Shown piece after piece: positions 1 through 64,000 of a stretch of 64,000 bases of DNA. Under the pieces are notes generated by a model. That model worked only from the letters and a program-made list of their open reading frames with translations, was not told where the DNA came from and ran no database searches. Numbering within the stretch: position 1 is the first letter of the stretch; every line of letters starts with the position of its first letter. Position numbers and translations under genes: made by a program. Source of the stretch: Capsaspora owczarzaki ATCC 30864 (taxonomy: Eukaryota > Opisthokonta > Filasterea); the NCBI RefSeq assembly GCF_000151315.2, contig NW_011887299.1, positions 526,894 to 590,893 on the forward strand, given 5' to 3'.

Positions 1-3000
1 ACACAGCTGGTCATTCGAGAGAGCGCCATCGACGCATTACGAGCATGCCTGACGCTGACCGCACAGCGTGAATCACGCATTCGGTCGCCGTGGTCAAAGA
101 AGGTGTACGAAGAGGCGCAGAAGGGGTTTGTGTCCAACAAGGACGACACCATTCACGGCTCGCTCTTGATCTTTGGCGAGCTGTTGCGCAACACGGGCGA
201 GTTCATGGAGGGACGGTTTGATGAAGTCTGCGAGATCGTGCTCAAGCACCGCGAACACCGCAGCGCGCTCGTGCAGCGTGCGGTGATTGTGCTCATGCCT
301 GCGCTCGCCAGCTACTACAAGGACCAGTTCATCAAGAGCTATCTCAAAACGTGCATGGCGCACCTGATCAGCAACTTGAAAAAGAATACCGATCGCGCCG
401 TCGCCTTCCAGTCCATCGGCGAGATGGCTCTCGCTGTCGGCGAGCACATTCGTCCGTATCTCGATTCCATCTTGCAGCCAATCAAGGAGTCACTGAGTGT
501 GAAAGGGTACGTATTTAGAGATGCAGAGCGTGTTGAATCCCTCCACCCGTCCGTTTTTTTTTTTTTTTTTGGTTTTTGTTTCTGTTTGTTTTTGATTTGG
601 TGATTCTTCCAACACTCACCTTGTTGACGTGGCGATGGGCGTGCAGTCGCAAGGGTCCACAGGAGCGCACAGTCTACACATGTATCAGCATGCTGTCGCG
701 AGCTGTTGGCCCAGAGCTCGAGCCTCACTTGCAGGATTTGCTCGAGCCTCTTTTCGGTTCCGGGTTGAACAAGCCGTTGACAGACTGCTTGATTGATCTT
801 GCAGGCAACATCCCGACGTTGCTTCCCGCAATCCAAGGTACGACGAATCCCCCCCCCCGCCCCGCCCTTCCTCCACATGATTTTTGTCTTTGTAATTGTT
901 TCCTAATCTTTACCATTGGCCTTCTTCTAAACCCTCTCAGATCGCCTATTGGACAACATCTCGTACACTCTCGCGCGCCAGACATTCAAAAACCCCGGAG
1001 TACCAAAGCTGAATGTCATGCGCGGTACAATGCCGCGTGGCGGCGGCGGTGCAGTCGCCGTCGCGATCGACAAGGCGGACGGCACGATTCCGGACGCGGC
1101 CACGATCGCACTGGCACTCCACACGCTTGGCGCTTTTGACTTTAGCGGTCACGTGCTGACGCAGTTTGTCAAGGATTGCGTTGTCAAGTATCTCGAGGAC
1201 GAGAACGCGGGTGTGCGCAAAGAGGCGGCCCTCACCTGCGCTCAGCTGCTGGTTCGCTCGAACAATGCAGCCGCTCTCCCTCGCACCACAAGCCTGGGCG
1301 CAAACTATCGCCAGGCCACACCCCGTCCGATGAGCACCCACGGCACTTCGTCGATTGCCGTGACGCCTGTTGAGAAGATCTCGCAAGCGCCGAAAAGCAT
1401 CCACTCGGTGGTGGTCATTGGCGAGGTGCTCGAGAAGCTGCTCATTGTCGGTATTGCCGACCCGGACTCTGACATTCGCTGGTCTGTGCTGTCCTCGCTG
1501 GACGATCGGTTTGACAATTACCTCGCGCAAGCCGAGAATCTCCGCGCCTTGTTTGTCGCCCTGAACGACGAGGTTTTCGCCATTCGAGAGTTGGCGATTG
1601 GCATTATCGGCCGCCTTACCGTGCTCAACCCTGCCTACGTCATGCCGTCGTTGCGCAAGACGTTGATCCAGCTGTTGACAGAGCTCGAATACTCGGGCGT
1701 GTCGCGCAACAAGGAGGAGAGTGCTCGGTTGCTCTCCAACCTCATTTCCAACGCACCGCGGCTGATCAAGCCCTACGTAGAGCCCATCCTGCGCACGTTG
1801 CTGTCCAAGCTGCGCGACTTGTCTCCTGGCGTCTCAACCAACATTCTGGCTGCGCTTGGCGAGCTTGCCCAAGTCGGCGCCCAAGACATGGTCCACCACG
1901 TGAACGACTTGCTGCCGCTCATCATTGAGACGCTGCTAGACCAGTCGTCCGTTGCAAAGCGCGAGGTTGCTCTGCGCACGCTGGGCAAGCTGGCTGCCAG
2001 CACTGGCTACGTCATCGAGCCCTACCTGCGCTATCCCAAGCTGCTGCGCATTTTGCTGGATTTGCTCAAGACGGAGCAGGTCGCCCCCGTGCGTCGCGAA
2101 GTCATCAAGGTGCTGGGCATTCTGGGCGCGCTCGATCCATACCGCCACCGCCCGGATTCGCGTCTGCCTACGATCGCCTCGACGCCGTCGTCCTCCTCCA
2201 CGCTGAACAAGACCAAAGTTGCACGCGACGCGGGCGACATGCTGGATGCCGTTGCGATTGGCGCTGGCGGTCCTGGCGGTGCTGTGGGCGGTAACCACGG
2301 CGGCGGCAACTTGGGCGGCGGTGGCCTCGTCGCTGGTGGCGGACTCGGAGGCACAGGTGCTGGAGCTGGCGGCGCTGCCACGGCGCAAACGCAGCTGCCA
2401 ATGTTGCTGCTGCTGCTGCTACTGCTGCTGATGATCGCGGCGATGTGTCTGACGATGTCGTCGGTGGTCTCGGCGTTCCCAGCTATGTGCTGGACTTGTC
2501 GCCGTCGTCGGAAGAGTACTGCCCGACAGTGTCGATCGCGGCGGTTGATGCGCATTTTGAAGGATTTGTCCTTGGCCGTGCACCACACAATGGTGGTCCA
2601 GGCCATCATGTTCATCTGCAAGAGCCTGGGTCTGCGTTGCGTGCCCTTCCTCCCGCAAATCATGCCGCCCATGCTCCAAGTGATGCGCACTCGCGAGCCT
2701 GGCTTCCGCGAGTTCCTCTTCCAGCAGCTCGGCGCGCTTGTTGCCATTGTCAAGCAGCACATCCGCAACTACCTCCCCGAGATTTTTGTCCTCATCCGCG
2801 AGTACTGGGACTTTAGCCCCGCCATCCAAATCACCATTCTCTCGCTGGTGGAAAGCATTTCGTTAGCGCTTGGAGGCGAGTTCAAGGCCTTTTTGCCAGA
2901 GCTCATCCCGCACATCTTGCGCGTTTTCATGCGCGACGATGCCGAATACCGTTCCACGCTGAAGGTGCTCCACGCGCTCGAGGTCTTTGGCTCCAATCTC

Positions 3001-6000
3001 GACGATTACCTGCATCTCGTCATCCCACCCGTCGTGACCCTGTTTGAGTCGTTCGAAACGCGCGTGGATGTGCGTCGCACTGCCATCCAAACACTGACCC
3101 TGCTTTGCCGAAAGCTCAGCTTCTCGGACTATGCGTCCCGCATCATCCACCCGCTCACGCGTGTCCTCGACGGCTCGCCCGAGCTGCGCCAGGATGCCAT
3201 GCTCGCGCTGACCGCGTTGGTGCACCAGCTTGGCGCCGACTACATCATCTTCATCCCGCTCGTCTCGTCCGTGCTTGCCCGCCATCGCATTCAGCACCAA
3301 AAGTACGACTTGCTCGTGAGTCGCATTCTCGAGAACGTTCCCCTTCCAGAAGACTTTGCCGACGTCCTCATTATCGAGAGCAGTGCCACCCGACCTGGCA
3401 TGCTCAGCGCGAGTGGCTTGCCCGGCATGGCAGGCGTCGCGCCGAATGCCGGCGCTGGTGCCGCACCCGGTGGCGCTGCTGGTGCAGCCAATGCCGGCGC
3501 CAACGCTGCCAATGCTGCGGGTACCGGTGCGGCTGGTGCTGGCGGCGCAGGTGCTGGCGGAGCGCCTGGCGCAGGCGGTGCTGGCAGCGTTGCCAACGCA
3601 GGCCCCGTCCTGGACGACCCGGATGCTGGCACCATCAAGAAGCTCCACGTCAACCAAAAGAACCTCAAGAAGATGTGGGAGGTGACGCAAAAGTCGACCA
3701 AAGAGGATTGGACCGAGTGGATTCGACGATTCAGCGTCGAGTTGCTCAAGGAGTCGCCCTCGCCGGCCCTCCGCTCCTGCTCGGCCTTGTCTCAAATCTA
3801 CACGCCCCTTGCGCGCGAGCTGTTCAACGCTGCGTTCGTGTCGTGCTGGACGGAGCTGTACGAGCAGTACCAAGAAGAGCTCGTGCAAGCCCTCGAAACT
3901 GCGCTGCTTTCGCCTCATATTCCTCCAGAAATCCAGCAGACGCTGCTCAATCTGGCCGAATTCATGGAGCACGACGACAAGACGCTGCCAATCGACTTTA
4001 AGACCCTGGGCGAGTATGCTTCCAAATGCCACGCCTACGCCAAGGCCCTGCACTACAAGGAGATTGAATTCTACTCTGCGCCCAACCCGCAAACCATCGA
4101 GGCCCTAATCACCATCAACAACCTCTTGCAAAAGCCCGAGGCCGCCGCAGGTATCCTTGTCTATGCGCAGCAGAATCCAGATATTGAAATCACCGTGCAC
4201 GAGTCGTGGTACGAAAAGCTCCAACAATGGGACCAAGCGCTTGCCTCGTACGAGCAAAAGCAAAAGGAAGACCCTCTCAACTTCCAGCTGACTCTTGGTC
4301 GCATGCGCTGCCTGAACGCATTGGGCGACTGGGATGAGCTGCATCGTTTGTGTCAAGACAAGTGGCAAACGGCGGATGAAGGTTCTCGCCGCGCGCTGTC
4401 CTCGATGGCGGCGAACGCTGCTTGGGGTCTTGGTCGCTGGGAGTCGATGGACGACTATCTTGTCGTGATGCCGCGCGAGTCTCCGGATGCGGCATTCTTT
4501 GCAGCCGTGCTTGCTCTGCACCGCAACAACTTCCCATCGGCGCACCACTTTATCACCGTCACCCGCGACCTGCTCGACACCGAGCTCACTGCGCTTGCCG
4601 GCGAGAGTTACAACCGCGCGTACGGCGTTGTAGTGCGCGTGCAAATGCTGGCAGAGCTGGAGGAGGTCATGCAGTACAAGCTGTACGCCGACCAGCCCGA
4701 CCGCCAGCAAATCATCCGCCACACCTGGATGAAGCGCTTGCGTGGTTGCCAGCGCAACGTGGAAGTGTGGCAACGCATTCTCAAGGTTCGCTCGCTTGTC
4801 ATCCCGCCGCACGAGGACAAGGAAACTTGGATCAAGTTTGCGTCCTTGTGCCGCAAGAGCAGCAAGATGATGCTTGGCCACAAGACGCTGTGCAACCTGC
4901 TTGCAACGAGTGCCACCATCCCGCTGTCTGCTTCGAGCCTGCAGCACCTTGCCGCAGCATCGCCCGAGCAACTGCTGCACCACGTCGATTCACGCAAAAT
5001 GTTCCTCAGCGCTCACCCGCGTGTCTCGCTCGCCGTGCTCAAGTATCTCTGGCACACTGCTAACAAGAAGGAGGCGCTTGAAAAGCTGCGCGAGTGCGTC
5101 GGCGTGTGGCAAGTCGAGCACCACCAGCACCGCGCGCAGCTGCAGCAGCAACTGCAACAACAGCTCTTCCAGGTGCAGGCGCTCCAGCACGCCCAGGCCC
5201 AAATGCACCCGCAGCAGGGAGGCTCGCAGGCGCCCAACAGCGCATCCTCCATGTCCGACGGCATGACGCCCACCTCTTCTGCTCCTGGTTCGGTCGCTTC
5301 TGGGCACCAGTTCCAGCAGCACCTCCAGCAGCAGCAGCAGCAGGTGCAGCACAATCTGCCGCTCGCGCTGCAGCAGCAGCATCTCGTTCAGCTGCACCAG
5401 CAACACCAACAACAGCAACAACAACACAACATTACTGCCAACCGCATGTCCAACATGTCCTTCATGAGCAATTTGAATGAACTCGGCAACTCTGGCTCGC
5501 AGCTTCCCATGGCCATTCCATCCTCCCCGTCGTCGCGTGGGCCAAAGTCGCCCGGCTCGGACTTGACCAGCGGCATTGTCACCATGACGGTGCCAGACCA
5601 GGCCAAGCTGCTCGCGCGCTGCTACATTAAGCTCGGCGAGTGGGAGATGGCGCTGATGGACTCGCTGAACGAGCGCGCCATCACGAAAATTCTCGACTCG
5701 TACCTGCTCGCCACCACCTACGACGACACGTGGTACAAGGCTTGGCACTCGTGGGCCTTGATGAACTTTGAGGCTGTCTCCCACTTTGAAAAGTCAAACG
5801 CCAACCAAAAGCAAGTGCGCGCGCACATTGCCCCGGCATTGACGGGATTCTTCCGATCGATTGCGTTGATGCAAGGCAACTCTTTGCAAGACACGCTTCG
5901 TCTCTTGACGCTGTGGTTCAAGTACGGCTCGCATCAAGAGGTGCATGACGCCATGGTTGAGGGCATCAAGACGGTGAGCATTGACACTTGGCTGCAAGTC

Positions 6001-8470
6001 ATCCCGCAGCTGATTGCCCGCATTCACACGCCCTCGCCGCTGGTCGGGCGCCTCATTTCCCAGCTGCTCATTAGCATCGGCAAGGAGCATCCTCAGGCGC
6101 TCATCTACCCTGTTACGGTGGCCTCCAAGTCCCAGAGTCCCGCCCGCCGCGACGCTGCGTACGCCATTATGGACAACATTCGCAACCACGCAGGCACGCT
6201 CGTCGACCAAGCGCTGCTCGTGTCCCAGGAGCTCATTCGTGTGGCCATTCTGTGGCACGAGATGTGGCACGAGCATTTGGAGGAGGCGTCGCGCCTGTAC
6301 TTTGGCGAGCGCAACATTGAAGGCATGCTCGCCAAACTCGAGCCGCTGCACCAGACGCTCGAGCGCGGCCCAGAGACGCTGCGTGAAATCTCCTTCCATC
6401 AGGCCTACGGCCAGGACTTGATGATGGCACGCGATTGGACGCGCAAGTTCCAGCGCTCTGGCGTCATCAAGGACCTGAACTCTGCCTGGGACTTGTACTA
6501 CCACGTCTTCCGTAAGATTTCCAAGCAATTGCCGCAGCTCACCTCGCTTGAACTGCAATACGTGTCACCCAAGCTGCTCGAGGCGAACGACTTGGATATC
6601 GCTGTGCCCGGCACCTACCGGCCCGGCGAACCCATCAACCGCATTCGCGCGTTCGGCCCGCAACTCACAGTCATCACGTCCAAGCAGCGCCCACGCAAGC
6701 TCGCCATCCAGGGCAGCGACGGTCGCGATTGCACGTACCTGCTGAAGGGTCATGAGGATTTGCGGCAGGACGAGCGTGTGATGCAGCTCTTTGGCCTCGT
6801 CAACACGTTGCTTGGCCACGACCCAGAGACGTTCAAGCTGCGTCTCGGCATCCAGCGCATGGAGGTTATTCCGCTTGGTCCCAACTCTGGTCTGATTGGC
6901 TGGCTGTCGCACTGCGACACGCTGCACGCGCTCATCCGTGACTATCGTGAGAGCCGCAAGATTCTGCTCAACATTGAGCACCGTCTCATGTTGCAGATGG
7001 CGCCTGATTACGACAGCCTGACGCTCATCCAGAAAGTCGAAGTGTTCAAGTACGCCTTGGACAACACGACTGGCCAGGACTTGTATAAGGTGCTGTGGCT
7101 CAAGAGTCCCAACTCGGAAGCCTGGCTCGAGCGGCGCACCAACTACACGCGCTCGCTGGCCGTCATGTCGATGGTCGGCTACATTCTGGGTCTTGGCGAT
7201 CGTCACCCTTCCAATCTCATGCTCGATCGGTTCTCTGGCAACGTCATCCACATTGATTTTGGCGATTGCTTTGGTGAGGGCTGCTGTTGCTGCTGTTTGG
7301 TTGACGTGTTTTTTGTGTTTTGCGGTGGTTTTTCGTGGACTCACTTTTCCCATGTGCGTGCGTTGTCCTTTCCAGAAATTGCAATGCACCGTGAAAAGTT
7401 CCCCGAGCGCATTCCCTTCCGTCTTACACGCATGCTCGTGAATGCCATGGAGGTGCGTGTCCATTTCCTTGTTCGACATACGTCGGAGATATTTTTTTTT
7501 TTGCAATTTGCTGACTAGGGACTATTTCCTCAATAGGTGAGCGGCATCGAAGGCAACTACCGCGTGACGTGCGAGAATGTGATGCGGGTGCTTCGCGAAA
7601 ACAAAGAGTCACTGATGGCCGTGCTCGAGGCCTTCGTTTACGATCCATTGATCAACTGGCGTCTCATCGAAGGTTTGCATTAACAGCATTTTTTTTGTTG
7701 TTGCCGTGAGGTGCCGTGAGGAAGATTTTGCATTTGTGCCTCACTTTGTTTTTCTCTCGCTCATGCAGGCAACGTGAAGAACAAGAAGAATAAGACGACT
7801 CCTTCCAAGGCCCAGACCGGCAACCTGGATAACGGTGCGTTCGTTTGATTTTTTTGTTTGTTCAGAGTCATTGACTTGTTGTCGGGTTGTTGCGTGCTGA
7901 TTGGTCACCTGGTAGGCTCTGAGATTATGGAGGACGCCATTCCATTTAGTGTGAAGCGTGCTCGAAGCGAGAGCGAGCTGCTCGAATCCACTGGTACGGG
8001 GCTCGTTTAGTGTGCAATGCCTCTTTTGTTTTGAGTTGCTTCTCTAAGCACCTGTTTGACTTTGACTCTTCGGTACAAATTTTGCAGATGGCCTCATGTC
8101 TTCGCAGCCAGAAATGGTCAACAATCGCGCTGTGACTGTCATCAATCGCGTCCAGGCCAAACTTACTGGTGCGTTGCGTTGCTTGAGATTTTTGTCGCGC
8201 AAAGCATGTCTGCACGATCTTCATGGAGCTCACCTTTTGTTTTTTGTGCTCTTTCCTATTTAGGTCGCGACTTTTCCGCTACTGAGACTCTCGAAACTGC
8301 AACCCAAGTGCAAAAGCTTATCAGTCAGGCGCAGTCTCACGAGAATTTGTGTCAATGCTACGTCGGCTGGTATGTTCCTGTCTTCAATGGAAATTTCACG
8401 CGATCGAGTGTTGAATGGGACCTAACCTTGATTGTTTTTTTGTTAAACAAACAGGTGCCCATTCTGGTAA
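1..8470 (+). CDS. TOR: TOR (target of rapamycin) serine/threonine kinase, 5'-partial
   Basis: PIKK-family kinase, catalytic core of TOR complexes that couple nutrients to growth. The window opens inside the N-terminal HEAT solenoid, roughly residue 200 of human mTOR. Exons: 1-506, 647-837, 941-7273, 7376-7452, 7537-7672, 7769-7834, 7916-7993, 8088-8168, 8264-8369, 8455-8470 (2,529 codons plus stop, frame closed). In order: HEAT repeats (about residues 1-1050), Gly/Ala-rich insert (1052-1122), FAT domain interrupted by a Gln-rich insert (1620-1732), FRB (about 1996-2096, with [13 protein letters not shown]), kinase domain with catalytic [12 protein letters not shown] and metal-binding HIDFGDCF, and FATC ending CYVGWCPFW. 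The last exon is only 16 nt and completes the FATC. FRB residues equivalent to Ser2035, Trp2101 and Phe2108 of mTOR are kept. A local frame discontinuity lies near 2543 (see findings). Identity is certain; the exact 5' exon structure lies outside the window. Confidence 0.97.
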
Positions 8471-8661
8471 ACCAAGATTCTCCAGCATTGTTATCCAATC
8501 ATTCCCTTGCATTTCCTTTTGTTTTTGAAAAGAATTTGTGTTTGTCTTGGTGTTTGTCATTGTGCTGTGTTGGTTGATTGTTTACTCTCAACAAAATTGG
8601 TCATCCTTTTGCGCATGAACGATGAAACGGGCGATGGACTGTCATGAAACGCTGGCAAAAC
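8471..8661. other. Convergent 3' intergenic gap TOR/Ku70
   Basis: 191 bp between the stop codons, T-rich on the TOR side (8500-8600). It presumably holds both 3' untranslated ends; no clear polyadenylation hexamer was seen on either strand. Confidence 0.5.
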
Positions 8662-11506
8662 TCATCGTGTATTGAAAATGTTCGGAATCTGACAACCACC
8701 ACACGCTTCTTCCTGTTCGAGGAACCAAAACGAAACAAAAAGTGCGATCAACCTCGCGGCGACAAATGCTTTTGAACGGCTGCAACCAAATCGGCCTTTT
8801 TTCTTCAAATACTCTTTCAGCATGGGGATGGTCAAGGATTCGAGCTACAGCAACGAAAGGCAACAAGAGTGGTCAACGAACGGCAACAAAACCGGTCAAA
8901 ATGAGCAACAATCTCAGGGTTTGCAACAAAACAAAAACACACAAACTCACCATGCCATCCTTGTAAAACTTTTCCACATCGGGCTTTTCGCCATCTTCGA
9001 GTCGAACACGCTTGACTGGCGGCGGATCGCCTTCAGCCTGTTTGTTTGGTGGGGCAAAGCGGGGACGAGAGTCAGCCAATGATGGCGTTTTGTGTTGGTT
9101 AAAAAATATCGAACACAAACAAACCGTACCCTTCGTTTTGGCCGAGGTTTGGTGCCAGCCGTGTCAGGATTGTAGTCTGGCGGAAAGGCTTCATCGCGGA
9201 ATTTCGCAAACAGCACACCGGCCTGCTTTTCCATGCCGTCCAAGTCGGGCTGAACATTGTCCTCAAAGTCGTCTGCCACATCCCGCCCGAGCGCAAGCGC
9301 TTCCAAATTTCGGTAGTGTTTTTGCAAGTCTGCAGGAGGGGTTGCCATCATGCGGTGAGTGCTGATGAGAACAGACACCCGTTGTTTGCACGACGACCAC
9401 GACGACGACGACGACGACGAATTTTCAATGTGACTTACTCGGGTTTTCAAAGTCCCATGGCGAAAAGGAAAATGTGAGCTTTTTGATGATATCTGACGCC
9501 GTGACAATGAGCGACTTTCCACCTGAGGACCAAAGACAGGCACGCAAACGAACACGCAAACAAACAAACAAACAAACAAACAAACAAAAAAAAAAGGAAT
9601 GTCGGTCAAAAACTGTCATCGCGCCGTCCCTTCTTCTCTCGACTCTCCAACCCCAGCAGTCTTCACTTACACATCTCGTTCTCCTCATACTGCAGCGAAC
9701 GCAAGTCGTCGGCGAACGGAAGGTAAATCACATGGAAGCCTGGGGGCTGGAGCTGAACGTGGTTGGCGTCAAAGACTTCGAGCTGGGGAACGAGCGCGAC
9801 AAAGCGAGGAGTGGCGTTGATGCGAGGGATGAAGCGGCAGATGGCAACCTTGTCCTGGTCGGCGAGACGCATGAGCAGGGCGTGGAAGAGCAGCGTGCTG
9901 CCCATCACGACAGTCTCGTCGGGGTAGATAAAGTTGGCCGTCTTGACATTGTAGTGCAGCTTGACAGCATCGGTCGGCTTGAATCCCATCAGCACGAGGC
10001 CGGGCTGGCCAAAGCGACGAATTTCGCGCACTTCGGTCGGGTCGAAAATGACCTTCTCGCCGCCGTACGGAAAGTAGTTTTTGATATCCGAGGCCATGAG
10101 CAGCGACGCCGTGTCCTGGCACACCATCTTGGACACTGTCTTGATCTCCTTGTTGGTTTGCGCGTGGAGCCAGACGTGCGAGCCCTTCTTGGTTTCCGAG
10201 CACAGGTTGTAGACACGAACGCCGAGCTGGACGTCGTCGCCGAGCACGAAGGGAATCTTCATGAGCGCACGCTTCTTGAATGTCTTGCGGCGCATCTTGT
10301 CCATGAGCGAGCTCAAGCTTTGCGAGGGGTCGGGCCGGGCAGTGTCCAAGCCAGCATCGGTCGGGCCAAGCTCGTCGTCCAAGTCCTCGAGCACAATGTC
10401 CTTGTAGAACTTGGACATGTCAAAGCGCTCGCCCGTCTTCTTGGTCCCGAGCGGCAAGAGCTCAATGGTGACGAACAGCTGGTACAAGTCCTTGGCCTTG
10501 ATGACGGCCTGGCGCCGCAGGCCGGCGTCGTGCTCGTGCGGATCGTCCTCGTTGGTAAAGATGAGGATGCGCTTTGAGCCGACCTTGGTGGCGCAGTCCG
10601 AAAACATGTTGAAGCAAGTCCACAGCACATCGTGAATGGACGCCGAGCTCGAGTGGCCAATCTTGCGGTTGAAGCCGTCGAACGCCGGGTCTGCGACCAA
10701 GTCCTCCAGCTCGACAATGCGGCGCACGTCCGGCGTGTCCAGCGGCTGCAGCACATAGACGTGCTTGAACTTGTTCTTGTTGTTGTTTTCCTTGGTGTTG
10801 AACAGGACGACGCCAATCAAGTCGTGGTCGCTCGAGATGATCTTGTTGGAGAGCACGTTCTTGGCGCAGAGTGCCGAGATGGTGAATGGTACCTGTGCAA
10901 ATGAAGAAGGGCAAGAGGTGGTGAGATTTGGTATTTTGCACCTTTTTTTTTGTCTCAGATTGATCTTGGATTGTCAATCTGAGATTTCAAGCTGGACTCC
11001 CTTCTCCTTCCCTTCTCCTTCCCTTCTCCTTCCCCCCCCCCTTTTTGGTCCCCAATCATGACTCACCTCGTCGTTGTCGAGCGTTTCAAACATGGCGTCG
11101 GAGCAGTCGATGGCAAAGATGACGGCGTCCTTGTTGTTGAAGCGCAGGTACTCTGCGTCGTTGTCATCGCCAACGGCACCAACGCCGCCAGCAGCACCAG
11201 CACCCGTCCCGCCAATGCCAGAGCCGAGGCTGCCCGTGCTGTTGAGCGAGCGCAGACGCTGCTGCTCGAGCAGGTCAAAGTCGTCCTCGTCTTCGTCGTC
11301 CTGGTCGTAGCCGTAGCCGCCGCCGCCGCCGCCACGACCACCGCCGCCGCCGCCACCGCTACCGGGCTGCGTGAACGATCCAAACACCCACCCTGGGTTG
11401 GACGCCGGCGGGACGGTCGACGCTGATGACGCTGCAGCAGCACTGCCTCCGCTGCCACTCGCTCGTCCCGCTGCTCCTCCTTGCGACTGGTGCTGCTGCC
11501 GTTGCG

Positions 11507-11537
<31 letters not shown>

Positions 11538-11582
11538 AAGTGCGTCGATGCGTTGTTTCGCACTTTGACTCAATCCGCTCAT
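8662..11582 (-). CDS. XRCC6: Ku70, DNA end-binding subunit of the Ku heterodimer
   Basis: Ku70 pairs with Ku80 to bind DNA double-strand ends for non-homologous end joining. Exons on the minus strand: 11582-11067, 10892-9671, 9522-9439, 9329-9130, 9037-8951, 8844-8662; 763 codons plus stop, frame closed. Exon 1 has a poly-Gln tract and a Gly-rich then acidic stretch before the vWA start ([15 protein letters not shown]). Exon 2 carries the rest of the vWA domain ([40 protein letters not shown]) and the beta-barrel core. Later exons match Ku70 ([19 protein letters not shown]), and the last encodes a SAP motif ([14 protein letters not shown]), which is typical of Ku70 and not Ku80. The last exon was recognised from the TAG acceptor at 8845-8846 and SAP similarity; its final 25 residues are unfamiliar. 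The start lies 227 bp from the divergent OPA1 start, and the stop lies 191 bp from the TOR stop. Confidence 0.95.
9557..9588. repeat. (AAAC)n microsatellite in Ku70 intron 2
   Basis: About eight tandem AAAC units followed by an A-run inside intron 9523-9670 of the minus-strand Ku70 gene, where it reads as GTTT repeats. Confidence 0.85.
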
Positions 11583-11809
11583 ATTTCAATGAAAAGAAAA
11601 TGAAAAAGAAAAAGAAAAAGAAAAAGAAAAAGAAAAAATCTTGCAAGAAAAACGAAAAAAATCAAAGAAACAAAAACAAAGATTGCGCGCCAAAAATCAA
11701 AAATCAAAAATCAAAAATAAAAAAAATCAAAAAAAATCAAAAATCAAAAATCAAAAAAAAAAAAAAAAAAAGTTTTCATTTCACTTTTTTTTTTTTTTTT
11801 TTTTCAACA
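11583..11809. promoter_or_regulatory. Bidirectional promoter region Ku70/OPA1
   Basis: The 227 bp between the two start codons are almost wholly low complexity: AAAAAG-type repeats (about 11597-11640), AAAATC-type repeats (about 11696-11750) and a T-tract (11785-11804). No TATA box or other discrete site can be named. Both promoters must lie here unless untranslated exons overlap the neighbouring gene. Confidence 0.5.
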
Positions 11810-14800
11810 ATGCTTTCTGCAGCAAATCGCGCAGCTTCTTGTTCTTGTTTTTGTTCTTCTGCTTCTGCCTCTGCTGCTGTTTCAGCTGTCGCGCGCGCGG
11901 CGTTGCTGCGATCACTGTCATCATCAGCAGCAGCAGCAACATCATCAGCAGCAGCAACCACCACCACCAGACTCGGCTCGACCTCAGCCCACAGTGGTGC
12001 TCGCTGTCTTGGCGCTCGCCCGATGCTGCTGATGACGCCAGGCCTCGCCGCGTCGCCAGCACGAACGACATCCGCCGCTGCTGCTGCTGCGCGCTTCCAC
12101 TCTGCATCAACATCCGCAGTGAACTCGCGCGCGAGCATGAGCATGAGCAGCAGGTCTGCCCTCCAGTCCACTGCTGCTCTCGCTGCATTGCAGCAAACAC
12201 CCGCATCCTCGTCCCCGTTCCTCCTCCTCTTGCATCACCATCAGCAGCAGCAGCAGCAGGGCGTCAGACACTTCTCGGCAGGATCCATGTTCCGCATTGC
12301 GCTGGGCCGCATCTCGCTCATCAGCGCCGGCGGGGCTGCCATCGGGGCGTCCGCGCTCAAGGGCTACGAGTCGTTCAAGGCGTCCCTGCCAGACATGCCT
12401 GCGCTCGATGCGCTCTCAAACATGCTGTCAGACTCGGCGGACACGGCGGCGTCGTGGCTCTCGGGCGTCCGCGACACGTTCTCCACGCGCGGGGTGCCGC
12501 AAGACCCGTCGCACACGCACCAATACGACTCGTCCTCTGGCGGCGATGGCGGCGCTGGAGCAACCCCGCCACCGCAGCAAGGGAACACGACTGCAGCGGC
12601 CATCGCGGCGGGGGCTGCGGCTGCAGGAAGCGACGAGGAGACGCAAAAGCGCAACCTGGAGCGACTGCTTGCCGCGGAAGAGGCCGTCAAGGCGGCGCTC
12701 GCCCAAGTCCAGCAGCTGCTCGAGGTGGACAAGAAGCGGCTCGCAGAGATTGAGCAGCTCCAGCTCAAGCTCGAGGCCGCCGAGGTGCAGCGCCGTGCGG
12801 ACGTCGACGCCGAGCGCGTCAAAATGGACGGCGAGATTGCCCTCCTGCAAAAGGAGGTCGACGACAAGACGCGCGAGCTGATGGACACGCAGCAACGTCT
12901 GCAGCGCGAAATTGACACGCTGGAAAAGTCCAACCAGGAGCTCCGAACAAGCTACCTGCACCTCAAGCAGACGGGCGCGACGCTTTCCGGCGGCCTGTCG
13001 TCCGCCACCGGTGGAAAGCGCAGCACGATTGAAATGTACTCGGACGTGCTCGACCTCTTGGCCAAGACGGACAAGAACTTTTCCGTGCACGACAACCTGC
13101 CTCGCGTGGTCGTCGTCGGCGACCAGAGCGCAGGCAAGACCTCGGTGCTCGAGATGATTGCGCAGGCGCGCATCTTCCCGCGCGGCGGCGGCGAAATGAT
13201 GACGCGCTCGCCAATCCAGGTCACCCTGAGCGAGGCTCCGCAGCGCCGCGCCCAATTCAAGGGGAGCACGCGCGAGTACGACCTCACCAGCGAGGACGAC
13301 CTTGCGGCCTTGCGCAACGAAATCGAGTCGCGCATGCGCAGCAGCGTCCAGCCAGGCAACACGGTCAGCAAGGAGACCATTTCGCTCAGCGTGCGCGGTC
13401 CCCGCATGCCTCGCATGGTCCTGGTCGACTTGCCTGGCATCATTAGCCACGTCACGGCAGGCATGGCGCACGAGACGCGCGACGACATTTTGAACATGTG
13501 CAAGTCGCACATCCACAACCCCAACGCCATCATTCTGTGCATCCAGGACGGCTCCATCGACGCAGAGCGCAGTTCCGTCGCAGACGTCGTTGCGGGTGTC
13601 GACCCCAAGGGCGAGCGCACCATCTTTGTGCTGACCAAGGTTGACTTGGCCGAAAAGCTCAACACCTCCCCCGAAAAGATCAAGCGCATTCTCGACGGCC
13701 GCATCTTCCAAATGAACGCACTGGGCTACTTTGCCGTCATCACAGGCAAGGGCAACACCGAGGACACCATTGACGACATTCGCAAGTACGAAGAGGACTA
13801 CTTTTTGACTTCCAAGCTGTTCAAGAGCGGTGCTCTGAAAGCCAACCAGACCACCACTGGCAATCTCACCCGAGCCGTTCAGAAGGTAATGTGTGATTTT
13901 TGGGGATGGGGGATGGGGGGAAGGGAGCAAGGAAATTAGAGCCTATCTGTATTCAAATCTTGTTGACAAACTTTTCTTTTGACAAACTTTGCTTTTGGGA
14001 TGCTGACTGGGTGTGGCTTGCAGGAGTTTTGGCGAAAAGTTCGCTCGTCGATTGAACGTCAAACCGAGCTTATCAAGGCGGATCTTTACAATAAGGAGAC
14101 GGAATGGCGCAATACTTTCAAAGGCCGTGTCATGAGCCGAGTACGTCCTTTTTGAGCATTTCGGGGCTGCTTGTTGCTGGTTTCAATCGTGTTGACTCAC
14201 ATTTCGCGCCCCATTTAGGACGAGCTTTTCCAGCTTGCAAAACACGACATTCTGGAAAACGTTGCCACATTCGGCAAGATCGGAGCCAAAGAATGGTGAG
14301 TTGGCTGGAAGTCGCTTTTCGCCGCCACTCAATGTTATGTCGTCACTCCTTCTGCGATTTGGACACGATCTGATCACTGTTGATGCTTGGATTCTGTGTT
14401 TGTCCCCCCCCCCAATCCATTCAGGGAGCAAATGCTGTTCGAAAAGATGTGGGAGAACATTCGCCCTCAAGTGGTCGACAGCATTTATCTTTCATCAGCT
14501 CGCTCGCGCGACGCCGCCGAGTTCAAGACGAAGATGGACGTGCAGCTCGTCAAGTGGGCACGCACCATCCTTCCAGGCCAATCCGTGGAGATGGGCCGGA
14601 GCACGCTCATGACCGAGTTTACCCGAATTCTGCAGGTGTGGTTTTGTTGTTGGTTGGGGGGTTCTGCCCTTCCCTCCTTCACCTTGTGGCAACCAGTCAC
14701 TCACAACTACTTGCTTGTGCTGGTCGTTCTCCGTCTTCTCATGCAGGCTGGTATCGTCAAGCTGTTTGCTGACAGCGAGGACGTCTTCGGCAAGCTCAAG

Positions 14801-15815
14801 GTCGAGGTGGAGCAGCGCTCCCGCAACTCGCACGCGTGGGGCAATGATGTCGTGGAAAACCTGGCCGTCATTCAGCAAAACGCACTGGTTGACGAGGATA
14901 TTACCAATGCCGACACTTGGCGCGCGGCCATCTCGTTCATGCACAGCACCTTGTTGCAGTATGCGCAAGTCCTGGACAAGCAGTCACATGAGCTGTTCGG
15001 TCCTGGGCGAACCGAAAGCTGGACCCGGTGGACGAGCGCGACGGCGCAACAAAAGCGACAGAAGGCCATTCGAGACGAGCTCCTGTCCTTCCTCAGCAGC
15101 CACAAGACCTGGCTCCACAAGTTTGAGCTTGATCGGGACGAGCTTGCCACCATTCGCAACAATGTCAAGCGCAACCAAAAGCTCGAAGTGAACGACGAAG
15201 CGGTGAGAGATTTTTTTAGAAGCAGTCGCTGTTGTTTGCTCATTCCAGTTTCATTCTGCATGCTGACCTCCGAATGCTCTTGCAACACTTTGGCACCTTT
15301 ACTGGCAAAACTCAGATTCGAGACATTTTCGCTGTCGTCTATCGAGACGCTTTTGTGAAGCGAGGTGTTGAGGCAGCGTCGTATTGCAGCAGCCGATTCG
15401 GCCAGCCCTATGATAAAAACCAAGCACCAAATGACCTGCAGTGCCGCGACGTTGTTCTCTTTTGGCGCGTGCAAGAAATGCTCAAGACCACCAGCAAGAC
15501 TCTTCGACAGCAAGTGATGCTCCACAAAAGTAAGGCGCCGATGGTGCTTGTTTTGTGTTTTGTCTCGTGGCGTTGTTTGTTTGGCACGTCGTTCCGTCCC
15601 TCACTTTTTGTGATTTGTTTCCACTGCAAAACCCAGGCAAACTCGAGCGCGAAGTCAAGCAGGTTCTCGAGACCATCTCCACAGACACTGACGCCAAGCG
15701 CACCCTCGTCACCGGCCGCCGCGTTGATTTGGCCGAGCAAATCGAAGTGACGCGATTCATCTACCAACAACTAGAAAAGTTCATTTCCGAGCTCAACAAG
15801 GAGCGGCCTCAGTGA
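11810..15815 (+). CDS. OPA1: OPA1-type mitochondrial dynamin-like GTPase
   Basis: Inner-membrane dynamin that fuses mitochondrial inner membranes and shapes cristae. Exons: 11810-13885, 14024-14140, 14219-14295, 14425-14635, 14747-15202, 15316-15529, 15637-15815; 1,109 codons plus stop, frame closed. ATG 11810 is the first ATG after the T-tract and opens an Ala/Ser/Arg-rich presequence. A membrane segment follows at about residues 160-183 ([20 protein letters not shown]), then a coiled coil (about 274-384) and a GTPase domain with P-loop GDQSAGKTS (about 437), DLPG (about 540) and TKVD (about 609). [15 protein letters not shown] and [18 protein letters not shown] match animal OPA1 more closely than yeast Mgm1 as I recall them. 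The C-terminal stalk keeps [14 protein letters not shown]. The reading frame upstream of 11810 is open but consists of low-complexity Lys-rich sequence, so an earlier start is unlikely. Proteolytic processing sites cannot be placed from sequence alone. Confidence 0.96.
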
Positions 15816-16099
15816 AAGAGGACGTCGCTCCTTCTGCATTGTTCCTCATGTTTTGAATTCGTGCTCTTCTTTGAATAGTGTCTTTTTGTGTGTGTGTGTG
15901 TGTGTTTTTTTTTTTGTTGTTGTTGTTGTTGTTGCTCTCCTTTCATAAACCTTGATTTCATTCTCTTCCATCATGTCGTCGTCCTCGTCGTTGTTCGTTC
16001 AGCACACTCGTTTTTCTTCTTTTGATTGTTTTTGTCATCATATTTTTGGCGGGAGTTTTCCTTTTTTCCTAGCTTTTCTTTGCCTATTTGTGGTATGAC
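15816..16099. other. Intergenic gap OPA1/PBZ-kinase
   Basis: 284 bp with a (GT)n run (about 15887-15904), a T-run, a (TTG)n run (about 15916-15934) and pyrimidine-rich sequence up to the kinase ATG. It serves as the OPA1 3' end and the kinase promoter; no specific site was recognised. Confidence 0.5.
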
Positions 16100-18947
16100 A
16101 TGTTCTCACTCAAGGCTGCGCGGGACATCCACCACGCCATCCACTCGAATGCCGTGAGCGTCAACGTATCTATCGCTGGAGGCCCCGAGCAGACCTTCCG
16201 GGTCGAGTCGACGGCGTCGCAGCATGTGCGCTTTGTGAATGCGGGCGGGATCAAGTTCATGGCCCAAAACACGTCAAAAAAGTCTGCCTACGCCCAGCGC
16301 GCACTCCAAGGCGAGCGACTGACGTGGATTCTCGCTGGTGCCGGCTTCCACTCGTGGGGGCTTCTGGCGCAGGCAAAGCGATCCGGGCTGGGTGGCGCAG
16401 ATGGCCCAGTACGCGTCGAAAAGAAGTGCAGCGTCATCCGCAGCGACGGTCCCGACGATGGCAAGGCGCTGCCTGCTGCTGGAGCTGCTAGCAGTGACAC
16501 AGAGGAGGACGAGCCTGTCGTCCATTCATCCCGTGGCATGTCCATGGTCGACGAGATTGGCGTCAAGGCAGAGGAGGATCCGGATGTCGGTTCTTCCACG
16601 ACGAATGGAGCTAGCACCGCTGCCGCTGTGGGTCGTGTCCCTCGTCGCCGTAGCGGATTGACACCATCGCCAGCTGGCTCTCGAAAGAGTCGCCAACGCT
16701 CTGCCAGTCAGCACGGTGACGGTGGCGACGACGACGACGACGAGGCGTACAATGCAACGCTGGATGGTTTCAACTCGGACGAGGACGACTCGATCCCGCG
16801 CCGAAGAACGATGACTCGCCAGTCAACAGCACGGCGACGGTTGACATCTGCTGGGTCGTCTTCTTTGGGCGATTCCGACAAAGCAGGCGCTGCTGGAGAC
16901 CATTCGCACAGCTCATCGCGTTTGCAGCCCGCGGCTCGCGGCAAGCGACCGGCAGTCGATGCAGATCGCGTTGACTGGAATTCGCCGCATCCTTACGCAG
17001 CCTATGACCTCGTACCAGAGCGCGGCATCGATTTTCAGCAAAGCAAGCGCAGTCGCTCCGACGATGTTCCGCCCGCAACTTCTGCCAATGCCGCAAATCC
17101 CGTCGGCCTTCTTCGCAGCAGTATCAAGCCAGCTAGCCCAGCTCGTTCACTGGTATGTAGTGACAAGAGGAGCAATTGCGGTGGTGATCCATGTTCGGGT
17201 TTTAAGTCGAAACTCATTTTTTTTCCTTTTTTTTTTCGCAAACAGTCTTCGAGCTCACCCTCTCCGGGCCCCTCAATACCAAATCACGGACTTCGCGAAA
17301 TATTTGCAAGCGACAATCGTCCTGTTTGTACCTATCATCCTCATTGCTACCGAAAGAATGTGGAGCACTTGAAGCAGTTTGCTCATCCGCCAGGCATTGG
17401 CGGATCTCCGGTCAAGGCTGCCGACCCGCCACAAGAAGAAAACGAACCCGAAGAGTCTGATGCCAACTCTGCCACTGCCGCCGCGCTATTTGACAAGCAG
17501 TGGCAGATTGATTACCGGTACATCAAGTTTTTGGAGCAGCTTGGCGTCGGAAGCTTTGGCCAAGTGCGCAAAGGAATATTGCAAGATCGCACGGTTGCAG
17601 TCAAGCTGCTTCACGATCAGCACCCAAACCGAGAAGTCCGGGACCAGTTCTTCCAAGAAGCTCAAACACTGCAGTAAGGGCCAACTTTTCACTTTTGCCC
17701 TGCTTCATTTCTCCCGTTCTCATCGTTCCGTCGCATCGCTCATTCAATTGCCATCCCTTTGAACAGAAAACTGAGGCACCCGAATATCGTCGAATGGCTT
17801 GGCATCTGCTGTGACGGGCTTCTGTGCATCGTGATGGAGTTTGTGCCATCCTCACTACAACAAGCCCTGAAGTCTGGCCCAATCGCCGAGACGGAATACT
17901 TTTCAATAGCTCACGACATTGCCTCTGGGCTGCTGTATTTGCACAACCTGCAGCCGCCCATTATTCATCGCGATATCAAGCCAGCCAACATTTTGGTAAA
18001 AGCAACAAAACAACTGTCTCGATTTTCTGCTTGTGTCGGTCGTGCGCCGGTTCGTTGAAGTGTTTGGTAACAATCACACTCACGCTTGTACATTCCTACA
18101 CATCCAACAGCTTGATCAGGCAGGTCGAGCTAAAATTGCCGACTTTGGCATTTCGCGCGAAGACAAGTCTTCTACAATGACCAGAATCGGTACACCGTAC
18201 GTTCCTCTTGCGTGTTTTCTTCTGTGGATGAGCCCAGTTTGATGAAGGGTGTACCGTGCAAACTGTATCGCTGTTTTTTTAGGGTCATCTGACCTGTTTG
18301 CCATTTTCTGCAAACACAGATCCTTCATGGCCCCAGAAATCGCCATGTCTCAGAAATACAACACCAGCGTGGACGTGTATTCATTTGGGCTGTTGTTGTG
18401 GTCCATGTTGACTGCCCAGACCCCGTTCGCAGATCTCAACCTGAACGGCTTGCAGCTGCTCATGCTGATTTGCTCGCAGCGCAAGAGGCCCACTTTCCCA
18501 CCATTGGTGCACTCGTCGCTGCAAGGATTGATTGCGAGATGCTGGGATCATACACCGTCCAATCGTCCATCAACGCAAGAACTCTGCTCGATTCTCTTGA
18601 ATTTCAAGAAAAGTGGCATTTCGCCAATCGACCCTTCTACTGGCCAGGCAACCGTTGCTCTGACCGCAACGGTTGCCTTTTCTAGCGCGGTACCGTCTAT
18701 GGAAGCCGTCTCTTCAGTACCAGTCAAGCACCCGCGGCCCATCGCTGAGCCCGAGTTTGTTGCACCGCTGCCCGTTGTGGTGCCAATGTCGGTGAATCGG
18801 AGCGTTGCTTCTCCTGCGGTAGTAGCAGTAGCTGCAGCAGCGGCTGTCGACTCGGACAGCGGTCAAACCCTCGCCGTCAGTCTGTCTCAAGGTGACGATT
18901 CCAATGAAAACGATGGCGCTGCCGTATCTAATATGGTGCTCGTGTAG
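16100..18947 (+). CDS. PBZ zinc-finger protein kinase (TKL-like)
   Basis: Predicted soluble protein kinase with a poly(ADP-ribose)-binding zinc finger. Exons: 16100-17152, 17246-17673, 17767-17995, 18111-18196, 18320-18947; 807 codons plus stop, frame closed. Residues 1-110 form an unrecognised conserved-looking module (FVNAGGIKFMAQNTSKKSAY, LTWILAGAGFHSWGLL). A Ser/Asp/Arg-rich disordered stretch with Lys/Arg clusters follows. Residues about 376-398 match the PBZ pattern: Cys-Thr-Tyr, then CYRKN, His, and FAHP. The kinase domain (about 441-692) has the Gly loop GVGSFG, VAVK, HRDIKPANIL, DFGIS and APEI, so it should be active; sequence style is tyrosine-kinase-like (TKL). The 93-nt intron 17153-17245 is stop-free and in frame, so retention would add 31 residues just before the PBZ. 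The tail is Val/Ala-rich. The stop is 48 bp from that of the convergent CaM KMT gene. The ATG is the first in frame after the OPA1 gene. Confidence 0.88.
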
Positions 18948-18995
18948 AAAAAGTCAAACAAGCGAATTTATACGGTACATGCTCGTTTTGCATTT

Positions 18996-20720
18996 TCACG
19001 AGTCTTTGTGCTTGAGTCGACGAAGTGTTAAAAAGACGGGGTAATGCAGATTCCGATCAAACGGCTGCGGACTACCCGCCGCATCGGTGAGTGCGGATTG
19101 TTGCTTTGCCTCTTGCGCATCGCGCACAGCCACCACCCGCGGTTCGTAGTCATCACTGCGTTCAATCTCAAAGCTCGCACTCGCAACGCGACAGAACGCG
19201 TCTAGAGTGTGACCACGAGTTGGTGCGAACGATAGAATTGTGCCGTCTTGTCCGACGAGGTCTTGCAGCGTTTGGCAGAGGCCCTCGTGGAACTCCTCAA
19301 AGAAGAGACTAGGTCAAGTCGATACCAGCAGAAGTGAGGACAATGAGGACGTGTGGCATTTTTTCAGGAGACGTACCAGTCGGCGCAAATCACAACGTCA
19401 AATGGACCTTGAAGCCCTGACGCTTTCACGGCATCCCTGTCCCAGCGTAACATGGTCGCTTTCACAGGGCAATTGAGCGCCTTGGCGTTTGCCTCGATAT
19501 TCATCTGAGCGCGTATCAACGTCAAAACAAAGCAAGCAAGAGCAAAGGTCGCCACGACACGCAGCGTCAAGGAGGAGAACGCAAGATGAAAGCAAACACA
19601 AATCAAACACAAATTCAAACGCCAACAAATGGCTGCAAGCGAAAAGCGGGCCAGTGATCATCACATGTCAGCAGTCCAAACAAGAATGCAAAAATTTCAC
19701 GACAAAAGCGAGCGAAAGCCGATATCATGCACGGACGCTTCGTTTCCGTCAGTCACAACAACCTCGCTTGGCAGTCCGGTTGCCGCAACAACCAAGGCCG
19801 CAAGTGCCGAGTATCCCGAGCCGAGCTCGATGACTCGCTTTCCTCTACAATCGGAACAGTTGGGAAGTAAGTTTGTGATTTCGGCGTCAAATCCTCAAAA
19901 GAAATCGAACTTGAACAAATGCCGGGGGCACACTGACCGAAACATGTCGGAGTGGGTTGAACAATAATACGCAAGGACTTCTTCTGATGGCCATACGCCT
20001 AATAGATGCCAAACAAACATCAAAGGTCAGAAAAAGTGCGGTTCGAAAATGCTTTCAGAGGCCAAGTCAACCGGTTCGCGCCACCCCGCCGATCACGTAC
20101 AAACATTTCCCGTGTTATTAAATCCAATCAATGCTTCTGGGGTAACAGCCTTCTTGAACGACGAAGGATGGCTGAACAGAGAGTTCAAGGTCAGCAAAAG
20201 TTCGCTTGATTCGCTTGTTTCTCTCAACCTGAGCGTTCAGAATCAAAGGCTTCACCTGATTATCAATGCATCGGAATCGCCACTTGCTGCCTTGATTTTG
20301 TATTGCACACTTGCACGACTGGTATTCTGCAAATAGAGTGAAACACCAATCGTCAAAAAAAAAAAGTGAAACACTGAGCAAAACCCGATCCATGCAATAC
20401 TGCTGCGACGTACACACACTCTCTCTCTTTCTCTGCCAGCATCCACAAGTTTTCAAATAGGATAGTGAAGGAACCAAATCCATTCGACTCACAGCGGTTG
20501 AGCCTGACGAGCCGGCTGCTGTCGAGGCTGGCGTTACTTCAAACAGGTTGTACGACGCGAATCGCCGCACACTCACTCCGTCGGCACCCTCGCCGGCACC
20601 CTCAGCGAGCAGATCGTTGGTCGCGGATGGCGATGGCGATGATGACGACGACGAGGACGAGGACGAGGACGGACGGAGTGCGGCTGCCAGTATCTGCCAT
20701 CGCTTCTTTGCCGAGCTCAT
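18996..20720 (-). CDS. CAMKMT: Calmodulin-lysine N-methyltransferase (class I MTase)
   Basis: SAM-dependent methyltransferase expected to trimethylate a calmodulin lysine. Minus-strand exons: 20720-20493, 20326-20256, 20171-20101, 19998-19938, 19844-19733, 19504-19377, 19308-18996; 327 codons plus stop, frame closed, close to the human length of 323. Family landmarks occur in the right order: VSVRRFASYNLF (N-terminal signature), NNTGNVCVWPSEEVLAYYC across the 20101/19998 junction, motif I VIELGSGYSAL, VVTDGNEAS, LRWD, FDVVICADC, FAPTRGHTLDAFC and NLHYPVFLTL. ATG 20720 was chosen because the frame further upstream is opened only by a TTG. Seven small exons in under 1.8 kb make this the most intron-dense gene in the window relative to size apart from the LRR gene. 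A poly-Ser/Asp linker (about residues 16-35) separates the start from the conserved part. The exon 2/3 junction is the least certain. Confidence 0.93.
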
Positions 20721-20974
20721 TTCCCCTTTCAATTCACAGCTGCAACTGTAACTGTATGTTGTCAAAGTGGAGTGAGCTTGAACAAGGTGTTTTTCAATAA
20801 GTGCATCATTTTAAACCCCCCACTTTTATCATTTCTCAGAAATGTCGGATTCAGTCTTTCAATTTTGTTCTTCTTTGTTCTTCATCGACGCTTTTGACCA
20901 CAACCAACTTCAAAGACAAACACACACTAATATAAGCAAATAACGTAGCGAGCAATTGCGGTCGCGAATCCGTC
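20721..20974. promoter_or_regulatory. Bidirectional promoter region CaM KMT/VPS13
   Basis: 254 bp between divergent starts, AT-richer than the flanking exons, with pyrimidine-rich patches and a TATAAGC string at 20932-20938, about 40 bp before the VPS13 ATG. Whether the TATA-like string is used is unknown. Confidence 0.5.
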
Positions 20975-22256
20975 ATGTTCGAGTCTGTCATTGTGGACGT
21001 GCTCAACCGCGTTCTTGGCGACTACGTCGACGGCCTCAACAAGGACCAGCTGTCCATCGGCGTCTGGCAAGGTAACAGCCGACCCCAAGTCTAACGTCGT
21101 TGCGTTTGAGGCGAGGCGGGACTGGGTGGCAGACTGGGTGGCAGAGAGGGCAGTGGAGTGGAGCAGAGTGGTAGATGGCGTTTTGTATGGCGTTGTATTG
21201 GCGGGAAGTCGCAGTTCTCGGCTGCCCTGCTTTGAACCGAGCCAAGTCGACGCGTTATCAACTCGTCCTCAATCGATAGTTACTAACATGTTCTGCTCTG
21301 TCCAATCTGTCGCTTTCATGGCGGATTTGTAGGAAACGTTCAACTTGAAAACCTCGCGTTACGAAGCGACGCGTTGCGTGCGCTCGAGCTGCCAGTCGCC
21401 GTTCGCTCAGGTAACTGCATGACACAATAACACGAGGCAAAAATGACCGCAAGTCAGCGGCAGCGATCGAGCAAACAAAACCAAAAAAAAAGGGGGTTTT
21501 GATCGAGGTCTGAGAATCCGAGAAAAGCTCTGCGACTTCCAATTGATCCCCCACTCAAGAAGCCAATCCCAACGATTCCCCCATGATGGAAATCACTCTG
21601 TGGAAACCAGACCATCCGTCTCACTTGAAACTTGTTGCCGTATTGCTTGCGCAGGATTCTTGGACAGATTGCTCGTCACCATCCCGTGGAGCAAACTCAA
21701 GAGCGAGCCTGTCAAGATTGAAATAGAAAACGTGGTTTTGCTTGCGGGACCGAGCTTACATCTTGAGGTTTGTATCACACCTGTTGAACACGTTGATTGT
21801 GAGCTACTGGTTGGTTGGCGTTTGTTTCACAGTGTGACTTTTTTTTCTTTTGGTCGCACTGCAGTACAATGCAGCACACGAAGATGAATTGCAACAAAAG
21901 GCAAAGCAGGACATGATTGACGCGCTTGACGTGGTCTCGTCGGGCCTGGCGTCGGTTGATCTTGGGAGCGGAACTCAAAAAGGATCGGGTTCTGCAACAT
22001 CGAGGTAACTCGCATTGCATCGATCGGAAAACCCGTCGAGTGTCAGCCGTGCTTTGACTTGCACATGTTCCTCGACAGATTGCAGACATTTACCGCGTCC
22101 CTCGTCACCAAAATCATTGATAATATTCAATTGAGCATCAAGAATGTTCACATTCGTTACGAGGACTCCAGTGTATCTCCGGTGAGCTCTTCACTCACTT
22201 TTTTGGTTCCTTGCAGTGATGCAATGCCGTGTCATCATCATGCTGAGTTCTGTGCG

Positions 22257-22300
<44 letters not shown>

Positions 22301-25300
22301 TGTTTGTTAAATTTCTGCCTTTTAGTCAATTTCCTTTGGAATCACGCTAGCAAGCTTTGCCGCCGTGTCCACGGATGGCAACTGGACGCCAAAGTTTCTC
22401 AGTGACAGTCAAGATGTCATTCACAAACAATGCTCTCTCAGCCATCTCGCAGTCTACTTTAACGACTCGAGCAACATCCTAGGAAAGCTTGATTCTGCAG
22501 ATCTCCGAGCCGAGCTTACTCGAGGTATCTGGCAAAGCGGTGGCGCTCAGCCCGAGGGTGCCAATTATTGCGTGCAGCCCATCACTTCGACGGCTCGCAT
22601 CCAGCTCCGCAAAGGCTCGGTGAGTTTGCGTGAGAAAGTTGAAAGTTGGTTTCCCGGCGAGCACAAAGTTTTGACTTATGGGTGTCCGCCGTTTCCTCCT
22701 GCTCCAGCTTGCTGATGGTCCAAGATTCGTGGCCGATGTGCTGTGCGACGCCATTGCCTTTGTGCTACATCAAGACCAGTATAAGAGCATGCTCACTTAC
22801 GCGGATGCGCTGCACAAGTTTTCTCGCCGCCAAAAGTAAGGAGATGGCTGTCGAATTCTCTTGTGTGTTTTGTTCACGTGATGACACAAGCATCACGCAA
22901 CGGGGAGCATCAAAAACCGAGGATTCCAAGCAGGAACTTGTTCACTGATTTTACCATTCTTTGCCTCCCTTTCGCTTCCAACTCAGGCACAAACGCTTCC
23001 GGCCGACGTGCTCCGTCAAGGAGAATCCGCGAGCGTGGTGGCAGTTTGCCGTCGCTGCTCGGTTTCACGAAGCCCGGGAGGCGAAGCGCAAATGGAGCTG
23101 GGCTTATTTTCGGGAGCGGCGACGCCTTCGGCAGCAGTATGTGCAGCTCCATGCCAAGCGACTCACCACTCTTCCACCCGCTAGTGCTGACCTCTTGGAA
23201 GAACTCAAGCGGTGCGAGCGAGATCTTGCCATCGACGACATTCGACTCTTCCGGTCGCTCGCGTCGGCAAAAGTCGCCAACGATCCACAGCTGTCGGCGA
23301 TGGCTGCCCTGGTGCGCGAGGCCCGTGCACAGGAACTTGCGGCCGAGCAGCGAAAGTACCAGCGTGATCGCGAGATGGCAACTTGGGGCGGGTGGGCAAA
23401 ATCATGGGCCGGTTGGCGCAGCGATAACTCGAGCAGCCCCACTCCCAATTCAGTTCCGTCTCCAATAGCTGTTACTGCATCGTTAAAATCAGCAACGGAC
23501 ACTCCACCTGCGGACGGGAACTCGGCATTCACCTTGACAGACCAACAGCGGGAGCAATTGTTTGACATTATCGGCTACAGGCAGTCAAGCAAGTCGCACC
23601 CTTCTCCGCCTGGCACCAAGGACGGCGAGTCGACGATCGACCACATTGATCCTGCTGGCGCTGCTCTCTTCTCACGAGTATCCTTCAGCCTTGCCTCAGG
23701 CTCCATTCAACTCTTCGCCCCGTCGACCAAGCAGCGAGAAAGCTCAGCGCTTGTAAAGGCCGTATTTTCGCAGCTGAACGTTGGCTTTAAACGACGAAAG
23801 CTGCACGGATCCTACGAGCTTGACGTGTCTCTGGATGATGTGAAGGTGCACGACACATTCACCCCTGGAACATTCTACCCCGTCCTCATTGGCGCCGCGT
23901 CGAGTAGCAAGGACGGTGAAGATGACGCCGGTCGGCCCGAGGGCGATCCCCTCTTTCGGCTGTGCTACGATGTGCGGCCGCCAGACGGTGTTGCCGATGC
24001 TCGCATCCAACTGGTCATGTATTCTCTCGATTTGGTGTACAACGCCCCGCTTCTGAACGCGCTGAATACCTTTGTAGCTCTTCCTCCGGCATTGCAGCAC
24101 CAGAGCCAACTCACCGTGGCGGCGCGCGACCAACTCAAAGCACTGGGTACGCAGACTGCGGCGAACATTCGCAGTGTTGTCGAGTCCCGCAAGTGGACCG
24201 ATACGCAAATCTTGCTGCACGCGCCGCGTCTGCTGGTACCGCGAAATGTGACAGCGCAGAGCTCATCCTTGCTCGTCATCGATCTGGGTGTATTTTCAGT
24301 CACTCGCGAGCCGTCGGCGGCCGTGCTTGCCCGACGTCAGCGTCGGCTCGAGCAGCACGCGTTGCGACTCCGCCAGCTTGCCAAACCGCCGTCGGTTGCT
24401 GCATCGCCGCCTCGGCCATCACTACCTGCTGCCTCTGAAAGTGGCAATTTGTCGTCTAGTGGGACTGACGACACCCTCGGGACTGACACGCTCTCCCAGA
24501 GTGTTTTGGATGTCGAGTTTTTCACTCCCCCATCCACTCCTCCATCTGAAGCCGAGGACTCGGACGTCGATGAGCTTGCGAGCGAAACGGGTCTACAACC
24601 AGAACCAGAAGACGAAACAGTCCTGGCAGCGTTGCGAAAACAGTCACAGCGCAATCCTTTCATTCTGGCTGAGCCCGAACTCGATGCTGCTGCTGCAGCA
24701 GCAACAGCAGCAGCAACAACAACAACTACAAGCACCAGCAACGCATTCGGCTCGTCCGACCTTGGTGGAACGGAAATGGGCACGTTTGCTCTCGAGCAGC
24801 ACTTGTACGATCGGTACCGTCTCGCGCTGACCGATGTGCAAGTGTTGGTGGCCGACAACATGCTTGAATGGCAATCTCACGCCCCGAATCGGCAAGCGCG
24901 CAATCACGACGCACACATTGTCCGGCACTTTGGCATCGGGCTGGTCGTCAGCAATTGCGTGTTTGCCCACTCGGCGCTCAAGCACTCGTCGCTTGCCATG
25001 ATCAAGGTCGATGGTACGGTCACTGCGCTGCATGTCGAAGCGTCCGAGCGCAAGCTTGGTCACGTGCTGGCCAGTGCGCAGTTGCTGCTTGGCGGCGGGT
25101 CCTCGGCGGAATCCAGCAGTGCGCACGCCTCTGCGCCAACATTGCAGAGCGCAAATCGCGAGGAGGCGTCGTCCACTCTTCTGGCTCGTGTCATGGACTC
25201 CTCGTCCGACCCAGAGCCCAGCCTCGCCCAACAGGCCAAATCCAGTCAATTCCCGTCCCCGGACGACGACGATGCGGACATTGTGCAGCTCGCCGTCACC

Positions 25301-28234
25301 TTCCACCTCCCCTCCCTCAGCCTCCACTTGTCCCAGTCCCACCCTGGAGACCCAACACTCGGGGTATCCAGCTCCTCTGAACCCTTTGCCAGCCTGGAGG
25401 TCGTCGGCGTCCACGCCCAGTTGGTTCGACGTGCATTCGATCTGGCCGTCACGCTGCAGGTGGACGGCCTGCATCTCACCGAAGAATCCACGGTCGACGC
25501 TCATTCCCCGTCGGCCTCGCCCTCCGTTGCTCCTAATCCCAGTCAGCGATACATCTTGACCTCCGGACAGCGCCTGACTGGCAGTCAAAAAGACGACCCG
25601 AACGCGGCGCGGCGGCTCATCTCGATGACCTACACTCGAATTTCCAAGCGTTCTCGCCAGTTTGTCCGTCTGACCGACCCCGCGAATCTGCCTGCACACC
25701 AAACACTCGACTTTGACTTCAACCAACTCAGTGTATGTGTCAATTATCACACCGTGGTCCAGTTTACCACGATTGCATACGCGCTACTCGCCGTGCTTCA
25801 CGACACCACGGCGAAACCCCAATCACCCAGTTCCGGCGAACAACAACCAGTCCCAATCCTTCAGAGGGAGGCGACTGCAATGTCATTGTTGCCTTCCAAG
25901 TCCTCTACAATGACAGCCCAACCAACCGCCACGCCCGCCGCGCTGCTGGGACAGGCAGCTGCCACTGTGGTGGAAGTTCGAGCGCGTGTACACCAACTGA
26001 CACTGGTGCTGGCGGCTCGTTGGGAGCCCTTGTTTGAAGCGCAGGTTGGAGGTGTCGAGTTGCAGCTGATGCATGCGCGTCAGTCGTCGTCTGCAAACTC
26101 GCTCGCAGGCAACAGTACAGGCGGGACAACGTTTGCGACGGGCAGGTTGACACGCTTGCAGTTTTTGGATTTGACGCCGCGAGGTAGGCGCTACAAGTCG
26201 GTGTTTCAAACAGCGCAGGATGCGGCCGAGGCCCTTGAGTTTGTGTTTGCACAGCACGGTCTTGGTCGCGACCTTCCTCCGCAGGTGGCCCAGTGCTTTG
26301 CTCGACACCGCATTGAAAATGTCCAGGCGGTCGATTATGACGCGCTGATTCGCGTTCGCCTTGCTGCTATTCACTGCGTCTACACTTCTCGTTTCCTCAA
26401 CGAGCTGTACGGCTATGTTGACAGCTTTTTGGATTTGCCACGCATTCTGGCTTCCGTGAAGGATTCTGCCGCCGAAATGGCCTCGGATATGATTGAGCGT
26501 GTTCAATCAGTGACTTCTTCTGCCGCTTCGGCGGATACCAGTGGCGCAGCACCCACATCACTGCTTTTGCCGGAGCCGACGCCCAAGACCTTCCAGCGAC
26601 CCTTCCGCTTGAAGCTGGACATTCATGCCAAGTCTCCCGTGATTGTAATTCCGCGAAACTCCGAGTCAGACGCAGTCCTCACTGCCGAGCTTGGCGAGCT
26701 TACCGTCAGCAACTCGTTTGACTGGGACGCAGAGTCTGGCTGCCATGTCATGAAGGTGCGCCTCTTGCTCGCCAACATGAATGCCCGCTCAAACCGGCAC
26801 CGCTTCGGAGCTCTCTCGCACGACGCGATTCTGCGCGAAACAGAGGTGGCCTTGGAGCTGTCGCACACGTCGTACGCCACCGGCGCCGCGGTGCCTGAGC
26901 AGCTCGTCGCGACAACTTTTTCGGGCTCCATCCAAAAGATTTACATTGTGCTATCCAAGCAGGTTTTCAACCAGATCTTGGACACGATCAACGAGAACAT
27001 TACACAGTCAAATCCTCCCGCCTCGGTCGTCCTCGGCGAGCAGCAGCGTGTGTTTGCGTCTCAATCGCGCAATCCGTCCGCCAACACCCCTCCAGTCCCA
27101 CAAAACCCGCAACCAACAACAAAGCCACTGGAGTCCTCCCTGCCAACAGATGCTCCAGTTGTATCTCGGGTGGCAACGGTTTTGGCAGCGGCATTTCAGC
27201 CGCCGACGTCCCAGAGAGCTGGCGACGCAACACTCATGGCAACCAAGCTGTCCGGGGACTTTGCAATCGGAGCCATTATCGTGGAGCTGTGCGGTGAGTT
27301 GCGTGGCGGAGAGCGTCCGGTGGTGGACGTCTCGTTTAGCAATCTTGCGCTTGGCATTGTTCGCCGCGCTTGCGACATGCGTGTCCAAATTTCGCTGCGA
27401 AACCTGGAAGTCCACGATCTGTTACAGCCGCTCACCAGCAAGAACAAGCTGCTTGTCAAATCCATTGCCTCGCCTTCCTTGGTGGACGACGGACAGCCCT
27501 CGTCCCTGCCCGCTTCGCTCGTGCAGCTCTGTGTCGTGCAAACAGTTCGAGAGTCTCCGTTGTACCAGACTCTGTACCACTCAACCGACCGTTTTGTGCA
27601 GGTGCAACTGAACGCTGTCGAGCTCGGCGTGAATCTGGAGACCTGGGTCGTGCTGCTGGACTTTTTCGGGTTTGGAAACGCCCCACCCGCCGTGTCGGCC
27701 GCTGATCGCGACTCGAGCGGCCAGTTTACATCTGCACTGCAGCAGCTACTGGCACGGGGTGGACCGGTGACGGGCGCCATGACTTCCACGGGACCTCTTT
27801 CGCGACTCGGCAACTTGGCGCGTGGCAAATTCCCTACGCCTGCGCCCGTCAGCAATCGTCCCGCTGCCGCTGCACAACCCAACTCTCCACCCGCCAGCAT
27901 GGCCCTTGATGTTTCTCTCGGCACGCTCTCCCTCTTGCTGAATCTACCTGCGGGTCCGTTTGCTCGTTTTGCTGTTGGTGATCTGGATGCGGAGGTGCGC
28001 ACCCGTCCGAACAAGCCGGTGCGTGTTGCCGGGGTTCTTGGCAAGCTGTCGATTCAGGACTTGACAGAGGACACGATCTTCCCCACTGTTTTTGATTCTC
28101 TTGGTGCCAATGTGCTGAGCTTTACCCTGCACAAGTTCAACTACCCCGGCGGTGCGATCTTGGCCGCAGCGCGAGCTCGCCGAGCCGAAAGTGCTGCCGC
28201 CAAGGCTGCTTCTCAGACGGCAGCTGCCAATATG

Positions 28235-28267
<33 letters not shown>

Positions 28268-31200
28268 GTTACAGCGCCTGAAAGTGCTTTGGAAGCCGAG
28301 TGGCCAGGCCACGACATTAAGCTGCAGCTCCGCATGTCGACCGTTCGCTACGTGCACATTCACCGCTTTGTTCGACAAATTCAAGCCTTCATCAGCAGCT
28401 TTACCTACCTGCACACCATTCTTGGTCGCATGCGGACGATTGGCGCAGGCATGATGGTGAACGAGGAGCAGCGCCCGTTCAAGATTGCCCTCGACATTGC
28501 CATCGATGCGCCACTGATTGCCCTGCCGAAAAATTCCCGAGCACCCGCCTGTCTACTTGCGCAGCTCGGACAAATCACGCTGGAGAATGAGTTTGTGTGC
28601 GAGCCGTTGTCTGCATCCAGTATTGCCTACCGGCAACGCAAGGCTCGGACCTCTTCTCGCGGAGAAGACGCTCAGAACGATGCAATCCTGGCCAGTGGAC
28701 TTGGCCCGGAGGTGGACTTGCTTCGAGTGTCGGCGAGAAATCTTCACCTCACGAGTGGCACCGTGCCCGCGACGCTGGACGAATGGAAGGCGTTCTTGGC
28801 GTCCAACCCGCCCACCATATTCAAGCACATTGACGTCGGTGTCGAGGTTCGCCGCAATCTGACCCAGGACCGCTGCATCCCCAATCTCAACATTCGTGCC
28901 AACTTTTCAGAGGTGGATATCAGCATTACCGACGAGCAGTATCGCCTGCTTCTCTCGATGATTTTTGACAATCTGGGCGAGCCTTACGACTTGGAAACGA
29001 TGGGCTTGCAACAGCAACAGCAGCAGCAGCAGCAGCAGCAACAACACCAACCACCACAGCAAGCGCACCATGCACCGACGCCCCCACTTGCCACGGATGC
29101 TGCTTTGCAACCGCGCTCGTCGTCGTTGCCGCTTGTCGCAGGTCCTGGTTCAAGCATGGCGAATAGTGCTCATTCCAGCTTGGCGCAACCCATCCCGCAA
29201 CAGCTACTGTATGATCCACTGGCCGTTTCCAACAAGCCTGTGGCCGACACTTTTGCCTCGCCAGTGCCAATGGGCTTTTCTGCCATTGTTCCCCGGCAAG
29301 GAACAGCTGCTGCAGTCGCCTCGTTTGTTGCTGCAACGGCACATGGCTCTTCGCACAACACGCTGCAGATGCAGCCGCCAGTCGAAATCGATCAACCGGC
29401 CGAGAATTGCGAAACCATTCAGTTCACCGTCACCCTGAAAACGGTGGCGTTGAGCATGTTGGATTGCACCGGACACGCCAAGCCCAGTCCACTAGCCATG
29501 TTACACGTGAACAACACGCTGTTTGAGTTTACTGGGTATGCCGACAACCGAACGTCAAACTTGCGCTTGGAGGTCGGAGCCATCAGTGTCTTTGATGCCC
29601 GTCCGAATGGCGGCAACGTTCATCTCGAAATCATGTCACCTCGAAAGGCGCCTGGGCTTCCAACGTCTCGTTCCAAAACGTCGCCGAGTGAAGAGGGAGC
29701 GTCGCGTCCTCCGCCTGCCCAGCTTCAGGTCGAAGTACGGTCAGAGCCAACTCGTCGCAAGTGCAGCGTTCTGCTTGATTCCGCGCGCGTTCTGCTCGTG
29801 TTTGACTGGTGTGGCCTTCTTGTGCGCTGGGCCATTCCTCCGCCTCGGGCAAGCCCGCCCCCGACGCAAACCCCAAAGACTCCTCCTGCCTTTGCTGCTG
29901 CTGCTGCTCTAGCGACTCATCAGCAAGCTCAAGAAGCTGCAGCTCCAGGCGTGACGTCGATTCCGGACGACGAGTTTATCTCGTCCGACGACGAGTCGGA
30001 TCCTTCCGACCCTTCGTCGCCGTCGTTCGATGCCGCTGGATCGACGCTTGCTGCCTCGTGGCTGCCGTCCCACTTTATGCAAGAGTCCCGTCGGTTGAAC
30101 GCGGCCAAGGCTGCACCTGCAGCAACTGCAGCTGCAGCCGCCACCTCTCCTGCAGCAAATGTACCCGCTCAACAGCCAATACTACCCGTGCAGCAGCCGC
30201 CAGGCGCACTCGATCTCATTGTGAGTGTGACCAACGTCGAGGCACTTTTGGTCGAGTCTGTCTCGCACCACGACACCAACGCCATTGTGCTCCGCCTGAT
30301 GAGCACGATTGCCAAGCTCACCACCATGCCGCCACTCAGTCAACTGGCCTCTGTGGAAGTGTCTGGCTGCGAGGTGTTCTCGGCCGTGCTTGGAAACGAG
30401 GACTTTACCGCGCAGTCCATCATTCAGCCGTTCGGAGCGTCGCTCAATCTTGCTGTCGACACGCACCAGAACGCGGGCATTGACACGGCAAAGCTGCATC
30501 CCGCCCGAGAGCGCGGCCCACCAAAGTCCGAGTCTGAGCCTGATTTCGAGATGGTGCATCAACGGCTCGAGCGTTTGCCCTCGGAGGGCGCTGTTGACGC
30601 GCTCACCTTGTCGGTAAAATCCACGCACATCAATGTCCATTTGCAACCCATCGAAGCCCGCGTGTCGTACAAGGATTTGCTGCTGTACCGCGTCTTGCTG
30701 AACAATGTCAAACAGCTGCAGCTGATCGCGCCCCCTCCCGTCTCAAGCACCACTGCTGCTGCTGGTGGTGCTGCGGACTTGGATTCCCCTCTTGCCGCTG
30801 ATGCATCCACGGCATCGAGCCAGCGGCTGAGTCGGACTCCGACGGGCGGTCCTTCTCTGAGCGACGCGGTCGCCACCTCTGGGTTTGACGACGAGCTGGC
30901 TGCCCTGCTCCTCGACGCGACAGAAACGGCTTTGCAGTCCCAGCCAGCGTCTCTCCACGCCGCTCACGGCGCCCGTCGTCCGTCTGGGTCTGCTTTTCCA
31001 GCCTCGGCATCGTCGCCAGCGCTCTTTGCCTCGACTTCCACTGGCCTTGTGCACGCCAGCTCGGCCCGCGAGGTGTCGGTGATTGAGCGACAACAGCTGC
31101 AGTTTACCCTCGACGACTCCAGCATCACCCTGATTGACGACAGCCAGGGCATTGACGTTCCCCTCCTCCGTATGACCGTGCGTGGTGTGCGGGCAGAACT

Positions 31201-34200
31201 CGCCGACTGGAGCTCGCCCGACCCAGACACAACCCCGCTTGTGGGTCGATTGAATTTGCGCTCATTCTGCTTGGATCACTTCAACACGCGAATTTCGTCC
31301 TGGGAGCCGGCTATTGAGCCATGGCCGTGCAGTCTCCAAGTATTCAGACAAGGTGTTGCATGGAGCTCGCAGCTCGAGTCAAAATCTCGCCTTGAGCTCA
31401 ACTTGAGCGAAGCGTCCGTCCTCACGGTTTTGCAAACGCTCAATACGTGGCGCGCGTCTGCGGCGAGTGCGTCTGCTTCTGCATCCCAGCAGGCGTCTGA
31501 GAGCTCAGCTGCAGGCAGTACCACCACAAGTGAGAGTGTTGGGACGACGACCGTTCGCCGGCAGTTCCGTCCATTTGCCGTTCGCAATCGAACCGGTGTG
31601 CGTGTGAGCTTCCGTCGCTGTATGGGCGCAAACATTGACCCCCTGTTCTCCATCGTGGAGCCCAACGAGGAGCTGCAGTTTGAGTTTGATGACGTTGGCC
31701 GGCGACCTCGCGCCTTTGGTGGAGCTGCGGTACACTCTGCCCTGTCAATCGACCAGCTGCGCCGTCGCTTGGTCGTTCAGGTGGATGGCTACGAGCCGCT
31801 CCCACCGCAGTCTGTTCAGCGTGATCGTCGCGCGGTCTTGACAATGACACCGATGCGCAACCAGGCTCCGTCCCGAGCGCATATCGTGCTGCAGTTCCGC
31901 ATGGAGCAGAGCCGTCGAGTGATTGACATTAGCTCTGGCGTGGAAGTCCGAAATGGATTGCGCATTCCCCTCGACTTGATTTACTTGCCGCAGAATGGCA
32001 ATGTCCCCGATTCGCCAGACGTGTCCATCCAGGCGCAGCACATTCGCAGCGTTGTTTCGACGCTCGCCCCAGGCGAGCAGATTGCCGTGCCATTGGCTGT
32101 TGCCCAGGGCAGTCTGGCAGTCGCCCCGTCTGGGTACAGCTGGTCGCGCGACTTTCGGTGGCCAGAGTTTACAGCGCGCGGGCCCTTCAACACGACCGAA
32201 GCGGTGCAACTTGTTTGCAACGTTGCCCGAAATGCCTCCTTTGTGCCGACCGAGCCACGCGCTGCCTACAATAGCGCTACTACCACAACGAGCCCCACTT
32301 CTACAGCTAGCGCCAGCCCAAATGCGAATGCTGGACCCGAGCGGTTTTACATTGCGCTTCACGTGTCCCACGATGAATTTTCCGTCAACGACCAACCGCG
32401 GCTGCACCCGTCGCACGTCTTCCACTTGGTTCCGCCAATCCAGTTTACCAACTTGCTGGCCAACTCGATTCGCTATTCCCTTGGCGGAAATGTCGTGCGC
32501 GGCACCCTCGAGCGAGGCGAAACCGTCCACGTTCACTCCATCAATCTGTTAACGCAAACGACAGACTTGACCATCAACATGGAGGGCTTTGGTTGGTCTC
32601 CCCCCGTTTATGTGCATCTGGCCAACTCCCCTGCCGGAGCCGGCTCCGGCATGCCACTCAGGCGAGATGTCGCAACGGCATTGTCCATTCAGGACCAAGC
32701 TCGGCGCGAATTGCGCTTGCGAATCAACAACCAGCGCCCAGTGTCCAACGGTGCTCGGCATGTGGCCGTGTATGCGCCGTACTGGTTCATCAACCGAAGT
32801 GGCCTGCCTTTGCTGTACATGCATGACAGGTCTGGCGCGGATGTTGCTGCTGGACAGTTTATGGAGAACCTCTCGGGCCATTCGAGCGTGCCGTTCATGT
32901 TTTCCTTTGACCAGTCGGGCTCTGAGGCCAGCACCAGCGGCGGAAGCGTCAATCTGTGTCGCATGCGGGCCGGCAGCGGTATTTGGTCGACCGCCTTCCC
33001 CATTGACAATGTTGGATCGACCTTTCTGGTCGTGCTTCGCGAGCCCCAGATGAACAACCGCCCCGACGTGGTCTCGGAGGTGAGTGTCAACATTAGTCTT
33101 GGCACGGGCCGCTTTAGCAACACGACGATTGTCGTGCTGCATCCGCGGTACTCGCTCGTGAACTTGACCCGTTTCCACATCAGCTACTCGCAGCAGCCAT
33201 TGGTCTCGGTCGGCTCGCGACAAGCAGTCGCCATGCAGAGCAGCAGCAGCAGCGGTATTTCGCTTCCACCAGGAGCTCGTTCTGCCTTCCATTGGCCGCG
33301 TGACGATCTCGACAAGCTTCTGTGCGTCCGCATGGAGGACCGCGACACCAATCCTGCGCATCCAGTCTCTTACGTGTGGTCGAGCGGCTTTGCCCTGAGC
33401 GCCATTGGCTCGCTGTTTGTCAAGCTGCGCAGTACCGACGCCAAGCAGATTTACATTTTGCACGTCGAAGTCGTCCACCGTGACAGCGCGCGCATTGTCA
33501 TTTTGAGGGAGGACGATGGATTGCCGCCCTACCGTATCGAGAACCACTCGGAAGTGCCCGTCATCTTCTTCCAGACTGGCGCAAGGGCTTGCTTTGAGCT
33601 GCTGGCCCCGGGTTGCTCTGCCAACTATGCCTGGGAGGACATTATGGGCTCGCGGACGGTTTCGGTCTTTGTCGAGGGCACCGACCCTGCCAATGCGGTG
33701 GCCTACGACATGAGCACGCTGCACAAGGAAGGCGAGCTGCTGTACTACCCCAACTACTTTTACATTGCACTGAACGACAATCTGGTGCTGGATGCGATCG
33801 CGCCTTCCAAACTCTTTCTGGGCAATCCGCAAACAGCTGAAGCCGCAACGCATCTGCTTGCGAGGCCACCGCACCCCAGCTCCCCTTCCACACGTACACC
33901 CGACCACGGGTTTAATGTCATGCCGCTCGTGGCAGGCCGTCGAACAGGAGCGGCGGATTTGCTGGCCATGTCCAACTCGTCGCCCACAGCCTCTCGCGCG
34001 AGTGGCTTGGACGGGTCCCTTGAGCCGGATATGCACGGGGTCTATCTCGCGACCAAGCGACCAGCAGACTCGGCTGGCACGCAGCTGTGGCGCATGTCCC
34101 CTCAAGGCCAGGTCTTCAATCAGGCAACGGGATTCATGCTCGATCTCTCGGGTAGCCGACTGCAGCTCCACGCTCGAGTGCACGCATCGACTCGGACGAG

Positions 34201-36400
34201 TGGAACAATCTTTGCCTCGACCGCCGGGCCTCGGTGGATGTTTACGAACGGCCGTGCATGCTTGAAGGGCAACCCCGACTTTGTTCTCGAGCTGAAGGAC
34301 GGCAAACTCGAGCCTGGAACCCCAGTGGTGCTTGGGTCTCGCTCCTCCGCACGTGCGCAGCGACAAACCTTCCGAATTCAACGCTTGCGAGGCGGCAATG
34401 GCGTTCTTCGAGGAGCTGTCGTGTCTGACGGGCCGACGCGCGTGCTCCAAATGTCAGACTACCGCGCGGATATGCCATCGTCCTCTGGACGTCTGGTGTC
34501 CAATCTGCAGCATCGTACTGCGTCGGCAATCAGGCAGTACCATGAGCCGGGCCACTCGTCTCCTGCTACTCCCGCGGCCAGTGTTCCGACCAGTGTGCAA
34601 TTTTCCGCCGTCTTGTCCGGAGTGGGCGTGTCGATCATGGATGCGTCACCTCGAGAGATGGCCTACTTGCACCTCCAACAGGTCGGCCTGCAGATACAAC
34701 GCGTCGAGTACCAGGAGGTGATTGAATTCTCCGTCAAGCACTTGCAGCTCGACTCGCAGTACGACGCCGAGCCTCGGTTCCCAGTCATGTTGCAGCCTGC
34801 CATCTCGAAAGGCAACAGTGCTGGAGGCGACTTTTTCCACGGCATCTTGGAGCGTGACCGACGCCCGCTGCCGCGATACGAAATCGTGCGCCGCTTGGAA
34901 ATCCAGCTGCAGGATTTGGCGTTGACCATCGAGGAGGTTGCCATGCTACGCTTGGCGCGCATTGGGTTTGAGATTGCCGCCATTCTCAATCGGCGGGACA
35001 CCCCTCGCGTGCTGCAGCGGACCAACTTGTTCAACATCCGAGTCATGTCGCCGGCGTCGTCGTCGTCGTCGCGTGAGGCGGAAACCAGTAGAACGACCAC
35101 TCCCGCAAATTCAAATTCAGGAGGGTCTATCGTGCCTGCTGTGGCTGCTGCTGCTGCACCGTTGGCATCGGGCACCCCTGTCGCATCCGCGGGTGGCCGC
35201 TCAACAGGAGGAGGACGGGCGACCTGTCGTGTACTCGGTGGCGTCCTGCCCGACCCGCACACTCCACTCACGGATGTTCACATTGACCTTGATGACCAGG
35301 TGGTCGATCTAGCTGGAACCTCGACAGAGTCCATGATTGCGCTGGTGATTAGCGAGTACGACCATTTCGTGTCGCTCTTCTCCCACGACACGCATTCAGA
35401 GCGTGAGGACCGCAAGTTTTACTTTGAGCTCTTCTCGCTTCCCAAGCTGCGCATCATCATGACCCTGGCCATGCTGCCATCGCGCTCTCACTTGCCGCTT
35501 GAGCTGCGTGCTGTGCGCGCCAAAGTGCTTCCGACGTCGATCTCGCTTGCGCTTTCCCGCGCCAAGTTGAACATTACGGCGCATGTGCTGGAGCACGTCC
35601 AGTTCAGCAGCGGTGGCCAGCTGACCGGCGTGCTGGTGGAGAGGTTCAAGACCGAGCTGTCGCAGCAAGTGTGGGCGCTACTTCGCAGCATTGACGTGCT
35701 CGGATCTGCCGCCAATCGCATTGCGGCCATGTCGGGCGATGAAGAGTACGTCAAGGAGCGCGAGAAGAACCAGGCGCCCATCTCGCGTGTCTTCTCCATG
35801 CTCGACGGCGTTGCTGATATTGTCGTCAAGCCTGCCGAAGGCCTTCGCCGAGGAGGTGTTGGAGGACTCATGAAGGGCGTGTCCAAAGGGCTGCTCGGTG
35901 TCGTCACCAAAAGTGCAGCAGGTGTGCTTGACCTGGTGGCGGACACGAGCTCGGGTGTCGTGCGGATGGCGGGAACGTCTTCCATTGACATCCCTGAGCG
36001 CTCTCGCACGCGCCGCCCGCGCTCCATTGGACCAGATTTCGTCATACGACCCTATTCAGACTCGGAGGCTGCCGACCTGCTGCTTCTGATGAGCGCCAAC
36101 GGCGGTGACGTCAATGAGCGCTTCGTTGCTCGCGCCAAGCTCTCTGCCCACATTGGACTCATCATCATGGTGACGAGTCTCCGTGTGCTGGTCATGCGCA
36201 TTGGTGAAGGGCTGACTGTTGAGCGCGACATTAGCTTTGCTTCCATGCAAACCGTTGCCCTTGCTGCCCCGAACAGCACCTCGCTCCACGTCCGGCACTT
36301 TTCGGGCACCACCATTGCTCTTCCCTTTGAAGACAACGTTAGCGCAATTCGCATTCGTGACAGAATCTTGTTTGCGTTGGAATTGTTTCACGAGCGTTGA
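20975..36400 (+). CDS. VPS13: VPS13-family bridge-like lipid transfer protein with a ricin-B-like insert
   Basis: Rod-shaped lipid-transfer protein of membrane contact sites. Exons: 20975-21071, 21333-21410, 21655-21767, 21865-22004, 22079-22181, 22326-22619, 22708-22835, 22987-36400; 4,788 codons plus stop, frame closed. The N-terminus is a chorein domain (ESVIVDVLNRVLGDYVDGLN, LLVTIPWSKLKSEPV). The body is the repeating-beta-groove region with Ser/Ala/Gln-rich linkers, including a poly-Gln run near residue 2325. A VAB (SHR-BD) domain starts near 3174 (PFAVRNRTGVRVSF) and includes YAPYWFINRSGLPLLYMHD. Residues about 4002-4123 resemble a ricin-B-type lectin (GVYLATKRPAD, ATGFMLDLSG), an insert known from VPS13D. 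The C-terminus holds the ATG2/VPS13 C-terminal region (about 4456-4690) and a PH-like end. No UBA domain was seen, so the paralogue is uncertain. The last exon is a single 13,414-nt exon, although the first seven average 136 nt. Confidence 0.95.
22263..22297 (+). repeat. Poly-T tract in VPS13 intron 5
   Basis: Thirty-five uninterrupted T within intron 22182-22325, upstream of the acceptor at 22324-22325. It acts as an extreme polypyrimidine tract or is a simple length-variable repeat. Confidence 0.9.
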
Positions 36401-36468
36401 GAGTATGGGGTTTTTGGAGTTCAGTGCTCTGAGTTTTTATTCTGTTGTTGTCGCCATGGCATTTTTTT

Positions 36469-36507
<39 letters not shown>

Positions 36508-36690
36508 TGCCATTGCGTGTCTTCCTCTGTACATTTAGTTCTTTTAGTTTAATGATTTTAATGATTCAGATGGAAACAGTGTTTACTAGTACATACAACC
36601 CTGAAACAAAATGAAAATTAAACCCAACACCTTGAACGACAACAACAAGCAGGATTCAATGGCAGAAGAACCGCGGATGCCTGATCAAGT
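36401..36690. repeat. Convergent gap VPS13/GT49 with a (GTT)12 tract
   Basis: 290 bp between stop codons, containing twelve GTT units at 36471-36506, preceded by a T-run. Probably the 3' untranslated region of VPS13. No gene was seen here. Confidence 0.7.
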
Positions 36691-38602
36691 CTAGCAACGC
36701 CTCGTACTAGAAGGATACTTGCTCTTGAGATCTTGCTTAAACTGACGGAAGAGACTGCGGTTGGCGTCGTTCTCTTGGGACTTTTGCGTGTGGAAGGACT
36801 CGGGCTCTTTGAAGCCCTCGTGCAGTAGATACCCTCCTGTCAAAACCTCAAAGTTGAAGCCCGACACCCATGTCTGAAAGGATGAATCAAAGGAGTCAGT
36901 CTTCCAAAGCGACCGAGGAAAGCCACCTAAAGTCGACAAAAACCCGTAGTACTGATCTCACCTCGCAAACCTGGGAGATGCGGTTAAACCCATACCGCTG
37001 GAAACGCTCGTCATACAGCGGCAAGTTGGTCCATGAGATGTAGAATGGTTCCCATGGATCTGAGAATGCACGGGAGGAACCGAGAATCAGCAACGCAGCC
37101 AGCACCACAACCAAAACTGCCACACGCACCTTTCCAGTCGACCTTGTACGTGGGCTTGGAGATGGGTGAGGTGACAGAAAGCCACTGGTCAAAATCTGTT
37201 GGCTTTTGGCACTTCCAGCACGCCTTCTCGTAAAACGGCCTGGAAAACCAAAAAAACAGGACAAAAAAAATATCAGTAAACCACAAACGTCGTGACAAGC
37301 AGCAATCACACACGTCCACTCACCGGGCGTTGCCTTGTAGATAGGTGTCAATCAGTTGCTGGCGAATACGAGGGATGGGCGCACCGGCTTTGAGCTCAAA
37401 GGTCGGCACAACAAATGCAGTTCTCAGCGAAGCGCGAGGCCGCTTGTCTGCGAGGCGCAAAAACCAAAGCCGAAGCCCGCGCGACGGACGCATGTCAATG
37501 TCAATCACAAACATGAAGGTGCTGGACACGCCAGAGCGAGCCACGTTGCGCAAAAAGTTGTTGGGATACGGCACGCCATCGTATTTGGCGGGTGCTTTCT
37601 GCTGCTGCAGCTTTGGTCGGACCGCAGTCCCATTGTTGGCGCGGAGCTCTTCGTACGGATCCTGGAAGTTTTCGCACGCGCCTTCCAGCGGCAGTTCAGA
37701 CGCAGCCACCTCCTCATACACGGACTCGTTCTCCATGTAGACGAGATGGAAGCTGACTCGCTCGCGGACTCGGTCATGGCAGGCTCGAATCTGACGAAGC
37801 GTCGCCAGGGCCTTGTAAACGTTTCCAGGGATGAAGACAGCTGCGTGCAAGAAGAGAAGATTTGGGGGGGGGGTGAGAACGCGAGCAGCAAGGAGGAAGG
37901 GAGAACGCAGTAGTGTTGGGGATCTTGATGAGTTGGACACTTCAGTGTCTCCTCACTCCCCTCTCGACCACAGAGAAGGCTCGGCGATTCGCTAGATTTG
38001 TTGTTGATGCTTGGAAGCTTGCTTGTCTTGGTGGAAGCGGGGGGTGGGGGGGGTGGAGCGCAAAACGAGAGACAGCAAAACTCACCAACGGAAACGGGTC
38101 CATCCCAGTACTGGGCAAGGCCAATAGCTTCGTGCAGGTGGTCCGCGTCGCACTGGGACACGAGGGTCACGTCTGGTTGCTCAATTGCAATCTGTCGCCT
38201 CACGTAGTGCATGTGGATGCGGTACTTGCTCGACTCGTCCAGCGGAAGTTGACTGAGGACCTGTTCAAACTGCTCGCGCGTCTCAAACGTGGGCGCGGGC
38301 TCCATCGCCTGCTCATTCAGCAAGTTCTGGGCGTCCAGTTCTACTCGCAGCTGGTAGAGTGGGTCGCTGTGCAGGCTCTCCCCGCTCTCGGCCTTGGGCG
38401 CAGTGCTGGTGCTGCGCCTGCTGTCGTTTGGCGCAGAACCCGACCTGTCAAACTCATTATTCCCGTCCACCACCGGCGCTTTGACGGCTGCTGGTCCGGG
38501 GAAGTGGAGGGCATCCTTGTACATGACAAAGGCGATTGCACCAGTCACCAGAATCACTGCCGTCAGGGCGAATGTCGAGCGCCGACGTCGACAACACTGC
38601 AT
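36691..38602 (-). CDS. GT49 glycosyltransferase, B4GAT1/LARGE-like
   Basis: Type II Golgi-type glycosyltransferase of the GT49 family, related to B4GAT1 and the C-terminal half of LARGE, which add glucuronic acid in matriglycan priming or extension. Minus-strand exons: 38602-38086, 37840-37324, 37239-37130, 37059-36962, 36873-36691; 474 codons plus stop, frame closed. ATG 38602 starts a short Arg-rich cytoplasmic tail followed by one membrane anchor (about residues 10-29, [19 protein letters not shown]). After a stem region come [37 protein letters not shown] and the metal-binding VIDIDMRPS (DxD-type). The C-terminus has [20 protein letters not shown] and GGYLLHEGF, the usual GT49 ending. The donor and acceptor sugars cannot be decided from sequence. 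It lies downstream of the LRR gene on the same strand, separated by 421 bp. Confidence 0.9.
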
Positions 38603-38646
38603 TGGGGGAGGACTTTGTTTCGGTGTCAAAAAGTGTGCGAAAAAAC

Positions 38647-38686
<40 letters not shown>

Positions 38687-39023
38687 AATGTTCGCTCACT
38701 CAATTCAGCGATCGTCTGCAGGGTTTACAAGATGGACGAGAAAAATATAGGTGGGTTTCGAAATAGCTGGCAGAGGTCGTGTCATTGAGACTGTTGAAAC
38801 TCGGCAGCTGAAAAGCATATTTTCAATCAAAATCTCAGGCCAAATTCAAATGGTGAAATACATACTTTTACTGTTGTGCTGGACACATGCAGAGGACAGA
38901 CAGCGCACATGCAATTGGTCGAACAATGCTGTACAAGCGGGGCACCATGAGGTGGTCTCGCGGTTGCTAGAAAAAGCTCATGACAATAAACAAAAAAACC
39001 ATCAAAAAACGACTCGCTTCCGT
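38603..39023. other. Intergenic gap upstream of GT49, with a 35-nt A-run
   Basis: 421 bp between the GT49 start and the LRR gene stop (same strand). An uninterrupted A-run of about 35 nt occupies 38648-38682. The rest is AT-rich without a coding signal. The long A-run lacks target-site duplications or an upstream element, so it is read as a simple repeat. Confidence 0.6.
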
Positions 39024-42000
39024 TTAAGCGCAAACGAAGCGAACATTATCCAGCGTAATCATGCCCTTGACTGGAGAATGGACCTCCAGGACAACGGCAT
39101 GCAGGCGACTGGCGTTGAAACCTGCGGGAAGCGACGAGAAGGGCACCACGACCGTCTGGAACGCATCGTTGAAGGTCGTGTACGCCTGCAACGGCACACT
39201 GACTTGCGTGGACCAGGTGGTGCACTTTGCATTGCGCATTTGGAGAACAAGGACCAGGTTTGTACCTGCAGGTGCTTTGACGTCCAGCTGGAGAGCACTA
39301 AAACGGGACGCGTCGAAACATGTTTTGGGCTGGTTGCCGCCAAGCAGCGAGTACCAGTACGAGTCGCCGTCGACACTTCCCACAAGCTGCAACGTGCCCG
39401 CCGACTGCTTGAACAAGTCCATGGAGGCATCGTCGTTCGTGAGATAGCCGAGCGAGTTTGTCCAAGCGCGATTGTCGCTAAAGTCGTCAACCACCACTGG
39501 CGAGCAGGCAGGCGGAGAAGCCGTCGGTGTTGCCGAAGAAGCGGTGGGAGTTGCATACGGCGACGCGCTTGGGGTCGGATTAGAGCAATGCGCGGACTTG
39601 AAGAACTCAATCTCATCAACCAGGATTGTGATGGGATTCGGGCCGAATCCCGTCAGGACGAGTGCGTGCAGGCGCGTCAAAGAAACGCCACTAAAGGCGC
39701 TCAGCGGAATGGTAATGATCTTTTCGGTACCATCGAAGGGGCTGGGAGAATACTGCTGGAGTGCAACAGATGCGGGAGAGCCGGTGACTGTGTGGCAATC
39801 CTTGGTCTTGGCTTGCAACTCGAGGCTAATACGAGCCTGAGCCGGGGCAGTGACGCGAAGACGGATGTAGTCGTGCTTGGAGCCATCAAAGCAGGCGTTA
39901 GGAGCCGCCAACGTGGTGGCCCAAAACGAGTTGCCTTTCGCCTTGGTGGTCAACAACAGACGACCGTCGTCAATCGCAACCGATTTCATCGAGCCGTGGT
40001 CTCCTGATGGCAAGCCGAGCAAGTTGGTTTTCAGCGATTTCATCGTGTTGAAACGCTCAATGACAAGATGCTTGGGTTTGCAACCAGGCGTGTGGGCTGG
40101 GTCGAGGCGGGCACGCCGACGAGGACGTGGGCTGCGGGACGCACGCTCCGTTCGACTTGACATAGCCGTCGTAGCACTGTGTGCAGGTCAAGGTCGAGTT
40201 GCAGACCAAGCAGTTTGTTCCACAGCAAGCGTTTGCTCCCGCAGCAAAGCAGGTGGCGCACGAAGGATGGCACGCTATCAAGCAGAAAAAGCGAGAGAGA
40301 GGTGAGAGACGAGCGCATGAGCCTGCACACACGCACACACACAAAAAAAACTCACGCGTGGGGAACTCGGCAGTTCCGAAGGTACTCGGGGGCGCGATCG
40401 TGTTTCCGGCAAAGGTAAAGTTATTGAACGAAAAGTCGACAAACGACAGAGCGGTGAGATCCTGGAACAACCCGGGAGGCAAGGTGGTAAACGTATTGCC
40501 AGCCAGCGACCTGTAGGAGGAACGTTGGCGAGTGACAGTCAACAACAGGAGGCAGCGAGCGCCTCGACGAAGCCAACCTCGCGACTGGGACACTTACACA
40601 GTGATGAGTGCCGACAGATCCGACAACAGTCCGCTTGGCACGCTTGTCAGCTGGGTGTAACTCAGATACCTGCATGCAAGGGATTGTGTAAGTTGCGTCT
40701 GCTGAAACAAGAACACGCAAGCAAAAGCACGATTCTTACAGCAAAGAAAGCGACGGGAGATTTTGGAAGACATCCGCAGGCAGGCTCGTAACGTAAGCGT
40801 TGCCCAGTTCACTGACGAAGCAAGGCAAAACAAGAAATGGAAAGTGAGGTGCCAAAATCTCCTTCCTGCGAGATTGTCTCCGAGGACGAACTTACAGCGT
40901 AAAGAGCTCGCTCAAACCTGCAAACACGTTGGACGGGAGAGTTGTTGCAAGAAGATACGACAACGAGCTGCAGCGAGTCAACGGAAGGTGGTTGTGAATG
41001 AGTGGCTCGCCCATTGAAGGAAAATGGGGGAAACTGTGTGGTTTCAACCTACAGATAGTTCAGCTTCGGCAGGTTCATGAACACGTAGGGAGGCAGGCTC
41101 ACAAGCCGAGTAGCGCCCAATTGACTAGACAAGCGGTGCACAGCATGAATGAGAACAAGGCCGTTGAACGATTCGAACGCGCTCGGATGAAAAGCATTTA
41201 CAGAATCTGGAGCTGACTCAAGCCCTGGAACACCTGGCTTGACAGGGTGGCGAGTTGAGAACCGCTAAAGTCTCTGTGTTGCAGACGAGAGGGTGAGTCC
41301 AATTGGTTGGTTGCAGGCGAGACTGCACTTGTGCGCGTTGGATCCTTACAGGTTGATCAGAGAGGAGAGGTCGGAAAACACGTTGGCGGGAAGGCCTGTG
41401 AGAGGTGTGTTGCCCAAAGTCCTGCGCGCAGTGCTTGCAAGAGTAAGACATTGTTGCAAGGCAATTTCTGATGTTGTGATGCGGGTCGCTTACAAGTACT
41501 GGAGCGCAGTCAGCCCAGCAAACGAGTACGGCGAAACGCTGGCAATTTGGGTGTAGTCCAAGTACCTGTGTGTTGCGCAAGAGGATGCATGCTGTCGTTA
41601 GCAGCCATACGTGCAACGCGCGCAACAGTACAAGGTCGAGGATGGACGAACAGCGTTTGGAGAGACACCAGGCCGAAGAATGCGTTATCAGCCACGGTTG
41701 CGATGGGGCTGCTTGAGAGATACCTGATGTGCAGCATCATGAGAGCAAGTGATGAGCAAAACTGCGGTGAGCAGCATTAGAGCTCCGCACAATAGCCAAC
41801 TTACAGCGTCAGAAGCGAAGAAAGGCCATTGAAAGAATTTGCCGAAAGCGTTGTCAACTGCGTCGAAGACATCTCCCTGTAGCATGGTGTGAGTCAAACT
41901 CCTCAGCTGCACAACTAACATGCAAGTTGCTACAAACTCATACAGGTTTGTCAGCGAAGTCAATCCAGTCCAGGTGTTGGCAGAGACGCTCGTCAAGGGA

Positions 42001-45000
42001 GAGAGGGACAGGATTCTGCCAAAAGTCGCCATGAAATCGCAGCGTAAGCAGACGTTCGATGCAACCAGAGCAATTTCCCTGAAACCCCTACAAGTTCTGC
42101 AAAGCGCCAAGCCCAGCAAATGCATTCGGTTCGATAAAGGCGATTTGTGTGCCGCCCAAGTTCCTGGCAAGTCGCATATAACAAAAAACCAGATGAGTAC
42201 GAGAGGCATTGATATCAGCGTTGATGCCCGCATGTCTTACAGCAGATGCAGTGCAGACAGACCCGTCAGAACGCCAACAGGCAAGCTGGTGATTGGGTCA
42301 AAATTCAGCGATCTGTTGGAAATCGAAAATGTGGTCAGAGACTCGAGCCTTTTTCGTAACTTTGCATCACAAGTGTCGACTGGCTTACAGCGTTGTCAGC
42401 AAAGTCAATCCGATGAACGCGTTGGGCTCAATTGTCGTGAGCAGAGAGTTTGAGTCCAGGTACCTAGCGCTCTTTCAAGTGAGTGACTCTCGGAGCAATC
42501 GATTCGTTGCAGAAGCAGTGCATCATTTCGTTTGTGTACAGTGTGTTGAGCAGCCCGAGGTTTGAGAACTCATTGGAGTGGATCGTGGTCAGTTGAGTGC
42601 TAGCCATTGAGCTGCACGTAAGGCAGTCCCGACAACAATCAAACAGGGGAGGGATTAGACCAGATTTCAGCGCGACTCATCTGCCGAGTCGAGTTTTGGG
42701 CGTCCTTACAGCAGCTGCAGGCTGGGAAGATTGTCGAAGGCCGTCTGGGCAATGCTGGTAATGGGAGAGCCGTCCAAGAAGCTTTGAAACACAACACCAA
42801 GTTGTTTGTTAGTCAATCTTCAAGTGGAGACAGGAGTCACCGCTGCAATGCTAGGCGTACAGTGTCTGCAGCAAGGTGAGGTTGGCAAATGCGTGTTCGG
42901 GCAGCACGGTGATTTGAGAAAAGCCCAGATCCCTACGAGAACGGGCGAGTGTTGAGTTTTGTAGTTTGGCAATCGACGTCCGCATACATTGTACAGCATT
43001 TTGAACAAAACTTACAAGTAGGTCAGCGAAGCAAGGCCTGAGAACACATTCTCTGGAATGGTAGCGATTTGGGTTCCTCCAAGGAGACTATTCCAATGGT
43101 TCAATGTCAGCACTTTTCAGCTGCAAGCTCTCCCCCCCTCCAATTCCGTCGTCGTCGCAAAGTATGGACGGCGATGGAAGGACGTACAGCGTCTGAAGGT
43201 TTCGAAGATTGAAAAACACGCCAGGCTCAAGTGCAGAAATGGGCGAAGATCCTGCCGCCCTACTCCGCCAGAGCAGCGTCGACTCGTTAGAAGCCCAAGT
43301 GCGTGTTTGATGCCCAAATCAGTCGAAGCTCTTGATCAGTTTACTCACAGGGACAAAAGGTTGACAAGATCGCTGAAAAGATTGACCGGAATGCTCGCGA
43401 GTTGAGTAAAACCCATGGCTCTGTGCGATCCCATTCGCAAAGAAAATGAGCAACGACGCCGAACACACGGAACAAGTTTTTGCAGTCAGAATGGCGCTTT
43501 CATCAGGTTCATACAGGAAGTTCAGAGAAACGAGACCATTGAAGACGGTGCTGGGCAAGCTTGTAAACGGATTTCCATTCAGAGACCTAGGAGACCCCAA
43601 GCCACCGTCAATACAGATCAAACTACCCTTGAACTCAACCATTCTGTCATCATCTCTTACAAGCTTTGCAAGTTGGTCATGCCGCTAAACGCCTGGGGGT
43701 CAATGCTGGAAATCTGATTCGAGCTCAAGTCTCTGCAGTCACTCAGTGGAAGGTGTGAGTTGCACGCTTGCCAGGTCGTTACCAAGCATGATCAACGTAC
43801 AAGGAAGTCAAGGCACCGAGCGCGCTGAATGCGTTAGCTGGGATGGCAGTCAGCGGATTGGTGCGCATCGACCTGGCAACCAGCGTGTGAGCCTCAAGCC
43901 ACATGTGCCGTCATCCTCAATCAACAAGCGTACAGTGTGCGCAGCTGGGTCAGACTGGCGAAAGTGTTGCTGGTAATGCTGGTGAGCTGCGTGCTATCTA
44001 AAAAGCTGAGCGCGGGCAACAGGACAACATTTACATGTCAGTGACTTTGACGACGAGCGAAGGAGGGCCATGGCGCATCACAGTCAGTCATCTACATACA
44101 GGTTTTGCAAGGTAGGGATTGGCGCAAACACATTGTCCGGCAGAGAGGTGATCGGATTCCTGGCAAGATGCCTGGCGACGGGAACGAAACGTGAGTTTCA
44201 GTCGAGTAGGAGAGATAGACAGTCACAACAGAACTGTGCCGGTTTGTTTCGTACAAGTATGTCAGGGTTGTCAGACCTTGAAAGGCGTTTGCGGAAATGG
44301 TAGTGATTTGACCCCGACGCAGATCTCTGTCGAGAAGAGGCAAGCCACGTCAGAAAGCCGCTCGATTACGCTTCGTGCATGAAGTCGCTCAGATGCAAAA
44401 TATTGCTTTCGTTTGAATGTTTATCTTACAGCTGCTGGAGCGCAGACAGCGAGGCAAAACTAAGATCGGGCAGGCTGGTGACGAGACTGCTTTGCATGCG
44501 GCTGCATCGTCCAATGTAAGGTCAGTTATTTTCCCAGCCCCGAGAAACACACTAAACTAGCACACGGTCAAAAACAGCCACTTACAGCTGAAGCAGAGAC
44601 GACAGACCAACGAAGGTTTGCGGTTCGATTGTGGTGATGCTGGATGAGTCAAGGAAGCTGGCGTCGAAAAGATTTGGGAGAAGATGAGCGCTCAAGCAAA
44701 CCCAAATCAGTGCCAACCAGCCTTTTCCCAAATCCGTACAGGTTGCTCAACGAAGACAGTGGTGCAAACGGGCTGCCTTGAAGGGTGGCCAGGTTCACCG
44801 AAAAGCTCATGTCACTGAGTTTGGAGAAATATCACCATTGTGTGAGTCGCGATGCAAATGCAGATGTGCATCCGCTTTGGCTTTTGGTTTCCGCCTACAG
44901 ATCGGTCAGTGCTCCGAGCCCAGTGAAAGTGTTGGTTGAAACAGTTGTGAGTAACGAGGCCGTCATGGTGCTGTTCCACCAACAGACATCAAATGGAGCA

Positions 45001-45734
45001 TGAGACGTCATTGATCGCATTGCAACGAATGAAACTACATAGCAGCCACTAACAGGAACGTCAGAGCAGTCAGGGAGGAAAACACCTGGTCTGGAAGCTC
45101 GGTGAAAAGGTTGGCCGAAAGATCGCTGTCCAATCCAGGCATCAAGCACGCAAAAGTCAAAATGAGAGCGGCAATGCAAGTCATAGACGGTGGCGCGAGA
45201 GAAAGAGAGACGTACAGGTCGATGAGACTGGCGAGGCCCTGGAAGGCATTTGCCTCGATGGACGAAACGGCAGATGCGTAAAAGGACCTGCGAGATAGAA
45301 TGTTGCGATGAGCATGTTCGAGCAAAAGGTTTCTTCTGGCTATTCGTCACTCGCACGAACTCACAGCCTCTGCAAGGCGGACAGGCTATTCAGCGCACCA
45401 TTGGGGATGATCGTGATGGCGGTGAAGGACAGGTCCCTAAGTGTGCGAGATTGGGGAGTCGAGTTCAACGCTGGTCAGAACCCCAAAAAGACGAAACCAA
45501 AACGACTGTAAATATCAAAATCTCGTACAGGATTGTCGTGGTAACGGGAATGTTGGTAGGAATGGTAGTAATGGTGTTCAGGCAGTTGTTGACGGTGGTG
45601 TCGATGCAAGAACAAACGTCGCAGGCATTTTCAGCCAGAACTAGGGAGGACTGGTGGAGCGCCAAAACCAGCAAGAGGGCAACTGGAAGCAGCCGAGATG
45701 TGCCGGTCCTCGTAACTGACAGACGTTCCTTCAT
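39024..45734 (-). CDS. Secreted leucine-rich-repeat protein with Cys-rich and tandem beta-sandwich C-terminus
   Basis: Probable extracellular recognition or adhesion protein; function not recognised. Exon 45734-45529 encodes a signal peptide (LLPVALLLVLALHQSSLVLA) and a Cys-containing N-cap (ACDVCSC). Thirty-two following exons each encode one LRR (see the repeat entry). Exon 40510-40356 encodes a further LRR plus a non-repeat tail, and an exon starting at 40274 encodes a Cys-rich module (CHPSCATCFAAG, CCGTNC, CTQCYDGYV). The same stretch then reads, in another frame, two homologous beta-sandwich modules of about 150 residues, each ending in a TILVDEIEFF or MITLDNVRFV type strand and joined by a Pro/Ser/Thr linker, to the stop at 39024-39026. 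The frames do not join without one extra or missing base between about 40060 and 40140; alternatively the LRR protein ends at 40057 and the modules belong to another transcript. No membrane anchor or GPI signal is visible. Confidence 0.82.
40598..45436 (-). repeat. Array of 32 single-LRR exons, 72 or 75 nt each, all phase 2
   Basis: Exon spans (lower-upper): 40598-40669, 40740-40811, 40896-40967, 41053-41124, 41202-41273, 41350-41421, 41494-41565, 41652-41723, 41805-41876, 41944-42015, 42092-42163, 42241-42312, 42389-42463, 42540-42611, 42710-42781, 42861-42932, 43016-43087, 43188-43259, 43349-43420, 43515-43586, 43661-43732, 43801-43872, 43934-44005, 44100-44171, 44255-44326, 44430-44501, 44586-44657, 44740-44814, 44899-44970, 45054-45125, 45216-45287, 45365-45436. 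All are 72 nt except 42389-42463 and 44740-44814, which are 75. Each encodes one 24- or 25-residue repeat, for example YLSYTQLTSVPSGLLSDL. Every intron falls after the second base of a codon at the same point of the repeat, so any exon can be gained, lost or skipped without shifting the frame. Introns are about 60-110 nt and look unrelated to each other, so the duplications are not recent. Confidence 0.9.
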
Positions 45735-46582
45735 GTCAGCTGTTGTGATGCAGCACACACAATGCAAAGATGGCAAATGTGAGAACACGACATCCAGCAA
45801 AAACCAACAAACTTCAACGAAGAAAAGTGTGCGTGCAGATTAATGGTAGGGTGAAAAACAACAGTAATTCTCTAGTCCTAGCCATATGGCAGCACGAAAG
45901 AAAATAGGACTGAAAAAGGCAAGAAACCAAGCACGGGTGCAAAAGAGTGCCGAGTGGTAACTCCTGGTATCATGGTGCTGCCCGGTAACCCCCCTCCCTC
46001 CCCCACCTCCTCGTCGGAAACAAGACTCAAGCTCATCCACGCTGTTAGTTTGCTTTTCAAACAGACATCCACACTCAGATGGGGTTGGACGAACAAGCAA
46101 AAAGACAAAGACTGAGCTGGTTGCCGATCGGGTCCTTCGACCTTTTGAATCTTTCCTACTCTGTAAATACCGTCGGTAGTCATTCCAAAATGCCCTGACT
46201 TCACTGTATTTGTCAGGGAAAAGTACGTACATGCGGTGGGAAGCGTGCCGATTCAAGGTAGGGAAAACACACAATTTTGGAACAACAACAAAACTATGCC
46301 ATTCCGTTGTTGCCAGTGCGCGACGAAACGTCATGGCAATGTCGCGTCCCCTTCCCAAATTTACAAGGCACACTGAGCAGCAGCAAGCATGGTAACTTGC
46401 TTTCTTCGCTTTGTTTTGCAGGGAGTGGGGCAACCAGACCCAGCCGAAGAGCCTCAAGTAGACCCGAACCGGCTGCTGCAGCGTTTGTTTCAGATGGGGA
46501 GTCATGTTTTGGTTCCTACGGGGGCGGAATTGTCCAGCGTTGTTATGTACATTCCGTCCCCCCCCCGTCAGGCTTCACAAAA
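45735..46582. other. Intergenic, upstream of LRR gene
   Basis: 848 bp upstream of the LRR gene start. I see no convincing exon in it. It includes a C/T-rich patch (about 45988-46014) and a C-tract just before 46570. It should contain the LRR gene promoter. Confidence 0.4.
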
Positions 46583-46909
46583 ATGTCCTTCGACGCATCT
46601 CATCTCGATCCACGTGTAAATCGCCACATCGCACGCGCGCTCCGCAAAAGCGATCGAAAAAAAAAATTCAGCAGGATGCAAGTTGGTTGTTTGACGGTCG
46701 CTGTCCTCTCTCTCATGCTGGTGATGGCCTTGTCTGTATCAGTGAACATCCGCGACCTTCGAGGCTCATGCCCTTTTGAGCTGCCTGGTTGCGGCTGCGC
46801 CAAGTTCCAGTCCCATCTCCCGCACATCATAATTGTTGCACAACATCGCATTTTTCTCACGTCGCATCCCTTTCTGTCCATGCTTTCAACCTGCTTCCTC
46901 CTGTGTTGA
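46583..46909 (+). CDS. Possible small single-pass membrane protein (doubtful)
   Basis: A 108-codon ORF from ATG 46583 lies between the divergent LRR and sugar-transporter genes. Its first 60 residues look protein-like: a basic stretch (RHIARALRKSDRKKKF) directly before a hydrophobic segment (GCLTVAVLSLMLVMALSVSV), as in a tail-in membrane anchor. The rest (CPFELPGCGC and beyond) is Cys-containing and less convincing, and may already be intron. I recognise no family. It could equally be a first exon, or chance. It sits just downstream of a C-tract (about 46558-46567). Confidence 0.3.
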   Translation: MSFDASHLDPRVNRHIARALRKSDRKKKFSRMQVGCLTVAVLSLMLVMALSVSVNIRDLRGSCPFELPGCGCAKFQSHLPHIIIVAQHRIFLTSHPFLSMLSTCFLLC

Positions 46910-47203
46910 CGATGACATTTCACTCGGCATCATCATCATCATCATCGGAAGTCCTTGCCTTCGCCCAGTCTTTTCGGTGATCCACTTTGGTTTCAATTTC
47001 CTAGTTGCAGTGCTCGCTCTCTCTCTCTCTCTCCCTCTTTCTTCGTCTTCTTCTTCGTCTTCCTCCTCCTCTTCGTCTTCGTCTTGACAAGCAAACTAAA
47101 TTAATAACAAGAACAAGGCAGCAAACGAGGAGGATAACAAAAAAGCAATAAAAAAAAGATCAACGACACACAGCAACGGTGCGACGGAAGGTGTGGCTTG
47201 TTC
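46910..47203. other. CT-rich region before the sugar transporter
   Basis: 294 bp. Contains a short (ATC)n run (46928-46946) and a long polypyrimidine stretch (about 47013-47085) made of CT and TTC units. It may serve as promoter or leader; no TATA box or splice pair was confirmed. Confidence 0.4.
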
Positions 47204-49438
47204 ATGTTGGTTTCTTCCATCCTCGGACAGTACGCCCAGTCCTCCTCGTCCTCGTCCTCCGGCGCCTCGTCCTCGTCCACGAGCACAAGCGACACCAGTC
47301 ATCACATTAGCACCAGCACTACCCACAACCCCGTGTTTGGCAATCCCGAGTCAAATCCGCATCCGCAGATTGCTGTTTCAGACCATCCCCACCACCACCA
47401 GCAGCAGCAACCGCCAATGACCGCAGCAGCAGCAGCAGCAGCAGCGTCGAGATCGTCGCCTGCAGACCGCGAGCGGGTCGTGCACTCGCTGCTGCGTCTG
47501 ACACGATGGACGTACTCGCACAGCCGGCCTGCAGACGAGTCCAAGCGGACGCTCGTGCTGCTCTTCCTGCTGTGCGCTGCGTCCGGCATGATCTTTGGAT
47601 TCACCGTGTCGCTGGGCGGACTGCTCGACCCGATCAGCGCCGACCTCGACTTTGTCAACTCGACCAGCCACAGCGAGCTGCTCAACTCGGCCACGCTCGT
47701 CGGCGGCCTCGCGTTCTCGCCGGTCGCTGGCGTGATGGGCGACCGGCTCGGGCGCATCTGGACCACCCTGCTCTGCGGCGTGCTCTCCACGGTCGCCAGC
47801 GTCGTCTCGGCCATCGTCGACGACTTTTGGTTTCTGTGTGCGTGTCGGTTTGTGCTGGGCATCGGGTCGACCGTGATCTGCTTCATTGTGCCCGTGTACG
47901 TTGCCGAGTGCGCCCCCGCCAATTCGCGCGGGCTGCTGATTGCCGTCTTCCAGCTCTCCATCAACACGGGGTTTGCCGTGTCGTACGGCATCCAGCTCAT
48001 CCTCAGCTGGCGATGGGCGCTCGGCGTCGGTGCAGCACCCGGCATTCTCGTGATGCTGCTCGTCACGGGATGGCTGCCGGAGAGTCCTCGCTATCTGCTC
48101 TCCAAGCTCGCCTCGTTCAGCCACCATCAGCAGCAGCAGCAACGCCGCCGCTCCACCTCTAGCTCCAAGGGTGGCAGATCGCGCCGACCATCCATTTCAG
48201 CACCGTCCACCGCGGCGCTCGGGGGCATTGTTGGCGACGTGCAGCCCGACGAGGCGGCGCCGTTGTTGTTGTCCTCGTCAAACCGGCATGATGACCCGCC
48301 CGTTGCCAACACCACCACCGCCTTCCTCCACCATGCATCGCAAGCTCAGGCATCGTACTCGTCCATGGGGCATTCAGACCGCTTGTCAGATCCATCGCAG
48401 CAGCACCAAGAAATTGTTTCCGAGCACCACCACCACACCGTGGGAACGAAAACAGGAACGCGTGTCAAAGTTTCGCATGAGGGTGCGGCAGCCTCGCGCC
48501 CGACACGCACCCACCACACCGACACGAACAGCCGCAGCCAGCGGCACGCGCACGACTCTGCTGCTGCCAGTGAGGGTCTCGCTGTTGCACAAAGCGTTGC
48601 CGACGAGGAGGATGATCTGTCGGAAGACGAGCACGCAGATTACGACGACACATCCGGCTTGCTTGAATCATCCAGACACGCCCACGCCTCCACAAAATCC
48701 GCCCGATCGCATAGCATTCAGTCGATTGGCGCAATGCCAGACCCAGAGGACCCACAGCGCAAGACCGATCTTGCCGCAGTCGTCGAAGAAGAAGATGAGA
48801 TTGTCCACTTGACTGCCCGCGAATTCTTCTCCTTGCTCTCGCTTCGTAGCGTGGTGCTCGGATTTATGCTGTGCATCCTCAACAATGCCATTCAAGCGTT
48901 GGTGTCCTACGGCCCTCAGATTTTCAAAGCGGCTGGATACTCAAACGAGGATGGCGTGCTGGCCGGCACGATCTCGGGAGGTAGCTCTGTCATTCTGTCC
49001 CTCATCAGCATGCCGGTGATTCACCACTTCTCGCGACGCTTTCTCGTTGTGATTACGGCACTTGGTGTGGCGATCGGCACGTCGGTGATTGCAGCGGGTT
49101 TCCAATTCCTCGATCCCGGCAGCAAGCGGCTCGCGCTGCTCATCACGGGCCAGGCGCTGACGCTTGTGGCTTTCCAGATTGGCGTTGGACCCCTCTTCTT
49201 TATTGTCGTGCCAGAAATCTTCCCCCAGAGGATTCGTGGTGCTGCCACTGGCATGTTTTCGCTCGTGCTCTCCGGCTGCTCGCTCGCCATCACCATCACC
49301 TTCCTCACCTCGATCGACCAGTTCGGCGTTGCCGTTACCTTTTTGTACTATGGCCTCATGTTTTTCATGTCCTTCCTTGGCGTTTGGCGCTTGCTTCCGG
49401 AAACCGGCAATGTCGCATTGGAGAGTATCAAAGTCTAA
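47204..49438 (+). CDS. SLC2/sugar-porter family MFS transporter with large central loop
   Basis: Plasma-membrane or organelle facilitator of the sugar-porter branch of the major facilitator superfamily; single exon, 744 codons plus stop. ATG 47204 is the first in-frame ATG; a later ATG at about 47417 would remove a Ser/His-rich N-terminal tail. Twelve membrane segments can be traced: six from about residue 118 to 285 and six from about 540 to 738. Signatures include GDRLGRIW after segment 2, VPVYVAECAPANSRG in segment 4-5, PESPRYLL after segment 6, and a PETGNVALESI ending in place of the usual PETKG. The loop between segments 6 and 7 (about residues 304-532) is unusually long, about 230 residues, rich in Ser, His, Gln and acidic residues, so likely a regulatory cytosolic insert. 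The substrate cannot be assigned. The start is preceded by a CT-rich stretch (47013-47085). Confidence 0.9.
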   Translation: MLVSSILGQYAQSSSSSSSGASSSSTSTSDTSHHISTSTTHNPVFGNPESNPHPQIAVSDHPHHHQQQQPPMTAAAAAAAASRSSPADRERVVHSLLRLTRWTYSHSRPADESKRTLVLLFLLCAASGMIFGFTVSLGGLLDPISADLDFVNSTSHSELLNSATLVGGLAFSPVAGVMGDRLGRIWTTLLCGVLSTVASVVSAIVDDFWFLCACRFVLGIGSTVICFIVPVYVAECAPANSRGLLIAVFQLSINTGFAVSYGIQLILSWRWALGVGAAPGILVMLLVTGWLPESPRYLLSKLASFSHHQQQQQRRRSTSSSKGGRSRRPSISAPSTAALGGIVGDVQPDEAAPLLLSSSNRHDDPPVANTTTAFLHHASQAQASYSSMGHSDRLSDPSQQHQEIVSEHHHHTVGTKTGTRVKVSHEGAAASRPTRTHHTDTNSRSQRHAHDSAAASEGLAVAQSVADEEDDLSEDEHADYDDTSGLLESSRHAHASTKSARSHSIQSIGAMPDPEDPQRKTDLAAVVEEEDEIVHLTAREFFSLLSLRSVVLGFMLCILNNAIQALVSYGPQIFKAAGYSNEDGVLAGTISGGSSVILSLISMPVIHHFSRRFLVVITALGVAIGTSVIAAGFQFLDPGSKRLALLITGQALTLVAFQIGVGPLFFIVVPEIFPQRIRGAATGMFSLVLSGCSLAITITFLTSIDQFGVAVTFLYYGLMFFMSFLGVWRLLPETGNVALESIKV

Positions 49439-49759
49439 AAGTCTAAAACGAAACGTTGTTGGTTCATGTTGTGTATCGCTTGATATTATTTATTATTGAA
49501 AACCGAAAGCTTTTACCATGTAGTCGGTTGGTGTAGATGTTGTTGTTGATGATGTTGTTGATGATGTTGTTGATGCTGTGTAGCTGCTTTGTTTCACTTG
49601 AAAAAATACATTACTCGCGCTGACATTATGTCTCCAGTAAAGGTGCGGATTGTGGAAGGCGCAACAATTTGCTATTTGCATTACAAAATAACAAAAAGAG
49701 GAGAAAAAGGGCGAGGGGCAAAAACAAAATAGTACAAACGCGCTGCGAATTTTGCTGGA
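49439..49759. other. Convergent gap sugar transporter/uS9m
   Basis: 321 bp between stop codons, AT-rich, with (TTG)/(GATGTTGTT) short repeats at about 49540-49578. No gene was seen; probably overlapping 3' untranslated regions. Confidence 0.5.
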
Positions 49760-52190
49760 TCAACGCTTGACCCATTGGAAGGCACGGCGGGCCTTCTTGC
49801 GACCAGGCTTCTTGCACTCGACCTTGCGGCGATCAAGGGTCAGCAGACCGGTCTTGCGGAACAGCGGACGGAACTCGGGGAAGAATCGGATGATGCCCTG
49901 CATGATGCCCTCGCGGATGGCGCCGGCATGGCCAGTGAGGCCGCCACCCTTGACGGTAGCGTTCACATTGAAAAAGCCCAGCGTGCCCGTGAGCTCGAGC
50001 GGCAGGATGGCTGTTCGGATGGGAACAGGGACGTTAAAGTACTTGCCGAGCGGTTGGCCGTTGACGGTGATGGTGCCGTCGACGTTGGCAGAGCGCGTGA
50101 GGCGCACCACAGCCACGGAAGCCTTGCGGCGACCAGACGTGACCACGCTGTTGCCCGGGTGTGCCTTGCGCTCGCCGGCACGAGCGGAGGAGGCACGGCG
50201 ACTCTCACGATGGTCGTTGAGGTAGTTGGAGACAATGTGGCCGTTGGGGAGCCGAGCAATCTTGGTCAGGCGGAGAGTGACACGACGGTGCATGGCCATG
50301 CTCAGCGGCATCGACAGCTGCTGCTCGAGCGCCTCTCGTCGGAGCCAGCCGGTGGTGGGTGTGCGCGGGCGGGCGCGAACAAGGACGCTGTGTGGTGTGG
50401 CAGAAGCGATACGCTGAAGCAAGCTGGTCGAAGGCACGCCCGCGGCGCCGGTGGCAGCTAAAGCCCGATACTCTGCGGCGGGTTCTTGCCACGAGCCGTC
50501 GCGGGGCCCGAAGGGCACAGCGAGGGAAATCTGGTCGACAACGTGGTCGAACGCGCGAGCACCCTCTTCGCCGAGGTGTGTTGCCACGTGCCATCGTGCA
50601 GCCTCGTAAGTGAGCTTGCCGTCATGTGTGATGGAAGGGAAGGCCTCAAAGGACGGGAACAGCAGGGCAGCGCGGTGGGCGACCGCCATCAGGACGTCGT
50701 AAAGCGTCGGCTCGCAAGGGAGCACGGACGACTCTGCCGTGCCGAGCAGCACCTCGTCAGTGATTCTCAAAAGCTTGGGCTCTTCCGAGCCTGCTGATGC
50801 GTCGGTAAAGGTCACGGGCACGAGCGTTCCACGATCGAGCACAACGAACGGGTTGTGTCCTGCTCGGACACTCCTGTCGCTTTGACGCACACGAAGCTGT
50901 TCGATAACGAGTCCGCGAAGGATGGTCACTTGGTGCGCATTGCCTGGAAGGGCAGAGGGCGCCAGGAAGAGCTGGTACAGAAGAGAGGCAGGGGTGGCGT
51001 CTGCGGGCTTTTCTGCGGCGGCGAGGCTGTCCAGGTGTGCTTGCAAGAGCTGCGGAATGCCGAGAACAGTGTCGTTCAAGGCCGGCGTCAGCACGCGGTC
51101 GATATCGAGCGCTGCGCGAAACACGACTTCGTCCATGCAGTTTTCATTCTGCCGGCTCGGAAGCTTTGCCCCATCCAAGGCACGCGCTCCCTCCACTGCA
51201 AACATGTTTGCCGAAAGCATCGATCCGGTGAATGCATGCAGATGCTGCGCAGCTCGCACTGGCGGATATGCGTCGCGCGACAACCGATCGTAGATGGCGT
51301 CCAATTCGAAGAGCTTGTCGTTAATAGCGGGTTGGCCGGTGAAGTGGGCCAGCGACGTGGGTCGGTCTGTGAGTTGATTCTAGATTGGAGAAGGGAGTGG
51401 GAGTGGGAACATTGCGAGTCAGCACGATAGAAGGGAGAGAGCTAAAAGCGAAAACAAGCGAACAAGGGAAAAGGGGGCCAACAAACCTTCATGCCGTGAT
51501 GTGGGCGACGAGAGCTCGCGTCGACTTGTGGTGGCTTGAGCATGGTGGGGAACAGATACTTGAGGCGACGAGTCACGACTTCGTTGGGCAAGCTACGAGC
51601 CAAAAAGGAGAGCAAAAAAAAAAAAAAAAGAGGAAAAAAAAAAGTGAGGCAACATTTCGTCGCACCTCCGCAACCTCCGCCCCAATCGCTTCGACACTGG
51701 AGCATGATGCAACACCACCGAGCCACAACCAACAACACTCCGCCTACTCCACAGAACCACGGAACCACAGAAGCATCGAGGCCACTCACTCGAAAAAGGC
51801 ACCGGGATACGGCGGATTGACACCAAACAACAGGTTGTAAATGTGTAGCTCTGTGTCTGCGAGGGCCTTAATCTTCTCCCAGCCTTGGCTGAGCTGTGTG
51901 AGCGTCGTATCGGCGAGCAGTTGGGTCTTGACGCGAGCACGAGCGCGGTCTGCCACACGCTGCTGTTCGCCCTGAACCCAGTCCTCCATCGACACTCCCT
52001 CCGGCTTTGTCCGCGCGGATGGTTGTTGCTGGTCTTGAGCAACACCAAGAGCACTAGCACGATTTGCATTGAGAGTGTCCACCAGCCCTTCTGGCAGCAG
52101 TGCCTCGACTGCCGCTTGCTGCGACGTCCAGCCGAATCCTCGCGGCAGAGCCACAGGAGGAGCAGCGGCAGCAGCTTTCGTGTGCGCCAT
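49760..52190 (-). CDS. MRPS9: Mitochondrial ribosomal protein uS9m
   Basis: Small-subunit mitoribosomal protein S9. Minus-strand exons: 52190-51790, 51592-51487, 51379-49760; 708 codons plus stop, frame closed. The uS9 fold occupies only the last 180 residues or so: GRRKASVAVVRL, TITVNGQPLGKYF, GGGLTGHAGAIREGI and the basic end KKPGRKKARRAFQWVKR, which reaches into the decoding site in the family. The 530-residue N-terminal extension makes it nearly twice the length of human MRPS9 (396). Part of the extension, starting LFELDAIYDRLSRDAYPPV, looks structured. ATG 52190 was chosen from the in-frame start of exon 1, but its first residues (MAHTKAAAAAPPV) are a weak presequence. The stop faces the sugar-transporter stop 321 bp away. 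Confidence 0.92.
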
Positions 52191-52934
52191 CGCGCGAGTC
52201 TGACGAATGGATTCAACAAATGACAACAAGCGTTTTCAAATGAGCGTCGAACAACAAGACACAAAAAGCCATACAAAAAAGCAATACAAAACACAATGGA
52301 AAAAATAAATCCAGCGATCGCAAAAAAAAAAAAAAAAAAAAAAAAAAGCATATGGATTGCTAGAAGTGAGAGAGAGTGAGTGAGGAGAGAGTGAGAGCGG
52401 GAGTGAGAACAGAGTGTGTTGGAGAGTGTGTTGCCGATGAAAGTTTAGTTTGGTCGAACAAGTCCGCATCCACAGCGAGAGACGCGGGGGGGGGGGACGA
52501 TCGCAGCGGGGAAACGAAAGAAAAGCATGTGCAAGGGAAACCATTGCTTCACTGCTCACTCTCGCTCTCTGTCTCACTCTCTGTCTCGCTCCAGCTCATT
52601 GCGGGAGGGTGGTCTGGAATGACGAATGCAAAGAGCAGCACTCACCGTGGCAGCAGCAGCAGCAGCAGCGACGCTCGTGCTCGTCGTCGTGGAGAGAAGT
52701 CTCCGACGCACTAGCGAAAGCATCTCTCGTTTCTAATCCCGCTTTCCTACGACTCGAAAACAAAGACTGAATGTGAATGAATGGATCAGGGTTGATATAG
52801 ATACAGAAAGAACAAGAACAAGTGTGGTGGATACACAAACACAACGAGGTTCATTATTGGAAGGAACAGGCGCACTGTTGTAAGGAAAAAAGGCCATCCA
52901 CAAAGAGCCCTCCCTCCTCTGCTTATTTTTTTTT
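52191..52934. other. Intergenic region upstream of uS9m
   Basis: 744 bp between the uS9m start and the ECI2 stop (same strand). It holds a 26-nt A-run (52322-52347), GAGA-type repeats (about 52367-52400), a G-run (52487-52497) and CTCT-type repeats (about 52555-52590). A short (CAG)n run lies at about 52650-52668. No ORF with coding character was found. Confidence 0.5.
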
Positions 52935-54873
52935 TCACTTTTGCTTGCGCGCCATGAAGGCCATGATGGCGTTCATGCACTCTTCAGACAGCCAGCGCTC
53001 GGAAAGCACCTTGCACTCTGTTCGGTTGACCTCGTCCAGAACGCCGAGGGTGCGCTCGCGGATGAGCCGCTTGGAGATTTGCATGGACTGCGGGGGCAGC
53101 TTGGCAAACTCGAGAGCCTTGCGGTGCACTGCGTCGTGGAAGTGCTCGTGAGGAAGCACTTGGGAAACAAAGCCAACCCGCTCCGCTTCGGCGGCGGAGA
53201 GCTCTTGACCAAGAAGCAGCATTGCGTTCGCCTTGATGGGACCCATGATCTGCGGGAAGACGTACGACGAGCAGCCCTCGGGGCTCTGGCCGAGCGCAGT
53301 GAAGGGGGTCTTGAAGGTTGCGCGGTCGGTCGCAAACACCACGTCGGCCAAGCCGAGCACAGTCACGGCAACACCGAGGGCCGGGCCGTTCACTGCGGCA
53401 ACGAGCAGCTTGGGGAAGTGAATGTACGAGGCAACATAGTCCTCGAGCAACTTGGCGCTCTCACGAGCGAGCTGCTCGGGGCCACCTTCCGGAATGTTCA
53501 AAAAGTTGGACAGATCGTTGCCCGAGCTGTACATGTCACCCGTGCCGGTGAGCACTGCGACGCGAACGGCAGGATCGGCGCCAGCTTGCTTGAGTGCGCG
53601 CTCGACCTCGCGGTAAGTGTTCACCGTAAAGGCGTTCTTCCGGGTGGGTCGGTTGAATCGGATGGTCGCCACGCCCGAGTCGAGCGTGTAGACAATGTCC
53701 TTGTATTCGGAGGAAGCAGGGGTAGTAGTAGTGGTGGTGGTGGCAGAGCTTTCTGAGGCAGCAGCTGGAGCGGCGGCGCCACCTGAGAACAGCAACAAGA
53801 ACAAAGCGTTTAGTTTGTGCGATTTCCGTGGTTTTCCTCCATTCACCCGCGCCGCTTCATAAACAAGAAAAAGATGTTGAACGAAGCTTTGCTTTTTGTT
53901 GAGTTTGACTATTTCGCTGCATTTGGTTAACAATAACAGAGAACTGCTTGCAACCAAAGAGCACCAAAAAACAAAAACAAACATCCAACGACAATTTTGT
54001 TTTCTGGTTTTTTTTTTTTTTTCCTCTGAGAAATCACAACCCCAACCACGAACAAAAGAGAAACCAGAGAAGAACGAGACTCAGAAACCCAAACAAAGAA
54101 GAAGAACGGAAATCCCCATAAAAAGAAAGAACGGAAATCAGGTGAAAAGGAAAGCACGTGATTTTCGACATTGCGCGGTTCTTCCATTCTCAGACAAGCG
54201 ACTATTTTGGATCCGAAATAGAGATATCAGGTGTCCAGAGGAGGCGGGCAGCAAAAAGAGAAAAAAAAAAGAGAGAACTAAGCCTTGCCAGCAGCCTTGA
54301 GGAGCTTGGTGACGAGCTCAATGTACTGCTTCTCGGCGTCGGCCTGGCTGAGCGAGTCGAGCTTGGCCCAGGCGTCCCACTTTGCGCGGTCGACAAAGTT
54401 GAAGCGCGACGGCTGCGGCTTGGTGTTCTTGCCCTCGGACGCCTGCTTGAACAGCGCGTACAGCTGCAGCATGACGTCGTTGCCGGGCTTCTCGGGCAGC
54501 GTCGTAACGTCCTTCTGCGCCTTTTCGAACGCGGCCGACGGGGCCAGCGCGCGCGCGCCAGTGCTCGTGAATGCGCGCGTCGCAGGAGCTGTTGTTGGTT
54601 TGTTGTTGGTTTGATGATGATGATGATGGTGTTAGTGAAGAAGCAACAAGGGGTTCGGAAGTGAGTGGGGATTGGATCGGAGTCGGAAACACAATCTAAA
54701 ATCACATCCCAATGCAATCCCAGCCCCATTCAACATCAAACAGGACCGAATCACCACTCCAAACTCAAAACGAAGGGTTGAAAGCCGCCCCCCCCCCCCG
54801 CCTCCCCAAATATGTGGAACGCACCGCGGAGAAGGGCCGGGCGGGCGACTTGGGAAAGAGCGTTGCGGAACAT
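52935..54873 (-). CDS. ECI2: ACBP-enoyl-CoA isomerase fusion (ECI2-like), mitochondrial
   Basis: Delta3,delta2-enoyl-CoA isomerase with an N-terminal acyl-CoA-binding domain, for beta-oxidation of unsaturated fatty acids. Exons: 54873-54825, 54588-54289, 53782-52935; 398 codons plus stop, frame closed. Exon 1 (MFRNALSQVARPALLR) plus the start of exon 2 form a good mitochondrial presequence. The ACBP domain follows (LYALFKQASEGKN, KWDAWAKLDSLS). The third exon holds the crotonase fold: IRFNRPTRKNAF, SSGNDLSNF, and the catalytic-Glu segment GQSPEGCSSYVFP as in ECI2. Joining ACBP to isomerase in frame needs a GC-AG intron (donor GCAAGG at 54288-54283, acceptor at 53783-53784). If it is not spliced, translation ends at TAG 54278-54280 and gives ACBP alone. 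The C-terminus ARKQK is not a peroxisomal PTS1, unlike human ECI2. Two separate genes remain possible, but the isomerase exon lacks a convincing start of its own. Confidence 0.85.
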
Positions 54874-55030
54874 TGTCAGATTTTCAATGAAGACTGGCAA
54901 CGTATCATCTCATCTCGTCAGACTTGTGCAGGATGTGTCAACGTTGAACAAATAACAACACATCACAATAGTATATCAAGTGATGAGATACGCTCCAGTC
55001 ATCTTCTAAACGTTTTGCTTTGTGGTCGCG
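54874..55030. promoter_or_regulatory. Bidirectional promoter region ECI2/SET-like gene
   Basis: Only 157 bp separate the divergent start codons, the tightest head-to-head pair in the window. The sequence is AT-rich around 54946-54990 and shows no recognisable motif. Confidence 0.5.
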
Positions 55031-58000
55031 ATGCATTGCAGCAGACTTGGGCTGGCCGTGCTCGTGCTGATCGCCGCCGCGTCTGGCGTGGCTGTGGGCA
55101 GTGAGATTGAGCTCATCATGGACAGCCAGGAACAGACCAGCATGAGTCGCTTTCTGACCTGGATGCGCGGAAATGGCGGTAACGGTGGATCCTCAGCAAT
55201 TTACATTGAGTGCATTCGTTACATTGAGCCAAGTACTCATCATGGATGCGATGTGATGGGGGGTCTTTGTATTTTGGTTTGCTGTGGGTGACAGCCGAAT
55301 TTGGCCACGTCGATGTCTCGCAGGATTGGCACCAGGGCCGCCGATTGATCGCCGACAATCCGCTCAAGCCGGACGATCGCATTGCCGCGATCCCAACCTT
55401 GCTCACCATGTAAGCACACAAAAAGCATATCAAAGACGTCAAGTGGATGAAAATCACCTTGGTAAGGTCGCTTGTTTTTGAAACTGACTGGCATTGCTGC
55501 TTGAATCACAGATCGCTGGATACAGCGCTGCAAGTTGGATTGCCGCGTGCGTTTACGACAATCTGGCACGAATCTGGCTCGCAAGACGATCTCTTGGCAT
55601 TGTTTCTATTGCGAGAGAAGGCGCTTGGCGCCAGGTCTGCGTGGGCCCCATACATTGAAGTGAGAAATCTTGGGGAAGCTCAAGTTGTTGAATCGCCAAT
55701 CTCAGAAAGCCGCCCCCGCGCCTCACCTCATTTGGTGTGCATCAATCTTTGCAGATCCTTCCAAAGAAGCTGTCCAACCTCTTGTTCTTTAACGATGGAG
55801 AGCTGGCTCAACTTCAGGTTTGAATCATAAAAAGGGTGCCAATCGTTGATCGTCGCGAAAGAATGCTCACATTTGTTCGCGGTCTGATTCACGCATCAGA
55901 ATGAGCAACTTGTCGAACAAGTATCGCAACAGAAAAGTGAGCTGCAGGGTCGCTTCTTGGCGCTAAGACAGCATGAGGCCGACATTTTCGGAGGAAAGGC
56001 AGAACTCGTTCTAAGCGACTTTCTCTGGGCCCGCGCAATCGTGCTCTCGCGTGCATTTACCATTCATGCTCGGCGGTATCTTATTCCGTTTGCCGACCTT
56101 CTGAATCACCGCTTCCATCCTGTAAGAAACTCTGATCGAAAAACTGCATTTCTTGTTTTTCGGCATTTTCGAGCAGTGACTTTTTTTTTATTTTTTTTTT
56201 TTGGCTCATTACCTGCATCCCCCGTCATTTTGGCAGACCCGAGGACTTGACGAGTCGGGCGAGTTCTTTTACCGTCATCACGACTTTCAGAACGGCATGT
56301 TTCTGCTGACGTGCGACAGGCCTGTGAATGAAAACGAGGAGGTGGAGGACGATTATGGAAATCTCTCCAACGCCCAGTAAGTGTTTGAGCCCGCTGTCAT
56401 GGCCAGCCGATATGTGAGGGTGCAGTGATTGTTGTTTTTTGCTTTGGGTTGCCGCTGACCCAAAAGCTGCGCGCACAGGTTCTTGCAGTTGTACGGGTTT
56501 GTGCCAGAGTCCAATCCGCACGAGTGCGTGGAGATCAATCTCGCAGACTTGCTGCATGGCGAACGAGAAGCTCTCTTGCTCAAGAGCGAGTACGCGTTCA
56601 AGTTGGGCATTCCACACATTGTGTGCATTGGCGCCACCCGGCCTCCAAGTGTCACTGGTGCGCTGGAGGCTATTGCATACATCAACGATCTCCATGCACT
56701 CAAGCTCCGCGCGTGCATTGATGAATTTTCGCCGGATCGGTAGGTCGTTGGTTGTTTGTTGGTGTGCTTGTTTGGTTTTTATTTTTGACTGAACGTTCCC
56801 TTGTTTATTCTGACGCAACAGATCACCAGTCGAGTCCTTCAGTAACTGTGTTCAAGGACGCGAGTTAAACATGGCAGATACTGTGGAACGCATTATCGTC
56901 AAGTTGACGAGTATAGCTGCGGTACGCACGTCATGGTGTTTTGTTTGTTCGGGGTTGTAGAGCATGAGTCCCGCACATTGCTCTCACGCTGCCAATCTGA
57001 TCGTGTTATTGTTGTTGCGTTCTCGGACTTTGTCAATAGTCGTTTGCGACCACTGTTGCCGCCGATGAGCTCGCCTTGCAACGCACAGAAGACAAGCCGC
57101 GCCTTCTGCATCGTCGCCTCGCATTGCAGTACCGCATTCAACGCAAAAGACTGGTTGCGGAGCTGATTTCCACTTTTGCAAATTCCTTCGAGCCAACTGC
57201 TCCTGCTCCGTCCCCAGCATCGGAAACGGTGTCGTCCTCGGTAGCATCATCATCATCAACCTCACTGCCATCATCAACCCCTGCGCCTGCGCCTTCGCCG
57301 CCATCATCGTCACCATCAATCCCATCGGTGCCATTGCCGTCGTCGTCCCCAGCGGCTGCTGCTGCAACCACACCCGCTCCCGCAAGACTCGAAACGTCAC
57401 AGCCAACGGCGCCGGTCTCCAGCTCCAAACTCCAGTTATTTCAGGCTTGGTTGCATGAGCACAAGTGCAGGAGCAAGAAAATCCAACTTGTCGACCGCTC
57501 CGACGAGGAAGACGGTCAATTCCCGCTCGCTGTCATCGCTCGCTCGCCACTCGCCGAGTTTGAGACGATTGCTCGCATTCCTCTCGGGATTCTCATCAAT
57601 GACGAGACAGCCAAAGCATCGTTGGATGTTGGAGAGCTGTTGACGGCGCTTGACGCCACATCCCAACAGGATCTGCAGGCTGGGAAGACCGCCGACTGGG
57701 ATGGCAGCGAGACCAATCGTCTCTCGCTTGTGCTGATGCACGAGTACTTTGTCAAGAGGCAAGAATCGGACTATTGGCCCTTTCTCAGCACTCTGCCAGC
57801 GCTTTCTGAGCTGAACACCTTGCTCTCCATCACGCGGGAAGAGCTGGGGCTCTTCCGCCAAACCCCCATTTTTGCAGACATGGTGCAGCTGATTTCCAAT
57901 ATTGATCGGAGGTTTGTCGACCTCTCGTCTCTTCTTGGGCGCGTCGAGAAGAAATCGCTGTTCGCGCTGAACAACACAGATGGAACCACGTCATCGGCGT

Positions 58001-58909
58001 GGACGCGCAACAACTTTATGTGGGCCAACATTATGATTACAACGCGAGCCGTGTGGTGGAATGGCCGGCTGCACCTGATGCCGCTCGTCGATCTGATGCA
58101 ACGGTACGAGAACGTCGACGGACGCGTTGGGCACTTTGGTCTCGAACTGTCCGACGATGGCGGCGCTGTTGAGGTGACCAGCACTGAGGCCATCGAGGGC
58201 AACGGACGTGCGATTACGGCCTCTCCCAGTCTTGCCAATCACCAGTACCTGTACTACCACGGCTGGACGCGGGAGCCCAGCCCCAACGATTGCATCAAAC
58301 TTCTCCTGGATGTTTCAGTCGACCCGACCTCTCCGAGAGGCGGTTCTTCCCTCTCAAGCGCCGACAAGAAGGCCAAAATCGATCAGTTGATTCGCTTTGG
58401 CGTGCCAAACGGCATCAAGGTGTTTTGCTTGGGTTTGGCGCCCGCGATTCATGTTCCTGCCAGTGCTACCAGCCTGAAATCTCTCTCGACGCCCACCATC
58501 GATGCGTTGGAAGGGTACATTTCCACTCTCGAGCCAGCACTGCATTTCGTCCGCATTCAGTACAGCCTCGGATCTCACCCGCGCAGCGTGGCGGTCCTTT
58601 CCAAATTCCGGGATGTCGTTGAAGCGCAGCTCCAGATCTACAGGCAGATGGATTTGTAAGACTCGCGTCGATGCTGATGATGATGATGCTGCAGGAGCAA
58701 AAACACAATGTGGCAAAGTGTGGCAGACGAAAAACTGACACCCCTCTGATGATCTTGTTTGATTTCGCAGGGATGATTCGCAAGGGTCCCCTCGAACCCT
58801 GGCCTGTCGAAAATACCTCCGCCAACAACTCCCATACATGCAAAAGCTGCTTGCTGCGCTGAACGTCAAGTTGCGGCTTTCGAAACAAAGTTCGAATGAT
58901 GAGTTGTAG
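55031..58909 (+). CDS. Signal-peptide protein with two SET-like (SETD3/LSMT-type) modules
   Basis: Exons: 55031-55178, 55295-55409, 55512-55659, 55755-55817, 55900-56121, 56237-56376, 56479-56739, 56822-56921, 57040-58655, 58771-58909; 983 codons plus stop, frame closed. Residues 1-23 look like a signal peptide (LGLAVLVLIAAASGVAVG). Module 1 is a SETD3/Rubisco-LSMT-like SET fold: LIPFADLLNHRF (the usual D-x-x-NH core), then EEVEDDYGNLSNAQFLQLYG, followed by a substrate-binding-type helical region. A Ser/Pro/Ala linker (about 450-525) leads to module 2, where the matching core reads LMPLVDLMQRYEN and NHQYLYYHGW, so the Asn-His pair is lost and it is probably inactive. The final exon was recognised by the GTAAGA donor at 58656 and phase; without splicing the protein would end at TAA 58657. 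Substrates of this family are non-histone lysines or histidines; none can be named here. The stop is 32 bp from the FIS1 stop. Confidence 0.85.
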
Positions 58910-58941
58910 TGAAAAAAAAAATGCTGTTTGGGCCATGGCTT

Positions 58942-60035
58942 TTACTTTTTCTTTAACAACATGATACCGAGCCCGACAATGACAGACAGTCCACCCACAA
59001 CTGCCGCACCGATAAGAGTATCTGCCAGAATGGTTGGATTGTTTCGGAACCATCGTGAGCCGTGTGAGCACAACCCACCAAGCGAAAACGAAAAAGAGCA
59101 GCTGACAAAGTACCACCTTCCTTACCCTTGGAAACTAACTTGTCGATCGCCGCATCCAGCTGCAACGCTTGGCGATTGCGAGGCTCGATCTGCAGCAAAC
59201 GCTTGACATAGACGCGTGCGTTCGGATACTCGCCCAATCGGTAGTACCCTAGCGCAATGAAGAACAGGCACTCCCGATCGCGATCTCCGCTTGCCAAGAG
59301 ATCTGGACGTCGTCGGCAATTAGAGAGAGATTCGAAGCAATGAACAAGAGCAAACGGAGTGATTGAGATTGCGTTGCTTTGCAAACCGATGGATTTGCAT
59401 TGTAAAGCTCGAGACGAGATCTGAGCACTTGAAATGTGCCTCATCCTCACCTTGGAACATCTCAATGCCGCGGCGGTTATCTCCGCGAAATCTGCTCTTG
59501 ACGAGACACCATGCGTAGTTGAACTTGGCGTTGTCGGTTGAACTTCCCGTCCGCAAGATCAGATCGTTGTGCTCGCGTTCAAAGCGCTGCAAAAAGTTTC
59601 GGTCAAAATAACAGTGATACGAAAATAAGGTGAGAGTGTGTGTTGACGGCAGGGTGTCCCTCAGGTCGAGTCGCAATTGAATAGAAAGCCAAGAAACTCA
59701 GTCTTGGCGAGATTTGACTTTGGAACGCGTCACCGAGCGAACGAGACCAACGATCGAGCAAGCGTTCGCCCTCATTCCCTCATAGAAAACGCCGTTCATG
59801 TGTGGCCGCTTTCGAATCGCGCTGGGAATGATCTGTCAACGTGGAACGAGTGGCCACCCGTTGAAAAGCTGACCTGTGCGCTCTCCCTCTACCTCGCTCA
59901 CTCTCGCTCTACATTGCTCTACACTGCTCTCTCTCTCTGGATCTCACTCTCGCTCTCTCGTCCACAGCGCGCTCGCAATCAGTGCTTGCGCGGTACCTCA
60001 ACGTCGACGTCGTCAACGGGCGCATCAAACTCCAT
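58942..60035 (-). CDS. FIS1: FIS1, mitochondrial and peroxisomal fission adaptor
   Basis: Tail-anchored outer-membrane TPR protein linked to recruitment of the fission dynamin. Exons: 60035-59997, 59586-59451, 59302-59126, 59021-58942; 143 codons plus stop, frame closed, near the human length of 152. The N-terminal exon encodes only 13 acidic residues (MEFDAPVDDVDVE). Then come FEREHNDLI, FNYAWCLVKSRF (family signature), the second TPR with ECLFFIALGYYRLGEYPNA and VKRLLQIEPRNRQA, and the C-terminal anchor (LIGAAVVGGLSVIVGLGIM) followed by a basic LLKKK tail. The 410-nt first intron is long for this genome, and an additional small exon between 59997 and 59586 cannot be excluded. Conserved parts make the identity firm. 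Confidence 0.92.
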
Positions 60036-60340
60036 TTCTTCGAGAAGTAAAAAAAAAAAAAAACTGAGACTGAGACTGAGACTGAGACTGAACTCGAGCT
60101 TCCAGAAATGGAAGAGCCTGAGCGTTGCCTTAGTTTTTGACATGTCTCGATTGGGATTGATTACTTGCAGTGCTCAGCAAAGTGCTCCAAACAGAGAGCG
60201 ATCACAAAATTCGGACAACAATCGTTCACTCACGTCAATGGCTGCTTTGCTCACATCGAACAGTGCAGCGATCACAAACTAGTACTGTAGTACACCACTA
60301 ATCATCTCATCTCGTTCACTAGTTCACTCTTCCATTCACA
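60036..60340. promoter_or_regulatory. Bidirectional promoter region FIS1/CoA-binding gene
   Basis: 305 bp between divergent starts. It holds an A-run (60049-60062) and a short tandem of TGAGAC/GACTGA units (about 60065-60091) on the FIS1 side. No other structure is evident. Confidence 0.5.
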
Positions 60341-61069
60341 ATGGCTGCCTGCTCCATCAAACCAACCGTCGCAACAGACCGGATTGCTCAGTTCCTCGCG
60401 ACGCAGAAGTTTGCCGTCGTTGGCGCGTCGGCTGATCCATCCAAGATCGGCAACTCTGTGCTGCTCAAGTACAAGCAGGCCAACAAGGTTAGTGTGATGA
60501 TGATGATGATCGTGAGAGCGGTTGAAGCACGACTCGTAGCACAAATTTTGACTTGCAGAATGACTTTGCTGATGCTAACATGCGGCTTTCAATTCCCACT
60601 GGCATCTACGAAACAGCATGTTGTGCCAGTCAACCCAAAGGCACCCGAGATCGAAGGACTGGTCTGCGTGACGAGCCTGTCGCAGCTGACCGAGCCGTCG
60701 CGTTACTCTGTTTCAGTCATCACTCCGCCCGCCGTAAGTCTCGCGTCGTTCCAGCGAACGCCTTCGTCTCGCGCATTGAGAATTGAATAGAACAGGCAGT
60801 GCGCTGGAAGGTGGGGATTTGGGAGGTGCTCCCTTGATTCTGTTCAGCTCAGATTCAGCTTGTTCAGAAACAACCTTTGTCGCTAACTCACTCCAACGGT
60901 TTGTCTGCAGGTGTCGGAGGGTATCATTCAAGACGCAATCAACCTTGGAATCAAGAACGTCTGGCTCCAGCCCGGTGCAGAGTCAGCCAAGGCCATCCAA
61001 CTCGCAGAGCAAGCCAACATCAATCTCATTCATGGCGGCCCTTGCGTTCTGCGTCTCAGCAGCTTGTGA
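60341..61069 (+). CDS. CoA-binding domain protein (YccU-like Rossmann fold)
   Basis: Small single-domain protein of the CoA_binding_2 type, common in bacteria and protists. Exons: 60341-60487, 60617-60733, 60911-61069; 140 codons plus stop, frame closed. The nucleotide-binding Gly-rich strand is KFAVVGASADPSKIGNSVL; then VVPVNPKAPEIEGL, SVSVITPPA and IKNVWLQPGAESAKAIQLA follow in family order. Close relatives usually end with a Cys-containing strand; here HGGPCVLRLSSL. Its biochemical role is not established for most members; CoA binding is inferred from the fold. The start lies 305 bp from the divergent FIS1 start. Confidence 0.88.
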
Positions 61070-61394
61070 CAAGCTAGAGGAGGACATGTACAAGCTTAGG
61101 CTCTGTTGTAAATAGGACACGCTGAATGACAGACTTATTCTGAGGGATGTTACTCTTGCATTTTGAACGATTCAAGAAGTCCTGCTCTGCTCGGACGTGT
61201 GAGCGAGTAATGAAAATATAAATTCTCAAGCGCACAGTGCATAATACAAACAACTCGGAACAGCGGGGATTCAAAAGCAAAGCAAAGCAAGGGGGGGGGG
61301 GAAAAAGCCAAAACGTCGATAAAAGCAAACAGTGAACAAACAAACAAGAATCAAAAACAAGCAAGAAAACGACAAAATCCTGAAGAAAATCCAA
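61070..61394. other. Convergent gap CoA-binding gene/membrane protein
   Basis: 325 bp between stop codons. AT-rich, with a G-run (61290-61299) and purine-rich sequence near 61340-61390. Nothing gene-like was seen. Confidence 0.5.
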
Positions 61395-63083
61395 TCATCG
61401 TCGGAACAGAAGCATGAGCAAGCGAGCAGCTTTGACTGATGGACGCTCCCATCGGAAAAGCGACAACCACGTCACCTCGGTCGGGCTGAGGGAGGTTGCT
61501 CCGAATTTCAACAGACTTTCACTCTCGGCAAGACGCGTCTCGAGCGAGACGAGTCGCTGTGTGGATGCTTCCGTGTGCATGTCAATGGCGCCCTTGCTGT
61601 TCCGAAGCACGCGCGTCATTTTGAGCAGCGAAGAGTCGACACGCGACTTGAGTGCCACAAGCTCGCCTTGGACGCTGGCAAGCTCGTGCTCGAGCGTGTG
61701 CACTTGCGTGTTGAGGCGATCTTCGCGCTCGGCCATCGCCTCTGCTTCAATCAAGGGCCGGTCGAGCTGCTGCTGGAGTTCGTGCGCCCGAGACGTCCAA
61801 GTATTCCACAGCCGCAGGAAGGGTGGCAAGCCCGAGGCCACAAGGAAGAGTCGGGGGCTAAACAGCGCCATCAGCACACCTTCGGACTGGCTGCCCAAGA
61901 GATGAATGCCGATCGCACCGACGAACGGCGCAATCAACGACGTGACAAGCGCGCGACGTTCGAGCCCTCGGAGCTCAGCCATCGCCTCGATGTATTCTCG
62001 ATGGGTTTCATCGTCGTCTGCCTCCTTATCACTGCTGTCAATATTCCCGACGCTTGAGCTTCGCGGCGGCTGGAGGGTCACCTTCAACTTGCTGGTTTGT
62101 TCGAGGAGGTTCCTGCGCGCTTCAGTCACCGCCACTGGCGCACCAGTCTCGTCGTCATCTAGCAAATCATCCGAGTCGGTTGGATCGTAGGTGGCATAGG
62201 ACAGGGCGGGGTTGCGAGAGCGCTGGCGTTCGAGCATTTCCTCTTGAATCATGCTGTCGGAACCAGTGGCGTTGGTCGCGCCGTCTTGAACTCGAACCGT
62301 TCGCCGTATGCTCGACGACGCTTGCTCAAACACTTTGTGCTCTTGTAAAGAGGACGATGATGACTTGGTCTGCTGCTTTTCCTCTGAAACGACCGTCAGA
62401 TTGGACGACGCAGCCACATATCCAGCTCGCGTTCGGAGCTTGTGCCTTTGCGCATCGGAAACGGTCGCGATGACGTCGCCAGCCTCAGCAGCGTCCTTCG
62501 TCGCATTGCTGGAAGCAGCAGCCGCCTTTCGCGCGCCGTGATGATTGGCAGCAGCAGCTGCAGCTGAGGAACTCGAGCTGCTCGTCTCCGCAAAGACGCC
62601 TCGAGGGAGGTGCGTTCCAGCGCTACTGGGGCCAACTGTCTGCTGTGCGCCAAGGCCTGCGAGCGCCGGCGCAGAGCCGCCTGGAGCAGCAGCAGCAGAC
62701 GTCGGAATCCGCCCGGCAATGATGCCCGCTGCCTCTGCATTGTCGCCAGAGCTGCGACGCGGCACCGACGAAGGGGACGACGACGACGACGACGACGACA
62801 AGGAGCCCCGTTGGGCTGAACGCGAGACTGGCGTGGCTGGCGGGGTGGCCCAGGAGGCGTCTGCTGCACTGCTGCGCTGGGAATGGAGTGGCTGGGACTG
62901 AGAGGCGAGCTGCGCGCGACGCAGTGTGGCCGCCTGGAACAGGTCCTCGGGCTTCTTGAGCACATAGAAGAGCCACAGCAGCGTGACCAGGAAGAGCACA
63001 AAGTCGATGGCTGCCGTCGCGCCAACCAGCAGCGAGAGCCCGGCGGGCAGAATGGACAGTAGGACGGGCACCCAGGTCCGCAT
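61395..63083 (-). CDS. Uncharacterised membrane protein with coiled coil
   Basis: Single-exon ORF of 562 codons that I do not recognise. Residues about 5-42 hold two closely spaced hydrophobic segments (VPVLLSILPAGLSLLVGATA and FVLFLVTLLWLFYVLKKP), with a Trp/Pro end typical of an endomembrane hairpin. A long Ser/Ala-rich disordered stretch (about 55-300) follows, then a second hydrophobic region around residues 375-425 (LIAPFVGAIGIHLLGS and LFLVASGLPPFL). A coiled coil occupies about 430-520 (heptads in AEREDRLNTQVHTLEHELAS). The protein ends in a basic, hydrophobic tail (AARLLMLLFRR). The coding potential is supported by uniform codon use and absence of stops over 1.7 kb. ATG 63083 is the first in frame. 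Confidence 0.75.
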   Translation of the reverse strand: MRTWVPVLLSILPAGLSLLVGATAAIDFVLFLVTLLWLFYVLKKPEDLFQAATLRRAQLASQSQPLHSQRSSAADASWATPPATPVSRSAQRGSLSSSSSSSSPSSVPRRSSGDNAEAAGIIAGRIPTSAAAAPGGSAPALAGLGAQQTVGPSSAGTHLPRGVFAETSSSSSSAAAAAANHHGARKAAAASSNATKDAAEAGDVIATVSDAQRHKLRTRAGYVAASSNLTVVSEEKQQTKSSSSSLQEHKVFEQASSSIRRTVRVQDGATNATGSDSMIQEEMLERQRSRNPALSYATYDPTDSDDLLDDDETGAPVAVTEARRNLLEQTSKLKVTLQPPRSSSVGNIDSSDKEADDDETHREYIEAMAELRGLERRALVTSLIAPFVGAIGIHLLGSQSEGVLMALFSPRLFLVASGLPPFLRLWNTWTSRAHELQQQLDRPLIEAEAMAEREDRLNTQVHTLEHELASVQGELVALKSRVDSSLLKMTRVLRNSKGAIDMHTEASTQRLVSLETRLAESESLLKFGATSLSPTEVTWLSLFRWERPSVKAARLLMLLFRR

Positions 63084-63799
63084 TATTTTGTCACGTCACG
63101 CACAACTACTGCTGTACTTTGAGGCTTGCTTCGAAATTTTGCTTCGGTGGGGTTGAGGATGGTAGGTGGCGCCGAGTTTGAAAGAATAGGAGGAAGCGGC
63201 TTGGGAAAACCGGGTCAAAGCAGTGTTGCAAGGGGAAAACGGGAACAGGAAGGAAACGGACAAAGTGAAAAAAAGAACAATGGCGGGAATGAGCTTTTTG
63301 TACAAGAACGAACAGGGAAAGCAGATCATAAAGGGGGGGGGGATGCGCTTTTTTTGTTTGAAGTGAGTCAGTACAGTAAGGCGATCTCAGAGCGATCGAG
63401 ATGTGGCGTTCGTCCTCGCTCAGAACAAACGCCGACAGCATTGGAGCAACAGTTTTTGTTGTTGTTTTTCGTCAAAAAAACAACGCTTGGATTTCGTCGG
63501 ACAACCTTGGTTTTCGTTCGACAGCTCTTTTTGTCAATGAAAGGCACATGTAGCTGGAGCCGATTCAAAGGCAAGGAGACGAACGCAGACAAGCACAAGA
63601 GATCGAAGGTAAACCCTTCCCGCCATATTCCATTTTCTCGCTCTCTTCTCCTTCCTTCCCCCCCCCCTTCCCTTCCGCCCACTTCCTGCCATTCACTTCT
63701 GACTCATCTTTCATTCCCATCATTGTCTTTTCGGTTTCAGTTCAGTCTACACTTTTCTTCTTCTTCTTCTTCTTTTTTTTTTTTCTTCTTTATCTTTCA
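63084..63799. other. Intergenic region with divergent promoters
   Basis: 716 bp between the membrane-protein start (minus) and the possible gene start at 63800 (plus). It contains a G-run (63333-63341), C-runs near 63660-63668 and TTC repeats (63756-63773) just before the next ATG. No ORF was convincing. Confidence 0.4.
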
Positions 63800-63944
63800 A
63801 TGCGTAAGTTTTTTTTGTTTTTTTTTTAAGATGGTTTTTTTTTCAAGCCTACCTCACTTTGTTTCTCCCTTCTCGCTCTCCTCCTCCTCCTCCTCCCACA
63901 CACAGCTTCCGACTCTGCTTACAGCACGTTCGAGCTTGGCTCCG
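63800..63944 (+). CDS. 5' end of a gene running off the window (two small exons)
   Basis: ATG at 63800 is followed after one base by a consensus donor (ATGC then GTAAGT at 63804). A polypyrimidine tract and a CACACAG acceptor end at 63905. Exon 63906-63944 then reads in phase as MPSDSAYSTFELGSG and is followed by another donor, GTACGT. Together these give a 4-nt coding first exon and a 39-nt second exon. The family cannot be recognised from 14 residues. The rest lies beyond the window, which ends in a poly-A run that may be intronic or a contig edge. Confidence 0.45.
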
Positions 63945-63978
63945 GTACGTCGTCCAACAGAAAACAGAGAGAAAACGG

Positions 63979-64000
63979 AAAAAAAAAAAAAAAAAAAAAA
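63979..64000. repeat. Poly-A run at the right edge
   Basis: The last 22 bases are all A, inside what would be the second intron of the gene starting at 63800. Its true length is unknown because the window ends here. Confidence 0.85.

Follow-up and report, generated by a model that had tools for sequence, protein, structure and literature searches.

Which kind of gene places a single leucine-rich repeat (LRR) on each of 32 consecutive exons, and how would such an array have grown? This question is raised by a locus within 64,000 nucleotides of Capsaspora owczarzaki DNA, which we call the window. We consider it very likely that the locus is an old member of a large family of LRR recognition genes, that the family is built of portable units made of one exon and one phase-2 intron, and that the product of this member is probably secreted. 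The parts of the gene are as follows.

45529..45734, minus strand: exon 1 of the gene model, coding for an LRR N-cap that contains Cys and, judged by eye, for a signal peptide; phase 2 at its end
40598..45436, minus strand: array of single-LRR exons with phase-2 GT-AG introns, from the gene model, the exon-chain finder and a splice-blind scan
44740..44814, minus strand: first 75-nt array exon, from the gene model
42389..42463, minus strand: second 75-nt array exon, from the gene model
40356..40510, minus strand: exon 34 of the gene model, with the 33rd LRR and the C-cap; leaves in phase 1
40135..40274, minus strand: Cys-rich module (furin-like by eye) at the start of exon 35; matches a relative at locus L022
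40057..40135, minus strand: stretch of apparent frameshift, with the Cys-rich module and the downstream domains in unconnected frames
39027..40094, minus strand: two tandem beta-sandwich domains resembling carbohydrate-binding modules (CBMs), from AlphaFold and Foldseek; no Pfam match

Each exon of the array encodes one repeat

From 45436 down to 40598 on the minus strand, the gene model contains 32 consecutive predicted exons, 30 of 72 nt and two of 75 nt (44814-44740 and 42463-42389). Each is edged by AG and GT and amounts to one LRR of 24 or 25 residues. The model reads as a single open frame that starts at the ATG and spans 34 exons, its 33 LRR units are free of stops and of broken splice dinucleotides, and the introns downstream of the 32 array exons are 61-103 nt long (n=32). 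All 33 introns between exon 1 and exon 34 are in phase 2, the only phase admitted by the exon search behind the model. The codon that they split encodes Leu in 32 of 33 cases and Val in the last. With 30 of the 32 repeats aligned, the 24-residue LRR consensus is evident: the Leu of column 21 is invariant and that of column 18 nearly so, while column 24, Leu except for Val in the last repeat, was entered by hand from the split codon. In Pfam, LRR_8 listed one window repeat, with a score under the cut-off.

Two further searches recovered the same array. An exon-chain finder, which was trained on the window array exons and looks for phase 2 only, returned one chain of 33 exons, the last being a truncated reading of exon 34; it found no further chain of at least three exons in the window and none in three window shuffles. 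A splice-blind peptide-profile scan, likewise trained on the window, identified 32 LRRs, of which 30 have AG as well as GT where predicted and the other 2 have one of the two, the dinucleotides being checked at phase-2 positions only. We rejected an intronless or misread array because the intron lengths vary, 26 of 32 introns would bring an in-frame stop if retained, and the splice dinucleotides fall exactly at the repeat edges. The sequence-only reading of this DNA, which had described 32 single-LRR exons, two of them 75 nt long, with introns all at the same codon position, is thus borne out. Its span of 40598..45436 holds for the array and falls short of the gene, which reaches from 45734 to about 39027.

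That reading had also proposed that exon and repeat coincide, so that skipping or doubling an exon keeps the frame. We enumerated all 561 forward exon joins, normal ones included: the junction codon remains Leu in 530, becomes Phe in 30 and Val in one, and is never a stop, in agreement with the proposal. The array-side phases of exon 1 and exon 34 equal that of the array.

The array belongs to a large gene family

The array does not stand alone in its genome. The 27.46-Mb genome has 614 occurrences of the pattern FxGLxxLxxL with GTR immediately after it, compared with 26 of the reversed pattern; as a control, the forward pattern matched 12 times in the window and never in 100 shuffles. Among 100 pattern places listed, 90 fell into 20 groups of at least two and 10 were single. 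Searching with one relative's frame for the Cys-rich module, transmembrane segment and tail, we obtained 159 matches and examined 150 of them. Ninety-nine of these start at or before query residue 20 and span the Cys-rich module, and they correspond to at least 98 places at least 1 kb apart, counted as places with a match and not as whole genes. The window's own Cys-rich exon is absent from the matches listed, so the list of Cys-rich places is incomplete.

We read 35 loci, picked by LRR hits, pattern matches or matches to the C-terminal domains, and found arrays of 72-nt phase-2 single-LRR exons in 10 of them. Across the 35 loci and the window, the splice-blind scan detected 142 LRRs, with AG and GT both in place in 122, one in 13 and neither in 7. 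Many other LRR matches in the genome sit in long uninterrupted frames of up to 1554 aa.

The ends of the gene were compared in five relatives, namely one of the two genes at L022 and those at L032, L033, L034 and L035. Exon 1 of the window gene shares 22 of 43 residues with that of a relative, the C-cap in exon 34 is identical to the L035 cap in 29 of 58 aligned columns, and the Cys-rich module shares 26 of 46 residues with the L022 relative (E 5e-15). All five relatives have a matching phase-2 donor after exon 1, in a search that accepted phase-2 donors only. The relatives at L022, L034 and L035 have, after the Cys-rich module, an evident transmembrane segment (19-residue hydropathy 2.83-3.35) and then a tyrosine-rich tail with 7, 6 and 8 tyrosines, respectively, several of which have a hydrophobic residue at +3. 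Transmembrane hydropathy is lower in L032 and L033 (1.9-2.0). The genome also has 34 SH2 matches. Its OPA1_C and T-box matches fit an opisthokont protist, whereas the RHD family, known from Capsaspora, was not detected in a search run with no positive control. The window gene shows the N-cap, C-cap and Cys-rich homology of the family and lacks its transmembrane segment and tyrosine tail, and it is kin through its N-terminal part only.

The window gene has a different C-terminal end

In order, the window gene comprises the N-cap, 33 LRRs, the C-cap, the Cys-rich exon, an apparent frameshift and the two beta-sandwich domains. The Cys-rich module is read in a frame that stops at 40057, and the CBM-like domains in another, open from 40187 to 39027. 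This apparent frameshift could reflect decay of the gene's end, a fault in the assembly or an exon that the model missed. The downstream frame matched no Pfam family at E 0.01 and is 47% identical to a relative. Its AlphaFold model, built from a four-row alignment (mean pLDDT 76.5, pTM 0.55), is almost entirely beta strand, arranged in two stretches. Foldseek matched it to CBM30, CBM11, CBM29 and CBM8 chains, with TM-scores of 0.56-0.68 (normalized to target length) or 0.28-0.34 (query length) and at 8-14% identity; tandem CBM22 chains and many other beta-rich proteins also matched, and the best E-value belonged to a Bacteroides surface glycan-binding protein. On these models, the C-terminal domains have a beta-sandwich fold resembling carbohydrate-binding modules.

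Searching solved structures by sequence with these domains gave two matches that are not meaningful (E 0.6 and 0.97). Bacterial or archaeal relatives were also sought, and none of 23 pattern-matching stretches in genome contigs was confirmed. Three loci that share the CBM-like domains (L029, L030 and L031) were rejected as array relatives, being without a 72-nt array. The first is multidomain with PKD, the third is multidomain with DMFA2_C, and the L030 frame has no Pfam match.

No transmembrane segment appears in the window protein, in which the best 19-residue hydropathy is 1.34 in the CBM-like frame and 1.49 in the rest, from residue 36. The term ectodomain, used earlier for the LRR region, is therefore unfit for a gene with no strongly hydrophobic segment past the first 35 residues. 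Because the protein has no membrane anchor and ends in two CBM-like domains, it is probably secreted.

Arrays can grow by copying an exon together with its intron

The youngest arrays show how growth can occur. The paralogues at L032 and L033 have 99.4% identity over 876 nt and 87-94% over other aligned stretches. In L033, Tandem Repeats Finder reported a 138-nt unit that spans an exon and an intron, in 2.0 copies with 100% matches, and direct alignment showed L033 to be longer than L032 by exactly 138 nt at the duplicated unit, of which L032 has one copy. Because the two differ by this one exact unit, arrays can lengthen by tandem duplication of an exon and its intron. A second difference consists of 74 nt missing from L032, which in L033 cover the acceptor and the start of the first array exon. 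The 138-nt unit and the 74-nt gap together account for the finding of 7 exons in L032 and 9 in L033. L032 may be a damaged copy, and hence not a clean "before" state. In L034, a 137-nt exon and intron unit is present in 8.5 copies. A 274-nt period there, over a somewhat longer stretch, has the higher score (1508 vs 1304 and 1178), so the units of L034 may have been copied in pairs too.

Across the family, the introns trace a gradient of age. Mean intron identity is 0.735 in L034, 0.71-0.72 in L032 and L033, 0.64-0.66 in L022 and 0.57 in L035, compared with 0.54-0.56 for shuffled introns. In five further arrays (L002, L015, L020, L026 and L027) the excess over shuffled introns is at most about 0.01, and copied introns are thus seen in part of the family only. 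The window falls at the old end, with a mean of 0.538 vs 0.525 for shuffled introns, which agrees with the earlier impression of unrelated introns in an old array. We rejected a recent expansion of the window array on this near-shuffled identity and on the lack of any reported tandem repeat of LRR-unit size in the window.

A slight excess does exist among window intron pairs. Their scores average -5.2 vs -6.6 in shuffled introns (sd 4.0), and the best pairs reach 9.5, 8.0 and 5.0 compared with a largest shuffled score of 4.5. Since intron similarity did not track exon similarity (Spearman 0.03, p 0.51), we read this excess as shared composition and short splicing signals. We infer that the window array is a product of the unit-copying process seen in its relatives, and an old one because its introns have lost nearly all similarity. 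Lost intron similarity is also compatible with independent intron gain. The earlier suggestion that length changes by recombination finds its unit difference in the relatives L032 and L033, and none in the window gene.

At the protein level, window repeats at even lags are more alike than those at odd lags, a difference reached in 2 of 5000 permutations. Lag 2 alone gives p 0.0018 for protein and p 0.06 for DNA, single-lag values to be read with care among the 12 lags examined. Of the 16 odd repeats, 8 have Pro at column 6, and of the 16 even repeats, 10 have Gln there.

A model for the family, and its alternatives

We propose that the portable unit of the family is one LRR exon with one short phase-2 intron, and that unequal crossing-over between adjacent units would add or remove units and so alter repeat number. 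Because the introns split the same Leu codon in the same phase, gain or loss of a unit would be harmless to the frame, to splicing and to the LRR fold. The long LRR solenoid would bind a ligand. In the single-pass membrane relatives, 3 of the 5 examined (L022, L034 and L035), the tails would be phosphorylated and their tyrosines could be read by tyrosine kinases and SH2 proteins. The window gene retains the N-cap, LRR array, C-cap and Cys-rich module and has a CBM-like end without a membrane anchor, and its end domains would perhaps bind a glycan.

Alternatively, the array might be used for alternative splicing, in that skipping its one-repeat exons would yield many LRR-domain lengths from a single gene. 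Every unit is indeed in frame, with Leu kept in 530 of 561 forward joins and no stop created, and published work describes exons of this kind being alternatively spliced in brown algal ROCO genes (available part of PMC11378527) and in NLRP3 (available part of PMC6642158). However, this frame compatibility already follows from a history of duplication alone, and the in-frame stops in 26 of 32 retained introns disfavor intron retention, not skipping. We regard such use of the array as rather unlikely. 

Less probable still is that the window gene is decaying. The Cys-rich frame stops at 40057 and the CBM-like frame is open from 40187, and a frameshift ahead of the CBM-like domains could mark a pseudogene, but the 33 LRR units carry neither a stop nor a broken splice dinucleotide, and the CBM-like frame is open and 47% identical to a relative. 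The least plausible alternative, which we consider very improbable, has introns entering one by one, at a single shared codon, an LRR gene that first had none, with a favored target sequence at the split Leu directing them there. It would suit the introns of the window and five other arrays, which have no clear mutual relation, and the many genomic LRR matches in uninterrupted frames of up to 1554 aa. Yet in young arrays of this family introns and exons have been copied as one, and the phase-2 donor after exon 1 matches in five relatives, in a phase-2-only search. We therefore retain the copying of exon and intron units as our explanation.

Comparison with other single-LRR exon systems

The LRR exons of brown algal ROCO genes were reportedly described before. 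The one-LRR-per-exon design is already known elsewhere, and the available part of PMC11378527 describes, for these algal genes, 72-bp phase-2 exons of one LRR each that undergo shuffling and alternative splicing. The 72-nt phase-2 single-LRR exons of the window gene are like them. ROCO genes, in contrast, encode LRR-ROC-COR GTPases, whereas the family here has a signal peptide and a Cys-rich module, followed by a transmembrane segment and tyrosine tail or by CBM-like ends; Pfam found no ROC-COR domains in the C-terminal ORF of the window at E 0.01. Another large protist family in the literature likewise combines a fixed exon length and a strong phase-2 bias with repeat numbers that vary among close paralogues, and unequal crossing-over has been proposed for it, as here. 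It differs in having 90-bp exons (72 or 75 nt in the window), thousands of genes and a link to retrotransposons. The glycoprotein-hormone receptors, or LGRs, have phase-2 introns (available part of PMC11378527) and share one LRR per exon in phase 2 with the window array, whereas their 7TM domain is absent from the window gene model, which has no strongly hydrophobic segment.

Neither PMC8662651 nor PMC4079206 describes the present family in the portions available. Nor, as judged by titles or the starts of abstracts, does any paper listed in searches of the open-licence literature on LRRs in Capsaspora or filastereans, which argues only weakly for novelty. The compact genome of this organism catches the growth of an LRR array at one exact exon and intron copy, beside old arrays that represent the end state. 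If repeat number varies among strains, the family would provide a testable system of recognition diversity in a unicellular organism.

A second LRR class follows the same exon rule

The same genome carries LRRs of the ribonuclease-inhibitor (RI) type, 28 residues long, on 84-nt phase-2 exons. A chain finder restricted to phase 2 identified 12 chains of such exons, with 3-17 exons each, in 10 of the 35 loci; the window and one shuffled version of it gave none. In a PF13516 search, for which 150 of 562 candidates were scored, many matches in the loci that we read were RI-type repeats. Read by eye, the two classes do not share an intron position: that of the RI type is displaced one codon downstream within the repeat relative to the 24-residue class.

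Human LRR genes have counterparts to this class. The available part of PMC6642158 describes frame-preserving LRR exons in the S/T-class and NLR (NOD/NLRC) families; the exons of most NOD and NLRC genes each hold a single LRR of 28 aa, the repeat length of the 84-nt exons here. Unlike the present family, no tyrosine-tailed receptor family is described among the human LRR families in that part. What appears to be new is that a family of about 100 members, an exactly duplicated unit in one of the relatives and a pair of LRR classes with the same exon rule occur together. The presence of both classes in one protist bears on whether the LGR and NLR designs of animals were inherited or arose repeatedly. 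As a tentative and speculative extension, a unicellular relative of animals may keep about 100 LRR recognition genes in active turnover, their ectodomains reshaped by single exon and intron units and many of them tyrosine-tailed, together with an RI-type repertoire on the same rule. Such a repertoire might serve modular recognition of self and non-self, or of prey and microbes, and might predate the exon designs of animal LGR-like and NLR-like genes or have arisen in parallel with them.

In three RI-type loci (L010, L023 and L024), short introns of about 65 nt mostly alternate with longer ones of about 83 nt, suggesting that RI-type units were copied in pairs. An RI-type array also lies near the L031 frame, and a kinase-RING frame lies directly downstream of the L010 array.

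A second class of LRR exons

Beside the 24-residue class of leucine-rich repeats (LRRs), this genome holds a second LRR-exon family, in which 84-nt phase-2 exons carry ribonuclease-inhibitor-type (RI-type) repeats of 28 residues. We found such exons at 10 loci, comprising the four arrays below and 6 further loci.

RI-type LRR arrays at four loci
L010, 3612-5918: RI-type LRR array
L017, 4433-6636: RI-type LRR array
L023, 3931-6528: RI-type LRR array
L024, 3762-6196: RI-type LRR array

In the arrays of L010, L023 and L024, intron lengths mostly alternate between near 65 and near 83 nt. Downstream of the L010 array, on the same strand, a frame (2054-3373) encodes a protein kinase and a RING finger, and array and frame may belong to a single gene. 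At L031 (2-1990, 5496-6424), a CBM-like relative and a dimethylformamidase-like C-terminal domain are encoded in a single frame, and an RI-type array lies close by.

Uninterrupted and possibly altered LRR genes

Locus L030 contains a 703-aa frame (2514-4622) that is packed with LRRs and has no interruption; the genome therefore also has LRR genes without exon-per-repeat structure. Of the two near-identical paralogues with 72-nt LRR exons, L032 (C1:110000-114000, minus strand) lacks 74 nt present in L033, a stretch that takes in the acceptor and the initial portion of the first array exon there. L032 is perhaps a damaged copy.

In the window LRR gene, an apparent frameshift (40187-40057) separates the Cys-rich module from the CBM-like domains. 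Downstream of this gene's last frame, the plus strand carries a stretch of about 43 A (38640-38682). A frame neighbouring the gene (37505-38695) weakly matches, below threshold, LARGE-type glycosyltransferases (Glyco_transf_49).

Elsewhere in the window, a plus-strand PBZ zinc finger frame is followed by pieces of a kinase domain (16073-18947), probably one intron-split gene. T-box matches occur in the genome at 4 places (C9:400151-434694 and C15:301383-302830), three of them within 35 kb of one another.
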